A stretch of DNA of 52,161 nt from Actinomycetota bacterium (GTDB lineage Bacteria; Actinomycetota; Actinomycetes; Nanopelagicales; Nanopelagicaceae). Of this stretch, positions 1 through 52,161 are shown piece by piece. The position numbers were made by a program, and so were the translations under genes. Where the stretch lies: contig JAPLBF010000025.1 of the NCBI GenBank assembly GCA_026392825.1, forward strand, positions 1 to 52,161, given 5' to 3'. Below the pieces are notes generated by a model, which was not told where the DNA came from, did no database searches, and was given only the letters and a program-made list of their open reading frames with translations. The first letter of the stretch is position 1. Each line of letters starts with the position of its first letter.

Positions 1-318
1 GGTGTCATGTTGGGTGCTTCATACGCACTTGATCGCGCAGCTGGTGGGCAATTTGAGGTCTTTCCCAGTTACATAAGAATTATTTACATTTTAAATTTTG
101 CCCTAATTGCCTATCAGGTAGTGATTTTTACTCGCTTCTCCTATGGAATAGCAGTTAAGCCAAGATGGATAGTTAAAGCATTTGTAATTCTCGGAGCCTT
201 GGGAATTCTTGCTAATGCAGCATCTCGAAGCGTTAATGAGCGTTGGAACGTTATTCCCGCATTAATCATTACATTTGCTTTTTATCGAATTTTGAAGTCC
301 TACCAAAGAATAATGTAG
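1..318 (+). CDS. Hypothetical small membrane protein (5' end may lie outside the window)
   Basis: The frame is open to the left edge, so the gene may begin upstream; the first ATG is at 7. From that Met there are about 103 residues. Three hydrophobic stretches, at about residues 20-43, 54-73 and 79-95, suggest an integral membrane protein ending in a short basic tail. No family motif was recognised. It is followed by about 100 bases without a gene and then a VOC-family gene on the same strand. Function unknown. Confidence 0.45.
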   Translation, partial: GVMLGASYALDRAAGGQFEVFPSYIRIIYILNFALIAYQVVIFTRFSYGIAVKPRWIVKAFVILGALGILANAASRSVNERWNVIPALIITFAFYRILKSYQRIM

Positions 319-421
319 GAGTGGCCTAGACTTTTCTAATGCGAAACCAAGCTCGAATTTCAACGAGCGTTGCCACCTTGGCGATAGTATTAAAAGCCAC
401 AGGGTGCCTTGGCGAATAACT

Positions 422-811
422 ATGCTGACCTTAGGAATGATCACAATTGTCGTCGATGACTATGACGCAGCAATTTCGCATTATGTAAATGAACTTGGTT
501 TTGCCTTGATAGAAGATAAAGAAATGACACCTGAGAAGCGTTGGGTTGTCATTGCGCCCGGCACGGAAGGTGCCAAGATTCTGCTCGCCAAAGCTGCCAC
601 CGATGAGCAGAGATCTGCCATTGGCAACTCAACCGGTGGACGCGTTGGATTCTTTATGTACACAACAAAGTTTGTTGAAACATATGAGAAATACAAAGCT
701 CGGGGTATTGAGTTCGTTGAGCAACCCCGCCAAGAGACATATGGGTGGGTGGTTGTCTTCAAAGATAAATATGGAAATAAATGGGATTTAATTGAATCCA
801 AAATTAACTAA
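422..811 (+). CDS. VOC-superfamily protein (glyoxalase/bleomycin-resistance fold)
   Basis: About 129 residues. The N-terminal beta strand followed by DDYDAAISHY and an LGF motif is typical of a VOC half-domain. The C-terminal FKDKYGNKWDLIE matches the usual 'DPdGN.weL' strand, whose final Glu is often a metal ligand. One VOC module is a common length for dimeric members. The substrate cannot be predicted. I chose ATG 422; an in-frame GTG at 404 would add six residues, and neither has a strong ribosome-binding site. The 3' end overlaps the convergent arsC gene by 8 bases. Confidence 0.75.
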   Translation: MLTLGMITIVVDDYDAAISHYVNELGFALIEDKEMTPEKRWVVIAPGTEGAKILLAKAATDEQRSAIGNSTGGRVGFFMYTTKFVETYEKYKARGIEFVEQPRQETYGWVVVFKDKYGNKWDLIESKIN

Positions 812-1202
812 GTAATTCCGCCAATAACTTCTCTACTCGCGCTTTTATTTCATCACGAATCACACGAACTGGCTCAATCCCCTGCCCTGCTGGATCTTCC
901 AGTACCCAATCTTCATAACGCTTGCCCGGATAGAACGGGCAGACATCGCCGCAGCCCATGGTGATCACTGCATCTGATTCTTGTACTGCCTCAGGTGTTA
1001 AAACTTTTGGCGTGTTATTTGCGATATCGATTCCGACTTCGGCCATCGCTGCAACGGCAACTGGGTTAATGGAATCTTTTGGAGCAGAACCCGCGGAAAG
1101 AACTTCTACTCGCCCCTGACCAAGCTCGCGCATAAAGCCTGCCGCCATTTGTGAACGGCCGGCGTTGTGTACACATACAAAGAGAACTGTTGGCTTGCTC
1201 AT
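804..1202 (-). CDS. arsC: Arsenate reductase, low-molecular-weight phosphatase fold (ArsC)
   Basis: 132 residues, the normal size for the LMW protein-tyrosine-phosphatase-like ArsC family that reduces arsenate to arsenite. The P-loop C-X5-R-S is at Cys10 to Ser17 (CVHNAGRS), the candidate resolving cysteines are Cys84 and Cys88 in GCGDVCP, and the general-acid Asp-Pro pair is at about 103-104. This arrangement resembles thioredoxin- or mycothiol-coupled enzymes rather than the glutaredoxin type. It lies 14 bases downstream of the aquaporin-like gene on the same strand, a typical arsenic pairing: reduce arsenate, then let arsenite leave. A plain tyrosine phosphatase is less likely because of the extra cysteines. 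Confidence 0.88.
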   Translation of the reverse strand: MSKPTVLFVCVHNAGRSQMAAGFMRELGQGRVEVLSAGSAPKDSINPVAVAAMAEVGIDIANNTPKVLTPEAVQESDAVITMGCGDVCPFYPGKRYEDWVLEDPAGQGIEPVRVIRDEIKARVEKLLAELLS

Positions 1203-1216
1203 TTACTTCTCTTTTC

Positions 1217-1876
1217 TCAATCTCGGTTTTTTGAAGTTATAAATTTGGTTAAGGCAATACCTGCAATGGCACCGATTACTTGCGCTGCAATAAATGGCAA
1301 GACAGATGCGGGCGCAATGCCAGCGAATGAGTCAGAGAGTGTTCTTGCCACAGTTACAACGGGGTTGGCAAAGCTAGTAGATGAAGTAAAGAAGTAAGCG
1401 GCAGATATATAAGCGCCAACGAGAACTGGAATCTTGGCTTCACTCTTTTGAGCGATTGCGGTGAAGATAATAAAGACCAAGCCAGCGGTGGCCAGAATTT
1501 CACTCACGAAGAGATCTGCACCCGTGCGATCCTTCTGTGAGATTTCAATGATTGGTAGGTTAAAGATGAAGTTAGCCAGCGCAACGCCAATGACCGCTCC
1601 GATTAACTGTGCTACTAAATAAGCGGCGGTAAGGGAGGCGGTGATGTTCTTCTTAAATGACTGGATCACAGTCACAACTGGGTTGAAGTGCGCTCCACTA
1701 ATAGGGCCAAGTAAGGTAATTAAGATGTAGAGAATTAGACCGGTTGCCGCAGAGTTAATCGTTAACTGCACGCCAACATCTTTTGAAAGGTTGGTAGCCA
1801 TTACACCTGAACCGATTACAACCAGCAATAAAGTGGCGGTGCCAATGGCTTCGGCAAATATTCGTCTCAAATTCAC
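1217..1876 (-). CDS. MIP/aquaporin-family channel, likely arsenite or metalloid efflux
   Basis: 219 residues with six predicted membrane spans and two half-helix loops. The loop motifs are Asn-Pro-Val (first at residues 65-67, second in SFANPVV) instead of Asn-Pro-Ala. The selectivity-filter Arg that normally follows the second NPA directly is absent there; an Arg occurs four residues further on. This form is common in aquaporin-like proteins of ars loci, which carry As(OH)3 as Sinorhizobium AqpS does. The start is GTG 1876, with GGGAG directly upstream, too close to be an ideal Shine-Dalgarno. It leads the arsC transcript. Metalloid transport is inferred from context; water or glycerol flux is possible. 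Confidence 0.82.
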   Translation of the reverse strand: MNLRRIFAEAIGTATLLLVVIGSGVMATNLSKDVGVQLTINSAATGLILYILITLLGPISGAHFNPVVTVIQSFKKNITASLTAAYLVAQLIGAVIGVALANFIFNLPIIEISQKDRTGADLFVSEILATAGLVFIIFTAIAQKSEAKIPVLVGAYISAAYFFTSSTSFANPVVTVARTLSDSFAGIAPASVLPFIAAQVIGAIAGIALTKFITSKNRD

Positions 1877-1942
1877 TCCCTAATCATCGGGTATAGATCA
1901 GCAGGTAATACCCTGCGGCACAGAGTAATATCTGAATTTAAG

Positions 1943-2746
1943 ATGAACCTTTCATTACAACTCTTCCCATCTGAGGCAACTAATGCGCCTCATATCGTGA
2001 TGGTGCACGGGTTGGGCTCGGCAGCAACCGCCTGGAAGCCTTTGATCCCATTTCTACAACCGCAATACAACATAATCACTGTAGATCTGCCTGGGCATGG
2101 CAAAACGCCTCTAGATAATTCACAACCGATGGATCCGCGTTCTTTGGCTAATTTAATTGTTAAAGAAGTAGCCCAACAATTTAACGTGACTAGCTTTGAT
2201 CTAGTTGGAAATTCTTGGGGAGGTTGGATCGCACTCGAAATCGCAGCCGATAATCCTCAATCTGTAAGGAGCGTTGTCGCATTGGCACCGGCAGGCTTTT
2301 GGTTAGCCTCCTTTGTGCAGGTTTTTTCGGGAGTTTCAGCGCTTCGCTTTTTGGCGAGAAGTACTGCGGCGATGGCACCGGCATTTTTAAAGTACGAGTG
2401 GGCCCGCAAATCAGGTTTTGAAAGAGTGAGTCCGCGCTGGCGAAATTTCTCAATTGAACTCTGCATAGATGCAACCATTGCAATTGCTAACTCCCCTGGA
2501 TATGTACCAGGCTCAAATGCAATGGTGCAAAAACGATTTGATTCTGCGATTGATTCTGCGATTCCAGTAACAATAATTTTTGGGGATAGCGATAACACAC
2601 TTCCTGCGACAGCTTGTCAAGAACGCACTATGGCACCAGCCCACTCACAGTGGAAAATATTTGAAGAGTGTGGGCACGCGCCAATGTGGGATCACCCGCA
2701 AGAAGTCGCAGCAGAAATCTTTGCAGCATCAGGTGTCAATCAATGA
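1943..2746 (+). CDS. Alpha/beta hydrolase
   Basis: 267 residues with a full alpha/beta-hydrolase layout: oxyanion region VHGLG at 21-25, DLPGHGKT at 48-55, nucleophile Ser91 in GNSWGG, a candidate acid in FGDSD at about 214-217, and catalytic His in CGHAPMWDHP near 245. There is no signal peptide, so it is probably cytosolic. The stop overlaps the start of the CrtA-like gene by four bases (ATGA), so the two are probably translationally coupled. A role in carotenoid modification, such as ester hydrolysis or acyl transfer, is possible but rests only on position. The substrate is unknown. Confidence 0.8.
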   Translation: MNLSLQLFPSEATNAPHIVMVHGLGSAATAWKPLIPFLQPQYNIITVDLPGHGKTPLDNSQPMDPRSLANLIVKEVAQQFNVTSFDLVGNSWGGWIALEIAADNPQSVRSVVALAPAGFWLASFVQVFSGVSALRFLARSTAAMAPAFLKYEWARKSGFERVSPRWRNFSIELCIDATIAIANSPGYVPGSNAMVQKRFDSAIDSAIPVTIIFGDSDNTLPATACQERTMAPAHSQWKIFEECGHAPMWDHPQEVAAEIFAASGVNQ

Positions 2747-3408
2747 GTAACGATCTCGTCACAGTTATCTACTTTTGGAAGTTAAAGCAGCACAAAGTTG
2801 GTTTTGCACTATTGCATATGGCTCTAGATCGTCGTGTGGTTCGCAAATTTAGCGGTGTGCGCTTTGCCAAGATGCTTGGTACTGGAAAAGGAGAAACATT
2901 TACTCCTCGGGATGCCGATGCCAATCGCTGGGGCGCGCTCGCTGTAATTGAGCAATCTCAATTGGAGTCTCTAGATGCATCGTCACTGATTAAACGTTGG
3001 CGTAAAAATAGCGCCGATGAAGTTAGATATCTATTGGATCCGATCTCATCTCACGGGTTATGGGCTAAGACCAATCCCTTTGCATATTCGGCAGTTCAGA
3101 CTGATGGTGAAGTAATTGCCATTACTCGTGCTCGCATTAAATGGTTCCAGAATTTGAGATTCTGGCGCGCTGTCCCACCTGTGACGCAAAGTCTTCACTC
3201 ATCTCCTGGGCTAATTAATACGATCGGGATCGGTGAAGCGCCGATCGGATTACAAGGAACTTTCTCCCACTGGCAAACTGGTGCAGCTCTTCGAAACTTC
3301 GCATATAAGGGTGCTGCGCATCAAGAAGCGATCGCTGCAACAGAACGGCACAATTGGTATGCCGAAGAACTCTTCGCCCGCTTTGCAGTACGCGATATTC
3401 GCGGCTAA
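2743..3408 (+). CDS. crtA-like: CrtA-like carotenoid (spheroidene-type) monooxygenase
   Basis: 221 residues from ATG 2743. The family shows in the N-terminal region with GTGKGETFTPRDAD near 45-60, FWRAVPPV near 143-150, and a C-terminal TIGIGEAP...FSHW...NFAYKGAAHQEAI...WYAEELFARF pattern. CrtA proteins of purple bacteria put a C2 keto group on acyclic carotenoids. Actinobacterial relatives are poorly characterised. Neighbours are CruF-type, glycosyltransferase and CrtD-like genes, which supports a carotenoid role. It starts inside the hydrolase stop codon and is followed 47 bases later by the CruF-like gene. The exact substrate and oxidation level cannot be read from sequence. Confidence 0.7.
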   Translation: MSNDLVTVIYFWKLKQHKVGFALLHMALDRRVVRKFSGVRFAKMLGTGKGETFTPRDADANRWGALAVIEQSQLESLDASSLIKRWRKNSADEVRYLLDPISSHGLWAKTNPFAYSAVQTDGEVIAITRARIKWFQNLRFWRAVPPVTQSLHSSPGLINTIGIGEAPIGLQGTFSHWQTGAALRNFAYKGAAHQEAIAATERHNWYAEELFARFAVRDIRG

Positions 3409-3455
3409 AAATCACTAAATTACTAAGTAATCCGTAAGTAGGGCAGACTTAGCCT

Positions 3456-4259
3456 ATGTCGATTCGTCATTACAACCCACGCCGGCGCCATCGCCGCGGC
3501 ATTTCGGATCGCTCCCGCTTTTTTCTTTACCTAATTCTCTCTGCCGCACTTCTATTACAAGTTTCTTATCCATTGCTCGATGGTGAGTCACTTCGCGTCG
3601 TAACCATCGCAACTGTTTATTGGGGTGCGGCCGCTATGGCTCTTCACGCGCTACTTTCTTTTGGTGCGCGCTATGCATTTACCTATTTGGCGATTTCATT
3701 AACCTTCGGATTCTTTATTGAATTACTTGGAGTTTCAACGGGTTGGCCTTTTGGTGTTTATGAATACGATCCATCACTTGGTCCGCAATTAATAGGCGTT
3801 CCACTTGTTGTTCCATTTGCTTGGGCGATGATTGCGCATCCAATTTTATGTGTTGCAAGGCGCGTCACCAATAACTGGGTATTTCTCTATGGTGGATTCG
3901 GAATGATGGCTTATGACTTATTCCTTGATCCACAAATGGTTAACGCCGGTCGTTGGACTTGGGAAGTAACTGGCTCGCACGTTCCATTTATGCCAGAAAT
4001 TCCTCTTTCGAATGCCTTTGGTTGGTTGTTATCAGGCATGGCCTTGATCGCGCTGCTCCACTTAGCGCTCCCCCGCGAACGGAGAAAACAAAGTGCAAGT
4101 TACACGGCAGTTGATATCTTCTTAATCTGGACCTGGTTTGCTGGAGTAGTCTCAAATCTCTTCTTCTTCGATCGCCCTGGAATAGCGTTTCTATTCGGAG
4201 CCTGCTTTGGTCTCTTCATTGCACCATATTTATTCTCGCGCTGGCTCGGGCGCCCTTAA
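3456..4259 (+). CDS. cruF-like: CruF-type carotenoid hydratase (carotenoid biosynthesis membrane protein)
   Basis: 267 residues with a basic N-terminal tail (about 20 residues rich in Arg and His) and about seven hydrophobic spans. It matches the PF04240 carotenoid-biosynthesis family, which includes CruF 1',2'-hydratase and haloarchaeal bisanhydrobacterioruberin hydratase. Recognisable features are FGFFIELLGVSTGWPFGVYEY near residues 88-108, the DLFLDPQMV stretch, and SNAFGWLL. The enzyme adds water to the psi end group of an acyclic carotenoid, giving a tertiary hydroxyl that can be glycosylated. The next gene is a GT2 glycosyltransferase, the same order of events as CruF and CruG in cyanobacterial myxol glycoside synthesis. 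Confidence 0.78.
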   Translation: MSIRHYNPRRRHRRGISDRSRFFLYLILSAALLLQVSYPLLDGESLRVVTIATVYWGAAAMALHALLSFGARYAFTYLAISLTFGFFIELLGVSTGWPFGVYEYDPSLGPQLIGVPLVVPFAWAMIAHPILCVARRVTNNWVFLYGGFGMMAYDLFLDPQMVNAGRWTWEVTGSHVPFMPEIPLSNAFGWLLSGMALIALLHLALPRERRKQSASYTAVDIFLIWTWFAGVVSNLFFFDRPGIAFLFGACFGLFIAPYLFSRWLGRP

Positions 4260-4269
4260 CTATTTAAAC

Positions 4270-5340
4270 GTGTTTACTAACTTTATTTTCTTTGCAACAG
4301 CGCTACTTCTGCTTTTGGCAATCACTAATTTCTTTACAATTCGCCGGCCCAAATCCGCAACTGAGCGCTCGGAAAGTGTAAGCATCCTGATTCCAGTGCG
4401 AAATGAAGCGGAAAATATCGCCGATTTGGTTTTAAGTCTGCAAGCGCAGCAATTCTTAGTTAATCCTGAAATCATCTTCATAAATGATTCATCTACCGAT
4501 GAAACTCTAGAAAAGTTGCAGCAGGCAACACTGGGTGGTGCGCAGATTAAAGTTGTAAACGCACCAAGCCTTCCGAGCGGTTGGCTGGGCAAGCCGTGGG
4601 CACTTCAGCAAGGGTTTTTACAAGCTAATGGCGAAATTGTTGTAACTCTGGATGCAGACGTTCGATTAACGCCGACTGGTATCTCGCAGGCTATTGCAAT
4701 GTTGGGTCAGCGTTCATTTATTTCACCGTACCCAAGACAGATCGCTAAAACTTTTTCGGAGCGTTTGATTCAACCTTTATTGCAATGGTCGTGGATGAGC
4801 ACAGTGCCGCTGCGCATTGCTGAAAAATCTTCAAAGACTTCACTCGCTGTGGCTAATGGACAATTCTTCGTTGTGCGCAAGAGCGCGTTAAATCAAATTG
4901 GCGGTTTTGAAGCCATTGCATCCGAAGTGCTAGATGATATGGAATTGGCGCGGGCGCTAATCAAATCTGGCGTACGTGGAGGAGTTGGCGACGGGTCTTC
5001 ACTTGCCCAAACACGGATGTATCAAAACTTTGCAGAAATAAGAGCGGGTTATGGAAAATCCCTCTGGAAGGCTTTTGGAAGTAAGAGCGGAAGCGCTGGC
5101 GCGATCACATTTCTAGTTGCAACTGGTATCGCTCCGCTAATTTCATGGGCTAATGGGAGCCCACTTGGTTTCTTGGCCTATGGATTTGTTGTAATTACGC
5201 GAATGCTCAGCGCTTATCGCTCGCGCGGAAAGTTAGTAGATTCACTTCTACATCCAATTTCCTGCGCTATCTTGATCTATCTAATTATCTATAGCTGGCG
5301 CGCACGCGGTGTTGTTGCGTGGAAAGGTCGCACGCTATGA
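4270..5340 (+). CDS. cruG-like: GT2-family glycosyltransferase, probable carotenoid glycosyltransferase (CruG-like)
   Basis: About 356 residues from GTG 4270. An N-terminal membrane segment is followed by a GT-A domain: SILIPVRNEA, FINDSSTDE, TLDADVRL (the metal-binding D-x-D type) and the acceptor-side EVLDDMELA. Two hydrophobic segments lie at the C-terminus. The start lies ten bases after the cruF-like stop; an upstream in-frame TTG at 4207 would overlap cruF and is less likely. Its stop overlaps the CrtD-like start (ATGA). It is expected to transfer a sugar from a nucleotide donor to a hydroxylated carotenoid at the membrane. The donor sugar is unknown. Confidence 0.75.
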   Translation: MFTNFIFFATALLLLLAITNFFTIRRPKSATERSESVSILIPVRNEAENIADLVLSLQAQQFLVNPEIIFINDSSTDETLEKLQQATLGGAQIKVVNAPSLPSGWLGKPWALQQGFLQANGEIVVTLDADVRLTPTGISQAIAMLGQRSFISPYPRQIAKTFSERLIQPLLQWSWMSTVPLRIAEKSSKTSLAVANGQFFVVRKSALNQIGGFEAIASEVLDDMELARALIKSGVRGGVGDGSSLAQTRMYQNFAEIRAGYGKSLWKAFGSKSGSAGAITFLVATGIAPLISWANGSPLGFLAYGFVVITRMLSAYRSRGKLVDSLLHPISCAILIYLIIYSWRARGVVAWKGRTL

Positions 5341-6851
5341 GTGAGGCAAAAGAAAAGGTTTTGGTAATTGGCGCAGGCATGGGCGGAATGTGCGCTGCTG
5401 CGCGCTTGGCTAGAGCAGGATATGAAGTAACTGTATTTGAATCATCCGATCGCCACGGTGGAAAATGCCGTACCGAATGGGTCGGCAACTACGCCTTTGA
5501 CACAGGTCCATCACTTCTGACTTTGCCTGCGGTCTATCGTGATTTCTTCCAACGCACCGGTGAGGTGATGGGTCGAGTAGTCGAACTTCAACCTGTTAGC
5601 CCATCTTTTGATTACCGATTCACCGATGGCAGTGCGGTTCGTTTTGCCAACCTGTCGCGCAAAGAAACGTTGGCTGCGATTGAAAGTTCCTTTGGCCTTG
5701 CATCTGCGCAAGAGTGGGATCAAATAATGCGCCAAGCTGAATCAATGTGGGATGTTTCGCGCGAACCATTTATTGAATCTGAACTGCGATCAATGCTCTC
5801 ACTTTTGAAACGCCCAACCTTGCTGCGAGATCTGCGGATAATTTCACCGTGGAAATCTTTGCGCGATTTCAAAGTAAAGGATCTGCGCCTTCGCAATATC
5901 TTAGATAGATATGCAACTTACAGTGGCTCTGATCCACGGGTAGCACCGGCGGTGCTTGCTTCAATTGCCTTTGTGGAAGAAGCATTTGGCGCTTGGCACA
6001 TCAAAGGCGGAGTTGGAAAGTTAGCTGATGCGGTTTATCAAAGATGCTTAGATCGCGGTGTTAAATTTGAATTCAATGTCAAGGTCTCTCAAATCAATCA
6101 CGATGGTAATTCCACAACCGGCATCACCTTGGCAGATAACCGAAAAATAGACTCTTCCATAGTCGTCGCAAATGCTGATGCCACAGCGGTGTACAACAAA
6201 TTGATAACTGGAAAAGTTAAGAAAATTCGCAAAGAACGCTCCAACTTAGCCAAGGCTGATCCCTCACTTGCTGGCTTCTCACTACTGCTTGGACTTCGCC
6301 CCAGCGAAAGTGAGACTGGGCTTTCGCATCACAACATCTTTTTCCCAGAAAATTATGATGCAGAGTTTGTAGATATATTCGATCGCAAGAAACCAGTAGC
6401 TGATCCAACTATCTATCTCTGCGCACCTCGAGATGAATCTATGGTTAAGCATCCTGGACACGAAGCTTGGTTTGTATTGGTAAATGCGCCACGACACGAT
6501 CAAAGCGGAGCTGACGGTTTTGATTGGAATGATTCAGATTTCAACCATAAATATGCGATGCAAATAATAGATTCATTGGAAGCTCGCGGAATAGCAATTC
6601 GTGATCGTTTAGAAGTGTTAGAGATTCGCACACCAGCAGATTTGGAGAGATCTGTATCGGCGCCCGGCGGTGCGATTTATGGAACTTCCAGCAATGGTGC
6701 GCGCTCTGCATTTATGCGCGCTAAGAATCGTTCGCCTCTGAAAGGTTTGTATTGCGTAGGTGGATCGGCGCATCCAGGTGGCGGGCTACCTTTAGTTGGT
6801 TTAAGCGCCGAGATTGTTGCGCAGGCTATTGTGGGCAAAGCGAGCCACTAA
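5337..6851 (+). CDS. crtD-like: FAD-dependent carotenoid desaturase, CrtD-like (CrtI/CrtN family)
   Basis: 504 residues. Rossmann FAD motif GAGMGGMCAAARLA sits near residues 13-26, followed by ESSDRHGGKCRT and FDTGPSLLTLP. The C-terminal FAD segment reads GGSAHPGGGLPLVGLSAE. This end resembles CrtD/CrtN-type enzymes more than the CrtI in this window (GTQPGVGVPMVL). CrtD introduces a 3,4 double bond next to a hydroxylated end group, consistent with the cruF-like neighbour. Start ATG 5337 overlaps the glycosyltransferase stop; a longer frame from 5319 adds a few residues without need. The 3' end overlaps the convergent CDP-alcohol phosphotransferase gene by 51 bases. Assignment to CrtD rather than a second CrtI is by context. 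Confidence 0.72.
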   Translation: MSEAKEKVLVIGAGMGGMCAAARLARAGYEVTVFESSDRHGGKCRTEWVGNYAFDTGPSLLTLPAVYRDFFQRTGEVMGRVVELQPVSPSFDYRFTDGSAVRFANLSRKETLAAIESSFGLASAQEWDQIMRQAESMWDVSREPFIESELRSMLSLLKRPTLLRDLRIISPWKSLRDFKVKDLRLRNILDRYATYSGSDPRVAPAVLASIAFVEEAFGAWHIKGGVGKLADAVYQRCLDRGVKFEFNVKVSQINHDGNSTTGITLADNRKIDSSIVVANADATAVYNKLITGKVKKIRKERSNLAKADPSLAGFSLLLGLRPSESETGLSHHNIFFPENYDAEFVDIFDRKKPVADPTIYLCAPRDESMVKHPGHEAWFVLVNAPRHDQSGADGFDWNDSDFNHKYAMQIIDSLEARGIAIRDRLEVLEIRTPADLERSVSAPGGAIYGTSSNGARSAFMRAKNRSPLKGLYCVGGSAHPGGGLPLVGLSAEIVAQAIVGKASH

Positions 6852-7433
6852 GCCAAAACTTAATGCCTGCAGAATGGCGAGAATTGCCATAGTTAAAGTA
6901 ACTAGTTCGAAACTCAGTGAATAAGAAACTAGAGCGATAAAAATAAAGCTGGCACGCACTGGACGTTCTGCAGGAGTAACCACACCAACGCCACTGATTC
7001 CTAGCGAAGTCAGTCGTGCCCGCGCATACTCTTGGGTTGAGGCAATTACGTAAGTCGCAAGCACCAACCAAGCGGGTGCGCCAATTCGATAGGCAACATA
7101 AAACCAGAGTGCTTCGCTTATGCGATCGGCGACTGAATCCAAAATTGCGCCAAATGAACTCTGCCGCTTTTGAAAGATAGCAACGCTGCCATCAATTCCA
7201 TCAGCGTAGAGAGATAAAACCAGAAGTGGAATCGCCCAAAGTGAGAGCGGATTAGCCGCCATTGCAATTGCAAATAGGACTCCGAGCAGGGTCAAAATAT
7301 TTGGAGTGATATGTAATTTAGAGAGAAACTTTGCGGATGCAAATGAAATAGCCAACCAGGTTTTTACGATTCCTTTTATATCGGTTCCCCCGTGCAAATC
7401 ACTCCACGTGGAGTTGAATTCTTCCTTTTTCAT
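6801..7433 (-). CDS. CDP-alcohol phosphatidyltransferase family protein
   Basis: 210 residues with about six membrane segments. The family motif D-x2-D-G-x2-A-R-x8-G-x3-D-x3-D is present as DGIDGSVAI...FGAILDSVAD, with all four Asp, both Gly and the Ala in register. The Arg is replaced by Ile. These integral membrane enzymes join a CDP-activated lipid to an alcohol such as glycerol 3-phosphate or inositol phosphate. The Arg substitution makes the substrate or even activity uncertain. The start overlaps the metF stop by four bases, so both are cotranscribed. The 3' end runs 51 bases into the convergent CrtD-like gene. Confidence 0.72.
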   Translation of the reverse strand: MKKEEFNSTWSDLHGGTDIKGIVKTWLAISFASAKFLSKLHITPNILTLLGVLFAIAMAANPLSLWAIPLLVLSLYADGIDGSVAIFQKRQSSFGAILDSVADRISEALWFYVAYRIGAPAWLVLATYVIASTQEYARARLTSLGISGVGVVTPAERPVRASFIFIALVSYSLSFELVTLTMAILAILQALSFGLVARFAHNSLRNNLGA

Positions 7434-8311
7434 TCCCGCTTTTTATCTTTAATCTGGGCGAATATCTCGCGCGTGGCGGTAGATGTATTCATAGTATAAA
7501 AATGTAAACCAGGAACTCCTGCAGCCAAAAGTTCTTCGCAAAGCTTTGTCGCTAATTCAACGCCTAACTTTCGAACATCATCTGGGTTATCTTTTACTTT
7601 TTCAAAGGCGGCAGATATTGCGCTAGGAATCGGAGTTCCGCTCAACTCAGCCATTCGATTAAATTGATTGACATTTGTAACTGGCAAGATTCCGGCGATG
7701 ATTGGCAACTGTGAACCGTGGGCGGATAACTTATCGACTAGCGATTTCCATTTAGCGGCTTCAAAGAAGAATTGTGTTGTAGCAAAAGTTGCTCCAGCGG
7801 CTTCTTTGCGAATAAGTGTTTCTACATCTGCAGAAAAATCACCGTTTGATGCCGGATGCCCATCAGGAAAGGCGGCCACACCAATTGTGAATCCGCCAAA
7901 GTCTGCTGCCAAAGAAACTAATTCATCCGCATGATTTAAACCGCCAGGCGTTGGTGACCACGGTGCGCGTGGACCTCCTGTTGGATCACCGCGCAGCGCC
8001 AAAATATTATGAATTCCAGCGGCTTTGTAGCGCGACAAAATTTCCAACAATTCTTCTCGTGTAGAACCAACACAAGTTAAATGTGCAACGACTGGCAATT
8101 TCGTGTGCTCGGTAATTTCAGAGGTGATTCGTATTGTGCGATCACGCGTAGATCCACCTGCTCCATAAGTGACGGAGATGAAGTCTGGGGCGATTGGCTC
8201 AAGCGCGGTGATTGCGCTCCAAAGGCGGCTTTCACCCTCTTGGTCTTTGGGTGGGAAGAATTCAAATGAGTAGGTGACGGCATCCCCGTCTCTCTTCATG
8301 CGCATCTCCAT
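7430..8311 (-). CDS. metF: 5,10-methylenetetrahydrofolate reductase
   Basis: About 293 residues. It reduces methylene-THF to methyl-THF for methionine synthesis, with FAD as cofactor. Family marks are FEFFPPKDQEG at the N-terminus (catalytic Glu), ISVTYGAGGSTRDRT, ALRGDP and a TTQFFFEA segment. I chose ATG 8311 because a TACCCT box ends six bases before it, which fits leaderless transcription; ATGs at 8305 and 8299 are also possible, and the frame is open up to 8356. It is divergent from crtE across a 22-base gap and leads the two-gene unit with the CDP-alcohol phosphotransferase. Confidence 0.9.
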   Translation of the reverse strand: MEMRMKRDGDAVTYSFEFFPPKDQEGESRLWSAITALEPIAPDFISVTYGAGGSTRDRTIRITSEITEHTKLPVVAHLTCVGSTREELLEILSRYKAAGIHNILALRGDPTGGPRAPWSPTPGGLNHADELVSLAADFGGFTIGVAAFPDGHPASNGDFSADVETLIRKEAAGATFATTQFFFEAAKWKSLVDKLSAHGSQLPIIAGILPVTNVNQFNRMAELSGTPIPSAISAAFEKVKDNPDDVRKLGVELATKLCEELLAAGVPGLHFYTMNTSTATREIFAQIKDKKRE

Positions 8312-8317
8312 GCGGTC

Positions 8318-8327
8318 AGGGTACCGT
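8318..8327. promoter_or_regulatory. Overlapping divergent -10 boxes for metF and crtE
   Basis: On the plus strand TACCGT (8322-8327) lies six bases before the crtE GTG at 8334. On the minus strand TACCCT (8323-8318) lies six bases before the metF ATG at 8311. The two hexamers share the TA step at 8322-8323, inside the palindrome GGTACC. Both genes would be transcribed from their first base. This is read from spacing only; no transcript data were available. Confidence 0.6.
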
Positions 8328-8333
8328 TGCGCC

Positions 8334-9419
8334 GTGGTTAACGATGCGCGTGGCACGCTCCTTGAGATACGTGAGCAGGTTCAGAGCGAACTCACCTCAT
8401 ATTTAGCGTTGCAACGCGAATACCTTTCATCGATCGGTTCAGAGTTAGCGCCGGTCTGCGATGCCCTCGAGTCATTTCTTTTAGAAGGCGGCAAGCGGTT
8501 GCGTCCGTTATTTGCATATGCCGGATTTAGCGCAACAGGCGTGGTTGCTACCGCCGCTGATATTCGCGCCTTCACCAGCCTTGAACTGTTGCAAGCTTGT
8601 GCGTTAATTCACGATGATTTGATGGATCGCTCTGACACACGTCGTGGCAAGCCAGCAATACATCGCCACTTTGAGAATTTACATCAACAAGATGCGATGA
8701 ACGGTTTATCAGATCAATTTGGTGAAGCAGCTGCAGTATTACTTGGTGATCTAGCCCTTGTTTGGTCAGATCATTTACTTCATACATCTGGCGTTGCAAA
8801 TGATGCGCTGTTATCTGCGCTTTCGGTACACGATGAGATGCGCATTGAGTTAATGGCTGGTCAATATTTAGATGTGCGCGAATCTGGTGAAAAATCTCCC
8901 AGCGTTGATCGTTCGTTGCGAATTGCTAGATATAAATCTGGCAAGTACACCATTGAACGACCTCTTCATTTAGGCGCTGCGCTGGCGGTTACCGATCCCG
9001 CAAAGCGTAAAGATCTGACAAATATTTTGAGCGCTTACGGACTTCCACTCGGTGAAGCCTTCCAACTGCGCGATGACATGCTCGGAATCTTTGGTGATCC
9101 TTCAGTTACGGGAAAGCCGGCAGGAGACGACATCCGCGAAGGTAAGCGAACCGTGTTGATGGCGATGACCTTTGAGCGCGCCGATCAGGAAACCCGAGCG
9201 AAATTAAGTGCCGCACTCGGTCGCGCCGACCTAACCGCGAATCAAATCGAAGAGGTTCGTGATCTGATCACGGCAACGGGTGCGGTGAAAGTTGTCGAAG
9301 ATCTCATTGATGGACTACTTTCCAACGCGCTAACTGCCGCAAACTCTGCTGAAATTGCTCCCTCAGCCCGCGAGTTACTCATCGAGCTCGCAACTAGCGC
9401 AATCCGTAGGAGCCATTAA
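8334..9419 (+). CDS. crtE: Geranylgeranyl diphosphate synthase-type polyprenyl synthetase
   Basis: 361 residues from GTG 8334. Both Asp-rich motifs are present: DDLMD in LIHDDLMDRSDTRRG and the second in FQLRDDMLGIFGD. GGKRLRP, which binds isopentenyl diphosphate, is near residue 49. The bulky residues before the first motif (ALIHDDLMD) do not by themselves set chain length, but the crtI and crtB genes directly downstream make GGPP for phytoene the likely product. The longer frame back to 8274 would cover the metF promoter and start, so it is unlikely. The stop abuts the crtI start. Confidence 0.9.
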   Translation: MVNDARGTLLEIREQVQSELTSYLALQREYLSSIGSELAPVCDALESFLLEGGKRLRPLFAYAGFSATGVVATAADIRAFTSLELLQACALIHDDLMDRSDTRRGKPAIHRHFENLHQQDAMNGLSDQFGEAAAVLLGDLALVWSDHLLHTSGVANDALLSALSVHDEMRIELMAGQYLDVRESGEKSPSVDRSLRIARYKSGKYTIERPLHLGAALAVTDPAKRKDLTNILSAYGLPLGEAFQLRDDMLGIFGDPSVTGKPAGDDIREGKRTVLMAMTFERADQETRAKLSAALGRADLTANQIEEVRDLITATGAVKVVEDLIDGLLSNALTAANSAEIAPSARELLIELATSAIRRSH

Positions 9420-10904
9420 ATGACTGCCAGAGTTAAAGGACCAACCGATCACGTTGTCGTCGTCGGTGCAGGGTTAGCTGGATTAAGTGCTGCACTTCGT
9501 TTAGCTGGTGCTGGACGTAAAGTAACGGTTGTTGAACGCGAGAGCGTTCCAGGCGGGCGAAACGGTTTGCTAGAAAAAGATGGTTATTCATTTGACACTG
9601 GACCATCTGTATTAACAATGCCTTCGCTTATCCAAGATGCATTTAGTTGCGTTGACGAAGATATGAAGGATTGGCTGGAACTTTCTCCGCTAAAACCGCT
9701 TTATCGCGCCTTCTATCACGATGGTTCACAGATCGATGTGCACGCCAATACTGCTGAGATGGAAGAAGAAATCCGTCGCACGGTAAGCGCTGAAGAAGCG
9801 CTGGGCTATCGCAGATACGTAGAGTTTGTAACCAAGTTATATAAGTACGAGATGAACGATTTTATTGATCGCAATATTGATTCTCCATTTAATTTACTTA
9901 CCCCCAACTTGGCGCGCTTGATCGCACTTGGCGGATTTAGACGACTCTCCCCTAAAGTAAATCAATTCCTAAAAGATCCTCGTCTGCAAAAAGTTTATTC
10001 ATTCCAGGCGATGTATGCAGGCGTCAGCCCACAACAAGCTTTGGCAATTTATGCAGTTATCGCTTATATGGATTCAGTTAATGGCGTCTTCTTCCCTAAG
10101 GGTGGAATGCACGCTGTTCCGCGCGCACTAGCCGCAGCAGCAGAAAAGCACGGCGTAACTTTCAAATACAACACAACGGTCACAAAGTTAGATGTCGAGA
10201 ATGGACGCGCTAAAGCGGTAATCACCGACAAGGGCGAACGCATCGAATGCGATGTTGTCGTAATGAACCCCGACCTTCCAGTTGTTTGGCGTGATTTGCT
10301 TGGTAAAACTCCCCTATCGATTAAGCGCCTGAAGTACTCACCGTCTTGCGCCACTCTCTTGGTTGGTTCTTCCAAGAAATACGATCACGTTGCACATCAC
10401 AACATCCACTTCGGAAAATCTTGGGATGGCGTCTTTGACGAATTAATCAAGAAGAAGACTTTGATGTCTGACCCATCAGTTCTAGTAACAATTCCTACTA
10501 AAGACGATGCTGCGCTAGCGCCTGCTGGAAAAGAGAGTTATTACATTCTCTATCCGACCCCAAACTTGGATGCCGATATTGATTGGAATAAGCAAGCACG
10601 TCCATATCGCGATCACATGATTAAAACGCTTGAGGATCGTGGTTACACCGGATTTGGTGACTCAATCGAAACGGAAGTAATGACCACACCGCTTGATTGG
10701 CAGGCACAAGGAATGGAGCGCGGTGCACCGTTTGCTAGTGCGCACACCTTCTTCCAAACTGGACCTTTCCGTCCCCGCAATATTGCAGCAGGTTTTGAAA
10801 ACGTGGTCTTTGCTGGTTCGGGTACCCAGCCTGGCGTGGGAGTACCAATGGTTTTAATCTCTGGTCGTCTGGCGGCGGAGCGAATCGTAGGTCCGGTTAA
10901 GTAA
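9420..10904 (+). CDS. crtI: Phytoene desaturase
   Basis: 494 residues, the usual CrtI size. N-terminal GAGLAGLSAALRLAGAG is the FAD Rossmann motif, followed by GGRNGLLE and FDTGPSVLTMP. The C-terminus has AGSGTQPGVGVPMVLISG, the CrtI signature region. It desaturates phytoene stepwise at the membrane surface, giving a lycopene-type chromophore; the number of steps cannot be told. The ATG directly follows the crtE TAA, with AGGAG about nine bases upstream. The crtB gene begins right after its stop. Confidence 0.93.
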   Translation: MTARVKGPTDHVVVVGAGLAGLSAALRLAGAGRKVTVVERESVPGGRNGLLEKDGYSFDTGPSVLTMPSLIQDAFSCVDEDMKDWLELSPLKPLYRAFYHDGSQIDVHANTAEMEEEIRRTVSAEEALGYRRYVEFVTKLYKYEMNDFIDRNIDSPFNLLTPNLARLIALGGFRRLSPKVNQFLKDPRLQKVYSFQAMYAGVSPQQALAIYAVIAYMDSVNGVFFPKGGMHAVPRALAAAAEKHGVTFKYNTTVTKLDVENGRAKAVITDKGERIECDVVVMNPDLPVVWRDLLGKTPLSIKRLKYSPSCATLLVGSSKKYDHVAHHNIHFGKSWDGVFDELIKKKTLMSDPSVLVTIPTKDDAALAPAGKESYYILYPTPNLDADIDWNKQARPYRDHMIKTLEDRGYTGFGDSIETEVMTTPLDWQAQGMERGAPFASAHTFFQTGPFRPRNIAAGFENVVFAGSGTQPGVGVPMVLISGRLAAERIVGPVK

Positions 10905-11810
10905 GTGAATGAGTTAAACGCTGCGCAAATTTTCGATCCCGAATTACGCGCATCTTACGAAGAATGTAAGCGTTTAAATTCCCTGCACGGAAAGACTTAT
11001 TACCTCGCCACACTTCTTCTTCCTGCGGAAAAGCGACCATTCGTTCACGCCTTGTACGGCTTTGCACGATACGCCGATGAAATTGTCGATGACTTAGCAT
11101 CCACGCTCTCACCTGCTGAAAAAGCAAAAGTTCTGCGAGAGTGGAGTTCAGAAGTTTTAGCGGGACTGAAATCCGGTTCCACTAGCGATGCTGTAGGTAA
11201 AGCACTAATCGATACCGTGCAGCGCTTTGCAATTCCGCATCAACACTTTGTGGATTTTCTACACTCTATGGAGATGGACTTAACCGTCACGCAATATAAG
11301 ACTTATGAGGATCTATACGAATACGTTTATGGTTCGGCAGCAGTAATTGGCTTGGAGATGGTTCCAATTCTGGGCGGCGATACCGTTAACTCCTTAGAAG
11401 CGGCGAAGGATCTTGGAGTGGCATTTCAATTAGCTAACTTTATTCGCGATGTCGGTGAAGATTTAGATCGTGGCCGGATTTACTTGCCACTTGATGAGTT
11501 AGCAGCACACGGCGTAACTCCCGAAATGCTTTATGCGCGCAAGTTAACTCCCGAAATTATTAGTGCTCTAAAGTTCCAAATAGCGCGGGTAAGGCGATTG
11601 CAAAAGGCGGCAGAACCTGGCATCGCGCTCCTTGATAAGACCAGCCAGCCATGTATTCGCGCCGCAAGTGAGCTCTACTGCGGAATAGTTGATGAGGTTG
11701 AAAAGATTGGCTATGACATCTTCAATAAGCGCGCAAAAACCTCCACGTTTCGCCGCGCACGAGTTGCTGCGCGCGCCTATTTAGACGCGGTAATCGCTCG
11801 CATCTGCTAA
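10905..11810 (+). CDS. crtB: Phytoene synthase
   Basis: 301 residues in the squalene/phytoene synthase family, condensing two GGPP into phytoene. The first Asp-rich motif is ARYADEIVDD at about residues 46-55, the second is NFIRDVGEDLDRGRIYLP near 179-196, and YVYGSAA is the conserved middle segment. The start is GTG 10905 directly after the crtI stop; the ATG at 10909 is in another frame. It is the last gene of crtE-crtI-crtB. No lycopene cyclase follows; the next element is a TPP riboswitch. Confidence 0.93.
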   Translation: MNELNAAQIFDPELRASYEECKRLNSLHGKTYYLATLLLPAEKRPFVHALYGFARYADEIVDDLASTLSPAEKAKVLREWSSEVLAGLKSGSTSDAVGKALIDTVQRFAIPHQHFVDFLHSMEMDLTVTQYKTYEDLYEYVYGSAAVIGLEMVPILGGDTVNSLEAAKDLGVAFQLANFIRDVGEDLDRGRIYLPLDELAAHGVTPEMLYARKLTPEIISALKFQIARVRRLQKAAEPGIALLDKTSQPCIRAASELYCGIVDEVEKIGYDIFNKRAKTSTFRRARVAARAYLDAVIARIC

Positions 11811-11816
11811 AGTAAC

Positions 11817-11903
11817 AATCGCGGGAGCCGCTAATACGGCTGAGAGGATCTGAGATTCAGATCGACCGCTAGACCCATCCGGTAATGCGGATGCGGAAAG
11901 GAA
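11817..11903 (+). ncRNA. TPP (thiamine pyrophosphate) riboswitch
   Basis: The 99-base gap between crtB and the transporter gene holds the conserved THI-box elements in order: GGGAGCC (about 11823-11829), CTGAGAGGA (about 11840-11848), GACC stretches and a closing ATCCGGTAATGCGGATG arm (about 11877-11893). A GGAAAGGA Shine-Dalgarno sits at the 3' end, about seven bases before ATG 11910. This suggests control of translation start by ligand-induced masking of the ribosome site. High TPP should switch the downstream genes off. Confidence 0.9.
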
Positions 11904-11909
11904 TGAATC

Positions 11910-12518
11910 ATGTCAATCTTTAATTTCTTATCTGATGTCTTGATAACTATTTGGGGTTATGAACTCTCATATCTAGAATTTGTCGCTGTAATCGCCTCGC
12001 TTATCGGAGTCGCACTTGGCATCACGGGTAAACGAATTACATGGCCGTGGTGGGCAATTAGTTCGGTTCTCTACGGAATCCTATTTTTGCAATGGGAACT
12101 ATTTGCAAGTGCCGCGTTGCAGATCGTCTTTATCATTGCCGCCATATTTGGCTGGTTTGGCTGGGAACCAAGTGGCGCAAAGCCGGGCCCGCTTAAAAAT
12201 AAATATCGCCTCGCTACCTTCGCTGCAATCATTCTGGCAACTCTGGCGCTTGCTCCAATCCTAAAATCTTGGGGCGCAGCTTCAACGTACGCTGATGCAG
12301 TTCTATTCTTTGGCTCACTTACCGCGCAAATTTTGATGGTCTACGAAAAGTATGAGAGTTGGATAATCTGGCTACTAGTTGATGCTGGTTACGTCGCCCT
12401 GTATGCCACACAGGATCTCTTATTCACTTCACTGCTCTATGTTGTATTTACAGTTCTGGCGGCGTTGGGATGGGGTAAATGGTATGGAGCTCATCGCAGC
12501 GCTACTAGATCTATGTAG
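11910..12518 (+). CDS. pnuT: PnuC-family vitamin transporter, probable thiamine transporter PnuT
   Basis: 202 residues with about seven membrane spans. The PnuC signature is present: LEFVAVIAS..., ITWPWWAISSVLYG, FLQWELFASAALQIVF and GWFGWE near residues 22-90, then the repeat half YEKYESWIIW and ALGWGKWYGAH. PnuC proteins move vitamins by facilitated diffusion and depend on intracellular phosphorylation to trap them. Substrate here is assigned as thiamine only because of the TPP riboswitch directly upstream; nicotinamide riboside is the alternative. The last 35 bases overlap the start of a P-loop kinase gene, which may do the trapping. Confidence 0.85.
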   Translation: MSIFNFLSDVLITIWGYELSYLEFVAVIASLIGVALGITGKRITWPWWAISSVLYGILFLQWELFASAALQIVFIIAAIFGWFGWEPSGAKPGPLKNKYRLATFAAIILATLALAPILKSWGAASTYADAVLFFGSLTAQILMVYEKYESWIIWLLVDAGYVALYATQDLLFTSLLYVVFTVLAALGWGKWYGAHRSATRSM

Positions 12519-13020
12519 CACCAAAGAACGCCCAGTAATCGCTATTGACGGTCCAGCCGGTGCCGGTAAGACAACTTTGGCACACGAAATATTCTTGGCA
12601 ATTTCACCAAGGATGTCAGTCAACGTTATACATATGGATGACTTATATGACGGATGGGATAACGCGCTGGGTGAGGATCTAACAAAGGTATTGACTCATA
12701 TATCTGATCAACATAAGCAAAAGAAGTCAGCGAAAATTAGTAAATACAATTGGGCCACATCTTCTTTTGAAGATAGCGAAGAATTGGCTCCCGCTGACTT
12801 ATTGATTCTGGAAGGAGTCGGCAGTGGCGATATGGCTATTCAAGATGATCTCGCCGCCCTAATATGGATTGATATCGACCCCGAAATTGGCGTTAAACGA
12901 GTTATTGAACGAGACGGTGCAAAAGTAGTCGATGAGATGCGCAAGTGGCTTAGAACACAAGAAGAATATTTCTCTCAACACTCAACGCGCGAAAAGGCAG
13001 ATTTCATACTAACTACATAA
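12484..13020 (+). CDS. P-loop kinase, uridine-kinase-like, overlapping pnuT
   Basis: 178 residues from ATG 12484, inside the pnuT 3' end. Walker A is GPAGAGKT at residues 23-30. MDDLYDGW at 51-58 matches the acceptor-site segment of uridine-kinase-like proteins, ILEGVGSG near 108 is Walker B-like, and a lid-like Arg region VIERDGAK follows. Related actinobacterial proteins are usually annotated only as ATP-binding or uridine-kinase family. It shares a transcript with pnuT below the TPP riboswitch, so a thiamine or hydroxymethylpyrimidine kinase is an attractive but unproved guess; a nucleoside kinase is the alternative. A TTG or GTG start closer to the pnuT stop cannot be excluded. Confidence 0.75.
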   Translation: MELIAALLDLCSTKERPVIAIDGPAGAGKTTLAHEIFLAISPRMSVNVIHMDDLYDGWDNALGEDLTKVLTHISDQHKQKKSAKISKYNWATSSFEDSEELAPADLLILEGVGSGDMAIQDDLAALIWIDIDPEIGVKRVIERDGAKVVDEMRKWLRTQEEYFSQHSTREKADFILTT

Positions 13021-13023
13021 AAT
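13018..13023 (+). promoter_or_regulatory. Predicted leaderless -10 box for pknB
   Basis: TAAAAT, seven bases before ATG 13031. The hexamer includes the stop codon of the preceding kinase gene, so pknB may have its own promoter despite the ten-base gap. Confidence 0.45.
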
Positions 13024-13030
13024 TGTAGAT

Positions 13031-14965
13031 ATGTCTGACCTTACTGGCGAGCTAATTGATGGGCGCTATCAACTCATCCGCCAGATGGCAGCAGGTGGCA
13101 TGGCCACAATTTATGAAGCGATAGATACGCGCTTAGATCGCAGAGTTGCCGTAAAAATCATGCATCCGCATTTAGCGCAAGATGAACAATTTGTAGAACG
13201 CTTTATTCGCGAGGCAAAGGCATCAGCCGCCTTATCTCATCCAAATATTGTCTCGGTGCAAGATCAAGGTTGGAATCAGCACGGAAGCCCCGCAGTCTTC
13301 TTGGTAATGGAATTGGTCGAGGGACATACCCTGCGCGAATATTTAAATGAGCAAGGTGCGCTTACCGTTGCCGCTGGAATTAAATTTTTGCTGCCGGTCT
13401 TAAGCGCTTTAGCGGCCGCACACAAATTAGGAATCGTGCATCGCGATATAAAACCTGACAATATTCTTATCTCCAAAGAAGGAAGAATCAAGATAGCTGA
13501 TTTTGGTTTGGCTAAGGGTCCACTTCTTGGAACCACGATGACGGCCGAGTCGAGCATTGTTTTAGGTAGCGTTTCCTATCTCTCCCCCGAACAAGTCCAG
13601 CGTGGTGTTGCTGATGCGCGAAGCGACGTTTATTCAGCCGGCATAACCGCCTTTGAAATCTTTACTGGTGAAAAACCTTTTGCGGGTGATGAGCCAATTC
13701 AAATTGCTTATATGCATGTCAATGAGCGCGTTCCTCTTATGAGCACCAAGCGCAGTGGAATTCCAACTGAGTTAGATCAGCTGATATATCGCGCAACCAA
13801 CTCTGATCCGGATGCTCGTCCTGTCGATGGTGCGGAATTCCACCAAGCGCTCACTGCGATTTCTCAAGCACTTGATCCAAATCAGAAACAATTGAGTTTG
13901 GAATTGGATATACCGATTGCTCCGATGCGCCCGGCATCGAAGAAACCATCTCGCCGAGAACGGGCGCGTATCGAAAAGGAAAAAACTGTGGCTCTAAAGA
14001 AGGCTGAAGATACCGGCGAAAATAAAAAATCAGGTGGTAAAGAGACGACTGCGCAACTGCGTAAGAAGAAAAAAGTTAGCAAACGCGTGCGACGTAATCG
14101 ATACATCGCTGCGGCGCTAGCGATCGCCCTCGGTATTGGTGGTTGGTATGCACTTGTAGGTCCGGGTTCTAAAGTTGTGGTTCCTTCGATTGTTGGCGCT
14201 ACCGAAAAGCAGGCGAATAAAGTGCTGAGTCCACTTGGACTCACTTTGCTTATCTCTGAAAAGCGATTTGATGAGGAGATCCAAAGTGGGCGGATTATCG
14301 AATCTGATCCTGCGGGTGGTGGCAAGGTTGATGCCGGAGGCGAAGTAAAGGTGATTATTTCAAAAGGACCAGAGCGTTATGAGATTCCATCTTTGGTTGG
14401 TTTAACACCTGAAGCCGCGGTTAACTTACTTGCAAAGTTCCCAGTCAAGGTTGGAGAGCTAAAAGAAGTATTTAACGAGAAGACTCCGAAAGGTTTTGTT
14501 ATCTCAACTTCACCGGCTGCAGGTGAGAAAGTTAAGCGAGATTCAACGGTTGATCTACTAATTAGCAAAGGTGTAGAAACTGTTGAAGTTGCTTCATATG
14601 TTGGCAAGTCATCTGATCAAGCCCTAAACGAGTTAACTGAAGCTGGATTCGATGTTGATACCGTTGACCAATTTAGTGAAAGCGTCTTGGCCGGTGCTGT
14701 TATTTCGCAAGTTCCATCTGGTGGAGCTCCATTGGAAAAGGGCGCAAAGATTGCTTTAACGATCTCTAAAGGTTCGCAATTTGTCTTTATCCCAAATGTC
14801 TTCTCGCTAACTGAAACAAAGGCACGTGAGGCGCTAAACGATCTCGAACTTAAAGTTGTGGTCAAAAAGATTGGCGTAAAGAAGGTTAAGGCGGTAACAA
14901 ATATCTCGCCTAAAGTCGGCGCAAAGGTCAAACGAGGCAGCACGGTGACTATCACTGTAGGGTAG
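13031..14965 (+). CDS. pknB: Transmembrane Ser/Thr protein kinase with four PASTA domains
   Basis: 644 residues. The kinase domain spans about 10-275, with glycine loop MAAGGMATIYEA, catalytic Lys in VAVKIMH, HRDIKPDN loop and DFG in IADFGLAK. A Lys/Arg-rich juxtamembrane linker (about 290-355) leads to one membrane helix near 357-377. The outside part has four PASTA repeats of about 66 residues, beginning near 382, 450, 516 and 583. PASTA kinases sense peptidoglycan fragments and control cell-wall growth and division. It is not next to rodA/pbp genes here, unlike the usual pknAB locus. Downstream, nfo starts four bases after its stop. Confidence 0.93.
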   Translation: MSDLTGELIDGRYQLIRQMAAGGMATIYEAIDTRLDRRVAVKIMHPHLAQDEQFVERFIREAKASAALSHPNIVSVQDQGWNQHGSPAVFLVMELVEGHTLREYLNEQGALTVAAGIKFLLPVLSALAAAHKLGIVHRDIKPDNILISKEGRIKIADFGLAKGPLLGTTMTAESSIVLGSVSYLSPEQVQRGVADARSDVYSAGITAFEIFTGEKPFAGDEPIQIAYMHVNERVPLMSTKRSGIPTELDQLIYRATNSDPDARPVDGAEFHQALTAISQALDPNQKQLSLELDIPIAPMRPASKKPSRRERARIEKEKTVALKKAEDTGENKKSGGKETTAQLRKKKKVSKRVRRNRYIAAALAIALGIGGWYALVGPGSKVVVPSIVGATEKQANKVLSPLGLTLLISEKRFDEEIQSGRIIESDPAGGGKVDAGGEVKVIISKGPERYEIPSLVGLTPEAAVNLLAKFPVKVGELKEVFNEKTPKGFVISTSPAAGEKVKRDSTVDLLISKGVETVEVASYVGKSSDQALNELTEAGFDVDTVDQFSESVLAGAVISQVPSGGAPLEKGAKIALTISKGSQFVFIPNVFSLTETKAREALNDLELKVVVKKIGVKKVKAVTNISPKVGAKVKRGSTVTITVG

Positions 14966-14969
14966 GCAA

Positions 14970-15827
14970 ATGCCTAAAAACTCTCCGCGCATTGGCGCTC
15001 ATACTCCAACCAGTGGTGGGATGGCGAAGCGAGCGATTGCCTACGCCGAAACTATTGGAGCAGAGGCGATTCAGGTATTTACTTCTAATCCACGCGGCTG
15101 GGCAATGCCTGAGACAAATCACGAGGCAGATGCCCTCTTTCGCGAGAAAGCTGCCGCCTTAGATATCGAAACTTATGTCCACGCTCCCTTTCTAATCAAT
15201 TTGGGTTCTCCCACAGAAGGCACTTACAAAAATTCACTAGCGTCCACCGAATTCTCGCTAAAGCGTGGCAAAGAGATTGGCGCGCTCGGGGTTGTCGTAC
15301 ACACCGGTTCGGCGGTTAATGAAGATTTCATTGATAAGGCTTGGAAGCAAATTCATAAAGGAATGATGCCAATCCTAAACGCGTTAACCGATGATGCTCC
15401 AATGTTGCTCCTTGAACCTACTGCTGGACAAGGGCAGTCACTAGTTAAACGATTAGAAGATTTAGAGAATTACTTAAAGGCGCTGGAGTATCACCCGAAA
15501 GTTGGTATCTGCTTGGACACTTGCCACGTATTTGCGGCAGGACATGACATCGCTAAAAAAGGTGGAATGAAAGAGACTCTAGATCTTCTAGTTGAAGTCG
15601 CTGGCGCAGAACGTATTCAACTGATCCACGCCAACGATTCAATGGATGTTTGTGGCGCGCTGAAGGATCGTCATCAAAATATTGGTGATGGTTTTATCGG
15701 AGTTGATCCCTTTAAAGAATTACTAAAGCACCCTGCAGTCAAGAACGCTCCGCTCATATTGGAGACACCAGGTATGGAGCCAGAGCACGGTAAAGAGGTT
15801 GCACTCCTCAAAGGTTTGCGCGGATGA
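14970..15827 (+). CDS. nfo: Deoxyribonuclease IV (AP endonuclease, endonuclease IV)
   Basis: 285 residues, the full length of the TIM-barrel Nfo family, which cuts DNA 5' to abasic sites using three zinc ions. The metal ligands appear in the expected order: IGAHTPTSGG, VHAPFLINL, VVVHTGS, LLLEPTAGQG, GICLDTCHVFAAGHD, LIHANDS, DRHQNIGDGFIG and ILETPG. It starts four bases after pknB, and its TGA overlaps the ATG of the EamA-type transporter. Confidence 0.93.
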   Translation: MPKNSPRIGAHTPTSGGMAKRAIAYAETIGAEAIQVFTSNPRGWAMPETNHEADALFREKAAALDIETYVHAPFLINLGSPTEGTYKNSLASTEFSLKRGKEIGALGVVVHTGSAVNEDFIDKAWKQIHKGMMPILNALTDDAPMLLLEPTAGQGQSLVKRLEDLENYLKALEYHPKVGICLDTCHVFAAGHDIAKKGGMKETLDLLVEVAGAERIQLIHANDSMDVCGALKDRHQNIGDGFIGVDPFKELLKHPAVKNAPLILETPGMEPEHGKEVALLKGLRG

Positions 15828-16684
15828 ACGCCCGCCATCAACTGCAATTAAAACTTGCCCCGTGGGCTCTGCTCGCTGTTGCGGCGGCTTGGGGTGCAGC
15901 ATTTGTGGTTATGAAGCCTGCGATCGAACGCCAATCTGTAAATAGTTTTCTAGCCACTCGATTCGTTGTCGCGGTGGTAGTGATGATCGCGTTACGTCCG
16001 AGCGTCTTGCAGAAATTCAATAAAGAAATGATTTTAAAAGGTTCCCTCGCGGGTTTCTTCCTCGGTACAGGTTACATATTTCAAACTTTAGGGCTTGCTC
16101 GCACTGGCGCTGCAATTACCGGATTCGTGACTGGCCTTTACGTAGTACTTACACCCCTCATTGCCGCAGTTTTTCTCAAGGAAAAGATAAAAGCCTTTAC
16201 GTGGTTCTGCGTCGTTCTTGCCACAATCGGATTAGCCCTGCTCTCTTTACGTGGTTGGTCAGTTGGAATTGGTGAAGCGCTAGTTTTTGTCAGTGCAATT
16301 GCATTCGCTGCCCACATTGTAACTTTGAGCAAATGGAGTTTGGGATTCGATGCCTATGCACTCACGATTGTGCAGTTATCGATCTGTGCACTCTTAACCG
16401 GTGTAATCTCAATCGGTCAAGGATATGAAAAACCAACAGATTCTGGAGTTTGGGGCGTTGTTATATTCACTGCAGTTATCGCCACTGCCGTCGCCTTTAT
16501 TGTCCAAACTTGGTCACAAGCACATATGAGTTCAACTAAGGTCGCCGTTATTTTAACGATGGAGGTTGTCTTCGCCGCACTATTTGCAGTCGCCTTCGGC
16601 GGAGAGTCATTGACTCTGCAAGTTTCAATAGGTGGCGCAATGGTCTTACTTGCGATGTATTTGATCGTAACGAAAGAATCGTGA
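15824..16684 (+). CDS. EamA/DMT-family transporter
   Basis: 286 residues with about ten hydrophobic helices in two EamA halves. The first half has AAAWGAAFVVMKPAIER and ends in TGLYVVLTPLIAAVFLKE; the second half ends in the corresponding LTMEVVFAALFAVAFGGESLT. This is the drug/metabolite transporter superfamily, often exporters of amino acids or other small metabolites. It overlaps nfo by four bases. Substrate unknown. A second EamA gene lies at 23154. Confidence 0.85.
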   Translation: MNARHQLQLKLAPWALLAVAAAWGAAFVVMKPAIERQSVNSFLATRFVVAVVVMIALRPSVLQKFNKEMILKGSLAGFFLGTGYIFQTLGLARTGAAITGFVTGLYVVLTPLIAAVFLKEKIKAFTWFCVVLATIGLALLSLRGWSVGIGEALVFVSAIAFAAHIVTLSKWSLGFDAYALTIVQLSICALLTGVISIGQGYEKPTDSGVWGVVIFTAVIATAVAFIVQTWSQAHMSSTKVAVILTMEVVFAALFAVAFGGESLTLQVSIGGAMVLLAMYLIVTKES

Positions 16685-16696
16685 GAGGCTAAGCAG

Positions 16697-17737
16697 ATGC
16701 AAGCGCCTATCGACTTACGTTCTGACACGGTTACTCGTCCATCACAAGCGATGCGCGAAGCGATGGCGCAAGCCCCGGTCGGTGATGATGTCTACGGCGA
16801 TGATCCAACGGTCAATTCGCTTGAAGAACGCGTTGCCGCAATGTTCGGCAAAGAAGCCGGAGTCTTTACACCTACCGGTTCACTCGCCAATCAGTTGGCG
16901 ATTCGCATGTTGGTCGCACCCGGTGAAGAACTGCTGGCTGAATCTAATTCCCATATCGTTCGCGCTGAACTCGGAGCGGCTGCAGTATTTAGCGGCATTA
17001 CAACTCGCACTTGGCCAGCTAAGAATGGATTACTTATTGCCAAAGATGCCCTGGAATTAGCCCGACCAAATTCTGGTCCGTATTTAGTTTCCACAACTGC
17101 GATCGCTGTTGAAAACACGCACAACTTTGGTGGCGGAACAGTGCAGCCACTTGAGGAAATCAAGGCGCTACGAAAAGGTGCAGATGAATTAGGCCTGGCT
17201 CTTCATTTAGATGGAGCGAGAATTTGGAATGCGCACGTGGCAAGTGGGGTCGCGCTAAATGAATATGGCAAATACTTCGACACCATTAGCGTCTGCCTAT
17301 CTAAAGGTTTGGGCGCTCCAATCGGTTCGATAATGCTGAGTGATAAAGAGCGAGTGGCAAAAGCGCGGGTATGGCGTAAACGATATGGCGCAGGAATGCG
17401 ACAAGTTGGCTTGTTGGCGGGTGCCGCACATTACGCACTAGATAACAACATCGCTCGATTAGCAGAAGACCATCGTCGCGCAAAAGAAATCGCAATCGCT
17501 GTATCTGCGATCAATTCCTCACTTATTGATCCAAATTCTGTTGAGACAAATATCGTTGGTCTTGATTTATCTGCACTACCAATTTCTGCGGCCGAGCTGG
17601 CAACTCGCACAAGAGATGCGGGGCTATGGATTAGCGCACTTGGTCCAAAATACGCGCGCCTAGTAACTCACTTAGATTTTGATGATGAGCAATGTAAAGC
17701 TGCGATAGAGATATTAAAGCGCGCCCTCGTGGCGTAA
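16697..17737 (+). CDS. ltaE: Low-specificity L-threonine aldolase
   Basis: 346 residues of the PLP-dependent fold-type I beta-eliminating lyase family. It begins with IDLRSDTVTRPS, has GDDVYGDDPTVN and FTPTGSLANQLA near residues 27-75, LHLDGARIWN in the middle, and the PLP lysine in SVCLSKGLGAPIGS near 203. The reaction splits L-threonine or L-allo-threonine to glycine and acetaldehyde. A GAGAGGC run lies just before the ATG region. Its 3' end overlaps the convergent ogt gene by 24 bases. Confidence 0.9.
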   Translation: MQAPIDLRSDTVTRPSQAMREAMAQAPVGDDVYGDDPTVNSLEERVAAMFGKEAGVFTPTGSLANQLAIRMLVAPGEELLAESNSHIVRAELGAAAVFSGITTRTWPAKNGLLIAKDALELARPNSGPYLVSTTAIAVENTHNFGGGTVQPLEEIKALRKGADELGLALHLDGARIWNAHVASGVALNEYGKYFDTISVCLSKGLGAPIGSIMLSDKERVAKARVWRKRYGAGMRQVGLLAGAAHYALDNNIARLAEDHRRAKEIAIAVSAINSSLIDPNSVETNIVGLDLSALPISAAELATRTRDAGLWISALGPKYARLVTHLDFDDEQCKAAIEILKRALVA

Positions 17738-18208
17738 TAACCATTCTTTTTTATTTAAACCATATGCATAGTTACCGAGTGATCCCCCGGTTTTAACGAT
17801 GCGGTGACACGGAACAACAAGTGCTATGGCGTTCTTTGCGCAGGCTGAACCGGCCGCACGCACTGCAGCTTTCGAGCCTGCACGATCAGCTAGATCTGCG
17901 TAAGAAATCGTCTTTCCTGCTTTTACTTTACGCATCGCTTTCCAGGCTGCTTGAGAGAATTGCGCACCAGGTTGGCGAACTGAAATACCGTTCAATGCAT
18001 TTATATCGCCAGCAAAGTAATCACTTAGCAGATCAGAAACTACTGAAATCTTAGAAACTTCCTTAAAGCCCTTCGCGTAATCAATTTCATCGACGCTATC
18101 TTTGAGCGCTTTAACGCTAGAGAGGTTTAAGCCCAAGAGAATCTGCTCGTCAGCGATTAAATTTAAAACCCCGATTGGAGACTTAAATTGAGAAATTAAC
18201 AGTGGCAC
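17714..18208 (-). CDS. ogt: Methylated-DNA-[protein]-cysteine S-methyltransferase
   Basis: About 164 residues. The active-site motif PCHRIV is present with the acceptor Cys; upstream are the DNA-binding helix (TISYADLADRAGSKAAVRAAGSA) and C-terminal YAYGLNKKEWLLRHE. The protein removes alkyl groups from O6-guanine onto itself once. I chose GTG 18208, which starts the protein at MPLLISQF ten bases after the aroG stop; the frame is open back to a TTG at 18244, which would overlap aroG. It is likely cotranscribed with aroG. Confidence 0.88.
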   Translation of the reverse strand: MPLLISQFKSPIGVLNLIADEQILLGLNLSSVKALKDSVDEIDYAKGFKEVSKISVVSDLLSDYFAGDINALNGISVRQPGAQFSQAAWKAMRKVKAGKTISYADLADRAGSKAAVRAAGSACAKNAIALVVPCHRIVKTGGSLGNYAYGLNKKEWLLRHEGAL

Positions 18209-18218
18209 GTCCGCTAAA

Positions 18219-19577
18219 TTAGCGATCGCGCAACATTTCAGCAACTAGAAATGCGAGTTCTAGAGATTGTGAATGGTTAAGGCGTGGGTCGCAAGCGCTC
18301 TCGTAACGGCTGGCCAAATCAGTTTCAGAGATCTGTTCTCCCCCACCAAGACATTCAGTAACATCGTCGCCGGTTAATTCAATGTGGATTCCGCCTGGGT
18401 GCGTTCCTAGCCCCTTATGGACTTCAAAGAATCCCTTTACTTCATCCATAACATCATCAAAGCGTCGGGTTTTATATCCCGTTGCCGCTTCAAAAGTATT
18501 GCCGTGCATTGGATCGCAGACCCAGAGAACTTGTGCACCAGATTTAGTAACGCCATCAACGAGTGCGGGTAGGGCTTCGCGAATCTTGCCCGCACCCATG
18601 CGCGTGATAAAAGTTAAGCGACCAGGTTCGCGGTTTGGATCTAAGCGATCAATCAATTTAAGAGCATCATCGACTGTGGACTTAGGGCCAAGTTTTACTC
18701 CAATTGGATTGCGAACCTTGGCAGCGAAATCAACGTGAGCGCCATCTAGCTGGCGAGTTCTCTCGCCGATCCAGATGAAGTGCGCTGAAACATCGTATGG
18801 AAGTTGAGTGCGCGAATCGATGCGAGTTAGAGCTTTCTCATATTCCATAATCAACGCTTCGTGACTGGAGTAGAAATCAACTGATTTAAATGAATCAGGA
18901 TCAACGCCAGCAGATTTCATAAAGTCTAAGGCGCGACCAATTTCGCGCGCCATTTGTTCGTAACGATCGCCAACAGATGAATCGCGGATGAATCCCTTGT
19001 TCCATTCGTGCACCTGACGAAGATCGGCAAATCCGCCTTGAGTAAATGCGCGAACCAAGTTAAGGGTTGCAGCCGATGTGTTGTAAACCCGGACCATACG
19101 GTTTGGATCCGGTGTGCGTGATGCTTCAGTGAATTCAAGATCATTTACTGCATCACCACGGTAAGCCGGAAGCGTCACATCTCCGCGAGTTTCCATGTCA
19201 TTCGAGCGTGGCTTAGCAAATTGCCCAGCCATTCGACCAACTTTTACTACTGGAAGGCTGGAGTAATACTGCAATACCGCTGCCATTTGCAGAATTGTTT
19301 TAATACGGTTGCGAATTGAATCTGCAGTAGCTGCAGCAAATGTTTCTGCGCAATCTCCACCTTGTAACCAAAAGGCGCGACCAGCAGCAGCCTCAGCAAT
19401 TTTTGCCTTTAGATCATCGCATTCACCGGCGAAAACTAGTGGAGGAAAAGACTTTAACTCTGCGACTGCCTTTTTTACTGGTGCACCATCGACACCACCC
19501 GGCCATTGCGGTTGTTGCGCCGCAACGAGTCCAGGAGTGAAGAGGTTATCTAATGAACTCGGGGATGAGGTAGTCAT
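18219..19577 (-). CDS. aroG: Class II 3-deoxy-7-phosphoheptulonate (DAHP) synthase
   Basis: 452 residues, the plant/actinobacterial class II type that commits erythrose 4-phosphate and PEP to the shikimate pathway. Family segments are FWLQGGDCAETF near residues 68-80, VKVGRMAGQFAKPRS, VDFYSSHEALIMEYE, FIWIGERTRQLDGAHVDF, KLGPKSTVDDALKLIDRLDP and GGIHIELTGDDVTECLGG. In many actinobacteria this enzyme is regulated together with chorismate mutase, which is not seen here. A TACTCT box lies seven bases upstream of the ATG, fitting a leaderless start. Confidence 0.95.
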   Translation of the reverse strand: MTTSSPSSLDNLFTPGLVAAQQPQWPGGVDGAPVKKAVAELKSFPPLVFAGECDDLKAKIAEAAAGRAFWLQGGDCAETFAAATADSIRNRIKTILQMAAVLQYYSSLPVVKVGRMAGQFAKPRSNDMETRGDVTLPAYRGDAVNDLEFTEASRTPDPNRMVRVYNTSAATLNLVRAFTQGGFADLRQVHEWNKGFIRDSSVGDRYEQMAREIGRALDFMKSAGVDPDSFKSVDFYSSHEALIMEYEKALTRIDSRTQLPYDVSAHFIWIGERTRQLDGAHVDFAAKVRNPIGVKLGPKSTVDDALKLIDRLDPNREPGRLTFITRMGAGKIREALPALVDGVTKSGAQVLWVCDPMHGNTFEAATGYKTRRFDDVMDEVKGFFEVHKGLGTHPGGIHIELTGDDVTECLGGGEQISETDLASRYESACDPRLNHSQSLELAFLVAEMLRDR

Positions 19578-19584
19578 GGGGATA

Positions 19585-19590
19585 AGAGTA
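19585..19590 (-). promoter_or_regulatory. Predicted leaderless -10 box for aroG
   Basis: On the minus strand TACTCT lies seven bases before the aroG ATG at 19577. The short space to the pfk stop (19620) leaves little room for a longer leader. Confidence 0.45.
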
Positions 19591-19619
19591 GTTTGATCAG
19601 ATAGTTTCTCGGGAGAGAA

Positions 19620-20645
19620 TTATCCGAAGAAGATCTCCGACTCCTTGTAACGCTCAATAGGCACTGTCTTTAACTTCTCGGTAGCGCTGGCAAGCGGGAC
19701 GCGAACGATATCGGTGCCGTGAAGAGCCACCATCTTGCCCCAGTCGCCTTCGGATGCAGCTGTAATCGCTTGCAATCCAAAGCGAGTAGCAAGTACGCGA
19801 TCAAATGCAGTTGGAGTACCGCCGCGTTGGATATGACCAAGAACAGATGTGCGCGCTTCTTTGCCGGTTTTCGCTTCGATTTGTTTAGCAAGCCATTCGC
19901 CAATTCCAGATAGCTTTACGTGACCGAAGGCATCTAACTCTGAATCTTTGGTAATCATGTCACCATCTTGAGGGATTGCACCTTCTGCAATAACAATAAT
20001 CGGTGCGTAGCTGCTCTTAAAACGAGATTCGACCCATTCGCAAACTTTATCGACTGAGAATTTAACTTCTGGAATCAGGATACAAGCTGCTCCGCCTGCC
20101 ATACCTGAGTGAAGTGCGATCCAGCCAGCATGGCGGCCCATTACTTCCACAACGAGCGCGCGGTGATGTGATTCTGCGGTCGTGTGTAAACGATCGATCG
20201 CTTCAACAGCGATATTTACAGAGGTATCAAAGCCAAATGTGTAATCAGTATTATTGAGATCGTTATCAATTGTCTTTGGGACGCCAATAACCTTTACGCC
20301 AAGTGAATCTAACTTTGTGGCAACGCCGAGAGTATCTTCGCCACCGATAGCAATTAGCGCATCGATTCCCTGATCGGATAAATTCTGTTTAATGCGCTCA
20401 ACGCCATTTTCGATTTTAAATGGGTTGGTGCGAGATGAACCCAAAATGGTTCCGCCGCGAGGCAATATGCCACGGGTGGTCTCGAGGTTGAGTTCCATTG
20501 TGTAATTCTCGAGCGGGCCTTTCCAGCCATCGCGGAAGCCAACAAACTCGTGGCCGTATTCCTTTACACCTTTACGAACTACCGCACGGATAACCGCATT
20601 TAGACCAGGACAATCTCCGCCACCTGTAAGGACGCCAATACGCAT
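19620..20645 (-). CDS. pfkA: 6-phosphofructokinase, probably PPi-dependent
   Basis: 341 residues from ATG 20645 (MRIGVLTGGGDCPGLN); the frame is open 23 codons further up but the extension does not resemble the family. The nucleotide site reads IGGEDTLGVA, with Asp where ATP enzymes have the second Gly of GGDGS, and the next motif is VPKTIDNDL with Lys in place of the Gly of PGTIDND. Both are marks of pyrophosphate-using enzymes such as Amycolatopsis methanolica PFK. Such an enzyme is reversible and saves ATP in glycolysis. It is divergent from xylB with a palindrome between them. Confidence 0.9.
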   Translation of the reverse strand: MRIGVLTGGGDCPGLNAVIRAVVRKGVKEYGHEFVGFRDGWKGPLENYTMELNLETTRGILPRGGTILGSSRTNPFKIENGVERIKQNLSDQGIDALIAIGGEDTLGVATKLDSLGVKVIGVPKTIDNDLNNTDYTFGFDTSVNIAVEAIDRLHTTAESHHRALVVEVMGRHAGWIALHSGMAGGAACILIPEVKFSVDKVCEWVESRFKSSYAPIIVIAEGAIPQDGDMITKDSELDAFGHVKLSGIGEWLAKQIEAKTGKEARTSVLGHIQRGGTPTAFDRVLATRFGLQAITAASEGDWGKMVALHGTDIVRVPLASATEKLKTVPIERYKESEIFFG

Positions 20646-20709
20646 GAAAAACTCCAGTTCAAAAGTTGTTAAATCTAGGATCTCGGAAAAAGAAAAAGAT
20701 CGAAAAGTA

Positions 20710-20721
20710 GTCAACGTTGAC
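20710..20721. promoter_or_regulatory. Palindromic operator candidate between pfkA and xylB
   Basis: A perfect 12-base palindrome GTCAACGTTGAC with a central AACGTT, the core usual in LacI-family operators. It overlaps the place where the xylB -35 box would lie and is 65 bases upstream of the pfkA start. This suggests a repressor that answers to sugar supply. No regulator gene is adjacent, so the binding protein is not identified. Confidence 0.45.
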
Positions 20722-20731
20722 AGGCACAGTC

Positions 20732-20737
20732 TAGCCT
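20732..20737 (+). promoter_or_regulatory. Predicted leaderless -10 box for xylB
   Basis: TAGCCT, six bases before the xylB ATG at 20744. The palindrome at 20710-20721 lies just upstream, where a -35 contact would be. Confidence 0.45.
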
Positions 20738-20743
20738 TGCCCC

Positions 20744-22168
20744 ATGGCTAATCGAAAACTCATCGCGGGCGTGGATTCTTCAACGCAGTCTTGCAAAGTG
20801 GTAATTCGTGACGCCATTACTGGTGAGTTATTGCGGCAAGGTCGTGCCAGCCACCCTGACGGAACTGAAGTAAACCCCGCCCATTGGGTGACTGCGCTAG
20901 ATGCTGCAATAAAAGATGCCGGCGGACTCGATGATGTAGAAGCAATCTCAATTGGCGGACAACAACACGGCATGGTCGCACTGGATGAAAATGGTGCGGT
21001 AATCCGCGATGCCCTACTTTGGAATGACACAAGATCAGCTGCCGCCGCCGATGCTTTAAATTCTGAAATTGGTGGCCCGGAAGTAATGGCTAAACAAGTT
21101 GGTTCAAGGTTGGTTGCATCCTTTACTGCCTCAAAGTTGCGCTGGTTGGCAGATTCTGAAAAAGAAAATGCTGCAAAGGTTGCCGGTGTTGCTCTCCCCC
21201 ACGACTGGTTATCTTGGCAACTACAACATCAGCAAGGTGAAGTAAAAGACTTTGATAAATTATTTTCAGATCGCAGCGAAGCATCTGGAACTGGATACTT
21301 TGATCCATCTACATCTAAGTATCGCCGCGATATTTTAGCGCTGGCGTTGCGCACTGATCGTGAAATTCATCTTCCAAAGATAATTAGCCCCGCTGAGTTT
21401 GGCGGAGTAATGCCAAGTGGAGTAAAGATCGCACCTGGTGCTGGAGATAACGCAGCTGCAGCTCTTGGCATTCAAGCACAACCTGGCGATGTTGTAGTTT
21501 CATTAGGCACCAGCGGAACTGCATTTGCGGTATCTGAGACCGCAACTCACGATTCATCTGGGGCGGTTGCCGGTTTTGCGGATGCAACAGGGCGATTCTT
21601 GCCATTAGTTTGCACGCTAAATGCTGCGCGGATATTAGATGCTGCCACACGAATCCTCGGAAAATCCCACGATGAAGTAGGTGCACTAGCGCTCTCTGCA
21701 AAACCAGGTGCAAATGGCTTATCGCTACTTCCTTACTTTGAGGGTGAGCGAACTCCAAATCGTCCGAACGCAACCGGAGTATTTAGCGGATTAAATCTCA
21801 ATAACTCTAATCCTGCTGATATCTCGCGCGCGATGGTTGAAGGAATGCTCTGTGGATTAGTCGATGCTGTTGATGCTCTAGAAAAACTGGGCGTTGACGT
21901 TAAACGCATTATTTTAATTGGTGGTGCGGCGAAGAACCCCGCTGTTGCACAAATAGCAGCGGCCCTCTTCGGGCGCGAAGTTCTGCTTCCACCACCTGGC
22001 GAATATGTTGCAAATGGTGCAGCACGCCAAGCATCTTGGGCTCTTCTCGGTGGTGACACAGCTCCAACCTGGGATTTAGGCAAGATTGAAAAAGTTTCCG
22101 CTGCTGCAACTCCAGATGTTGTGCAACGTTATCGCACCCTTCGTGATGCAACTCAAAGCTGGAATTAA
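20744..22168 (+). CDS. xylB: Xylulokinase (FGGY family)
   Basis: 474 residues. FGGY-kinase marks: [15 protein letters not shown] phosphate loop at 7-21, [14 protein letters not shown] near 66-79 (xylulokinase type), LLWNDTRS near 92, [11 protein letters not shown] near 230 and LGTSGTAF, and the C-terminal [16 protein letters not shown]. It phosphorylates D-xylulose to enter the pentose phosphate pathway. No xylose isomerase or sugar transporter is in the window, so the source of xylulose is not shown. An esterase gene follows 13 bases later. Confidence 0.9.
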
Positions 22169-22181
22169 GGAGAGATCAAGA

Positions 22182-23111
22182 GTGAGCCTTGCCCCAGAGA
22201 TAATCAAACTTCTTGCCGATCAAAAAGCTGCAGCTCTTCCACAAGTATGGGAAGCGCCTTTATCGGAGATTAGAAAACTTACCCAGAGTCGAGTTGCAGT
22301 CAATGGCAAACCAGAGTCGATCCACTCAGTTATTAATAGATTCATTCCTGGGCCAACTGCAGATCTTCCCATTCGAATCTATCGTCCTAACACAGACCAG
22401 AACGCACCTGCCTTGATCTACTTTCACGGAGGAGGATGGGTTATGGGATTCTTAGATATCTATGACGCCGCGTTACATCGTCTGGCAAATCAAAGTGGTT
22501 CGGTAATAATTAGCGTTAATTATCAGAAAGCGCCGGAACACCCTTTCCCCATTCCATTGGATGATTGTTACGCCACTCTGATCTGGACGCGCGAACATGC
22601 AAAAGAACTGGGAATCGATGCTAATCGCATAGGAGTCGGCGGAGATAGCGCTGGTGGAAATTTGGCTGCTGCGGTAGCAATTAAAGCTAGAGATAATTCG
22701 ATTTCACTTAGTTATCAATTACTTGTTTATCCGTGTATCGCTCGTGACTTCAATACCAAGTCGTACATCGAATATGCCACTGATTATGGGCTAACCACTC
22801 AAGGCATGAAGTGGTTCTGGGAAAATTACTTGCAGGGCACTGAGCACGATGACCATGCATATGCAGTTCCTATGAGCGCAAAAAGTCTCGCTGGAGTTGC
22901 TCCTTCGATAGTAATTACCGCTCAATACGATCCACTCGTCACTGATTCCGAGAATTACTGCGAAAAACTGAAGGGTGATGGTGCTGAAGTTATTTACCGA
23001 GAATTTCCTGGAATGATCCATGGTTTCTTTGCATCTGTTGCCGTCACTCCTTCGGCGCACCTTGCACTGGACTTTGCAGCGCAAGAGATGGCAAGTAAAA
23101 CCAAAAAGTAA
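22182..23111 (+). CDS. Alpha/beta hydrolase, HSL-type esterase/lipase
   Basis: About 309 residues from GTG 22182, preceded by AAGGAGAG at a good distance. It has the hormone-sensitive-lipase-family oxyanion motif YFHGGGWVMG, nucleophile Ser in GVGGDSAGGNLAAA, the acid in AQYDPLVTDSE and His in GMIHGFF. These enzymes act on short-chain esters, lactones or acetylated sugars. No signal peptide is visible, so it is probably cytosolic. It lies 13 bases after xylB; an acetyl-esterase for plant-sugar oligomers would fit but is unproved. The frame is open up to 22086 within xylB; that extension was rejected. Confidence 0.88.
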   Translation: MSLAPEIIKLLADQKAAALPQVWEAPLSEIRKLTQSRVAVNGKPESIHSVINRFIPGPTADLPIRIYRPNTDQNAPALIYFHGGGWVMGFLDIYDAALHRLANQSGSVIISVNYQKAPEHPFPIPLDDCYATLIWTREHAKELGIDANRIGVGGDSAGGNLAAAVAIKARDNSISLSYQLLVYPCIARDFNTKSYIEYATDYGLTTQGMKWFWENYLQGTEHDDHAYAVPMSAKSLAGVAPSIVITAQYDPLVTDSENYCEKLKGDGAEVIYREFPGMIHGFFASVAVTPSAHLALDFAAQEMASKTKK

Positions 23112-23141
23112 TAGTGGTAAGGAATATCAGCGCTTTCAGGT

Positions 23142-23147
23142 TACTAT
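23142..23147 (+). promoter_or_regulatory. Predicted leaderless -10 box for the EamA gene at 23154
   Basis: TACTAT, six bases before ATG 23154, the same geometry as at crtE, xylB and the gene at 45024. Confidence 0.5.
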
Positions 23148-23153
23148 GGCGCA

Positions 23154-24026
23154 ATGTCTCGGCGTAATTTAATTCTCTTTATCCTTGCCGGGTTTCTTTG
23201 GGGTATTCCTTACCTCTTTATCCGAGTTGCAGTAGATCCTGAAACTGGCTTCTCCCCCGCAATCGTTGTCTTCAGCCGCGTATTTATCGGTGCATTAATT
23301 CTTGTCCCGATTGCAATCTACGATAAGTCCATCTTTACTGCGATTAAAGGTTGGAAATACATCGCGGTATACGCCTTATTTGAAATGGTAATCCCATGGA
23401 TTTTGATCGGGACTGCTGAGCAATCAATCTCATCTGGGCTTGCTGGATTGCTGGTAGCATCCGTTCCAATTTTCTCCACGATCATCACATCTCTCTACGG
23501 AGATAAAACAGTCTGGCAACCGCGCCGCTTGGTCGGAATGGCCGTTGGCTTTATCGGCGTTTTCTTATTGGTAGGTATCGAGAGTTTTACTGGATCTTCA
23601 GATCCCGTTGCAATTTTAATGATGCTGGGCGCCTCCGTTGGGTACGGTTATGCCGTTATTTATATTACCCGCAAGATGCCCGGAGTTTCCGGTGTAGCCA
23701 TAAATGCGATTGCTATGGCTATGACAGCTCTCTTTTATTCACCTGCTTTATTCATTCTGTGGCCAGAACATCAAATTAGCCAAAGTGCGATCTATTCCGT
23801 AATCGCCTTGGGTATCTTCTCCACCGGAATCGCCTTTGCTGTCTTCTTCACCGTTATGGCCGAAATCGGGCCGGCACGCGCTTCACTTGTTACTTATATG
23901 AATACTGCCTTTGCAGTCGTATTAGGTGTAATGATTTTGGGTGAGCCTTTAACGATCGGAATCATCGTTGGTTTGCCGCTAGTTTTGATTGGTTCTTACC
24001 TTGCCAGTCGCAAAACAAGCTCTTAA
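23154..24026 (+). CDS. EamA/DMT-family transporter
   Basis: 290 residues, ten hydrophobic helices in two EamA repeats. The first repeat begins LFILAGFLWGIPYLFIRVAV; the end of the second has RASLVTYMNTAFAVVLGVMILGEPLT, the typical conserved helix pair. It is a separate transcription unit with its own -10 box and ends one base before the convergent era gene. It is only distantly similar to the EamA gene at 15824. Substrate unknown; many family members export amino acids or metabolites. Confidence 0.85.
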   Translation: MSRRNLILFILAGFLWGIPYLFIRVAVDPETGFSPAIVVFSRVFIGALILVPIAIYDKSIFTAIKGWKYIAVYALFEMVIPWILIGTAEQSISSGLAGLLVASVPIFSTIITSLYGDKTVWQPRRLVGMAVGFIGVFLLVGIESFTGSSDPVAILMMLGASVGYGYAVIYITRKMPGVSGVAINAIAMAMTALFYSPALFILWPEHQISQSAIYSVIALGIFSTGIAFAVFFTVMAEIGPARASLVTYMNTAFAVVLGVMILGEPLTIGIIVGLPLVLIGSYLASRKTSS

Positions 24027-24027
24027 A

Positions 24028-24945
24028 TTAATTTTCGCCAAAACCTAATCGTTGCAAGAGCTTTGGATCGCGCTGCCATTCTTTAGAAACCTTTATGTGA
24101 AGTCCGAGGAAAATGCGTGCGCCAAGTTCACGTTCGATACCTGCGCGAGCTCGCATACCAATATCTTTGAGTCGTTCACCTTTGTGGCCCAAAATTATGC
24201 CGGTCTGTGAATCTCGCTCAACGTGTATCGTCGCGTGAATATCAAAGAATGGTCGTGAACCAGTTTTCTCGCGCTCAGACATCTCATCGATTGTCACCAT
24301 AATTGAATGTGGAAGTTCTTCACGAGCATCACGCATCGCAGCCTCACGAATTAACTCACAGATCAATTGATCTTGACCTTGATCACTGGTCATATCTTCA
24401 GGGTAGAAAGCTGGACCAATTGGCAGAACCTTGCCGATTAATTCGGCGAGTAACTCAATCTGTGAGTGAATAGCAGCAGAAACAGGAACGATTTCATCCC
24501 AAGTAAACCCCTTTGCTAAGGCATTTATGCCAGCAAGACGCAGCGCCAACTTCTCCTTAGAGATCAAATCCGTTTTTGTTACGAGTGCGAACTTCTTTGC
24601 GCGAGGGTGCTTGGCAATTTCCTGAGCTAAGAAAACATCGCCCGATCCTGAAGTCTCGTCAGCAGGCAAGCACATCAAAATTGCATCTACTGAATCTAAA
24701 CTTTCACCGACCACTGCATTTAGTCGGTGGCCCAATAAAGTCTTTGGCTTATGAATTCCGGGAGTATCAACAAGCACCGCTTGAAAGGTGGGTTGATTAA
24801 CAATGCCGCGAATAGCGTGACGAGTGGTATTTGGGTGAGGTGAAGTAATGGCAATCTTGCTTCCAACTAGAGCGTTGATGAGAGTTGATTTTCCGGTATT
24901 AGGGCGTCCGACAATTGCGACGAAGCCAGAACGGAATTCACTCAT
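24028..24945 (-). CDS. era: GTPase Era
   Basis: 305 residues. The GTPase domain has G1 GRPNTGKST at about 13-21, G2 region SPHPNTTRHAIRG, G3 DTPG and G4 in the form TKTD, with Thr for the usual Asn as in many actinobacterial Era proteins. The C-terminal KH domain carries GHKGERLKDIGMRARAGIERELG. Era binds the 3' end of 16S rRNA and helps assemble the 30S subunit. It lies 50 bases after dprA. Confidence 0.95.
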   Translation of the reverse strand: MSEFRSGFVAIVGRPNTGKSTLINALVGSKIAITSPHPNTTRHAIRGIVNQPTFQAVLVDTPGIHKPKTLLGHRLNAVVGESLDSVDAILMCLPADETSGSGDVFLAQEIAKHPRAKKFALVTKTDLISKEKLALRLAGINALAKGFTWDEIVPVSAAIHSQIELLAELIGKVLPIGPAFYPEDMTSDQGQDQLICELIREAAMRDAREELPHSIMVTIDEMSEREKTGSRPFFDIHATIHVERDSQTGIILGHKGERLKDIGMRARAGIERELGARIFLGLHIKVSKEWQRDPKLLQRLGFGEN

Positions 24946-24995
24946 GCGCTTATTCTCTCACTTAGCGCACTCTTTACCTAAAGCCCAAAACTTGC

Positions 24996-25853
24996 CTAAA
25001 GGGTTGAGATCAGCTCCACTGCATCTGCGACAGATGTAACTATTTCAGCCGCACGTTCACCAATTAATCGGTGACACCCTTCAGAAGTTGGGGCGTTTAT
25101 CGGCCCTGGTATCGCCATTACGGGACGCAATAATTCTGCGGCATCTCGTGCAGTGCGCAGTGATCCAGAGCGAAAGGCCGCTTCTACAACCAGGGTTGCT
25201 TGAGACAGAGCGGCAATAATTCGATTCCGTGTAAGAAAGCGTGAAGGAATTGCGTGAGAACCGGGTAACACTTCAGATACCAACGCACCGTTCTCTGCAA
25301 TTTCTGCGAAGAGCCGTGCGTTCCCAGCGGGATATGCCACATCTACTCCTGCTGCAAGAACAGCAATAGTTCTTCCTTCAGCGATCAGCGCTCCTTTATG
25401 TGCCGCTGAATCTATCCCGTATGCGCCGCCGCTTACGATGCTCCATTCGCGATCAACGAAACCTGCAGCAAAATCACCGGCGATGCGAAGTCCGTATGGA
25501 GTTGGATTCCGAGTTCCGACTATCGCGAGTGATTTTTCAGCAAGTGCGGATAAGTCACCTTTAACAACCAGACCAAATGGAGTAGCGCTCAGATCATCTA
25601 ACGATGTGGGCCAATCCAGTGATTGTGGAGTTAAGAAAATTGATCCAGTCTTATCGATGGATTCCTTAATCTCTTCCAATTTGGTAGCACGCAAATTTGT
25701 GATCAACTTTTCGTATTTAACACGATCATACTTTCCACTTAATAGTCTTTCATAAACTAAAAGGGGACCGAGTTCAGATACTTGATTACTCCAAAAGACG
25801 TGCCCACCTTCGATATTTGCGAATAGGTAAAGTGAGGCATCAGTCTCGTTCAT
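24996..25853 (-). CDS. dprA: DNA processing protein DprA
   Basis: 285 residues. The Rossmann-type core has LAIVGTRNPTPYGLRIAGDFAAG, VSGGAYGIDSAAHKGAL, VLAAGVDVAYPAGN, GALVSEVLPG and RNRIIAALSQATLVVEAA, all standard DprA/Smf segments. DprA protects incoming single-stranded DNA and loads RecA in natural transformation. The protein ends soon after the core, so the C-terminal winged-helix domain present in many DprA proteins is short or absent. The start overlaps the yifB stop by four bases. Confidence 0.92.
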   Translation of the reverse strand: MNETDASLYLFANIEGGHVFWSNQVSELGPLLVYERLLSGKYDRVKYEKLITNLRATKLEEIKESIDKTGSIFLTPQSLDWPTSLDDLSATPFGLVVKGDLSALAEKSLAIVGTRNPTPYGLRIAGDFAAGFVDREWSIVSGGAYGIDSAAHKGALIAEGRTIAVLAAGVDVAYPAGNARLFAEIAENGALVSEVLPGSHAIPSRFLTRNRIIAALSQATLVVEAAFRSGSLRTARDAAELLRPVMAIPGPINAPTSEGCHRLIGERAAEIVTSVADAVELISTL

Positions 25854-27370
25854 ATTTCAGAACCTTCGCGCAGACGATGAGCCAGCTTTACATCTTCCAG
25901 GAGCGGAATATCGTTTCCATTTAAATCGGCCAAAGTCCAAGCCAAACGGATTATTTTATGAAGCCCTCTTGCAGTCAGTCTCTCTCTATCTAATTCATCG
26001 TGCAGAAAGTTCATTGCGGCGCGTTCTGGTTTATATGTTGTACGCAAAGCGCGGGAAGGAATCTCCGAATTTAAGGACCAAGGCTCGGCGCTAAATCTTG
26101 CTGCCGCTTTCTGCCGTGCAACTAATACGCGCGCTGCGATTACTGAACTAGGTTCACCGAGTTCGGTCTGTGCCATTTCCACCCTTGTAACTGGTTCAAC
26201 TTGCACCCGCATATCTATGCGATCCATCAACGGGCCAGATAACTTTCCAAGGTAACGCCTGACTTGTAGCGAGGAGCAAGTGCAAGATCTTCCGCGACCA
26301 GAGAACTTTCCGCACGGGCAAGGATTTGCGGCAAGAATTAAAAGAAATTGCGCTGGAAAGGTGAGACTGCCAACGCTTCTTGCAATTGTTATCGTTCCAG
26401 ATTCCAGTGGTTGGCGTAGTGCATCTAGAACTCCATTTGCACACTCGGGCGCTTCGTCGATAAATAGAACTCCATGATGTGCCAATGAACATGCACCGGG
26501 TCTGATTACCGACGATCCACCGCCAACCATTGCCACCCGGGTCGCACTGTGATGCGGTGAAACTATCGGCGCTAGCCGTGACATTGGTGAACGATTGCCT
26601 AAGGTGCCGGCGATGGAATGCACCGCTGTTACTTCGAGCGCTTGTTCAATGTTTAGCGCCGGCAATATTGTGGGAATGCGCGATGCAATCATTGTCTTAC
26701 CCGCACCTGGCGGACCAATTAAAAGCAGATGGTGTCCCCCGCTTGCTGCGACCTCTGCGGCAAAACGCGCTGCACTCTGCCCAGCTACATCTGCAAAATC
26801 TGGATAGTTTGCGTCTTCTTCAATCACTAACTCAAGTTGCGACGATATTGCGATTTCACCAGTGCGTATAAATCGCAGAACTTCCGAAAGTGAGGAAAAT
26901 CCAATGATGTGCATTTGTGTCATCAGTGACGCTTCTGCGAAATTATCTTGAGGAACAAAGGCACGCTTTATTCCTGCCTTATATGACACGATAAGAGCAG
27001 GCAAAACTCCACGGACCGAACGAATCTTGCCATCCAAGGCAAGTTCGCCTAAGACAAGAACTTCATTGAGCGGAGCTTGCGGCAAAGCTTGATGGGCAAT
27101 CAATATCGCAAGTGCAATTGAAAGATCAAAACTTGATCCACTCTTGGGTAACCACGCAGGCGAGAGCGAAACTGTGACTTTACGATTAGGCCAGATTTCA
27201 TTTGTATTTATTAGGGCAGCGCGAACCCGATCTCTTGATTCACTCAGCGCAGCATCAGGCAAGCCCAAAAGTGAATACATAGGAATGCCATCTGCAATAT
27301 CGACTTCGATAGTGACAACTGCGCCATCTAAACCCAAGAGCGCCACGCTCTGCGTGATTCCCAGGGTCAC
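25850..27370 (-). CDS. yifB: YifB/ComM-family Mg-chelatase-like AAA ATPase
   Basis: 506 residues. N-terminal Lon-protease-like fold (about 1-170), then an AAA+ domain with Walker A IGPPGAGKTMIASRIP near residue 220 and Walker B VLFIDEAPEC, and the Mg-chelatase C-terminal domain with GRGRSCTCSS and a run ending in RLREGSEI. ComM is a hexameric helicase that promotes branch migration during natural transformation. It overlaps both dprA and yraN by four bases, the usual order in this gene block. Confidence 0.92.
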   Translation of the reverse strand: MTLGITQSVALLGLDGAVVTIEVDIADGIPMYSLLGLPDAALSESRDRVRAALINTNEIWPNRKVTVSLSPAWLPKSGSSFDLSIALAILIAHQALPQAPLNEVLVLGELALDGKIRSVRGVLPALIVSYKAGIKRAFVPQDNFAEASLMTQMHIIGFSSLSEVLRFIRTGEIAISSQLELVIEEDANYPDFADVAGQSAARFAAEVAASGGHHLLLIGPPGAGKTMIASRIPTILPALNIEQALEVTAVHSIAGTLGNRSPMSRLAPIVSPHHSATRVAMVGGGSSVIRPGACSLAHHGVLFIDEAPECANGVLDALRQPLESGTITIARSVGSLTFPAQFLLILAANPCPCGKFSGRGRSCTCSSLQVRRYLGKLSGPLMDRIDMRVQVEPVTRVEMAQTELGEPSSVIAARVLVARQKAAARFSAEPWSLNSEIPSRALRTTYKPERAAMNFLHDELDRERLTARGLHKIIRLAWTLADLNGNDIPLLEDVKLAHRLREGSEI

Positions 27371-27765
27371 AGTAAACCGCCGCGATATTCGAGCGAATGT
27401 GAACCATCACTGTTGATTAGTACGGCTGCCGCATCTATTGCATAGTCACATCCCAGACAACCATGGGTTGCTAGCCAAGCCATTGCCAATCGCTGCATGC
27501 GGTGGGCTTTATCTTTGTTAATTGCTTCAAATGGGTGGCCAAATGCCAAAGATGATCGCGTCTTGACTTCAATAAAGTGAAATAGTCCATCTGTTCCGAG
27601 GGAGATTAAATCAATTTCACCCTCTCGCACTCGCCAATTACGATCGAGAATCTCGTCGCCACGCGCCGTTACAAACCTGGCGGTTACATCTTCGCCAAAA
27701 GCCCCAGTTACTAAATTACTTCGCTTTCTGCCGCCCTTATTCATAGCGCGCAGATTAGATCTCAT
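27367..27765 (-). CDS. yraN: YraN/UPF0102-family nuclease-like protein
   Basis: Up to 132 residues. It has the restriction-endonuclease-like core of UPF0102: LVTGAFGEDVTARFV, ILDRNWRVREGEIDLI (catalytic Glu/Asp), FIEVKTRSSLAFGHP and KAHRMQRLAMAWLA. An alternative ATG at 27744 would shorten the protein by seven residues; neither has a clear Shine-Dalgarno at ideal distance. The function of the family is not established; a DNA repair or recombination role is suggested by neighbours dprA, yifB and rnhB. Confidence 0.88.
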   Translation of the reverse strand: MRSNLRAMNKGGRKRSNLVTGAFGEDVTARFVTARGDEILDRNWRVREGEIDLISLGTDGLFHFIEVKTRSSLAFGHPFEAINKDKAHRMQRLAMAWLATHGCLGCDYAIDAAAVLINSDGSHSLEYRGGLL

Positions 27766-27805
27766 CGCGCAATGCGAAGATCCCTCTTGCTTTACTTGTG
27801 GGTAA

Positions 27806-28411
27806 TTATTGAGAAAGTGCAGCGATATTTGCGAATGAACGTCGGTGTTCTATACACGGACCGTGCTCCTGCAGAGCTTCGGTATGTACTTTGGTGATAT
27901 AGCCTTTATGTTTAGCAAATCCATATTTAGGAAATTGCGCATCTAACTCGCGCATAATTCGATCACGAGTTACTTTTGCGATTATCGATGCTGCACTGAT
28001 GCAAGTTACGACTTGATCGCCTTTCCAGACTGCCACATTGGGAATCGCTAAGCCCTCAATGGCATAACCATCAGTGAGTACATAGCTTGGTGTAATTGCT
28101 AACCCTTGCACTGCGCGTCGCATGCCATCAAGATTTGCTGCGTGTACGCCTCTTTGATCAACTTCTGCGGCAGGAACAATAATCACACTTACAGCAAGCG
28201 CTGCGCTCGTGACAACGTCAAAGAGTTTTTCTCGTTCGCTCTCTGATACATCTTTGGAATCTCTGACTTGTGAAAGCTCTGGCGCAAAAGGATCTGCCAA
28301 TAAAACTGATGCGATTACGAGTGGACCAGCGCATGCGCCACGACCTGCTTCATCGACTCCAGCTAGCGGAGTGATTCCCGCATCTATCAGTAACGACTCA
28401 ATAACCTTCAT
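27806..28411 (-). CDS. rnhB: Ribonuclease HII
   Basis: 201 residues. The acidic site begins in AGVDEAGRGACAGPLV near residues 18-33 (D-E pair), with further acidic and basic residues in LTDGYAIEG and CISAASIIAKVTRDRIM. C-terminal FAKHKGYITKVHTEAL is the typical substrate-binding segment. The enzyme removes ribonucleotides from DNA. It lies 19 bases downstream of lepB in the rplS-lepB-rnhB order that is common in bacteria. Confidence 0.95.
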   Translation of the reverse strand: MKVIESLLIDAGITPLAGVDEAGRGACAGPLVIASVLLADPFAPELSQVRDSKDVSESEREKLFDVVTSAALAVSVIIVPAAEVDQRGVHAANLDGMRRAVQGLAITPSYVLTDGYAIEGLAIPNVAVWKGDQVVTCISAASIIAKVTRDRIMRELDAQFPKYGFAKHKGYITKVHTEALQEHGPCIEHRRSFANIAALSQ

Positions 28412-28430
28412 AGGCTAATTTCGGCAGGAT

Positions 28431-29084
28431 TTATTTCAGCGAAGAGTACGAATCGACAATGCCTAAGTTCTTAATCGGCCAGATAATTCCGACAACTTTT
28501 CCAGTAATTTTGGAGGTTGGGACCATTCCATTATTTATATCATCTTGATGGAATCGCGAATCAGCACTGGCACCGCGGTGATCGCCCATCACCCAGATTT
28601 TGCCGGCAGGCACGGTTACATTGAAATTAGTATCACTCGCAGTATTTCCTGCAAATATATATGGCTCATCTATTTCGACGCCATTAATCATTAACTTCTT
28701 ACCTTTTGAGCAACATTCAACTTTGTCGCCGGCTACGCCAATCACTCGCTTAACTAAATATTGCTTTGCGGGATTTGGTAATACTCCAACAGCGACGAAT
28801 GCGTCTTTCACAATTGCTAAATATTTATTTTGGTCGCCGACATAAGGCTCAGGTAACCAGTTGTCAGGATCGCGAAAGACGACTACATCGCCCCGCTTTA
28901 TTGATTTTCCGATGAAAGGAACCTTATTTACCGCGACGCGGTCATTTATTTGAAGCGTGTTCTCCATAGATCCAGAAGGAATGAAGAAGAATTGAACCAA
29001 GAAAGTTTTTATGACAATAGAAACGGCGAGCGCAACAACTATCAGTATAGGAAACTCGCGTAAAAGCGAGCCCTTACGTGGCAT
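28431..29084 (-). CDS. lepB: Signal peptidase I
   Basis: 217 residues with one N-terminal membrane helix (about 10-30). Catalytic Ser is in FIPSGSMENTL near 36-38, and the Lys general base is in QYLVKRVIGVAGDKVE. The C-terminal box reads VPAGKIWVMGDHRGASADSR. It cleaves signal peptides from secreted proteins on the outer face of the membrane. It follows rplS by 13 bases and is probably cotranscribed with it. Confidence 0.95.
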   Translation of the reverse strand: MPRKGSLLREFPILIVVALAVSIVIKTFLVQFFFIPSGSMENTLQINDRVAVNKVPFIGKSIKRGDVVVFRDPDNWLPEPYVGDQNKYLAIVKDAFVAVGVLPNPAKQYLVKRVIGVAGDKVECCSKGKKLMINGVEIDEPYIFAGNTASDTNFNVTVPAGKIWVMGDHRGASADSRFHQDDINNGMVPTSKITGKVVGIIWPIKNLGIVDSYSSLK

Positions 29085-29097
29085 TGAAAGAATTTAC

Positions 29098-29631
29098 TTA
29101 GTTAGCAGGCTTGTCTTCAGCCGCAGCTTCAGCTTCAACCGCAACATCTGCAGTCGCAACCTCAGCTGCAACTTCAGCTACTACTTCAGCTACTGGCGCT
29201 TCTGCAACGACCTCAACTGGAGCTGGCGCTTCAACAATAACCTCAGCAACCGGAGTTGAAAGAATTCCATCGCCGTAACCTTCGATGCCATCACGCTTTT
29301 CGCGGATCTTGGCAGCCTTACCGCGAAGATCGCGGAGGTAGTAAAGCTTGGCGCGACGTACATCGCCCTTCTTTACGAGTTCAATCTTTTCAATAACTGG
29401 TGTGTGAACTGGGAAGGTACGTTCTACTCCAACACCGTAAGAAACCTTACGGATGGTGAAAGTTTCGCGAACGCCATCGCCTTGGCGACGGATAACAATT
29501 CCTTGGAAGACCTGGATACGGCTCTTGCTACCTTCGATAACGCGAACGTGGACCTTGAGTTCATCGCCTGCACGAAATTGTGGGATGTCATGGCGAAGTG
29601 ACTTCGCATCAACGGCATCAAGAATATTCAT
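29098..29631 (-). CDS. rplS: 50S ribosomal protein L19 with long acidic C-terminal tail
   Basis: 177 residues from ATG 29631, with AGGA seven bases upstream. The first 115 or so are standard L19: [50 protein letters not shown] and [19 protein letters not shown]. The last 55-60 residues are a tail almost entirely of Ala, Val, Glu and Pro. L19 sits at the subunit interface. The frame is open upstream to 29928, but that stretch has no L19 similarity and lies over the sepH promoter, so the longer start was rejected. Confidence 0.95.
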
Positions 29632-29818
29632 CGTTTGGTCCTCATCTAAGTAAAGCTCTTTCAAGCTATTTGTTGCTGATTGCAGCGCGGCTATAACTGC
29701 CGTGCAGACTGCGTATCTTGCCACAGATGGGGCTCCGAGCGTAAATCGGCTAAATCCCCCGTTCAGCCCAACTCCCTCCTCACCTACTTTTTCACCCTTG
29801 GCGGGTATTCTCGCCCAC
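29632..29818. other. Divergent intergenic region between rplS and sepH
   Basis: A 187-base spacer that holds the promoters of both genes. It includes the rplS Shine-Dalgarno on the minus strand next to 29631 and the sepH -10 box at 29806-29811. No hairpin, small gene or riboswitch pattern was recognised in it. Confidence 0.6.
29806..29811 (+). promoter_or_regulatory. Predicted leaderless -10 box for sepH
   Basis: TATTCT, seven bases before ATG 29819. This supports that start over in-frame codons further upstream. Confidence 0.5.
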
Positions 29819-30724
29819 ATGAGTGAGCTGCGCTTAACTGGCAAGACCCCCGATGGGGTGCACATAGCGCTCACCGATAACAACGGGGCCGAGTACACAC
29901 TGCGCATCAGCGACATGTTGCGCGCCACCGTTAACCAACCACGCCTAACCTCGGTGCCGGTTGCAGACGAGAACGCCGCGATGACCGTTAAGGAAATTCA
30001 ACGACGCTTGCGCGCTGGCGAAACAATGGATGCAATCGCCCGTGATGGAAATATTTCTGTAGATAAAGTTGAACGTTTCTCTGGGCCAATATTGCAAGAG
30101 CGCTTGTTTATTATCGATCAAGTTCATTCGCTAACACCTCGACGAGATGGAAAAGATAACGGGCGTGAAGCACTTACTTACCTTGACATTGTCATTTCAA
30201 AATTAGCACCGCGCGGAGTAGATGTAGATTCTCTTGATTGGAACACTTGGCGCTTGGATGATGGCACTTGGACTATCGAACTTCACTATCCAAATCGCGA
30301 TGGAATGGGCGCCGCTCAATTTAGTTATGACACCCACCGTCGCACAATTGCTCCACTAGATGACAACGCCGCTTGGATGATGGGTGAAGATGCACCGATT
30401 CGTCGCATTGAACCTGGGCTGATTTATTCCGAGCCAACACATCCATCACGCAGCGAAAGAATTGAACCGCGCGAACCAATTCGTATCGATAGCGCGCCAA
30501 TTCGCAGCATCGCATCGTCACTAGATGACCTTCCAGATAATGACCCAACTGATGAAGAATTTGAAGCTGAGATTTCACGTGAGACACCTCGCTTGGTTTC
30601 TATCCGCGAAACTCCAGCGCCTGGCGATAAGCAAGATGGCATAACCGCGCGCGCCAAGGTTCCATCATGGGATGAAATTATGTTCGGTCAAAAGCCAAAA
30701 GAAGATCCTGAAAACAATAACTAA
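29819..30724 (+). CDS. sepH: Septation protein SepH (DUF3071)
   Basis: 301 residues. The N-terminal DUF3071 domain holds [17 protein letters not shown] and a helix-turn-helix-like segment near 55-100 ([34 protein letters not shown]). A long acidic, probably disordered middle follows, and the conserved C-terminal tag [10 protein letters not shown]. In Streptomyces and mycobacteria SepH binds FtsZ and promotes Z-ring assembly. It is widespread in actinobacteria, so it also helps place the organism. The gene ends one base before the convergent phosphodiesterase gene. Confidence 0.92.
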
Positions 30725-30725
30725 T

Positions 30726-31829
30726 TTAAGAAATCACCGCAGTTAAAAGCGGAACATAACTTTCGATATCACTCGCTCCGCCGTGATGACCAACCATTGC
30801 ACTCTCTTGTTTTTCACGTTCGGCTTCGATCAAAATTAGATCACCGTGGGCAACCACAATTACATCTCCCATACGATCTGCGGCATCAGCGGAGACTTGA
30901 TTGCCAAATAACTCAGCGGCAATAGCCGTATCGCGAGTGTAAACACTCGCCTTCTCCCCCAGAAACTCTTCCCACCGAGATGCCACATCAGCAAGTTCTG
31001 ATGCGCCTGCGCCATAACTTAAATAAAGATGGCGTGCGCGTGGTTCACCAGCAATCGTGGCAATGTTTTCAGCCAAGTTATTTCCCTGGCCGATCACAAT
31101 CTTTTCTCCCACGTTGATCATTCCGTGGTCAGCAGTTAGCCATAAGCGAGTTTGGCGCGGAAGTTTTTGTAGCAAAGTCGCAACCAATTGATCAATCCCT
31201 GAAAGTGCAGCCAACCATTGATCGGAACCAACACCATCACTGTGGCCAGCCACATCTAAATCATTTACATAGAGATAAACAAATGCTGGGGTTTCCTTTA
31301 GTGCAGCGACGGTTTCAGTAATCAAATCAGCGTGCGCATTAGCACCGCGATATTTTGCACCGCGAAACACCGCACGAGTAAAGCCAGTATCTTCATAACG
31401 CTTTGCGGCAACGTGAGTAACGTTTATATTCTGGGCAACTGCGCGTTCAAAGAGTGTTGAAACAGGTTGCCAGATATACGGATCTACTCGCTCATCCCAC
31501 TTCAGCGAATTTAGAATGCGCCCACCACTTCGCGGAACTTGCACGGTATAACCCAGCATTCCGTGTTCTCCAGGATTTACACCGGTGGTTAGCGTTGCCA
31601 AACTGGTTGCTGTTGTTGAGGGAAAAGAAGTCTTGACCGCACCGTGGCGAATTAAAGATGACAAAGTAGGTATGTAGCTCGCATATTTAGCAACGGCATC
31701 TGCGCCTAAACCATCTACTAAGAAAAGTAGTTCACGCCCGACTGGGCTCGGGCCACATTGAATCTGATCGCTCGCATCAGTTAAACCCAGGCTCGCAAAG
31801 AGCGAAGGAGTGATTTGCGAGAGATGCAC
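30726..31829 (-). CDS. Alkaline-phosphatase-superfamily phosphodiesterase
   Basis: 367 residues of the type I phosphodiesterase/nucleotide pyrophosphatase fold. The first metal site is LFLVDGLGADA, the catalytic Thr is in FPSTTATSLATL near 93-98, and later metal ligands are in LYVNDLDVAGHSDG, LTADHGMI and AMVGHHGG. There is no signal peptide, so it acts inside the cell or is exported by another route. The substrate is unknown; nucleotide or phosphonate esters are possible. The start GTG 31829 has no strong upstream site. It is next to sepH in many actinobacteria. Confidence 0.85.
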   Translation of the reverse strand: MHLSQITPSLFASLGLTDASDQIQCGPSPVGRELLFLVDGLGADAVAKYASYIPTLSSLIRHGAVKTSFPSTTATSLATLTTGVNPGEHGMLGYTVQVPRSGGRILNSLKWDERVDPYIWQPVSTLFERAVAQNINVTHVAAKRYEDTGFTRAVFRGAKYRGANAHADLITETVAALKETPAFVYLYVNDLDVAGHSDGVGSDQWLAALSGIDQLVATLLQKLPRQTRLWLTADHGMINVGEKIVIGQGNNLAENIATIAGEPRARHLYLSYGAGASELADVASRWEEFLGEKASVYTRDTAIAAELFGNQVSADAADRMGDVIVVAHGDLILIEAEREKQESAMVGHHGGASDIESYVPLLTAVIS

Positions 31830-31848
31830 AGAGGTATCTTCTCACGGG

Positions 31849-31854
31849 TAAGGT
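31849..31854 (+). promoter_or_regulatory. Predicted leaderless -10 box for psuG
   Basis: TAAGGT, seven bases before ATG 31862, in the short divergent spacer with the phosphodiesterase gene. Confidence 0.45.
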
Positions 31855-31861
31855 TGGGGTT

Positions 31862-32773
31862 ATGAGCAACCGCATGCCATTTACTCCGTCGCCAGAAGTT
31901 GCAGCAGCGCTAGCTGAAGGTCGTCCCATAGTTGCCCTCGAATCAACGATTATCAGCCACGGATTACCGCGGCCACAGAATTTAGAAGTTGCACGTGAAG
32001 TCGAGGACGTTGTGCGCGATCACGGCGCAGTGCCAGCGACTATCGCTTTACTAGATGGCGTTGTGCACATTGGTCTAACCGATGATCAATTAAAGGCGAT
32101 CGCAAATCGTGATGATATTGTAAAAGCTTCAAGTAGAGACCTTGCGATTATCGCGGCAACTGGTAAATCTGCCGCAACAACTGTTGCCGCTACCGCACAC
32201 TTGGCTGCACTTGCGGGAATCCGCGTCTTTGCAACCGGTGGCTTAGGCGGTGTTCATCGCGATGCAAATGAAACTTTCGATGAATCAGCTGACCTAACTG
32301 CGCTCTCGCAATTAGATATCACTGTGGTCTGCGCCGGAGTTAAATCAATTTTAGATGTCGCTGCAACACTAGAACGCCTTGAAACTTTGGCAATCGGGGT
32401 TGTTGGCTATAAAACAATCGCCTTTCCGGGTTTTTACTTAACTGATTCAGGTTTCACAATTGAGCATCAGGTAAATAGCGCCGCCGAAATAGCCAAGATC
32501 ATTCACTCCCGAGAATTACTGCGCACAAATAAGAGCGCTTTGATTGTGGCTAATCCCGTAAAACACGAGATAGATCGCAAGCGCCACGACACGATTCTAA
32601 AGAGTGGGCTAACAGGGGCTCGAAAAGCCGGAATCATCGGCAAAGCGGTGACTCCATTCTTGTTAGAGCACTTCCATACCGCAAGTGAAGGTGAATCACT
32701 TTCTGTAAACATTGAAATCATTAAATCTAATTCAGCCCTCGCCGCTGATATTGCGGTAGCAAAGCAGCGCTAA
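31862..32773 (+). CDS. psuG: Pseudouridine-5'-phosphate glycosidase
   Basis: 303 residues, full length for the PsuG/YeiN family. It contains VALESTIISHGLPRPQN near residues 24-40, GAVPATIALLDG, FATGGLGGVHRDANETFDESADLTAL and the C-terminal GKAVTPFLLEHFHTASEGESL. The enzyme splits pseudouridine 5'-phosphate to uracil and ribose 5-phosphate during RNA turnover. Its partner should be the kinase that supplies the phosphate ester; that gene follows directly but is broken in this sequence. Confidence 0.93.
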   Translation: MSNRMPFTPSPEVAAALAEGRPIVALESTIISHGLPRPQNLEVAREVEDVVRDHGAVPATIALLDGVVHIGLTDDQLKAIANRDDIVKASSRDLAIIAATGKSAATTVAATAHLAALAGIRVFATGGLGGVHRDANETFDESADLTALSQLDITVVCAGVKSILDVAATLERLETLAIGVVGYKTIAFPGFYLTDSGFTIEHQVNSAAEIAKIIHSRELLRTNKSALIVANPVKHEIDRKRHDTILKSGLTGARKAGIIGKAVTPFLLEHFHTASEGESLSVNIEIIKSNSALAADIAVAKQR

Positions 32774-33629
32774 ATGCCAGTTAACGTGCTCTGCATCGGC
32801 GATGTAATGCTCGATGTAATTGCACGTATAGATGTCTCTCCTCAAAAGATAAATTTCGGCAGCGACACTGCAAGTCGTATCAGCACCAATGGCGGTGGCG
32901 CAGCTGGCAATGTTGCCGCTTGGCTAACTCGCACAACCGCTAACAGCACCATCGTCGGCCACGTGGGTGATGACCCCGCTGGCGCAGCGCTAATTGCAGA
33001 GTTTGATTCGCTAGGCGTTGCACACGAAAATCTGATTATCCCCGGTGAAGCATCTGGCGTGGTTGTTGTACTTGTTGATTCATCCGGTGAGCGCACGATG
33101 TTTCCAGATAAAGGTGCTAATATATATATCAGGTTACGCACTGCTAAATCCACTGTCTCGCCCAGGCGTATTAGCGATGATTGAGCAGATTCGTGCTGAT
33201 TCGATTCCGATCTACTTTGATCCAGCTTCAGTTGGCGCGATGAAAGATGTATCGGATAAGGAAATTCATCAATGGTTTTCTCTGATGAACGTGCTCTTTC
33301 TCAATGAAGAAGAGTCAATTTTCCTCACGGGGCTTGTAGATATTGAACGTGCGCTAGATTATTTATTGGAATATAGCGAGGTCGTTGTAATCAAACGCGG
33401 CTCACTTGGTGCGATCGCCAAAGCGCGTGGCTTTGACTCAATCAGTGTTGCTGCAATTTCTGCCACAGTGGTCGACACAACTGGGGCTGGAGATAGTTTC
33501 GCTGCAGGATTTATCGAAGCTTTTGCCTCTAAACACGATCTCACTGCGGCCATCACTGCCGGAACCGAGTTAGCGGCCCAATGTGTTGCAATCGTCGGTG
33601 GCAGACCGCGTGTAGGTACCGCAATTTAG
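32774..33629 (+). pseudogene. psuK: PfkB-family kinase, probable pseudouridine kinase, frameshifted
   Basis: Two overlapping frames carry the two halves of one PfkB kinase. The first (32774-33184) has the N-terminal signature TNGGGAAGNVAAWL and runs well through PDKGAN. The second (coherent from about 33126 to 33629) begins ISGYALLNP and has the catalytic VDTTGAGDSFAAGF. The switch is at the TA-dinucleotide run 33121-33130. About 20 residues usually found between GAN and the SGYAL strand are also missing, so this looks like a small deletion plus frame change, not a single-base error. Start ATG 32774 directly follows the psuG stop. A sequencing or assembly fault remains possible. Confidence 0.8.
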
Positions 33630-33654
33630 CTAGTTCACTTGGCAGAATGCCCGC

Positions 33655-35181
33655 ATGGCAACGAAGAAGACAGCGACTGCAACCAAGGCGAAAAAACCGG
33701 TTGGTCCTAAACCTGGCGAATATCCCGGCAAGATTGTTGATATCGATGTCTCATCTGAAATGTCAGAATCATTTTTGGAATATGCCTACTCCGTAATTTA
33801 CTCACGAGCACTTCCTGATGCGCGCGATGGCTTAAAGCCAGTGCATCGTCGCATCTTGCACCAGATGGCAGATATGGGTCTGCGTCCAGAACGTGGCCAT
33901 GTAAAGAGTGCACGTGTTGTTGGTGAAGTAATGGGTAAGTTGCACCCACACGGTGACGGCGCAATCTATGACGCACTCGTTCGTATGGCGCAATCTTTTT
34001 CAATGCAAGTACCGCTAATTGATGGTCACGGAAACTTTGGCTCACTTGATTCTGGTCCTGCTGCAATGCGTTACACCGAAGCACGCTTGGCACAAGCTGC
34101 CATGGCGATGGTTGCGGAAGCTGATGAAGACACCGTTGATTTTGGCCCAAATTACGATGGTCAATTACTTGAGCCTTTGGTATTGCCTGCCGCGTATCCA
34201 AACTTATTGGTAAATGGTGGATCAGGAATTGCAGTTGGTATGGCGACAAATATGGCGCCGCATAACTTAGGTGAAGTAATCGCCGCGACAAAGTTCTTAA
34301 TTGATAATCCAAAAGCGACTTTAAATCAATTGATGAAACATATTCCTGGGCCTGACTTTCCAACCGGTGGCGAACTTGTCGGAGCCGAAGGCGTGCGCGA
34401 TGCCTACGCAACTGGCAAGGGCTCCTTTAAGGTGCGCGCTAGCGTTGAAATTAGCAAAGTTACCTCTCGCAAAATGGGTATCACCATCAAAGAACTTCCA
34501 TTTAATATCGGTCCTGAAAAAGTTGTGGAACGCATTGCAGATCTCGCTAAGGCGAAGAAGATTCAAGGCATTTCCGACATTATCGATCTAACTGATGGCA
34601 AGACCGGAACCAACGTAGTTATTGAGCTAAAGAATGGCTTTGAGCCAGAAGCAGTGCTTGAGCAACTCTTTAAGTTAACTCCTATGGAAGATGCCTTCGC
34701 TATTAACGCAGTTGCACTAGTTAAGGGTCGTCCGCAGACCCTTGGTTTGAAAGAACTTCTACAAGTATTTATCGATCACCGCATCGAAGTCGTGCGTCGT
34801 CGCTCTGAATACCGCAAGGCCAAGGCTGAAGGTCGCCTATCTATGGTTGATGGCTTGCTTAAGGCGATCATTGATATTGATAAGGTAATTAAAATTATTC
34901 GTGGCAGTGATGATGCCGCAGCTGCCAAAGAGAAGTTGATTAAAGATTTCAAGCTAAATGATGAACAGGCTACCTATATCTTGGATATGCCACTTCGTCG
35001 TTTAACAAAGATGAGCAAGCTAGAACTTGAGACCGAGCAGAAAGAACTAAAGACAACAATCACTGCCCTAAATACTCTTCTCAAATCTGAAGAAAATATC
35101 AAAGCCCAAGTGGCCGCAGAACTAACTGCTGTCGGAAAATCATTTGCTACCCCGCGTCGCACCCGAATTGGCGCTGCTTAA
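33655..35181 (+). CDS. parC: Type IIA topoisomerase subunit A (topoisomerase IV A-like) lacking the C-terminal domain
   Basis: 508 residues. A short Lys/Thr-rich N-terminal tail (about 25) is followed by the breakage-reunion domain: YAYSVIYSRALPDARDGLKPVHRRIL, the active-site Tyr in AAMRYTEARL, and the coiled coil to about 500. Usual GyrA/ParC proteins continue with a five- or six-bladed beta-pinwheel of about 300 residues; here the gene stops right after the coiled coil and the ABC-F gene starts 37 bases later. At the position of E. coli GyrA Ser83 there is Gly (HGDGAIYD). The partner subunit B is at 38420. GyrA versus ParC identity is inferred from this pairing. Confidence 0.88.
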   Translation: MATKKTATATKAKKPVGPKPGEYPGKIVDIDVSSEMSESFLEYAYSVIYSRALPDARDGLKPVHRRILHQMADMGLRPERGHVKSARVVGEVMGKLHPHGDGAIYDALVRMAQSFSMQVPLIDGHGNFGSLDSGPAAMRYTEARLAQAAMAMVAEADEDTVDFGPNYDGQLLEPLVLPAAYPNLLVNGGSGIAVGMATNMAPHNLGEVIAATKFLIDNPKATLNQLMKHIPGPDFPTGGELVGAEGVRDAYATGKGSFKVRASVEISKVTSRKMGITIKELPFNIGPEKVVERIADLAKAKKIQGISDIIDLTDGKTGTNVVIELKNGFEPEAVLEQLFKLTPMEDAFAINAVALVKGRPQTLGLKELLQVFIDHRIEVVRRRSEYRKAKAEGRLSMVDGLLKAIIDIDKVIKIIRGSDDAAAAKEKLIKDFKLNDEQATYILDMPLRRLTKMSKLELETEQKELKTTITALNTLLKSEENIKAQVAAELTAVGKSFATPRRTRIGAA

Positions 35182-35218
35182 TTTCGTTTAATTTCCCCAC
35201 TGTGGGAGACTTGGTCAA

Positions 35219-36817
35219 ATGATCTCCACAAATGCTCTTGAACTGCGCGCGGGTGCGCGCCTTCTGGTCTCAGGGGTCACAGTTCGCATCAATCACGGAG
35301 ATCGCATTGGATTCGTTGGGCGAAACGGCGCTGGTAAATCAACGCTCGCCAAAGTATTAGCTGGTGAAACGCTCCCCGCAGGCGGCGCGGTTATTCGTAC
35401 CGGCAAAATCGGATACCTGCCACAAGATCCACGCACTGGCGAAGATCAAGGAACTGTAATTGAAAGAATTTTATCCGCTCGCGATTTAGATCAAATTGCC
35501 GCACGTATGACCCAAGTCGAAGAAGAGATGGCCACGACTGAAGGCGCTGCACTTGAAAAGGCGATGGAGCGTTACACCCGTGTAGATGCTGAATTTCAAG
35601 CAGCCGGTGGTTATGCCGCAACTGCAGAGGCGGAAGCGATCGCAACATCACTTGGTGTTACTGAGGCGGTATTTGGTAATCGCTTAGATACGTTATCTGG
35701 TGGACAACGTCGCCGTATTGAACTGGCGCGCATTCTCTTCTCTGGCGCAGAAACACTGCTGCTGGATGAGCCCACAAACCACTTAGATGCAGACTCGATC
35801 GTCTGGCTGCGCAACTACTTGAGCACCTACTCAGGTGGACTCGTAATCATCTCTCACGATGTGAACTTGATTGAACAAGTTGTAAATAAAGTCTTCTACA
35901 TTGACGGCAACCGTAACGTTATTGACGTTTACAACCTCGGCTGGCGCCAGTACTTATTACAGCGCGAACAAGATGAGCATCGCCGCAAGAAAGAGCGCGC
36001 TAACGCCGAAAAGAAAGCAGAAATCTTGCAGAAGCAAGGCGAGAAGATGCGCGCTAAAGCTTCTAAAGCAACTGCCGCCCAAGGAATGTTACGTCGCGCT
36101 GAAAAACTTCGCTCATCACTCGATGATGTTCGCGTCAAAGATAAGGTTGCAAAGTTACGTTTCCCAACTCCAGCTCCTTGTGGCAAGACTCCCCTATCGG
36201 GTGAAGAACTCTCCAAGAACTACGGTTCTCTTGAAATCTTTACCGATGTATCTTGCGTTATTGATAAAGGCTCGCGCGTTGTTATCTTGGGCCTTAACGG
36301 CGCCGGTAAGACAACACTCTTAAAGATTCTGGCTAATCAACTTGAATCCGATACTGGCACGGTTGAACATGGCCATGGTTTAAAGCTTGGTTACTACGCC
36401 CAGGAACATGAAATGCTCGATTTCGAACGTACTGTCTTAGAAAATATGATGTCTTCTAAAGATGACTTGCGCGAACCCGAGGCTCGTAACGTTCTTGGTT
36501 CATTTTTATTCGTCGGCGATGATGTTCATAAGCCAGTAAAGGTTTTATCTGGTGGCGAGCGAACTCGTTTAGCACTCGCAACCCTCGTTGTCTCAGCCGC
36601 AAACGTTCTACTTCTTGATGAGCCAACAAATAACTTAGATCCCGCATCTCGTGAAGAGATCCTCGGCGCACTCGGTGAATATCAAGGTGCAGTAATAATG
36701 GTTTCTCACGATGAAGGCGCAGTACAGGCCCTGAAGCCAGAGCGCGTGATCTTGCTTCCTGATGGCGATGAAGATATTTGGAAAGATGAGTACTTCGATC
36801 TAGTCGCAATCGACTAA
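35219..36817 (+). CDS. ABC-F family ATP-binding protein
   Basis: 532 residues with two ABC domains and no membrane part. First domain: Walker A GRNGAGKST, signature LSGGQRRRIELARIL, Walker B LLLDEPTNHLD. Second: GLNGAGKTT, LSGGERTRLALATL, LLLDEPTNNLD. Between them is a charged linker of about 70 residues rich in Lys, Arg and Glu. ABC-F proteins act on the ribosome, either as translation factors or in antibiotic protection; this one has no clear resistance signature. Its last 31 codons reappear, diverged, at 37594-37689. Confidence 0.92.
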   Translation: MISTNALELRAGARLLVSGVTVRINHGDRIGFVGRNGAGKSTLAKVLAGETLPAGGAVIRTGKIGYLPQDPRTGEDQGTVIERILSARDLDQIAARMTQVEEEMATTEGAALEKAMERYTRVDAEFQAAGGYAATAEAEAIATSLGVTEAVFGNRLDTLSGGQRRRIELARILFSGAETLLLDEPTNHLDADSIVWLRNYLSTYSGGLVIISHDVNLIEQVVNKVFYIDGNRNVIDVYNLGWRQYLLQREQDEHRRKKERANAEKKAEILQKQGEKMRAKASKATAAQGMLRRAEKLRSSLDDVRVKDKVAKLRFPTPAPCGKTPLSGEELSKNYGSLEIFTDVSCVIDKGSRVVILGLNGAGKTTLLKILANQLESDTGTVEHGHGLKLGYYAQEHEMLDFERTVLENMMSSKDDLREPEARNVLGSFLFVGDDVHKPVKVLSGGERTRLALATLVVSAANVLLLDEPTNNLDPASREEILGALGEYQGAVIMVSHDEGAVQALKPERVILLPDGDEDIWKDEYFDLVAID

Positions 36818-37002
36818 TCAAGATCTAAGGGCAGTAAGGTCTCCATCGCGCTATTTCCATCGCTGGTTCGAATTTACGGCTACAAAAGATTGGCGCGGTG
36901 ATTATTGGAGATTGCGGGAAAAGAACCTAGTATTTAGTCAAATGTAAAAGAGTTGCCAATCTAAATACTAAGAAATTTGGATTTGCTTTTTTAGGAGAAA
37001 AC
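36818..37002. other. Spacer between the ABC-F gene and the first cargo gene
   Basis: 185 bases, more AT-rich toward the right. The only clear element is AGGAGA six bases before ATG 37003, a strong Shine-Dalgarno. A GGTTCGAAT string near 36868 resembles a tRNA T-loop but has no pairing stem. This is the left part of the accessory insertion described in the findings. Confidence 0.5.
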
Positions 37003-37536
37003 ATGGGTTGGGGCACCTTTATTGCCGGTCGGTTACTTCGGACACCCAAAGTACAAGAGAGCAATTTTGAAGAATTTGCAGGAGCTTATATCTGGCTTGG
37101 TGACAAGTTCATCACCTCCTACAAAAATAGAGTAGTGCTAAAAACGGTGCTTATTCATCCAGAAATTATTGATAAAACTGATAGTTTGGAATGGGAAATA
37201 GATCTACAGAAGAGAGCAGTCAATGACTGGATAGCGGTGCAATTGGGTGTCATCATTTACTTTGTAGTTCTCTTGATTGCAGGCGCATGGGCTGTTGCCC
37301 TGCCTTTTATTCCGCTGGTTTGGTATTATGTTAAAAGTCGTGCAATAAAAAAGTGTGCTGCGAGTATAAATAAAGAATTTCAGTCCGTAGGTTATGACGT
37401 TGAATCTCTTTTGAAAGAGATCCCAGCCATCCAAAGCCAGCAAAACGATGAACAAAGAGAACACCTTGAGAACATCAAGAAAAAACTAATTAAGAAACAG
37501 GAAGATGCTTATCGAAGAAAATTCGGTATCGACTAA
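37003..37536 (+). CDS. Hypothetical membrane protein (cargo gene 1)
   Basis: 177 residues with a strong Shine-Dalgarno. Residues 1-75 are soluble and mixed; a hydrophobic hairpin of two helices spans about 78-108; the rest is a charged, probably coiled-coil tail (LENIKKKLIKKQEDAYRRKF). No known family was recognised. Composition is more AT-rich and codon use more relaxed than in the flanking core genes, which fits acquired DNA. It lies between the true ABC-F end and a scar of flanking-gene ends. Confidence 0.65.
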   Translation: MGWGTFIAGRLLRTPKVQESNFEEFAGAYIWLGDKFITSYKNRVVLKTVLIHPEIIDKTDSLEWEIDLQKRAVNDWIAVQLGVIIYFVVLLIAGAWAVALPFIPLVWYYVKSRAIKKCAASINKEFQSVGYDVESLLKEIPAIQSQQNDEQREHLENIKKKLIKKQEDAYRRKFGID

Positions 37537-37558
37537 ATTCAAATCAGTTCTGAACTGA

Positions 37559-37590
37559 GTTAAGCGTCGATCCGATGGCTATTGGTTTGC
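37559..37590 (-). pseudogene. Remnant of a second topoisomerase subunit B 3' end
   Basis: Read on the minus strand, this piece ends in codons for S-H-R-I-D-A-stop. The real gene ends D-R-D-R-I-D-A-stop at 38420. Eighteen bases (37559-37576 and 38419-38436) are identical, and the next 12 bases differ mostly by single changes. It is too short to function. It directly abuts the ABC-F remnant on its right. Confidence 0.7.
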
Positions 37591-37593
37591 GAG

Positions 37594-37689
37594 GTTCAGG
37601 CTCTCAAGCCGGAGCGCGTGATCTTGTTGCCAGATGGCGATGAGGACATTTGGAAAGATGAATACTTCGATCTAGTCGCTATCGACTGA
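37594..37689 (+). pseudogene. Remnant of a second ABC-F gene 3' end
   Basis: 31 codons plus stop that encode exactly the same residues as the true ABC-F end at 36722-36817. Eleven of the 93 coding bases differ, all at synonymous positions, and the stop is TGA instead of TAA. Identity stops sharply to the left of 37594. The pattern shows descent from a functional but diverged homologue, not a recent copy of the gene beside it. Confidence 0.9.
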
Positions 37690-37856
37690 CTTAATGTGAA
37701 TTAGGTATCACGCGCTCACCCTGAGACCTACCAAAAAGCCCTTACCGAGCCTTTACCTATACGCTCAAGAAATTACCGTGCTCCACCATCTGTATTTCAA
37801 AACAAATTCTAACTAATTCAGGCCAACATTCAATAAATTCATTGCATAATTAAGAC
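37690..37856. other. Spacer before the collagen-like gene
   Basis: 167 AT-rich bases. CATAAT at 37845-37850, preceded by TG, lies six bases before ATG 37857 and is a plausible extended -10 box for a leaderless start. No other gene or structured RNA was recognised. Confidence 0.45.
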
Positions 37857-38411
37857 ATGGAATTCAAAAAGGCTATTTTTAGAGGCAGATTTGTATTTGG
37901 CCTAATTGTGGGAATTCTTTTAACTGGAAGTGTTGCATATTCTGCAAATCTCCTAAACACCCCTGAAACTGGATATCTGCTTTGCGTTAACCAAAAAACT
38001 AAACTTGTCACATACCCCGCAACACAAAAATGTCCATCGGGTGCAAGTAGATTGATCATTGGGGCTCAAGGCCCGGCGGGAGTTCAAGGTGAAAAGGGCG
38101 AACCAGGTCAACAAGGTGCTCAGGGACTGAAAGGTGATTCAGGCGCACAAGGTGAAAGAGGGCAAATTGGCCCACAGGGACCACAGGGCCCACAGGCAAA
38201 TATGCGTGCTGTAACTCTAAATTACGTAGTTCGGCTACCAATTACTTTTATAGATGACAATTCGAATGGAATAACAAATATTGAATTAGCACCAGGTGCT
38301 AATTGCTCGCCAGGGGTCGTTGGTGCGCGCATTCAAGGTGTAATTGAGGTATCAACTCCTACAACCGGATTTACTACATTTAATTGCACTGCAACAGTTT
38401 ATGTTCCCTGA
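37857..38411 (+). CDS. Secreted or membrane-anchored collagen-like repeat protein (cargo gene 2)
   Basis: 184 residues. An N-terminal hydrophobic segment (about 12-32) is a signal peptide or anchor. A short domain with two Cys (LCVNQKTKLV...QKCPSG) follows. About 15 uninterrupted Gly-X-Y triplets fill residues about 70-114, with many Gln, Glu and Pro. The C-terminal domain of about 65 residues has two more Cys and ends in a beta-rich stretch. Bacterial collagen-like stalks present an adhesive or trimerising head at the surface. The gene ends eight bases before the convergent topoisomerase gene. Confidence 0.75.
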   Translation: MEFKKAIFRGRFVFGLIVGILLTGSVAYSANLLNTPETGYLLCVNQKTKLVTYPATQKCPSGASRLIIGAQGPAGVQGEKGEPGQQGAQGLKGDSGAQGERGQIGPQGPQGPQANMRAVTLNYVVRLPITFIDDNSNGITNIELAPGANCSPGVVGARIQGVIEVSTPTTGFTTFNCTATVYVP

Positions 38412-38419
38412 ATTTAGCG

Positions 38420-40615
38420 TTAAGCGTCGATCCGATCGCGATCGATTTCGGCTGTTGAGATAAATTCTTTACGTGGGGCAACATCATTGCCCATCAAGAG
38501 CTCAAACATCGCCTCAGCCGCTGCGGCATCTGAGATCGTGATGCGGCGAAGTGTGCGGGCATCTGGATCCATTGTGGTTTCGCGAAGCTGGTCTGCATCC
38601 ATTTCACCAAGGCCTTTATAGCGCTGGATTGGTTCTTTCCACTTCTTGCCAGCCTTTTTAAACTCTGCAGTTAACTTCTTCATCTCATCATCTGAGTATG
38701 TGTAGATGTATTCACCCTTTTTGCCGCCGCTACCCATTAATTCGATGCGGTGCAGAGGTGGAATCGCTGCAAAGACGCGACCATCATCGATCATTGGCTT
38801 CATATAGCGATATAAAAGTGTGAGCAATAGGCAGCGAATGTGTGCACCATCAACGTCCGCATCTGACATCAAGATAATGCGACCATAACGAGCATCGGCT
38901 AGTTCAAATGATTTTCCAGATCCGGCGCCAATTACCTGAATAATAGATGCGCATTCGGAGTTATCGAGCATCTGTGAAAGTGAGGCTTTCTGCACATTAA
39001 GGATCTTGCCGCGGATCGGGAGAATCGCTTGGAATTCCGAGTTACGCGCGGCCTTTGTGGTTCCGAGCGCGGAATCACCTTCAACGATCAAGAGCTCGGT
39101 GCGAGTTACATCTTCAGATCTGCAATCAGATAACTTCGTTGGAAGGGCTGAAGATTCAAGAGCGTTTTTACGACGTTGCAAATCTTTATGTGTTCGCGCT
39201 GAAATGCGTGTGCGAGATGCAGCAGCGACCTTCTCCATAATCAATCGGCCATTGGCCTTATCGATGCGGCGAGTGGTGTTAAAGAATTCTTTTAACTTAT
39301 CGGCGACAACAGCAGAAACGATTCGGGTTGCAGCAGCGGTTCCAAGAACTTCCTTGGTCTGTCCTTCAAACTGTGGTTCTGACATACGCACGGTGACGAC
39401 CGCGGTGAGGCCTTCCATAATGTCATCTTTAATTACATCGATCTCGTTCTTCTTCAGCGTTCCGCTAGAGCGAAGTGCTTCGTTAAATGCTTTGGTGATC
39501 GCGCGTTCGAAACCTTGGACGTGGGTTCCGCCCTTTGGGGTGGCGATGATGTTCACGAAGGACGACAAGGTGGCATCGAATCCGTTGCCCCACTTCATCG
39601 CAATATCTACTTCCATATCGCGTTCTACTTCAGTTGAAACCATATGGCCTTTATCGTCCAACACCGGAACGGTCTCTTGATAATGCCCAGTGCCATAAAT
39701 ACGGATTACTTCACCAACTGGTTCATCGGGTTGTAAAAATTCGCAGAACTCGGAGATTCCACCTTTGTGATAAAAAGTTTGAGTTGTTGCAGCCTTGGTG
39801 CGGTTATCGTTAACAATCAGCGTCAACCCTGGAACTAGGAACGATGTCTGGCGCGCGCGAGCGTAAACTTCTTCAATATCAAGGGCTGCTTCCTTTAAGA
39901 AGATCTGGCGATCAGACCACCACTTGATGCGTGTTCCAGTTACTTTTGCAGAAACTTTTCCAATGGTGCGCAAACCAGATTGCGGAGTGAACTCTGCTTT
40001 CGGTCCATCGCCATCGAAAATACCGGCAACTCCGCGCTTAAATGAGATCCAATAAATTTTGCCATTGCGATCAACTTCAGCATCAAGGCGTTCAGCGAGT
40101 GCGTTTACAACAGATGCACCAACACCGTGCAATCCGCCAGATGCGGCATATGAACCGCCACCGAATTTTCCACCTGCGTGTAATTTTGTAAGTACAACTT
40201 CAACGCCAGTTAAGCCCGTCTTCGGTTCCTTATCAACCGGAATACCGCGTCCATCATCATGAACTTCAACAGAACCATCTGACTCTAAATTAATTTCGAT
40301 TTTCTTACAGTGGCCGGCCAAAGATTCATCAACTGAGTTATCAATGATTTCCCAAAGGCAATGCATCAATCCACGTGAATCGGTCGAACCGATATACATT
40401 CCGGGACGCTTGCGAACGGCATCTAAGCCTTCAAGGACCGCTAAATCTTTTGCGGTATAAGAATCTGGGGCGTCGCCGATAGCGGTGAGATCTAGCTGAT
40501 CTCCAGCATCGCTTGAACTTTTCTTGACCGCCACGGAGGCAAAGGCTACCGACGCCTCTGCAAAGTACTTGCGTGAACGCGCCGAATTAGTCTCAAATAT
40601 TGGCAAATCCCCCAT
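38420..40615 (-). CDS. parE: Type IIA topoisomerase subunit B (topoisomerase IV B-like)
   Basis: 731 residues. The GHKL ATPase domain starts after an unusual N-terminal stretch of about 55 residues: LEGLDAVRKRPGMYIGS, IIDNSVDESLAGHC, HDDGRGIPV and GGLHGVGASVVNAL. The TOPRIM domain has EGDSALG and DADVDGAHIRCLLL. The C-terminal QRYKGLGEMDADQLRETTMDP is standard. Together with subunit A at 33655 it should form a chromosome-decatenating or supercoil-controlling enzyme. The N-terminal extension may mean the true start is downstream, although ATG 40615 is used here. It converges with the cargo region. Confidence 0.92.
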   Translation of the reverse strand: MGDLPIFETNSARSRKYFAEASVAFASVAVKKSSSDAGDQLDLTAIGDAPDSYTAKDLAVLEGLDAVRKRPGMYIGSTDSRGLMHCLWEIIDNSVDESLAGHCKKIEINLESDGSVEVHDDGRGIPVDKEPKTGLTGVEVVLTKLHAGGKFGGGSYAASGGLHGVGASVVNALAERLDAEVDRNGKIYWISFKRGVAGIFDGDGPKAEFTPQSGLRTIGKVSAKVTGTRIKWWSDRQIFLKEAALDIEEVYARARQTSFLVPGLTLIVNDNRTKAATTQTFYHKGGISEFCEFLQPDEPVGEVIRIYGTGHYQETVPVLDDKGHMVSTEVERDMEVDIAMKWGNGFDATLSSFVNIIATPKGGTHVQGFERAITKAFNEALRSSGTLKKNEIDVIKDDIMEGLTAVVTVRMSEPQFEGQTKEVLGTAAATRIVSAVVADKLKEFFNTTRRIDKANGRLIMEKVAAASRTRISARTHKDLQRRKNALESSALPTKLSDCRSEDVTRTELLIVEGDSALGTTKAARNSEFQAILPIRGKILNVQKASLSQMLDNSECASIIQVIGAGSGKSFELADARYGRIILMSDADVDGAHIRCLLLTLLYRYMKPMIDDGRVFAAIPPLHRIELMGSGGKKGEYIYTYSDDEMKKLTAEFKKAGKKWKEPIQRYKGLGEMDADQLRETTMDPDARTLRRITISDAAAAEAMFELLMGNDVAPRKEFISTAEIDRDRIDA

Positions 40616-40749
40616 ATCTAGTGAGAATCGGTGTTTTGCAACACAAAATTAACAATATTTACCGTCTTATCTCCTGCGGGGAATATTCAGACATGGTTTG
40701 ATGTTCAATAGAAGTACCAACTTCCCACCTAAAACGAACGGAGAGCGCG

Positions 40750-40962
40750 ATGACCGAGCAAGTAATCCTCGAATCCACACCTCTTAATGCACTAGATCGT
40801 TGCGATCGTTGCGGCGCTCAGGCATATGTGCGAGCAACCCTCGCAACTGGTGGCGAATTAATGTTCTGTGCACACCACGGCAAGGAATACGCCGAAATGC
40901 TTAAGACAGTGGCAGTTGCGATTCAAGACGAGTCAGAACGTCTGGTTGAATCTAAGAACTAA
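40750..40962 (+). CDS. DUF7455-like small zinc-ribbon protein
   Basis: 70 residues. Conserved CDRCGAQAYVRATLATGGELMF...CAHH gives three Cys and two His for a likely zinc knuckle, followed by a helical tail. This family is common in actinobacteria near the principal sigma-factor gene, as here. CGGAGAG six bases before ATG 40750 is a good Shine-Dalgarno. Role unknown. It ends at a bidirectional terminator shared with rpoD. Confidence 0.85.
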   Translation: MTEQVILESTPLNALDRCDRCGAQAYVRATLATGGELMFCAHHGKEYAEMLKTVAVAIQDESERLVESKN

Positions 40963-40975
40963 ATAGATTTTAAAG

Positions 40976-41011
40976 AAAAACCCTTGGGCCGATTATGGCT
41001 CAAGGGTTTTT
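40976..41011. terminator. Bidirectional rho-independent terminator
   Basis: A-run, then CCCTTGGGCC, a six-base loop and GGCTCAAGGG, then a T-run. The ten-base stem has one G-T pair. It lies between the convergent DUF7455-like and rpoD genes and can stop transcription from both sides. Confidence 0.9.
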
Positions 41012-41030
41012 CTCATTAATACAGCGATTT

Positions 41031-42728
41031 TTAATCGAGATAGTCGCGAAGTGATTGCGAACGTGATGGGTGGCGCAACTTCGACATTGTCTTAGATTCG
41101 ATCTGGCGGATACGTTCACGAGTTACACCGTGAACCTTACCGATTTCATCAAGTGTCTTTGGCTGTCCATCTGTAAGGCCATAGCGCGCCTTGATTACAT
41201 CTGCTTCACGGTTTGTGAGGCCACCAAGGACCTGCATCAACTGTTCTTGCAAGATTGTAAAGGTCACAGATTCTTCTGGCTTAACTGCTTCAGAGTCTTC
41301 AATGAGATCTCCGAATTCAGAATCGCCTTCTTCTCCGAGTGGAGTGTGAAGCGAGATAGGTTCGCGGCCGTATTTCTGAACTTCGACAACCTTTTCAGGG
41401 GTCATATCTAATTCTTTAGCCAACTCTTCTGGAGTCGGTTCGCGGCCAAGATCTTGCAACATCTGGCGTTGTACACGTGCCAACTTGTTGATGACTTCAA
41501 CCATGTGAACTGGAATACGGATGGTGCGGGCCTGGTCTGCCATTGCGCGCGTGATCGCCTGACGAATCCACCAAGTGGCGTATGTCGAGAACTTGTAACC
41601 CTTTGTGTAGTCAAACTTTTCAACGGCGCGGATCAAGCCCAGGTTTCCTTCTTGGATCAAGTCAAGGAATAACATTCCGCGACCGGTGTAACGCTTGGCA
41701 GGAGAAACCACCAAACGTAAGTTCGCTTCAAGCAAGTGGTTCTTAGCGCGCTTGCCATCTTCAACGATCCAATCAAGTTCACGCTTTAACTTCTTTTCCA
41801 TTTTCTTATCAGCCTTGAGCGCTTCTTCCGCAAATAGGCCAGCTTCAATACGTGTCGCAAGTTCTACTTCGAGTTCAGCATTTAGAAGTGCTACGCGGCC
41901 AATCTGCTTTAGATAATCCTTAACTGGGTCAGCTGTTGCACCGGCTGTCATAACAGTTTGTGCAGGAGCATCATCTTCTTCAGAGGCCTTTAGAGTAAAG
42001 GCATTTTCTTCATTTCCTGAGGCTTCTTCAGTCAAGTTAACAACGCGTGGCTGGTTTGATTTATCTTCAGATTCGGTGTCGATAATGTCAGTTACTTCTG
42101 CGATCAAAGTTTCTACATCTTCAAGTTCGATCTCTTCAACAACAATCTCGTTGCCTTCATCATCTAGAACTACTGCAGCTTTGCCGGCTTTACCTTCTGC
42201 CACCTTTGCGGGCGCAGCAACAACGGGTGCCGGAGGTGGTGCAATCAGTGCAAGTTGTGCCTTAGATAAAATGCGGCTTGGTGCGCCAAGTCCGGCCTTA
42301 CGTGCTTTCTCAATATCAATTGGAAGAGTCTCATCGAAATGGCGGGCTTCAAGGGCGAGCGCCATAAATTCTTTCTTAACCGCTTTGCGGTAATTATCAA
42401 TTCCACTGGCAGCAAGAGTTTTAACAATTTCTTTCTGGCGGGCAACATCGTTTTTAAGATTTACGAGTTGTTGAACTTCTTTGGCGGTGAGATCTTTCTT
42501 CATCGCAACTTTTGCAGGTGCGGCTTTCTTTACTGGGGCGGCTTTCTTCGCTGGCGCTTTTTTCGTAGCAACTTTCTTCGCTGGCGCCTTTTTCGCGACC
42601 GCTTTCTTAACTGGAGCTGCTTTTTTCGCAACTGCTTTCTTAGCAGCTACCTTCTTGGCAGGTGCAGTTTTTTTAGCGGCAGGCTTTTTAGCCTTTACCT
42701 TGTTTTTGAGCGCACTAAATACAGCCAC
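41031..42728 (-). CDS. rpoD: Principal RNA polymerase sigma factor (SigA/HrdB type)
   Basis: 565 residues from GTG 42728. Residues about 10-75 are a Lys-Ala-Pro-Val repeat like histone H1 tails. Acidic spacer regions follow, then sigma region 1.2 ([12 protein letters not shown]), region 2 ([54 protein letters not shown]), region 3 and region 4.2 ([19 protein letters not shown]). It is the housekeeping sigma factor. The N-terminal repeat is known in several actinobacterial lineages; its job is not settled. Confidence 0.95.
42495..42700 (-). repeat. Degenerate repeats coding the Lys/Ala-rich sigma-factor tail
   Basis: Short imperfect units coding KKA, PAKK and VAKK recur across about 200 bases in the rpoD 5' end. 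The unit length and codons vary, so this is protein-level low complexity rather than a clean tandem repeat. Confidence 0.7.
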
Positions 42729-42792
42729 AATTGTCCTTTGGTTTTTTCGAACTATCTTCGAAACTTTTGTTTCGAACTGCCCGAAGCGATGT

Positions 42793-43881
42793 CTATATTA
42801 TACTCAAGGCTTGGACGATCGCGGCGCCAACTGCCTCAGATTCCACCAAAAAGCCATCGTGTCCGAACTCTGATGAGATCGTAATCAACGGCGCTGCCTG
42901 CGGAACCAGCTCTGCAACCTCAACCTGAAGTCGAGGTGGGAAGAGGCGATCGGTATCAATTGAGACCACAACCACGGGAATATTGATCGATTCCAGCGCT
43001 TTTACTACCCCGCCGCGGTCGCGCCCAACATCGTGCGAGGCCATCGCTGAAGTTAGCGAGATATAGGTATTGGCATCAAAGCGTTTGGCTAATTTATCGG
43101 CCTGATGATCAAGGTATGACTCAACGGCGTAACGCCCGGTCTCATCCCCCTGCATTTGGCGTCCAAAACGCACATCCATCTCAGATTCGGTGCGATAGGT
43201 CAGGTGCGCAATGCGGCGAGCGATTCCCATTCCCTCAATCGGGCCAATTTCCTGCTCGTAATAATCGCCGCCGTTAAAGTTTGGATCTGTTTTGATTGCG
43301 CGGATTTGTACAGAGAATCCACCGATCTGATCACCAGTTGCAACCGCTGATGAACCGATTGTGCAGATTGCGCTAACTCGATCAGGATGTTCAATCGCCC
43401 ATTCCAGCGAGCGCATTCCACCAAGTGATGGACCAACGGCGAGGCGATATTTCTTAATACCGATTGCGTCAGAAAATAAAATTTCCGCCTTTGCCATATC
43501 TCGAACCGTCACAATTGGAAAACGTGAACCGTAACGCTTTCCATCTGGTGCAATGCTAGATGGCCCAGTACTTCCCTGACATCCGCCGATTACATTGGGG
43601 CATACGATGAAATATTTATTGGTCTTAAAGGGCAAACCCGGTCCAACCATATTTGGCCACCACGAAGTTACATCTGACCAACCGGTCATCGCGTGATTAA
43701 TCAAGATCGCATTATCTTTGGCGGCGCTTAGCTGGCCCCAAGATTGATACGCGATAGTTATATCCGGCAGTGTTTCGCCGTTTTCAAGTAAGAGGAAACC
43801 GATCTTTACAAATTTGCGCTCGCCCACATCGTGGCCATCAAGCCACGCTCCGGTTACTTGCGAAGTTATCTCTTTAGACAT
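42793..43881 (-). CDS. metX: Homoserine O-acetyltransferase
   Basis: 362 residues, alpha/beta-hydrolase fold. Nucleophile Ser is in [14 protein letters not shown] near residue 146, preceded by the family marks NHAMTGWSD and [13 protein letters not shown]; the catalytic His is in [10 protein letters not shown] near 345. It transfers acetyl from acetyl-CoA to homoserine for methionine synthesis. A SAM-IV riboswitch lies directly upstream, and GAAGGA before ATG 43881 is the ribosome site. The usual partner metY is not in the window. Confidence 0.92.
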
Positions 43882-43896
43882 TAGCCAAATCCTTCA

Positions 43897-44008
43897 CGCA
43901 CTTGCCCACATCATTTGATGTAAGCCTGGTCGTCACCCGGAGCACCCCACCGCGGTGGAGGGTTGCCGCCTAATCAGCCGGGGCTATCGATTAGAACTCG
44001 TGACCTGG
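43897..44008 (-). ncRNA. SAM-IV riboswitch
   Basis: On the minus strand the conserved SAM-IV elements appear in order: CCAGGTCACGAG, GCCCCGGC, GGCGGCAACCCTCC, ACCGCGGTGGGGTGCTCCGGGTGA and the closing CGACCAGG, then a 3' hairpin ACATCAAATGATGT and GGGCAAGTGCG that forms the pseudoknot. It is typical of actinobacteria. The element ends about 16 bases before the metX ATG, with the Shine-Dalgarno between, so high SAM probably reduces metX expression. Confidence 0.93.
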
Positions 44009-44063
44009 TGGAAAGTCTAACCCAAAAAAGTGGCTAGATACTTTCGCAAGATGGTTACTGGCA

Positions 44064-44080
44064 CATACCCTTTAGGTATG
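44064..44080. repeat. Small inverted repeat upstream of the ROK kinase
   Basis: CATACC, a five-base spacer and GGTATG form a perfect short inverted repeat 15 bases before ATG 44096. It could be an operator or a weak hairpin in the 5' leader. No regulator gene lies next to it. Confidence 0.35.
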
Positions 44081-44095
44081 AAGGCGCAACGCTAG

Positions 44096-44992
44096 ATGCT
44101 AATTGGCGTGGACTGGGGCGGGACCAAGATTGAGGTTGTCGCCCTGGAAAGTGATGGCACCGAACTTATCCGAGTTCGTCGCGATACCCCGCGTGGTGAT
44201 TACCGCGGCTGCCTCACGATGGTTCGCGATTTAATCGAAGAAGTCGAAAGTACTTTAGGAAGAAAAGGTTCTATAGGTATCGGCATTCCCGGATCTCTCG
44301 AACCAATTAGTCGCCTTGGTAAAGGTGGCAGTTCAACTTGGATCAACGGGCAACCAGTTGAAGCAGATTTACAAGAAATTCTGGCGCGGCCAATTCGCGT
44401 TGTTAACGATGCCGATTGTTTTGCATCATCAGAGGCAACAGATGGTGCGGGAAAGGGTTATCAAGTTGTCTTCGGTGTAATCATCGCTAGCGGTACTGGT
44501 GCAGGTGTTGCAATCAACGGCCGTGCGCATCACGGTCCAAATAACAGCGCGGGTGATTGGGGACATAACCCTTTGCCATTGGCTGCAGCCGAAGAGTTAC
44601 CGGGTGATCCTTGTTACTGCGGAAAAAGTGGCTGCGTTGAAACTTGGCTCTCTGGCTACAGCTTCACCCGCGACTTTGTTCGCCATGGCGGTGAAGAGTT
44701 AAAGCCTGCTGAAATTATGAAGTTAAAGCGCGCCGAAGATCAACGCGCAATTGAAAATTACGAGCGCTGGATAGATCGCGTTGGCCGCGGTCTCTCTGTT
44801 GTTGTTAACACTCTCGATCCAGATATCTTTGTAATGGGTGGAGGGATGAGCAATATAGAAGAGCTCTATCAAGATCTTCCTGGCAAAATTGCGCAGTACA
44901 CATTCTCGCCAGTCTTTGCGACTCCAATTGTAAAGTCGATGCACGGTGATTCCAGTGGAGTTCGTGGCGCTGCCTGGCTTTGGCGTTCCTGA
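44096..44992 (+). CDS. mak: ROK-family fructokinase (Mak-type)
   Basis: 298 residues that closely follow E. coli manno(fructo)kinase Mak. The ATP loop is IGVDWGGTKIEVVAL at 3-17, then RRDTPRGDYRG, GIGIPGSLEP, STWINGQP and VVNDADCFASSEA. The sugar and zinc site is GDWGHNPLPL and CYCGKSGCVETWLSG, and the end is KSMHGDSSGVRGAAWLW. Fructose is the best-guess substrate, mannose or glucose secondary. It makes fructose 6-phosphate, the substrate of the phosphofructokinase in this window. Confidence 0.88.
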   Translation: MLIGVDWGGTKIEVVALESDGTELIRVRRDTPRGDYRGCLTMVRDLIEEVESTLGRKGSIGIGIPGSLEPISRLGKGGSSTWINGQPVEADLQEILARPIRVVNDADCFASSEATDGAGKGYQVVFGVIIASGTGAGVAINGRAHHGPNNSAGDWGHNPLPLAAAEELPGDPCYCGKSGCVETWLSGYSFTRDFVRHGGEELKPAEIMKLKRAEDQRAIENYERWIDRVGRGLSVVVNTLDPDIFVMGGGMSNIEELYQDLPGKIAQYTFSPVFATPIVKSMHGDSSGVRGAAWLWRS

Positions 44993-45011
44993 ATTCGCCG
45001 AACTACTCCCC

Positions 45012-45017
45012 TAGACT
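45012..45017 (+). promoter_or_regulatory. Predicted leaderless -10 box for the gene at 45024
   Basis: TAGACT, six bases before ATG 45024, between the fructokinase stop and the phosphatase start. Confidence 0.5.
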
Positions 45018-45023
45018 CAGCCT

Positions 45024-45815
45024 ATGACGATCACAGATCAGGAAATTGATCAACGCTTTGAATTTGGTAAAGAGTTAATTGTAAAAGCCGGAGAACTGGC
45101 GATGAAATACTTTAACTCACTCGAAACTTTAGATATTCAAAGTAAAGGGCCCCAGGACTTTGTTAGCGAAGCCGATTACAACACCGAAGTTTTGATCAAA
45201 AATGCGATCAAAGCAAAATTTCCAGATGATGCATTCTTTGGTGAGGAAACTGGTCCAACCGATTTAACGGGCGCAGAGGGCATCTGGGTGGTAGATCCGA
45301 TTGACGGAACTCAGCCATTTTTAATGGGCATGACAAGTTGGTGTGTATCAATTGCCTTCATTAGCGGGGAAGAGATGTTGATTGGTTTGGTCTATTGCCC
45401 GGCCGGCAATCAATTCTTTGCAGCACAAAAAGGCAAGGGCGCCACGCTTAATAACAAGGTGATCAAAGTGCGAGATGCGAAGACGTTAAATGATGGAATA
45501 GTCAGTGTCGGCTACTCAAATCGCACGAAACCAAAAGAGTTGATTCAGATGATGACTGGGCTCCTTGAAAATGGCGGTATGTATCATCGCAACGGATCCG
45601 GCGCGCTAGGAATTTGCTATGTCGGTAGCGGCGCATTAATCGGCTACATCGAAAAACATATAAATTCTTGGGATTGCTTGGCCGCGCTGTTAATTGTTCA
45701 AGAAGCTGGCGGGCGAATAAATGAATTTATTAAAGAGAACGGACTCCACGCTGGTGGAAAAATCGTTGCTGCATCTCCCGCACTTTATGACCAGTTAGAA
45801 AGTTTTATCCCCTAA
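45024..45815 (+). CDS. Inositol-monophosphatase-family phosphatase
   Basis: 263 residues. Metal-site motifs are FVSEADYNTE, FFGEETG near residues 73-79, DPIDGTQPFLMG near 92-103, and INSWDCLAALLIVQEAGG at the C-terminal side. The family covers inositol monophosphatase, histidinol-phosphatase HisN, and bisphosphate nucleotidases; the sequence alone does not settle which. HisN-type use is possible in actinobacteria. The 3' end overlaps the convergent DUF4192 gene by 21 bases. Confidence 0.87.
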   Translation: MTITDQEIDQRFEFGKELIVKAGELAMKYFNSLETLDIQSKGPQDFVSEADYNTEVLIKNAIKAKFPDDAFFGEETGPTDLTGAEGIWVVDPIDGTQPFLMGMTSWCVSIAFISGEEMLIGLVYCPAGNQFFAAQKGKGATLNNKVIKVRDAKTLNDGIVSVGYSNRTKPKELIQMMTGLLENGGMYHRNGSGALGICYVGSGALIGYIEKHINSWDCLAALLIVQEAGGRINEFIKENGLHAGGKIVAASPALYDQLESFIP

Positions 45816-46820
45816 AACTCCGCCTTGTAGACCAAAGATTCCGGCGCAGACTTTGGGGTGTAACTCTCTGCGCATTGCCGCAAATGATTCTGGCGGCCAT
45901 CCTGCGGTGAAGACGCGGCGCAAGAGAAGTGCCAATGAATACCCATTGCTATCGGCCAATGCGCGATCTAGCCCCCGATGGGCAAGTGCACCATCGCCAC
46001 TTTCATAGGCGAGGGCTGCAAAGAGGGATGCGATCGGTGCGACATAGCCAATCGGTGCCATGCGCATTAACTGTCGCCACATTAGGAAGTAAGTATCTAG
46101 GTCTTCATCGGTGTGACTGCCGAGTGCAAAATCGCGCACCTGAATATCAGAGAGTCGCCCGATTACGCGCGCAACAAGTTCTAGATCATCGCTGCCCCTT
46201 CCTAGTGCGAATTCGCCAGCCAGATCAATGACTGCGGTGGCTCCGTCGCGCTGTAACTTTGTTAGATTCTTTGCTTTTTCTGAGACTGCGAATTTGGTTA
46301 TGCGAGAGATCCATTTTTCATCTTCGCTTACAACAAGTGGTGAAATAGATTCGGTTAGCGCTTCAATGTTGGCAAAGGGCATGGCGCGTCCAGCGAAAAC
46401 GTGTTCTATGGCGATGCGCGATGAATCAATTGCAGGCACTTCTCGCCCATCGGCTGGGCAACACTGTGAGTCTGAACAAAGCGTTGAGCGGAAACGACCG
46501 TTTTGTATCAGCAGAGACTCATCAACATTTACAGCAATTCGGTCCATTGCATCCGCTAAATCCTTTAAAACCACTTCCCCATCACTGCGACCGGTTGGAA
46601 TATAAGCAACCAAGAGCGCACCAGTGGAGCCATCGCGTTGTAAGTGAGATGCCAATAAGTCATAAGCCGATTCGGGTAAATCACTTGGGTAATCCACGCG
46701 CATCGCCATCCCGATGCAATTGCCTTTAATTGAAACCACAACTAATGAATCAACTGGGTGGTATCCGATGAGGAATGGAATCGCGGCGATTAAATCGTGG
46801 GGCGAAGTTAAAGTGGTCAT
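45795..46820 (-). CDS. DUF4192 domain protein
   Basis: 341 residues. It begins TLTSPHDLIAAIPFLIGYHPVDSLVVVSI, the standard DUF4192 opening, and contains LLVAYIPTGRSDGEVVL, FRSTLCSDSQCCPADGR with a Cys cluster, and a helical C-terminal half with a PIASLFAALAYESGDGALAHRGLDRAL segment. The family is restricted mainly to actinobacteria and has no known function. It starts five bases after the PKD-protein stop and is probably cotranscribed with it. Confidence 0.85.
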   Translation of the reverse strand: MTTLTSPHDLIAAIPFLIGYHPVDSLVVVSIKGNCIGMAMRVDYPSDLPESAYDLLASHLQRDGSTGALLVAYIPTGRSDGEVVLKDLADAMDRIAVNVDESLLIQNGRFRSTLCSDSQCCPADGREVPAIDSSRIAIEHVFAGRAMPFANIEALTESISPLVVSEDEKWISRITKFAVSEKAKNLTKLQRDGATAVIDLAGEFALGRGSDDLELVARVIGRLSDIQVRDFALGSHTDEDLDTYFLMWRQLMRMAPIGYVAPIASLFAALAYESGDGALAHRGLDRALADSNGYSLALLLRRVFTAGWPPESFAAMRRELHPKVCAGIFGLQGGVLGDKTF

Positions 46821-46825
46821 TTATC

Positions 46826-47557
46826 TCAATTCATAAATCGGGTGTGAGCTGCCACCACGGTGATGGTCAGTGCGGTAACTTTTCTAATTTGTCCTGTGAT
46901 TGCGCGTGCTACCCCGTTGTGTGTAAATGTTCCGCCCCAGGTAGTAACTAAGACAACGGGATAGGTGCCTGGGTTTGAATATGTGTGAGTAATATTTCCG
47001 TGAGGAAATGGAGCGCCCGAATCCGTGGTGGATTGAAATGATCCGTCACCAAAAGCCCAAGTAAATGAGGGGCGCATCGTCACATCAATTACTTCACCGA
47101 TGAGATCAACTTTGCTCTGAAATGTTGTCGGCATATCGTTCCAGAAATAGACCGGCACATTTATCAACGGTTGAAAGTTTGGTTGATAGGAAATGCCCGT
47201 CGTCGGCAGAGATTTGCTAAGGCGATCGCTAAGGGAAGTTGCAACGACCGCAACTGGCGCACTCTTCTTAACGACTGACTTCTTTTTTGGTAAAACAACC
47301 TTTGGCTTAGCCACAACTTTGGGTTTGGCAGTTACCTTAGGTTTAACGACTACTTTTGGTTTTGAAGCTGGCTTAGCTTTCGCAACCGGTTTAGGTGCTG
47401 CAGTTGCTTTAGTACCACTGCCTTTGCGGGCTTCAAAGATTAATTGACCATCTTGGGTATAGACATCAACGCAAGCGATTTCACAATCTGCAGCGTTAAT
47501 TGAATTCAAGGGCGCTAAGGAGAAGAGCGAGATCAGGAGTAGGACTTTTGCTTTCAT
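46826..47557 (-). CDS. Secreted protein with Lys/Pro/Val linker and PKD-like domain
   Basis: About 243 residues from ATG 47557. A signal peptide covers about 1-22 (hydrophobic core, cleavage near SINAA), followed by a short Cys pair. Residues about 50-105 are a linker of PK, KV and AK repeats. A PKD-like beta domain follows with FTWAFGDGSF and a THTYSNPGTYPVVLV strand typical of surface PKD folds. The start at 47557 has TAACTT seven bases upstream; a longer frame to 47587 was not chosen. Likely envelope-associated, function unknown. Confidence 0.72.
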   Translation of the reverse strand: MKAKVLLLISLFSLAPLNSINAADCEIACVDVYTQDGQLIFEARKGSGTKATAAPKPVAKAKPASKPKVVVKPKVTAKPKVVAKPKVVLPKKKSVVKKSAPVAVVATSLSDRLSKSLPTTGISYQPNFQPLINVPVYFWNDMPTTFQSKVDLIGEVIDVTMRPSFTWAFGDGSFQSTTDSGAPFPHGNITHTYSNPGTYPVVLVTTWGGTFTHNGVARAITGQIRKVTALTITVVAAHTRFMN

Positions 47558-47564
47558 CTGGCGC

Positions 47565-47570
47565 AAGTTA
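47565..47570 (-). promoter_or_regulatory. Predicted leaderless -10 box for the PKD protein
   Basis: On the minus strand TAACTT lies seven bases before ATG 47557. It supports that start over the upstream alternative. Confidence 0.45.
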
Positions 47571-47636
47571 GGACCTTGCGGTGTCAAAAAACGCGCTGAA
47601 GTCGATAACTGTGGACAGGTGTGAGAAAGTAGCGTT

Positions 47637-48107
47637 ATGGCAGCGCGCGATGGTGATGGTTGGATCGAGTGCGCATGCGGGAGTAAACATTGGGGCTTAA
47701 ATGGTGCAGCCGGTCTTTTAATTTACCGAGATGGCGCGATTCTCTTACAACATCGCGCACCTTGGGTTCATAACGGAGACACCTGGGGTATTCCTGGTGG
47801 TGCGCGTGATTCTCACGAAACGATTATTGAAGGCGCAATCCGCGAAGCAATTGAGGAAACCGGAATTGATCCACAATGTTTAAACCCCCGCGATACCCAC
47901 ACCGACAACCACGGTATCTGGAGTTATGACACCGTTATTGCGGAAGCCAACAGTGAGTTAGAGGCCCATGAATTAAACGATGAATCCCACGAAGTTAAAT
48001 GGGTTTTATTCAATGATGTAACGCGCTTGCCACTGCACCCGAGCTTTGCCGCATCGTGGCCGGCGCTGCGGAAAAAGTTAGAGTTCCTTATTCAATCTGC
48101 GCAATGA
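47637..48107 (+). CDS. Nudix hydrolase
   Basis: 156 residues. The Nudix box is complete: GGARDSHETIIEGAIREAIEETGI, the G-x5-E-x7-R-E-U-x-E-E-x-G-U pattern near residues 59-82. Before it is LLQHRAPWVHNGDTWGIPGG. An N-terminal CACGSKHWG piece may bind zinc. Nudix enzymes cleave nucleoside diphosphates linked to other groups. The substrate is unknown. The 3' end overlaps the convergent dinG gene by 30 bases. Confidence 0.87.
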   Translation: MAARDGDGWIECACGSKHWGLNGAAGLLIYRDGAILLQHRAPWVHNGDTWGIPGGARDSHETIIEGAIREAIEETGIDPQCLNPRDTHTDNHGIWSYDTVIAEANSELEAHELNDESHEVKWVLFNDVTRLPLHPSFAASWPALRKKLEFLIQSAQ

Positions 48108-50069
48108 TTCACGCACAACTTCGCCATCTGAAGTTCGCCAGAGCGGCGGCATTGAATTAAGTAAGACGCTTCCATAGCGTTTAGTCACAATTCTTGAATC
48201 GAGAATTGCCACAACGCCGCGATCATCAACGCTACGAATCAAACGACCAGTGCCCTGTGCAAGTAAGAGCGCTGCACGTGGCAAGGAAACCTGCATAAAG
48301 CCACTGCCACCTGCGGCATCAGCTAACGAAGCGCGCGCTGACATAACTGGTTCATCGGGGCGCGGGAACGGAATGCGATCGATTGCAACCAAAATACAAG
48401 AGTTGCCTGGAACATCAACGCCCTGCCAGAGCGACATTGTGCCGAGCAGGATTGATGTTTCATCTTTTGCAAAGCGTTCAACGAGTGGACCAACAGCATC
48501 ACCGCGCTTTTGCGTGATTATGGTGATTGGTAATTCCCTTAGCACTTCGCGCAGATGCGCATCTGCTGCTTCCACACCGCGCCAAGAGCTAAAGAGTGCA
48601 AGTGTGCGACCACCGGCGGCATCAATTAACTCACCGAGTTCGGTCAGAACTTCTTTACTTGGCCCATCGCGACCTGGCTCTGGCAGATGCTTTGGCATAT
48701 ACAAAACGCCTTGATTAGCAAAATCAAAGGGCGAGCCAACATCAAGCATCTGCACATTTGCTGGATCGATATCGCCATCATCACTTTCGGAGTCGGCATC
48801 GGAACCAACCACGAAACCAATGCTGCGCGCCATTGCATCAAATCCATTGCCAACAGTGAGCGTTGCAGATGTAGCAATCACTGGCGTCTTGGTTAGCAAA
48901 TTAGCGCGCAGGACTTCAGAGACAGAAAGTGGCGCTAAATGCAGCGTTGAGAAAGTTGGCTCATACCAAAGTACGTGAGTGTTACTCATCTTTAACAACT
49001 TGCCACAAGTTGTATTGATCTCATTGACCGCACCTTTTACGCGAGCGCGTTCTGCAATTGCATCAGAATCAATGATTTCATCATCGGCGTTAATTATCTG
49101 CACGATAGCTGCTGCAGCTTCTTTAACTTTGCGAATTGGTGCTTCTAGCGATGAAGGTATTTCTTCCAGGCGACCTTGCGCGTTAAAGTCACCTCGAGTT
49201 TGATCACCATAATCCGCCATAGCATCGTGGAAGTTATCGGCAGCTTTGGTGAAGGCATCAGATAGCTTGCCGGGCATATGTTTGCGAGCCATTGCCGCTG
49301 CGCGAATTACGCGAGCAGAAGTTAGCTCTTCAGTAACTGCTTGCGTAGTGCGATCCATAAACTCGTGGGCTTCATCCAAAATCACTGCATCGCGTTCGGG
49401 CAAAATCGGATGCGAATCAACAATTTCAATGGCCAATAAAGTGTGGTTGGTGACTACTACATCAGCTAGTTGCGCCTTGGCTTTTGCAAGGGCTGCAAAA
49501 CATTGCGGACCATAATTACAAACATCAGCGCCTACACATTCGCGGCCAGATAAAGAATTTGCCGCCCAGACTCGGCGGTCAACTTCAGGGGCGTCATCGC
49601 GATCTCCAGAAACACCTGGAGTCTTAGCCCAAGCGTGTAAACGTTTGGCATCTTTACCGAGGTGGCTTACTTCCAGTAAAACTTCGCCATCTGGATCAGG
49701 GTCTTCGGTATTAATCTTTTGCAAGCAAACGTAATTACCAACGCCTTTGTAAACTCCATAAGTAATTTCACGACCCAATACTTTTTCCAAAGCAGGTACA
49801 ACCGCTGGCAAATCACGCTCGACTAATTGACGTTGCAGGGCAAGAGTTGCTGTCGCAACCAATACTTTACGACCGTGGACCAGCGCCGGAACTAAATAAG
49901 CCAGTGATTTACCGGTGCCAGTACCGGCTTGCACCATTAAGTGATGGCGATCGGTGAGTGCATTTGCAACCGCTTCGGCCATTTCAATCTGACCTTCACG
50001 AGGTGCGCCACCGATTGCAGCAACCGCAGCATCGAGCGCTTTGCGCACTTGCGCCGATAAATCGCTCAT
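48078..50069 (-). CDS. dinG: DinG/XPD-family ATP-dependent DNA helicase
   Basis: 663 residues, superfamily 2 iron-sulfur helicase. Walker A is AGTGTGKSLAYLVP near 43-56 and the DEAH box is ILDEAHEFMD. Four Cys of an Fe-S cluster are visible between them (YVCLQK, RECVGADVC, PQCF). The C-terminal motifs are FSSWRGVEA, LGTMSLWQGVDVPG and AQGTGRLIRS. It unwinds DNA at forks and R-loops. The ATG overlaps the MFS gene stop by four bases. Confidence 0.93.
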   Translation of the reverse strand: MSDLSAQVRKALDAAVAAIGGAPREGQIEMAEAVANALTDRHHLMVQAGTGTGKSLAYLVPALVHGRKVLVATATLALQRQLVERDLPAVVPALEKVLGREITYGVYKGVGNYVCLQKINTEDPDPDGEVLLEVSHLGKDAKRLHAWAKTPGVSGDRDDAPEVDRRVWAANSLSGRECVGADVCNYGPQCFAALAKAKAQLADVVVTNHTLLAIEIVDSHPILPERDAVILDEAHEFMDRTTQAVTEELTSARVIRAAAMARKHMPGKLSDAFTKAADNFHDAMADYGDQTRGDFNAQGRLEEIPSSLEAPIRKVKEAAAAIVQIINADDEIIDSDAIAERARVKGAVNEINTTCGKLLKMSNTHVLWYEPTFSTLHLAPLSVSEVLRANLLTKTPVIATSATLTVGNGFDAMARSIGFVVGSDADSESDDGDIDPANVQMLDVGSPFDFANQGVLYMPKHLPEPGRDGPSKEVLTELGELIDAAGGRTLALFSSWRGVEAADAHLREVLRELPITIITQKRGDAVGPLVERFAKDETSILLGTMSLWQGVDVPGNSCILVAIDRIPFPRPDEPVMSARASLADAAGGSGFMQVSLPRAALLLAQGTGRLIRSVDDRGVVAILDSRIVTKRYGSVLLNSMPPLWRTSDGEVVRESLRRLNKEL

Positions 50070-51199
50070 ACGCTTGCTTGTTCGCGATTTAAAGATTTAA
50101 AGAAATATGTAGAGGCAACCAAAGCGAGCAAAATAATGCTGTAAGCCGCAGCAAACCCAAAGGCTTCGCTAAGGAATCCCATAATCCAAGGAGAGATTCC
50201 GCAAGATATTCCCATGCCGATTACAAAGACTGCGATCCCGCGATCGGCACCTTGTGCGCTACCCGATGCATTTGCAATAGCAATCGCTGCACAAGGTCCA
50301 ATTCCAATCGCTGCAATTATCAAACCAATAATTGTCAGAGTTGGAGAGCCTGTAAAAATAATCAGCAACGTGCCGGTAGTGATTGCGAATATAGCGAAGT
50401 TCCAAATTCGATGGAGATTGTAAGAATCCTTAGAAGCTAAATAGATGCGAGTTAGTGCAACGAAATAAGGGCCGACCGTTGCAAATAAAATCGCTACTTT
50501 AACCCCAGCCCCGCGTTCGGTTAATAAATCCAAAGCCCAAGTCGAAAGACAGACTTCCATTGTGATTGTCATAAATGAGAAGAGTAAAATATAGATAATT
50601 GGCTTATCCCAAACTATCTTTGTGGATTCACCTATAGGCTCAGGCCGCGCTTCTAGTTGGGGAATCAAAAAGAGCGCGATTATTCCAATTACCGCAGCAG
50701 TCGTCGCCACTGTGTAACGCCAAGGAATTTCTACCTGAGTGGTTAAGCCAATTACCGTGGGCGAAAGCGCTCCCACAAATAAACTAAATCCAGTTGTCCG
50801 AAACATATTCTTTAGAGCGGTTTTGGAATGTGAACCCAAAATTGCATTTATGGTGTTTTGTGCAACAACCGATCCGGCAGAAAAAATGATCACCGCAGGA
50901 ATTGAAAACAAGATACTCGGGCTCAAACAATAAAGTAGCGATCCACCAATCATTAAAAGCCACCCATATCGAATTGTTTGATGTGCTGGGCGGTGATGAC
51001 CACTTCTTAAGAGCGCGATCGAAACTACGACAAGCGCTAGCGCCAAGCCAATATTGTGCCAACTAGCGATGACTCGGCTTAATTCAAAGTCGCGCTTGAT
51101 CAGTTGAACCGAAAAGGTAAGTGAGCCCATCAGGTAAGAACTCAGCGAATTTATAAGAACTAAACGGTGCACGAGTTTGCGAGGTAGAGCCTGCGGCAC
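50066..51199 (-). CDS. Major facilitator superfamily transporter
   Basis: 377 residues with about twelve hydrophobic spans and a basic start (LPRKLVHRLVL). MFS features include the central cytoplasmic loop region and repeated helix pairs, but no signature points to a substrate. GTG 51199 has AAAGGAG six bases upstream. It is coupled to dinG by an ATGA overlap, though the two functions are not obviously related. Confidence 0.8.
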   Translation of the reverse strand: MPQALPRKLVHRLVLINSLSSYLMGSLTFSVQLIKRDFELSRVIASWHNIGLALALVVVSIALLRSGHHRPAHQTIRYGWLLMIGGSLLYCLSPSILFSIPAVIIFSAGSVVAQNTINAILGSHSKTALKNMFRTTGFSLFVGALSPTVIGLTTQVEIPWRYTVATTAAVIGIIALFLIPQLEARPEPIGESTKIVWDKPIIYILLFSFMTITMEVCLSTWALDLLTERGAGVKVAILFATVGPYFVALTRIYLASKDSYNLHRIWNFAIFAITTGTLLIIFTGSPTLTIIGLIIAAIGIGPCAAIAIANASGSAQGADRGIAVFVIGMGISCGISPWIMGFLSEAFGFAAAYSIILLALVASTYFFKSLNREQASV

Positions 51200-51222
51200 C
51201 GATTACTCCTTTGCATTCACAT

Positions 51223-51256
51223 AAAAAACCCGCCGCTATTAGGCGGCGGGTTTTTT
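51223..51256 (-). terminator. Rho-independent terminator after nrdJ
   Basis: A6, CCCGCCGC, a six-base loop, GCGGCGGG, T6. The eight-base perfect GC stem with flanking A and T runs works on both strands, but it sits 25 bases after the nrdJ stop and before the MFS gene, so it mainly ends nrdJ. Confidence 0.95.
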
Positions 51257-51281
51257 AACGGGGTTGGGTAAAACTTATCGC

Positions 51282-52161
51282 TTAGCTGCAACCTGATGTA
51301 TTGCCGCAACCTTCGCATACGAAGCAAGCGCCAGACATACGCATCTTGACGCCACAAGTCATACAAAGTGGTGCATCTGATTTGATTCCCATTGATTCTA
51401 GGAGATCAGAAGATGAACCAATTGTTGCTGCTAGTGGAGCAGGTTCAATTTTTACAGCCACAGGAGCCGCCACAGGAGCAGCTACCGCTTGTGCTTTTGG
51501 GGTATCAACACTCGCAGGTGTTGCATCTTGTGTGTACTCGCCTGTTTCAAGGGCGCGTGCACGCTCTGATGATGTGAATAGTCCCATTGCTGAACGTTGA
51601 TCAAATGGCAAGTAATCAAGTGCTAAACGACGGAAGATGTAATCCATCATTGATTGCGCCATACGGATATCAGCATCATCTGTCATACCAGCTGGCTCAA
51701 AGCGCAGGTTGGTGAACTTCTCGACGAATGTTTCTAGTGGAACACCGTATTGAAGTCCGATTGATACTGCGATTGAGAATGCATCCATTACACCGGCAAG
51801 AGTTGAACCCTGCTTGCCCAGCTTTAGGAATACCTCACCAAGTGCGCCATCAGCGTATGCACCTGAGGTCATATAACCTTCAGCGCCGCCAACAGAGAAC
51901 GATGTTGTGGTTGCAGGACGTGCCTTAGGAAGGCGCTTGCGAACTGGTGCTGCTGCAATTTCAACAGGAGCATCCTTCTTCTTCGCCTTGCCATCTGAAA
52001 GTGGTTGCCCAACTTTGCAGTTATCGCGATAAACAGCGAGCGCCTTGATTCCCATACGCCATGCTTCAAGGTGAACTTCTTCAACTTCTTCAACAGTTGC
52101 ATCCTCTGGAAGGTTAACTGTCTTTGAAATCGCACCTGATAGGAACGGCTGTCAAGCAGCC
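51282..52161 (-). CDS. nrdJ: Vitamin B12-dependent ribonucleotide reductase, C-terminal part (5' end cut by the window edge)
   Basis: About the last 290 residues of class II NrdJ. Near the edge it reads QPFLSGAISKTVN and WRMGIKALAVYRDN, standard barrel segments. A Lys-rich linker follows, then GYMTSGAYADGALGEVFLKLGKQGSTLAGVMDAF, a helical segment ending in LALDYLPFDQRS, and a C-terminal zinc ribbon with MTCGVKMRMSGACFVCEGCG. The enzyme makes deoxyribonucleotides with adenosylcobalamin, so the cell needs B12. A TGA occurs in frame at 52154-52152, seven bases from the right edge, within a fold-back hairpin; this is more likely an end artefact than a real stop. Confidence 0.88.

Follow-up and report, generated by a model that had tools for sequence, protein, structure and literature searches.

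A pnuT and P-loop kinase operon behind a variant TPP-type riboswitch in Planktophila, with a candidate thiamine kinase

Organisation and constancy of the pnuT-kinase locus

The window analysed here is a 52,161-nucleotide stretch of DNA from a 1.38 Mb, 97% complete genome (G000) of the acI/Planktophila group. A TPP-type riboswitch, pnuT and a gene for a P-loop kinase form a single unit in Planktophila (acI Actinobacteria), with the coordinates in the window listed in Table 1. On its 5' side lies a gene (10905-11810, + strand) that we take, by eye, to be crtB-like, and on its 3' side one (13031-14965, + strand) that presumably encodes a Ser/Thr-protein-kinase-like product; both are outside the unit, with the former marking the chromosomal spot. 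Inspection by eye placed a crtB-like gene upstream in L171, L172, L174, L175, L178, L180, L181, L189 and L190 as well, an idsA-like gene in the same position in L176, L177 and L179, and a Ser/Thr-protein-kinase-like neighbour in L171-L181, L188 and L189. Elsewhere in the window, a SAM-IV riboswitch (43893-44005, - strand, 102.8 bits) is located directly 5' of an ORF (42793-43881, - strand) that by eye resembles homoserine O-acetyltransferase.

Table 1. Features of the riboswitch-pnuT-kinase unit in the window.
Feature	Position	Strand	Basis or remark
Possible -10 box TAAAGT	11808..11813	+	overlaps the crtB stop codon
Variant TPP-type riboswitch	11811..11917	+	extent of the RF00059 match
P2 (11821-11824/11866-11869), P3 and P3a arm; invariant CUGAGAGG core, CTGAGA at 11840-11845	11821..11869	+	fold, 77-sequence alignment, pair counts
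P4/P5 arm: helix with a single bulged pyrimidine (11894) and L5 loop (11882-11887), without the 2x2 internal loop	11874..11896	+	
AAAGGA, probable Shine-Dalgarno sequence, directly 3' of P4	11897..11902	+	by eye; 7 nt to ATG
pnuT, PnuC-family carrier, putative thiamine carrier	11910..12518	+	PF04973, TIGR01528
P-loop kinase, 178 aa, ATG at 12484; candidate thiamine kinase (thiamine to TMP)	12484..13020	+	PF00485, NF005115/PRK06547, AlphaFold model
pnuT/kinase reading-frame overlap, 35 bases	12484..12518	+	

The product of pnuT belongs to the PnuC family (PF04973, E=3.9e-38, 131.6 bits against a cut-off of 27.3; TIGR01528, 78 bits), in agreement with an earlier reading, made from the sequence alone, that had called it a PnuT-type transporter. 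Thiamine is its putative cargo, judging from the riboswitch and the genomic context. A PnuT search of named genomes yielded 109 relatives, the best 80 of which were used as loci. The sequence-only reading had suggested a check of whether the kinase gene always follows pnuT in relatives, and it was found directly 3' of pnuT in all 80 named loci, down to 42% kinase identity (L107 is counted although a contig end cuts its kinase). Some G loci and named loci represent identical genomes, and the operon count was therefore restricted to the named loci. In most relatives the kinase start codon precedes the last base of the pnuT stop codon by 16-34 bases, with other spacings including -76, -100 and -3, and the overlap probably reflects translational coupling. 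No match to the window PnuT was obtained in a single scan of viral contigs. The acI locus also turned up in several metagenome-assembled public records under the titles Bifidobacterium breve, Streptomyces griseus and Streptomycetaceae (L031, L032, L047 and others), and these titles look mislabelled.

The second gene had been described as encoding a uridine-kinase-like P-loop protein that overlaps pnuT by 35 bases, and both points hold. The protein matches PF00485 (PRK/Udk; E=1.3e-8, 35.3 bits, cut-off 22), which places it in the P-loop uridine kinase/PRK superfamily. Its closest curated model is NF005115/PRK06547, a 'hypothetical protein' (93.3 bits, below the cut-off of 173), which is also the best NCBIfam match of four other family members tested, including one from family f39 (see below) and one distant homologue. 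The score against the udk model TIGR00235 is far below its cut-off (37.1 versus 220.3 bits). Among the Pfam matches listed, which reach E=0.042 and are headed by PF00485, there is neither PF01636 (APH) nor PF04263 (the ThiN catalytic domain). The AlphaFold model (pLDDT 94.6) has a fold of the uridine kinase/phosphoribulokinase/pantothenate kinase type, with VIA Z scores of 18.3 for both 1rz3 (rmsd 2.5, 161 aligned) and 1uej (2.4, 163), 18.1 for M. tuberculosis PanK and 12.1 for NRK1; an NRK profile matches the kinase weakly (E=0.003).

An alignment of 47 operon kinases contains 24 invariant columns, including the P-loop residues, D52, Y55, G57-W58, W90, E110-G111, W128, R139, R143-D144 and W155. 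In ten kinases encoded without an adjacent pnuT, D52, Y55, W58, W90, E110, R139, R143 and D144 are kept throughout, W128 and G57 are present in 9 of 10, and W155 is found in five, with Phe in the other five; the P-loop is kept save for one Ala-to-Val and Thr/Ser changes. Among 13 distant homologues, W90 occurs in 13, W128 in 12 and W155 in 13, while positions 136 and 152, which are Gly and Met in the operon kinases, are Arg in 9 and Trp in 11, respectively. Uridine kinases have a catalytic Asp, and by analogy D52 is likely the general base of the window kinase; W90, adjacent to the beta-hairpin, is likely a ring-stacking residue.

A TPP-type riboswitch with a closed P4/P5 arm

In a search of 301 bases, the region upstream of pnuT matched RF00059 with 39.2 bits (E=1.8e-6), below the Rfam gathering score of 54.3; a search of the whole source genome with RF00059 at E<=0.001 gave no match. 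The match is real and not due to chance, because a CTGAGA core lies at most 200 bases upstream of pnuT in all 108 loci that include the start of pnuT in their record (L006 and L017, without the start, are outside this count) and because 77 distinct copies of the element show covariation. A model built in this analysis (R1) scores the window element at 103.1 bits, the window being among the sequences used to build it. L055, truncated at a contig start, and L107, whose kinase is incomplete, were excluded before alignment.

The pyrimidine-sensing CUGAGA core of the P2/P3 arm is invariant across the 77 distinct sequences. The proposed pairs are formed in 97.9% of cells compared with 23-40% in slid controls, and both sides change in 9 of 21 pairs, counts that are biased in favour of the structure scored, as it was derived from the fold of the window element and from the same alignment. 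Within the P4/P5 arm, column pair 81-101 is CG in 53 sequences and UA in 18, and pair 82-99 is CG in 45, GC in 22 and AU in 6; these exchanges demonstrate that the arm is a true helix. One of five covariation measures, the number of further pair types (17), was not above shuffles (mean 17.8); in 22 of the 77 sequences the outer pair of P2 does not form. A P1 stem is absent from the fold, and none was seen by eye in the alignment.

The P4/P5 arm was also folded alone for 111 variant elements, some of them duplicates (106 from loci, 77 of these distinct, and 5 typed). No unpaired base is present on the 5' side in 110 of them, and 98 have a single 3' bulge. The J4/5-J5/4 internal loop is missing from 110/111 variants, the P4/P5 arm being closed to a helix. 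Within the same bacterial family, 17 other TPP elements (upstream of thiB, thiC, thiO, cytX or ykoE) were folded for comparison; 16 have the usual interrupted arm, and the boundaries of the 17th had been set wrongly by the script. CTGATC occurs in two of the 111 variants: in G160 it falls within P3a, in L108 within the coding part. The variant is the sole TPP-type element found in eight PnuT genomes with an RF00059 match; G013 and G117 have no such match, yet R1 detects the variant in both.

The sequence-only reading had placed a TPP riboswitch before pnuT. The element itself stands, and what that reading missed is that it is a variant without the pyrophosphate-pocket loop. According to the passages seen of PMC4775224, it is the P4/P5 arm that makes contact with the pyrophosphate in known TPP riboswitches, and docking of thiamine or TMP is incomplete. 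The variant element retains the pyrimidine-sensing core and L5. Either the phosphates would be read in some other way, or the ligand would have switched to thiamine or TMP.

A TANNNT motif is located 10-22 nt 5' of GGGAGC, mostly at -15/-16, in 105/105 relatives compared with about 30 expected from shuffles, although the crtB stop codon contributes part of the motif, so that its fixed position is weaker evidence than the count implies. The transcript may begin at the aptamer, because TANNNT stands at a near-constant distance before it.

Thiamine pathway genes, apparent importer exchange and distant homologues

Thiamine pathway genes were surveyed in 21 genomes of the genus, 20 of which have a completeness of 90% or more and a contamination of 5% or less, and in 151 genomes of the family, spanning 15 genera. 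The sequence-only reading had raised the question of whether relatives lack thiN, and had counted a separate thiN against its own proposal. ThiN (PF04263) was found in none of the 21 genus genomes, the source genome included, and in none of the 151 family genomes. No ThiE (PF02581) over the cut-off was found in the 21 genus genomes, where two matches are weak and partial. ThiL (TIGR01379) passes its cut-off in 18 of the 21, with 188.2 bits in the source genome; the other three are G042 (183.6 versus 184.15), G046 (a fragment) and G009 (a 44.6-bit match). The substrate of ThiL is TMP. With no ThiE, the TMP for ThiL should come from thiamine, and a thiamine kinase would therefore be needed.

The E. 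coli thiamine kinase ThiK has the APH fold, and some APH matches occur in 20 of the 21 genus genomes. Those of G001, G035, G039, G049 and G051 are only partial (36 to 59 positions) in frames of 480-542 aa, and in the one-contig genomes G039 and G051 the match spans 46 positions in a frame of 520-540 aa. A ThiK encoded elsewhere in the genome was rejected as the general answer, because G042 has no APH match and these five genomes have partial matches only. Other kinases could phosphorylate thiamine. By pathway logic, the kinase of the window is the best candidate for the step that is missing, thiamine to TMP.

In the family sample, the kinase was detected at E<=8.6e-29 in 145 of the 151 genomes, with four weak matches (1e-4 to 5e-4) scored as absent. 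It is missing from G128, G147, G190, G213, G211 and G217; the last two are approximately 80% complete, and in G211 the contig ends within pnuT (L190). Full ThiE matches (E<=3.6e-49) are found in six family genomes (G103, G135, G128, G147, G190 and G213), and weak partial ones in 13 more; one of the latter, in G112, passes the cut-off only together with its neighbours in the frame. The kinase is missing in 4 of the 6 ThiE genomes versus 2 of the 145 others (Fisher p=1e-5), a p-value that overstates independence as the contrast comes from few lineages (genera g43 and g50). G103 and G135 have ThiE and keep the kinase.

In the two genomes examined at this site, G128 and G213, thiO, thiG and thiE fill the spot before the protein-kinase gene, which is the pnuT-kinase site in the window. 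They are preceded by a TPP riboswitch over the gathering score (60.7 bits in G128, 60.5 bits in G213) and adjoin crtB-like genes in G128 and an idsA-like gene in G213. When L188 and L189, from two genomes of other genera, are set beside 10905-14965 of the window, the interval from the carotenoid-type genes to the protein-kinase gene appears as an exchange spot for thiamine genes (thiO-thiG-thiE versus pnuT-kinase). A CytX-like permease lies behind a TPP riboswitch in G128 and G147 (TIGR02358, 205 bits for G128, cut-off 310), CytX being annotated as a putative HMP transporter.

At its usual spot, but without an adjacent pnuT by tblastn, the kinase is found in ten genomes (G103, G135, G146, G161, G165, G173, G188, G193, G202 and G208). 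G029 and G170, which likewise have a kinase and no strong variant element, were omitted from this set, as the kinase or pnuT lies at the very end of the contig. A TPP riboswitch is present elsewhere in each of the ten, before ThiB in nine and before a YkoE-like gene (PF09819) in G135. ThiB was identified by TIGR01254 in G202 (225 bits), G161 (228 bits) and G208 (198 bits), and in the other six by 52-80% tblastn identity to the G202 protein; ThiP follows in 8 of 9, the G173 contig ending in thiB. The thiB elements of G103 (52.1), G165 (47.9) and G173 (38.5) are under the gathering score. The importer seems to have been swapped more than once while the kinase was retained, because pnu-linked and pnu-less kinases intermingle in the tree. 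Such a pattern is as expected for an enzyme whose substrate is thiamine brought in by any importer. Of the family kinases examined, the one that diverges most (L181, 4294-4842, in G208) shows 30% identity and a very long branch; its genome has ThiB, and its function may have drifted.

A second family, f39, has the variant element, pnuT and the kinase in 4/4 examined genomes, at a different, tRNA-adjacent place. Its elements score 54-60 bits with R1 and, in 3 of 4, 33-38 bits with RF00059, and all four fold without a 5' loop in the P4/P5 arm. PnuT is 51-55% and the kinase 33-39% identical to the window proteins, and the f39 kinases group with distant homologues in the tree, apart from those of the own family. 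The trio lies beside a tRNA gene in L222-L225, where it could have been transferred at the tRNA site.

Of 394 class genomes, 262 have kinase homologues at E<=1e-10, including 40 from the own family. The sequence-only reading had remarked that this protein family also occurs in actinobacteria away from thiamine genes; 29 distant loci (13 and 16 from two sets) were examined. No thiamine link was found within a few kb and no TPP element was detected, at the Rfam gathering score in 28 of the loci and with model R1 in all 29. The tblastn queries were ThiC, ThiD, ThiE, ThiG, ThiM, ThiO, ThiB, ThiP, YkoE, CytX and PnuT; their matches were confined to a permease in L231 (42 bits) and a PnuX-like gene in L240 (G460). 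The latter and the FMN riboswitch before it (1387-2383 in all) lie approximately 2 kb from the kinase homologue on the opposite strand, which was taken as a coincidence and not as a thiamine link. A kinase gene lying mostly apart from pnuT had been named as an argument against a thiamine role: this is false within the family and probably true class-wide. The general role of the family could differ, because homologues are widespread and the 29 distant loci have no thiamine link.

It is conceivable that the window enzyme phosphorylates nucleosides or other small molecules and stands in the operon by accident, as its PF00485 uridine-kinase family, wide occurrence and unlinked distant loci might suggest. 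We consider this improbable, given an operon kept in every named locus down to 42% kinase identity, a frame overlap in most of them, the same trio in a second family, a kinase that correlates with thiamine import and a udk score so far below the cut-off.

Proposed route from imported thiamine to TPP and comparison with known systems

We propose that the locus is a thiamine scavenging unit and put the probability of this reading at roughly 0.78. Thiamine would enter through PnuT, and the kinase would phosphorylate its hydroxyethyl group with ATP, yielding TMP and trapping the vitamin; ThiL, encoded elsewhere, would then convert TMP to TPP. The variant riboswitch would run from near the 5' end of the transcript to the ribosome binding site, such that a plentiful thiamine compound bound by the leader hides this site and represses pnuT translation, with the 35-base overlap coupling kinase translation to that of pnuT. 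Gene order, its conservation, the presence or absence of ThiL, ThiN and ThiE, and an RNA structure evident from covariation are the observations on which the proposal builds. Substrate, product and transport are predicted from these, as are the transcript start, repression and ligand.

The sequence-only reading had suggested a possible thiamine kinase. As a putative assignment this is strongly supported by genomic context, because the operon is constant, ThiL is present without ThiN or ThiE, the kinase is kept with ThiB or YkoE and missing in 4/6 ThiE genomes, and the trio recurs in a second family; missing from that reading was the expected product, TMP for ThiL. A bolder version, in which the riboswitch is a specificity variant without a pyrophosphate pocket that senses thiamine or TMP and the kinase is the founder of a non-APH thiamine kinase family, perhaps serving salvage across Actinobacteria, is tentative and somewhat unlikely. 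To our knowledge, many Actinobacteria lack ThiN.

The absence of ThiN from all 151 family genomes would equally be filled by a one-step thiamine pyrophosphokinase (thiamine to TPP), with ThiL only recycling TMP from TPP breakdown. Kinases of the uridine kinase/PRK/PanK group transfer one phosphate, however, and the fold and motifs are those of this group; in addition, ThiL is retained in streamlined genomes, which is most easily explained by TMP as an obligatory intermediate. A one-step enzyme is accordingly given only a slim chance.

PnuC carriers pair with nicotinamide riboside (NR) kinases, and a PnuC-type NR carrier with an NRK-like kinase under a riboswitch of changed ligand would accommodate PnuC as the closest named family, NRK1 as a distant structural match (Z 12.1) and the atypical riboswitch. 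This is very improbable, as NRK1 scores far lower than uridine and pantothenate kinases (Z 16-18), the CUGAGA core does not vary, and sister genomes pair the kinase with ThiB or YkoE behind TPP riboswitches. That the kinase acts on HMP or a thiazole precursor is hardly credible either: PnuT-like carriers could in principle carry precursors, but without ThiE (0/21 over the cut-off) phosphorylated precursors cannot be joined, and G128 and G147 have the CytX-like permease yet lack the kinase.

For the scavenging unit, the kinase is a named candidate for the single missing step, so that the route from imported thiamine to TPP becomes testable, and an actinobacterial 'hypothetical protein' family of wide conservation would acquire a function that can be tested. 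The RNA represents a natural experiment on losing half of a bipartite ligand pocket, with the ordinary copies in sister genomes as controls. Unable to synthesise vitamin B1, these very abundant lake bacteria appear to take it up and retain it by means of a kinase with no known role of this kind, under an RNA switch that lacks the pocket by which the phosphates of the vitamin are normally recognised.

In the passages found of Kang et al. 2017 (PMC5301498), pnuT is described behind a THI element in acI genomes, the strains are called thiamine auxotrophs, and nearly all enzymes of de novo synthesis and salvage are reported missing. The pnuT and riboswitch are the same as ours; the kinase, ThiL and the variant aptamer are unmentioned in those passages. 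In the open-access literature, screened by title and abstract start, we found no paper naming the kinase as a thiamine kinase or describing the aptamer variant. We regard as new the kinase as the candidate missing enzyme, the evidence of importer exchange, the second family and the variant aptamer.

Compared with the TPP riboswitch RF00059, the window element shares the CUGAGA core, the P2/P3/P3a arm, UAAU in L5 and a putative thiamine transport gene, but differs in its closed P4/P5 internal loop, the lack of a visible P1 and a score of 39.2 versus 54.3 bits. The window kinase is below the cut-off of NF005115/PRK06547, and most distant homologues have other residues at its positions 136 and 152. 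PnuT-ThiN thiamine salvage operates in Bacteroidetes and others; the likeness lies in a PnuC-family carrier under a TPP-type riboswitch beside a trapping enzyme, whereas the enzyme here is unrelated to ThiN, which is found in 0/151 family genomes. With E. coli ThiK/YcfN the window enzyme would share the reaction proposed, thiamine to TMP feeding ThiL, but it is a P-loop kinase that matches PF00485 and not APH.
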